Shown piece after piece: positions 1-5,397 of a DNA stretch of 5,397 nt (positions within the stretch are counted from its first letter, which is position 1; each line of letters opens with the position of its first letter). Origin of the DNA: Thiohalomonas sp. (GTDB taxonomy: Bacteria > Pseudomonadota > Gammaproteobacteria > GRL18); the NCBI GenBank assembly GCA_023864145.1, contig JAIVER010000115.1, forward strand, positions 1 through 5,397, in the 5' to 3' direction. The position numbers and the translations under genes were made by a program. The notes under the pieces were generated by a model that was not told where the DNA came from, made no database searches, and saw nothing but the letters and a program-made list of their open reading frames with translations.

Positions 1-216
1 TAATATGCTGGTTTCATGAATTCTTAAAGCCTGAGCGATCATGGGAACCTTCCAGCCTTCAGAGCAAAGTAGGATGGCTTTGATTCTATCCCGTTCTTTT
101 CCATTTCCAGAATGCTTATATTGCATTTCTAGAACTAATTTTTCATGGGCTGTGAGAGTAATTTGCGTCATTAAATAATTTTGATCTTCTTCTCTATGAA
201 AATCAAGCATTTTCAT
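1..216 (-). CDS. IS630-like transposase, N-terminal part (runs off left edge)
   Basis: The minus-strand frame is open from an ATG at 216 to the window edge (72 codons, no stop). The translation contains ITLTAHEKLVLEM followed by RDRIKAILLCSEGW and MIAQALRIHETS. That is the N-terminal helix-turn-helix pattern of IS630/Tc1-mariner-type transposases, which bind their own inverted repeats and insert at TA dinucleotides. The catalytic DDE domain would lie beyond the left edge, so it is unknown whether the gene is intact. Two starts are possible. The ATG at 216 gives the longest product. The ATG at 171 (MTQITLTAHEK) fits the usual family N-terminus better, and neither has a clear Shine-Dalgarno sequence. 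The upstream end of the element should fall between about 217 and 250, but I could not identify its terminal repeat. The family assignment rests on remembered motif style. Confidence 0.8.
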   Translation of the reverse strand, partial: MKMLDFHREEDQNYLMTQITLTAHEKLVLEMQYKHSGNGKERDRIKAILLCSEGWKVPMIAQALRIHETSIL

Positions 217-250
217 AAATCATAGGTATATTATGGTGTAATAATCCGTC

Positions 251-362
251 CTAAGGTATGCGGGTTGGCCTGCGCGGGGACGCTGCAAGTACGTCCATGT
301 AACGCTTAGACTCGACATCCATGTCTCTCCAAACCTCACCCAGACCAACCCGCATACCTTAG
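251..362 (-). repeat. Structured palindromic repeat, copy A
   Basis: The arms 251-272 and 341-362 pair at 21 of 22 positions, and the outer 18 bp are a perfect inverted repeat (CTAAGGTATGCGGGTTGG). Pairing continues in the same register at 274 and at 276-279 with 334-337 (one G-T pair). In total 26 of 29 positions pair without any bulge. The stem closes a 54-nt loop at 280-333, which on the minus strand matches the loop of copy B at 48 of 54 positions. The loop holds two 10-bp direct repeats (291-300 and 315-324, ACRTCCATGT as read on the plus strand) with a 24-bp period. There is no coding frame of note and no T-run typical of an intrinsic terminator. It lies just upstream of the IS630-like gene start, but nothing shows that it belongs to that element. 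Confidence 0.9.
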
Positions 363-389
363 CACTCAATTCGTACTTTATTTGTTCTA

Positions 390-471
390 GTGTTGTCCCA
401 AAGCAAAAGCAAGATCAAAAGATTAAGAAAGTGCTTTTTCTATTTCTTTTGACTTTGCTTTGGGACAACAC
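390..471. repeat. 82-bp near-perfect palindrome (hairpin) between repeats A and B
   Basis: The arms 390-407 (GTGTTGTCCCAAAGCAAA) and 454-471 are a perfect 18-bp inverted repeat. Pairing continues inward with gaps: 410-414 with 447-451, 420-422 with 439-441, and 425-427 with 434-436. The result is an almost continuous cruciform-forming sequence centred near 430.5. It could be a small MITE-like element with 18-bp terminal inverted repeats, or a transcribed hairpin downstream of ccmF. I see no target-site duplication in the immediate flanks and no U-run after either arm, so neither a fresh insertion nor a classical intrinsic terminator is directly supported. Confidence 0.85.
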
Positions 472-494
472 CCTTAAAAATAAATAACATTGAA

Positions 495-610
495 GTGTTG
501 GGTAGACTGCTACGTATTAATGGGGTTTGGCGAGACATGGACGTCGAGTCTAAGCGTTACATGGACGTATTCAAAGCGTCCCCATTCATACACACCAGTC
601 TACCCAGCAC
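495..610 (+). repeat. Structured palindromic repeat, copy B
   Basis: The arms 495-509 (GTGTTGGGTAGACTG) and 596-610 pair at all 15 positions with one G-T wobble. Pairing continues in the same register at 511, 514-517 with 588-591, and 519-525 with 580-586. In total 27 of 31 positions pair without bulges. The enclosed loop 526-579 is 54 nt long, the same length as in copy A, and matches it at 48 of 54 positions. The loop carries two exact copies of ACATGGACGT (535-544 and 559-568), 24 bp apart. The stem sequences are largely different from those of copy A. The element ends 22 bp before the ccmF stop codon, so it would be transcribed, as its complement, in any read-through ccm mRNA. There it could stabilise the 3' end or attenuate read-through; this role is inferred. 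Confidence 0.9.
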
Positions 611-632
611 GTTTTATTACCCCATTATTAAC

Positions 633-2585
633 TCACGCAGCCACAGTTTTCTTATTCGCTACCTTCAAACGATAACGTCTATCCAGAACAGCAACAAAAC
701 CACCCAGACCCATAAAAATACAACCCAACCAGATCCAGCGAATAAACGGTTTGTAATAAATTCTTAAACTCCAGGCACCATTGTCTAATTGCTCTGCTAA
801 TGCCACAAATAAGTCACGGAACAGACCAGCATCAATACCCGCTTCAGTCATCGGCATACCACGCACCTGATAAATTCGTTTTTCTGGTGTTAATACAGCC
901 ACTGTTTCACCTTTTTCACCGACTACACTGATAGCACCTTCATAAGCAATATAATTGGGCCCCTGATGGCTCTTAGCTCCCTCAAAGGTAAACGAATAAC
1001 CTCCCAGAGAGATAGTATCGCCGGGTTCCATACGTAAATCTTTTTGTAGACTCATTGATTCAGTAAATGTCACACCGACGACAAAGATCGCAACACCAAT
1101 GTGTGCCAGATTCATACCAAAAAAAGATAAAGGAATTTTCTTAAAGGCAGTGAAGGCATTACCTTTATTTCTCACTCTATCCACAAAGCTCATAACAACA
1201 CTCGAAACAATAAGCGTGGCCAGACCAATGCTTATTGACACCATCACTGAGCCTTTTTCAAGCAGGAGCATTGAAAAACCAACGGCAAAAGCAACAAATA
1301 CAGGAATAATCATGTGTTTAGCAACACGAGAAAAATTATCACCCTTCCAGCGCATCAATGGTGCCATTGACATAATAACCAATGCAGGCAGCATAATAGG
1401 TACAAACACTGCGTTGAAATACGGTTTGCCAACGGATAATTTACCCAGATCAATAAGCTGATCTAATAGTGGATATAAGGTAGCTAATAAAACCATGGCA
1501 CAGGCAACAGTCAATAGAATATTACCCAACAGCATAAAGGTGTCTTTAGAGAACACATTAAAGTAACCACCACCTTTCATTGATGGGCCTCTAATGGCAT
1601 AAAGTGTTAAAGAACCAGCAATCACCAGAACAAGGAAGGCTAAAATAAACGAACCCCGGGTCGGATCAGATGCAAAGGCATGTACAGAGACCAGGACACC
1701 GGAGCGAACCAGGAACGTACCCAGCAAGCTTAAAGAGAAAGCAAGGAGTGATAATAAAACAGTCCAGCTTTTAAATGCACCATGTTTTTCAGTTACTATC
1801 AATGAATGCAATAAAGCAGTAGCAACCAGCCAGGGCATAAATGAAGCATTTTCAACCGGATCCCAGAACCACCAGCCACCCCAGCCCAATTCATAATAGG
1901 CCCACCAGCTGCCTAAAGCGATACCCAGAGTTAGAAATACCCAGGCAATAACCGTCCAGGGACGAGACCAACGTGCCCATGCTGAATCAAGCTGACCAGA
2001 AATCAACCCGGCAATGCTAATACTAAAGACAACAGAGAGACCAACATAGCCCATATAGAGCATAGGCGGGTGAATCACCAGACCAAAATCCTGTAATAAA
2101 GGATTCAAATCTTTACCATCTAAAGCGCCAGGGAAAAGGCGTTCAAAAGGATTTGAAGTAAATATGATGAATAATAAGAAACCAATACTCAACATGCCCA
2201 TCACAGACAGAACTCTGGAAGTCATGGACAGAGGTAAACTCTTACTAAAAAAGGCCACCGCCATGGTCCAGCCGGAGAGGATCAGCAGCCACAATAAAAA
2301 GGAGCCCTCATGGGCTCCCCAAACGGCTGAGATTTTAAACATCATCGGCAGGGCTGAATTCGAATTGGCAGCCACATAGCGTACTGAAAAATCATCTATA
2401 GTAAACGAATAGGCCAGTGCAGCAAAAGACACTGAAATTAAAAAGAATTGAGCAACCACCGCATAGCGGGAAAACTGCATTAATTGAAGGCTGTTTTTAT
2501 GAGCGCCGATCATGGGTAGAGCAGCAAGAATAATCGAAACAGCCAGGGCAATTGCCAGGGAAATATTCCCAATCTCAGGTATCAT
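633..2585 (-). CDS. ccmF: CcmF, heme lyase subunit of System I cytochrome c maturation
   Basis: CcmF transfers heme from holo-CcmE to the CXXCH motif of apocytochrome c on the periplasmic side of the inner membrane, normally together with CcmH. The protein has 650 residues, close to the roughly 647 of E. coli CcmF, so it is full length. The tryptophan-rich WWD segment lies at about residues 227-252 (SWWAYYELGWGGWWFWDPVE). Four histidines correspond to the heme-handling set of E. coli CcmF (H173, H261, H303, H491): H172 in VIHPPMLY, H260 in LLHSLIV, H302 in SVHAFASDP and H495 in NLAHIGV. There are many hydrophobic segments, a periplasmic loop at about 510-608 and a final membrane segment near 615-634. 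The ATG overlaps the ccmE stop (ATGA), and AGGAG lies 10 nt upstream (2596-2600). Repeat B begins 22 bp after the stop, where ccmG is usually found. Confidence 0.97.
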   Translation of the reverse strand: MIPEIGNISLAIALAVSIILAALPMIGAHKNSLQLMQFSRYAVVAQFFLISVSFAALAYSFTIDDFSVRYVAANSNSALPMMFKISAVWGAHEGSFLLWLLILSGWTMAVAFFSKSLPLSMTSRVLSVMGMLSIGFLLFIIFTSNPFERLFPGALDGKDLNPLLQDFGLVIHPPMLYMGYVGLSVVFSISIAGLISGQLDSAWARWSRPWTVIAWVFLTLGIALGSWWAYYELGWGGWWFWDPVENASFMPWLVATALLHSLIVTEKHGAFKSWTVLLSLLAFSLSLLGTFLVRSGVLVSVHAFASDPTRGSFILAFLVLVIAGSLTLYAIRGPSMKGGGYFNVFSKDTFMLLGNILLTVACAMVLLATLYPLLDQLIDLGKLSVGKPYFNAVFVPIMLPALVIMSMAPLMRWKGDNFSRVAKHMIIPVFVAFAVGFSMLLLEKGSVMVSISIGLATLIVSSVVMSFVDRVRNKGNAFTAFKKIPLSFFGMNLAHIGVAIFVVGVTFTESMSLQKDLRMEPGDTISLGGYSFTFEGAKSHQGPNYIAYEGAISVVGEKGETVAVLTPEKRIYQVRGMPMTEAGIDAGLFRDLFVALAEQLDNGAWSLRIYYKPFIRWIWLGCIFMGLGGFVAVLDRRYRLKVANKKTVAA

Positions 2586-3115
2586 TGCGCTTTTTCTCCT
2601 GAGACTTCACTCTTAGCTGAAGCAGCTTCTGCCGCTGTTTTGACCATAGCTTCTTTGCCTTCTACATCTGCCTTGTCCAATGCGTCCTGAACTTCCGGCG
2701 GCATATAATTCTCATCATGTTTAGCCAGTACTTCTTCAGCAATAAAATGGGCTATTTTACCTTTAGGTCTATCAATAGTGCTACCATCTAATTTACCAGT
2801 TGCAACAATACCCTGCCCTTCACGAAATAAATCCGGCAAAATCCCAACATAAGTGACCGCAATGGTTTCAGCATTATCAGTAATATCAAAATGAATGGTC
2901 ATACCATCTTTTTCGCGCTTAACAGTGCCATCACTGACCAGACCTCCCAAACGAAAAGAATAACCGAGAGGTGCTTCACCCGCTTTTACCTGAGTGGGAC
3001 TAAAAAAGTATAAGAGGTTTTGATCAAGTGCTTTAAGTCCTAATGTTACTGCTGCACCAACACCCGCTAATATAAGGAATACCAGTATCAGACGATTTTT
3101 ACGTTTTGGGTTCAT
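2582..3115 (-). CDS. ccmE: CcmE, periplasmic heme chaperone
   Basis: CcmE carries heme covalently between CcmC and CcmF in the periplasm, anchored by one N-terminal membrane helix. The 177-residue product starts MNPKRKNR, followed by a hydrophobic segment at about residues 8-28. An OB-fold domain then spans about 42-135. The heme-attaching histidine is H133 in LAKHDENYMPPEV, with Y137 as the conserved nearby tyrosine (H130 and Y134 in E. coli). The first heme contact therefore looks functional and is of the classical histidine type, not the CXXXY cysteine variant. The C-terminal tail from about residue 141 is rich in Ala, Lys and Glu and probably flexible, as is common in the family. The start overlaps the ccmD stop (ATGA), and GAGGAG lies just upstream (AGGAG at 3121-3125), supporting translational coupling. 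The stop overlaps the ccmF start. Confidence 0.97.
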   Translation of the reverse strand: MNPKRKNRLILVFLILAGVGAAVTLGLKALDQNLLYFFSPTQVKAGEAPLGYSFRLGGLVSDGTVKREKDGMTIHFDITDNAETIAVTYVGILPDLFREGQGIVATGKLDGSTIDRPKGKIAHFIAEEVLAKHDENYMPPEVQDALDKADVEGKEAMVKTAAEAASAKSEVSGEKAQ

Positions 3116-3285
3116 TGTTTCTCCTCATTATGGGGATCACGACGATATTTCATCGCTAATTCTTTAAAAATACTTTTCTTATCCATCAGTGGTTTGATAG
3201 CAACATAGCCCATAAGAACAAGTGCAAGCCCATAAGATGACCAGACATAGGCTCCATATTTACCCATTTGTAACATTTCCAGCAT
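3112..3285 (-). CDS. ccmD: CcmD, small membrane subunit of the heme handling complex
   Basis: This small gene encodes 57 residues. The product begins MLEMLQMGKYGAYVWSSYG, has one membrane segment at about residues 12-30 (GAYVWSSYGLALVLMGYVA), and ends in a charged cytoplasmic tail containing KKSIFKELAMKYRRDP. A single helix preceded by a Gly/Tyr/Val/Trp stretch and followed by a basic tail, between ccmC and ccmE, is typical of CcmD. In E. coli CcmD stabilises the CcmC-CcmE interaction and is needed to release holo-CcmE from the CcmABCD complex. The start at 3285 has AAAGAG about 8 nt upstream and follows ccmC by 41 nt. The stop TGA overlaps the ccmE ATG. An internal ATG at residue 4 is an alternative start. 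The call relies on position and topology because CcmD sequences are poorly conserved. Confidence 0.92.
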   Translation of the reverse strand: MLEMLQMGKYGAYVWSSYGLALVLMGYVAIKPLMDKKSIFKELAMKYRRDPHNEEKQ

Positions 3286-3326
3286 TTTTTAACTCTTTGT
3301 TTTTAGCAGTTCTAATTAATTTTTTG

Positions 3327-4118
3327 TTAACTATTTTCTTTTAGTATCTCTTTAACCCAGCGATTATTTTGCTCAGCATATAAAACTTTATTTCGTGCTC
3401 TTACTAAGAGCACAGTAGCGTAATAAAGTTTAAAACCCAGTGCCATTAATAATAAAGGAATTAACATCGAAATATGAATAGAGGGTTTATCAAACTTTGT
3501 AACCGTTGCACCCTGATGTAAAGTATTCCACCACTCCACTGAATAATGAATAATGGGAATATTAATGACGCCGACAATGGCTAAAATCGCACAGGCTCTG
3601 GCCGCAGCTCTGGGATCTTCAATAGCAGATTCCAGTGCCATATAACCTAAATAAAGAAACAGAAGGATCAGCTCAGCAGTCAGGCGAGCATCCCAGACCC
3701 ACCAGGCACCCCACATAGGTTTGCCCCAGATGGAACCTGTCACTAATGCCAGAAAAGTAAATGCTGCACCAATCGGTGCAGTGCTGCTGGCAATCACATC
3801 AGCCAGTTTAATTTTCCAAATCAGACCAACAGCACCGGCACTCGCCATTACCATATAGATAAACATGGACATCCAGGCTGCGGGTACATGAACAAAGATG
3901 ATCCGATAGCTGTCTCCCTGCTGATAATCAACCGGAGCAAAAAACAAACCATCAATGCTGGCGACAATGATTAAAATAGTAGCAAGCCAGCCTAACCAGG
4001 GGATTAATTTTCCGGAAATACGATAAAAATGTTTAGGCGATGCAAAGTAATAAATAAACGTCATTACCGGATTGCTCTTAGCCTGTTTTTTAGAATTAGG
4101 GTTAACTACAGCGTTCAT
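3327..4118 (-). CDS. ccmC: CcmC, heme transfer protein that loads CcmE
   Basis: CcmC is a six-helix inner-membrane protein that presents heme and attaches it to CcmE. The chosen ATG at 4118 forms TAATG with the ccmB stop and gives 263 residues, somewhat longer than E. coli CcmC (245). The WWD motif is clear at about residues 131-155 (WGKPMWGAWWVWDARLTAEL). The two axial heme histidines correspond to H77 in IIFVHVPAAW and H191 in PIIHYSVEWWNTLHQG (H60 and H184 in E. coli). The extra length is an N-terminal extension of about 17 residues that is polar and lysine-containing (NPNSKKQAKSNP). An internal ATG at 4064 (MTFIYYFASPKHFY) would remove it, but coupling to ccmB favours the longer form. The frame is open upstream to 4175, but that start would lie deep inside ccmB. 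Confidence 0.97.
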   Translation of the reverse strand: MNAVVNPNSKKQAKSNPVMTFIYYFASPKHFYRISGKLIPWLGWLATILIIVASIDGLFFAPVDYQQGDSYRIIFVHVPAAWMSMFIYMVMASAGAVGLIWKIKLADVIASSTAPIGAAFTFLALVTGSIWGKPMWGAWWVWDARLTAELILLFLYLGYMALESAIEDPRAAARACAILAIVGVINIPIIHYSVEWWNTLHQGATVTKFDKPSIHISMLIPLLLMALGFKLYYATVLLVRARNKVLYAEQNNRWVKEILKENS

Positions 4119-4786
4119 TATTCGAGACTCACTCTTAATGCAGCGGAGGTGGCAATAGGTGCCAGCGTTATACAAAAGATCAAAAATGCAGCCAGAAAAT
4201 ACAGCTGTCCGCTAATAGACAGGCCAGCCATACTACTTCCTACGGCATTGGAAGAAAAAATTAAAACCGGAATATAAAGAGGCAGTACCAGCAATGACAA
4301 CAGTATACCCCCTCTTTTTAATGCCACAACCAGCGCCATACCAATAGCACCAATTAAGCTCAGGATAGGTGTCCCTAATAACAAAGTAATCATTAAGGTC
4401 TCTATTGCGTCATTAGTTAAAAACATCACCGTACCCAGCAAGGGAGAGAAAATGATGATAGGAAAGCCGGTGATCAGCCAATGAACAATAATTTTGCCCA
4501 ACACTAAAATAGACAATGGATATTCACTCAGTAACATTAACTCCAGAGTACCATCATCAAAATCAGAGCGAAATAAGGAATCTAAAGACACCATGGATGC
4601 TAATAAGGCTGCTACCCAGATAATACCGGGGCCAATTTCAGCCAGTGTTTGTTTCTCAGGGCTGATACCCAGAGGGAAGAGTGTGACAACAATAACGAAG
4701 AAAAACAGCGGGTTAAGTATTTCGCTCTTATGTCTGAACGCCAAGCGTAAATCCCGTTTTACCAAACTAAAAAAAGCATTATACAA
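4118..4786 (-). CDS. ccmB: CcmB, membrane permease subunit of the CcmAB complex
   Basis: CcmB is the membrane partner of the ATPase CcmA. Together they use ATP hydrolysis to release holo-CcmE from CcmC and CcmD. The product has 222 residues, the normal family length, with about six hydrophobic segments from residue 25 onward. The conserved stretch LFRSDFDDGTLELMLLS (residues 71-87) is the CcmB signature region. The N-terminus MYNAFFSLVKRDLRLAFRHKSE matches the usual amphipathic start of the family. The start codon is TTG: no ATG or GTG lies in frame between the upstream stop (4802-4804) and the conserved N-terminal region, and AGGG lies 8 nt upstream. The stop overlaps the ccmC start as TAATG. 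No ccmA lies upstream, although ccmA normally precedes ccmB and often overlaps it. The protein itself shows no damage. Confidence 0.95.
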   Translation of the reverse strand: MYNAFFSLVKRDLRLAFRHKSEILNPLFFFVIVVTLFPLGISPEKQTLAEIGPGIIWVAALLASMVSLDSLFRSDFDDGTLELMLLSEYPLSILVLGKIIVHWLITGFPIIIFSPLLGTVMFLTNDAIETLMITLLLGTPILSLIGAIGMALVVALKRGGILLSLLVLPLYIPVLIFSSNAVGSSMAGLSISGQLYFLAAFLIFCITLAPIATSAALRVSLE

Positions 4787-4794
4787 TTTTACTA

Positions 4795-4799
4795 CCCTG
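4795..4799 (-). promoter_or_regulatory. Ribosome binding site deciding the TTG start of ccmB
   Basis: The minus strand reads CAGGG at 4799-4795, 8 nt before the TTG at 4786. The nearest in-frame stop (TAG, 4802-4804) is only five codons further upstream, so initiation must fall in this small interval or inside the gene. The next TTG, at codon 8, would cut into the conserved N-terminus. Confidence 0.55.
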
Positions 4800-4842
4800 A
4801 ACTACTGATAAGTTAAAAGATGTTAACGAAAATAAGTAATTT

Positions 4843-4870
4843 ATTTTACATGGTTCTGTAACGAACTCAA
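4843..4870 (-). promoter_or_regulatory. Candidate sigma70-type promoter for the ccmBCDEF operon
   Basis: On the minus strand TTGAGT (4870-4865, four of six consensus bases) is followed after 16 nt by TAAAAT (4848-4843, five of six). A transcript would start near 4836 and leave a leader of about 50 nt before the ccmB TTG. A second possible -10, TATGAT at 4920-4915, has a poor -35. The region is AT-rich, so chance matches are likely. It is the only non-coding space directly upstream of ccmB, so a promoter there is plausible if ccmB is the first gene. Confidence 0.35.
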
Positions 4871-4938
4871 TCATAATTCTCATATTTTTATTCTGTACAA
4901 ACATAGACTTATTTATCATACGGTTATTTTGGACAGGC

Positions 4939-5106
4939 TTAATAACTAAAAGTTGCATCTAAAATTGTCAATCTGACACTCGACTCTTTTAAGTCCCTTA
5001 GAACATCTGAGCGAATACTTTGCGGAACATCACTAATACCGCTGCTGCCCCCAATAATTCTAGGTTGTCGCGGCTTGATTAATTGGGACAGATCAAATAT
5101 AAACAA
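4939..5106 (-). CDS. Unrecognised short reading frame, probable gene fragment or small protein
   Basis: The minus-strand frame is open from 5112 (just after a TAA at 5113-5115) to the TAA at 4939-4941. With the TTG at 5106 as start it encodes 55 residues: MFIFDLSQLIKPRQPR, then IIGGSSGISDVPQSIRSD, then VLRDLKESSVRLTILDATFSY. The composition is protein-like, and the stretch is richer in G and C than the flanking 4787-4938, suggesting real coding sequence. I do not recognise the family. It is not the C-terminus of CcmA as far as I can tell: no ABC motifs are visible. There is no ATG, and the frame starts abruptly next to the transposase end. It may therefore be the 3' remnant of a gene cut by the insertion, although a small free-standing gene is possible. 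Confidence 0.4.
   Translation of the reverse strand: MFIFDLSQLIKPRQPRIIGGSSGISDVPQSIRSDVLRDLKESSVRLTILDATFSY
4942..4971 (-). promoter_or_regulatory. Weaker candidate promoter with perfect -35
   Basis: A perfect TTGACA lies at 4971-4966 on the minus strand. The best -10 at 18 nt spacing is AGTTAT (4947-4942), only three of six consensus bases. It overlaps the 3' end of the small frame at 4939-5106, which counts mildly against it. Confidence 0.2.
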
Positions 5107-5135
5107 TTTGCTTTACATTTAGGCACACCTCAACC

Positions 5136-5155
5136 TCAGAATATTTAAATTCTGA
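5136..5155. repeat. Short inverted repeat downstream of the transposase
   Basis: TCAGAAT at 5136-5142 is complementary to ATTCTGA at 5149-5155 around a 6-nt AT loop. It lies 26 bp beyond the transposase stop. No T-run follows on the minus strand, so it is a poor intrinsic terminator. It may be a chance feature of AT-rich DNA or part of the element's end. Confidence 0.3.
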
Positions 5156-5180
5156 AAAACTGTATTGAGTTGTAATTTTT

Positions 5181-5397
5181 TTAGTGCACGGCTCTGCTTG
5201 GTGGATAGGCAATCATGGACAGCCAGTCATCCACTTTTTGGGCAGAAGTGCCTTTGTAACAAGCCTGCCTGCGTGTTTTTAGGTTGTACCAAGCTTTAAA
5301 AAGCTTTAGAAAATTCTGATTAACGCCTTTTCGCACATAGAGATAAGGACGTAACACTGAATTAAATCCTTCAATCGCACTGGATGCCCGATAACGA
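5181..5397 (-). CDS. Transposase, C-terminal part (runs off right edge)
   Basis: The minus-strand frame is open from the right edge (first complete codon 5396-5394) to a TAA at 5181-5183, giving 71 residues. It contains RYRASSAIEGFNSVLRPYL, then YVRKGVNQNFLKLFKAWYNL, KTRRQACYKGTSAQKVDDWL and SMIAYPPSRAVH. The pattern of a Ser-Ser-x-x-Glu motif with an Asn three residues on, a basic linker, and then KGTSA...VDDWL...YPPS resembles the C-terminal end of a DDE-type transposase. On this reading the glutamate in SSAIEGFN would be the last catalytic acid, which is inference. I cannot assign the IS family with certainty. Related proteins as I recall them carry a few more residues (such as ELLTG) between KGTSA and VDDWL, so a short in-frame deletion is possible. 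The first two catalytic acids would lie outside the window. Confidence 0.6.
   Translation of the reverse strand, partial: RYRASSAIEGFNSVLRPYLYVRKGVNQNFLKLFKAWYNLKTRRQACYKGTSAQKVDDWLSMIAYPPSRAVH

Follow-up and report, generated by a model that had tools for sequence, protein, structure and literature searches.

The locus next to ccmF in a Thiohalomonas sp. genome raises the question of what kind of element conserves the loop of an inverted repeat while its stem varies. The window analyzed, a stretch of 5,397 nucleotides, contains two such inverted repeats in divergent orientation (Table 1). The preliminary description of this DNA had given their coordinates, their strands, the 54-nt loops and a loop identity of 48/54, all of which were exact. 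For the stem of copy A, the pairing held, with 25 Watson-Crick and two G.U pairs at 27 of 29 sites instead of the 26 reported, and for copy B the reported 27 of 31 was reproduced (26 Watson-Crick and one G.U). The claim that the stems differ in most positions was too strong: in an alignment that starts at the core and proceeds outwards, the arms of the two copies are identical at 15 of 29 positions per side and differ at about half. The top palindrome score in the window was 22, against 8-12 in 30 dinucleotide shuffles, so the palindromes are beyond chance. The folding z-scores were -8.4 (A) and -6.3 (B) for the strands carrying ATGGAY and -6.0 (A) and -4.5 (B) for the opposite strands.

Besides ccmF, Pfam recognized CcmB, a CcmE domain and a cytochrome c assembly protein in the window. 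Copy A has the same sense as the ccm genes. The HTH frame beside copy A is likely a transposase. Another open frame (5181-5396, minus strand), which extends past the end of the contig, appeared transposase-like by eye and had no Pfam or NCBIfam match. The palindrome between the copies reads GTGTTGTCCCAAAGC...GCTTTGGGACAACAC and is separate from both of them.

Table 1. Features of the two repeats and their neighbors in the window.
Feature	Position	Strand	Basis or detail
HTH protein start, next to copy A, cut by contig edge	1-216	-	HTH_23 above cut-off, HTH_29 just below
Copy A, TwoAYGGAY-type module	251-362	-	5' arm 334-362, core 280-333, 3' arm 251-279
Copy A, second ANGGAN hexaloop (ATGGAC), C-G closed	293-298	-	Sequence, loop consensus, SELEX consensus (available text of PMC7652899)
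Copy A, first ANGGAN hexaloop (ATGGAT), C-G closed	317-322	-	Sequence and loop consensus
AT-rich purine/pyrimidine palindrome between divergent copies	377-484		Arms 377-427 and 434-484
Copy B of the module	495-610	+	5' arm 495-525, core 526-579, 3' arm 580-610
Copy B, first ANGGAN hexaloop (ATGGAC)	537-542	+	Sequence and loop consensus
Copy B, second ANGGAN hexaloop (ATGGAC)	561-566	+	24 nt from the first
ccmF, adjoins copy B	633-2585	-	PF16327 and PF01578

Relation to the TwoAYGGAY RNA family

In the Rfam search of the window, copy B matched the TwoAYGGAY family (RF01731) with 31.5 bits, below the cut-off of 43, and copy A was not among the matches listed, which is why the window copies are called diverged homologues and not members by score. 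Both copies, like the family alignment, have the RF01731 layout of an outer stem around two hairpins with AYGGAY loops. Another copy in the window's own genome, on contig C171, reached 44 bits against the same cut-off. RF01731 matches were found in 21 of the 57 genomes, the window's own included, and were above the cut-off in 11 of the 57; the 14 control genomes gave none. In the wider class, where nine candidates were scored in most genomes, RF01731 matches (E <= 0.001) occurred in at least 18 of 274 genomes, representing at least 16 of 221 genera. Long microRNA matches in Rfam were rejected, as their scores were under their cut-offs and only the hairpin shape was in common.

The preliminary description had named a match to a catalogued IS, MITE or Rfam family as what would remove the novelty. 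The repeat is real; the family is not an unknown one, and the novelty drops because the core matches RF01731. Among its candidate explanations, a structured RNA family was borne out by this homology together with the covariation and the conserved loops. RF01731 belongs to Rfam clan CL00106, which we take to be the clan of the CsrB/Rsm RNAs.

TwoAYGGAY was first reported by Weinberg et al. 2010 (PMC2864571), and its binding by CsrA was proposed from motif matches by Gardner and Eldai 2014 (PMC4333381), so the predicted CsrA link of the family is already known. In the available parts of these two papers, TwoAYGGAY is described as a probable RNA that is not cis-regulatory, or as a candidate CsrA-binding sRNA. 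The module shares with it the two AYGGAY-loop hairpins within an enclosing stem, the tandem GA in hairpin 1 and the occurrence in Gammaproteobacteria, whereas high copy number, carriage by miniature transposons (MITEs), divergent pairing and a strand test are unmentioned in those parts (PMC2864571, PMC4333381).

The loops were aligned in 139 of 145 cores, all from palindromes selected for having one ANGGA or more. Both loops gave the consensus CANGGAYG, in which conservation was 97-100% at C, A, GGA and G. The variable places were the two N of ANGGAN, where T accounted for 87% and 94% in loop 1 and for 82% and 68% in loop 2. The start-to-start distance of the two sites was 24 nt in 102 of 125 cases. 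According to the available text of PMC7652899, the SELEX consensus of CsrA is RUACARGGAUGU, with an ANGGAN hexaloop and AC paired with GU, and CsrA bridges sites 10-63 nt apart. Both window copies have ANGGAN hexaloops with AC/GU closure, spaced by 24 nt in each copy and so within this range. A csrA gene was detected in the window's genome (G000:C65:439-591, 88.3 bits) and in 50 of the 57 genomes; genome G015, with many module copies, gave no csrA match in an assembly that is 81% complete. Judged by loops and layout, the module is predicted to bind CsrA, and a sponge or cis-regulatory effect on CsrA would be a further prediction.

Covariation and strand asymmetry

After duplicates, stems below 26 and cores outside 44-58 were dropped, 102 clean elements remained, with very long and near-perfect stems. 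In these elements conservation lies in the loop and variation in the stem, unlike the conserved stem of REP/BIME palindromes. Alignment A1 comprises 64 of the 102, both window copies included; copy B supplied its structure. In A1, 87.6% of the cells were paired, against 38-46% with the partners slid and 56.0% in shuffles, a share biased upward because the structure came from this one row and with related rows counted repeatedly. Two-sided change was present in 846 cells, compared with 163-256 slid and 265 shuffled. Thirty-eight of the 42 pairs showed two-sided change, a measure that is weak taken alone since 30 of 500 shuffles attained the same number. The covariation under structural selection that had been proposed from two copies became strong with the 64 sequences.

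The covariation extends to the two short internal hairpins. Hairpin 1 has an invariant closing C-G, then a pair of type AU, CG, GC or UA, and at the third place GC or AU; the second and third pairs are unbroken in all 64 cells. In hairpin 2, the closing C-G is again invariant, followed by AU, CG or UA and then by UA, CG or GC, with none broken in 64 and 62 cells, respectively; of the 64 cells at the fourth, outermost pair, 48 were broken. Non-standard cells made up most of pair 44-59 (37/64) and of pair 45-58 (43/64), as expected from the tandem GA described for TwoAYGGAY.

Covariation was also seen at a single orthologous site. Between G015 and G011, copy B at the ccmF site differed in three pairs, none of them broken, through two double compensatory changes and one change retaining G.U. 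The window's copy B differed from that of G015 in 7 of 31 pairs, of which four were broken in the window and one in G015 only; the window copy is decaying.

For the strand test, 167 palindromes (145 unique) were chosen by symmetric scoring that ignored loop content. ANGGA was on one strand only, or in excess there, in 148 of the 167, a share enriched by choice because most loci were fetched as RF01731 matches; exactly two ANGGA were present in 134. In the 145 unique palindromes, G.T outnumbered A.C on the ATGGAY strand by 270 to 58. Per element, 99 leaned toward G.T and 10 toward A.C, with 36 ties, and this excess indicates that the folded strand has the ATGGAY sense. Copies from G032 and G048 were excluded from the covariation and strand counts.

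Copy number, carriers and the ccmF site

Model R1, trained on both window copies and thus matching these by construction, gave at least 847 matches in 21 of the 24 family genomes (E <= 0.01, up to 150 candidates scored per genome). There were 17-121 matches in each of 19 of the 24, four in the window's genome and one in G016. When matches were read back, the detector confirmed 43 of 50 (24/30 and 19/20). Among the remaining seven, L321 and L334 had two ANGGA loops, L308, L327, L330 and L333 had one of two loops a base shorter, and L343 had a single GGA loop left. Searches for the module in plasmids, phages and viral contigs found nothing; in the viral set a single core pattern was used.

Adjacent modules in the family formed 28 distinct pairs (one locus supplied two of the 29 rows), of which the window's genus had 26 and the sister genus g3 two. 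All 28 were divergent, at 74-270 nt from each other, and by a simple pattern 21 of the 28 had a center with purines on the left and pyrimidines on the right. Single modules occupied 69 loci, including 54 from the window's genus; contig ends truncated some of these loci. Outside the family, f158 (G180, G290) has divergent pairs, G113 has a pair pointing in one direction, and in G032 the pairs face each other. By eye, the core in L105 and L010 seems to be reversed with respect to its flanks, as though recombination between the stem arms had inverted it.

Nearly all elements lie outside long ORFs, with a median gap of 33-54 nt to the gene on the 3' side, and 9 of 105 overlapped an ORF of at least 90 aa. 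Gene orientation around single MITEs was (+,+) in 15 cases and (-,-) in 7, and in the g1 set (+,+) in 9, (-,-) in 21 and (+,-) in 16, which gives no clear support for the model either way.

The new finding is that the module is dispersed and mobile, as it was found in four kinds of short non-coding MITE. In the relatives, these carriers have terminal inverted repeats, target duplications and many dispersed copies. Their backbones, with the set of ends GTAACTAYTCAG, GGTTCTTCAC, ACCTGARYTCTGG and CATAGGTAGGTACTT, differ in these ends and in target duplications of 6, 8 or 10 bp, which points to different transposases and hence to movement of the module between carriers. The duplications were compared with shuffles, which test only the chosen widths (8, 8, 6 and 10) because boundaries and widths were picked after the sequences had been viewed. 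In g3, the module lies inside 170-bp palindromic elements with GTAACTAYTCAG ends and 8-bp target duplications; 26 of the 47 duplications of this family were perfect, with a mean of 7.06/8 against 2.95 shuffled (best shuffle 3.64). The module was detected in 12 of these 47 elements, 8 of which had perfect duplications. For the GGTTCTTCAC ends, found in the window's genus, 9 of 22 duplications were perfect (mean 6.0/8 against 2.97 shuffled), and two such MITEs in G015, of 583 and 581 bp, contain a divergent pair, with duplications of 7/8 and 2/8. In G009, a backbone with ACCTGARYTCTGG ends and 6-bp duplications had 7 of 10 perfect, and their mean of 5.7 compares with 4.51 in shuffles, the best of which reached 5.3. 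The G009 backbone with CATAGGTAGGTACTTAAG ends and 10-bp duplications had 4 of 7 perfect, with a mean of 8.71 where shuffles averaged 4.81 and peaked at 8.14, an eighth locus being without a complete end pair. L351, a member of this backbone, was unlisted by Rfam for RF01731 at E 0.01.

A possible fifth carrier is a candidate of about 1 kb in G032, where 11 of 20 fetched loci had two modules, facing each other in 11/11, and one end, GTAACTACTCAGCGC, was present in three of the six printed. With lenient criteria, a search of G009 and G013 for GTAACTAYTCAG ends gave 3 perfect of 17, mixed rows and many false pairs, and was not used as support. In the search for a parent transposon, three long intervals between terminal repeats held ordinary genes and no matching transposase. 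Two groups of GTAACTAYTCAG elements were also recorded. L168, L171 and L176 (G021) are MITEs of this family, 216-217 bp long, with an extra third hairpin, AAAGTTCT...AGAACTTT, within the core. The window's own genome has GTAACTAYTCAG MITEs of 98-150 bp on contigs C34, C37, C105, C114, C156 and C172 (L236, L238-L241, L247), with target duplications of 7-8/8 bp (5/8 on C46) and an interior in which the detector found no module.

The structured RNA and the mobile element considered in the preliminary description both apply, as an RNA module carried by MITEs. Its folded single-stranded DNA substrate for a transposase is unneeded, since the carriers have ordinary terminal repeats and target duplications. 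Its further suggestion, a core inserting into pre-existing palindromes, appears not to be favored because many copies agree at the stem base (..A|G..C|G..).

At the window's own site, G015 has dsbE (TIGR00385, 180 bits) in the place of the HTH frame and a similar pair between ccmF and dsbE. ccmF was matched in 15 of the 16 genomes of the genus. An element past ccmF was found in 8 of these 15: by script in G000, G001, G006 and G015, and by eye, as interrupted, recombined or decayed remains, in G002, G008, G011 and G014. The other seven (G003, G004, G005, G007, G009, G012 and G013) have a short spacer or none, so the ccmF-dsbE site is polymorphic. Beside the window copies, neither terminal inverted repeats nor a target duplication was found, and near the stems of paired units 3 of 27 had a repeat of at least 7, against about 12% in shuffles, which is no excess. 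The window pair is best seen as an old, decaying insertion. In the ccmF loci of G011 and G014 (L150, L153), short extras bearing ATGGAT seem, by eye, to be inserted in the first loop.

Alternative explanations and predicted role

The reading we prefer, with a probability of about 0.72, is that the window repeats are partly decayed TwoAYGGAY-type copies of a module that is MITE cargo in relatives, and that the transcript would be a hairpin with two ANGGA loops, a predicted target of one CsrA dimer. It is improbable that the palindrome matters at the DNA level only, with stems kept by template switching or by cruciform or folded-strand transposition and the RNA without a role. The very long near-perfect stems, the MITE carriers and the two cores that look flipped (L105, L010) would suit such an origin. 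Against this account stand the strand-specific excess of G.T over A.C and the two short internal hairpins, whose pairs covary and whose ANGGA loops are conserved, since arm-to-arm repair or a symmetric DNA palindrome would be expected to yield neither. C-to-T change linked to transcription could raise G.T, yet it also implies transcription of that strand.

The position of the elements near genes and outside long ORFs, and the insertion between ccmF and dsbE, would also agree with a REP-like mRNA stabilizer, terminator or insulator whose GGA loops bind a partner other than CsrA or nothing. This is unlikely, as it leaves two conserved ANGGA hexaloops at a near-fixed 24-nt spacing unexplained, and REP-like explanations were dropped when ordinary terminal repeats and target duplications were found. 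A vertical, non-mobile family of host sRNA genes of the CsrB/RsmY kind would share the loop logic and the clan of RF01731, and the ccmF-dsbE site is common to several species. The high numbers of matches in 19 of 24 family genomes, the patchy presence at that site and the target duplications speak against it and make it very improbable.

Under the preferred reading of a MITE-carried CsrA target, the window copies would have arrived by transposition, and transcription of the module would run on its ATGGAY strand, driven by a promoter of its own or by an adjoining operon. The transcript may then fold into a long hairpin displaying two ANGGA loops, with one CsrA dimer predicted to bind per module. 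Many copies could titrate CsrA or place module-bearing host transcripts under its control. A divergent pair would supply one sense copy in whichever orientation it was inserted; in the window, copy A alone shares the sense of the ccm genes, and a ccm transcript would thus carry one decoy. A broader proposal is tentative and may well fail: at least four transposon families would have taken up a CsrA-bait RNA, and their insertions would create CsrA-bound operons and a genome-wide sponge, selfish or domesticated.

CsrB, CsrC and RsmX/Y/Z carry many CsrA sites in one or few sRNAs. The module resembles them in its ANGGA motifs in hairpin loops and in the expected sequestration of CsrA dimers, but it has one site pair and many genomic copies. 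REP/BIME palindromes are dispersed and intergenic and often form inverted pairs. The module is likewise a dispersed intergenic palindrome, often in an inverted pair, with a conserved loop and a variable stem, the reverse of REPs. The carriers agree with bacterial MITEs, including the sRNA-producing QMITEs of Coxiella, as described in the available part of a review (PMC10969869): short, non-coding, mostly intergenic, in high copy number, with terminal repeats and target duplications. They differ in sharing a conserved, likely protein-binding RNA across different backbones; the term 'RNA-binding' is absent from the review, and CsrA is not named in its available part (PMC10969869). The TAACTGA repeats of Beggiatoaceae are also abundant and intergenic, with a proposed post-transcriptional network, but they are direct heptamers, and in the available text their author judged canonical CsrA binding unlikely (PMC4679880). 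Among the open-licence papers listed, surveyed by title and the start of the abstract, none joining CsrA sites to MITEs was found, and a database paper that names both treats them apart in its available part.

With these results, a catalogued RNA family gains a concrete and testable proposal for its role, that of a predicted CsrA decoy. If the reading is true, the RNA-bait role would account for a loop that is conserved in a palindrome free to vary. The predicted decoy would then be transposon cargo, in copy numbers that could tilt the cell's CsrA balance, and mobile DNA would be spreading a protein-binding RNA instead of a gene.
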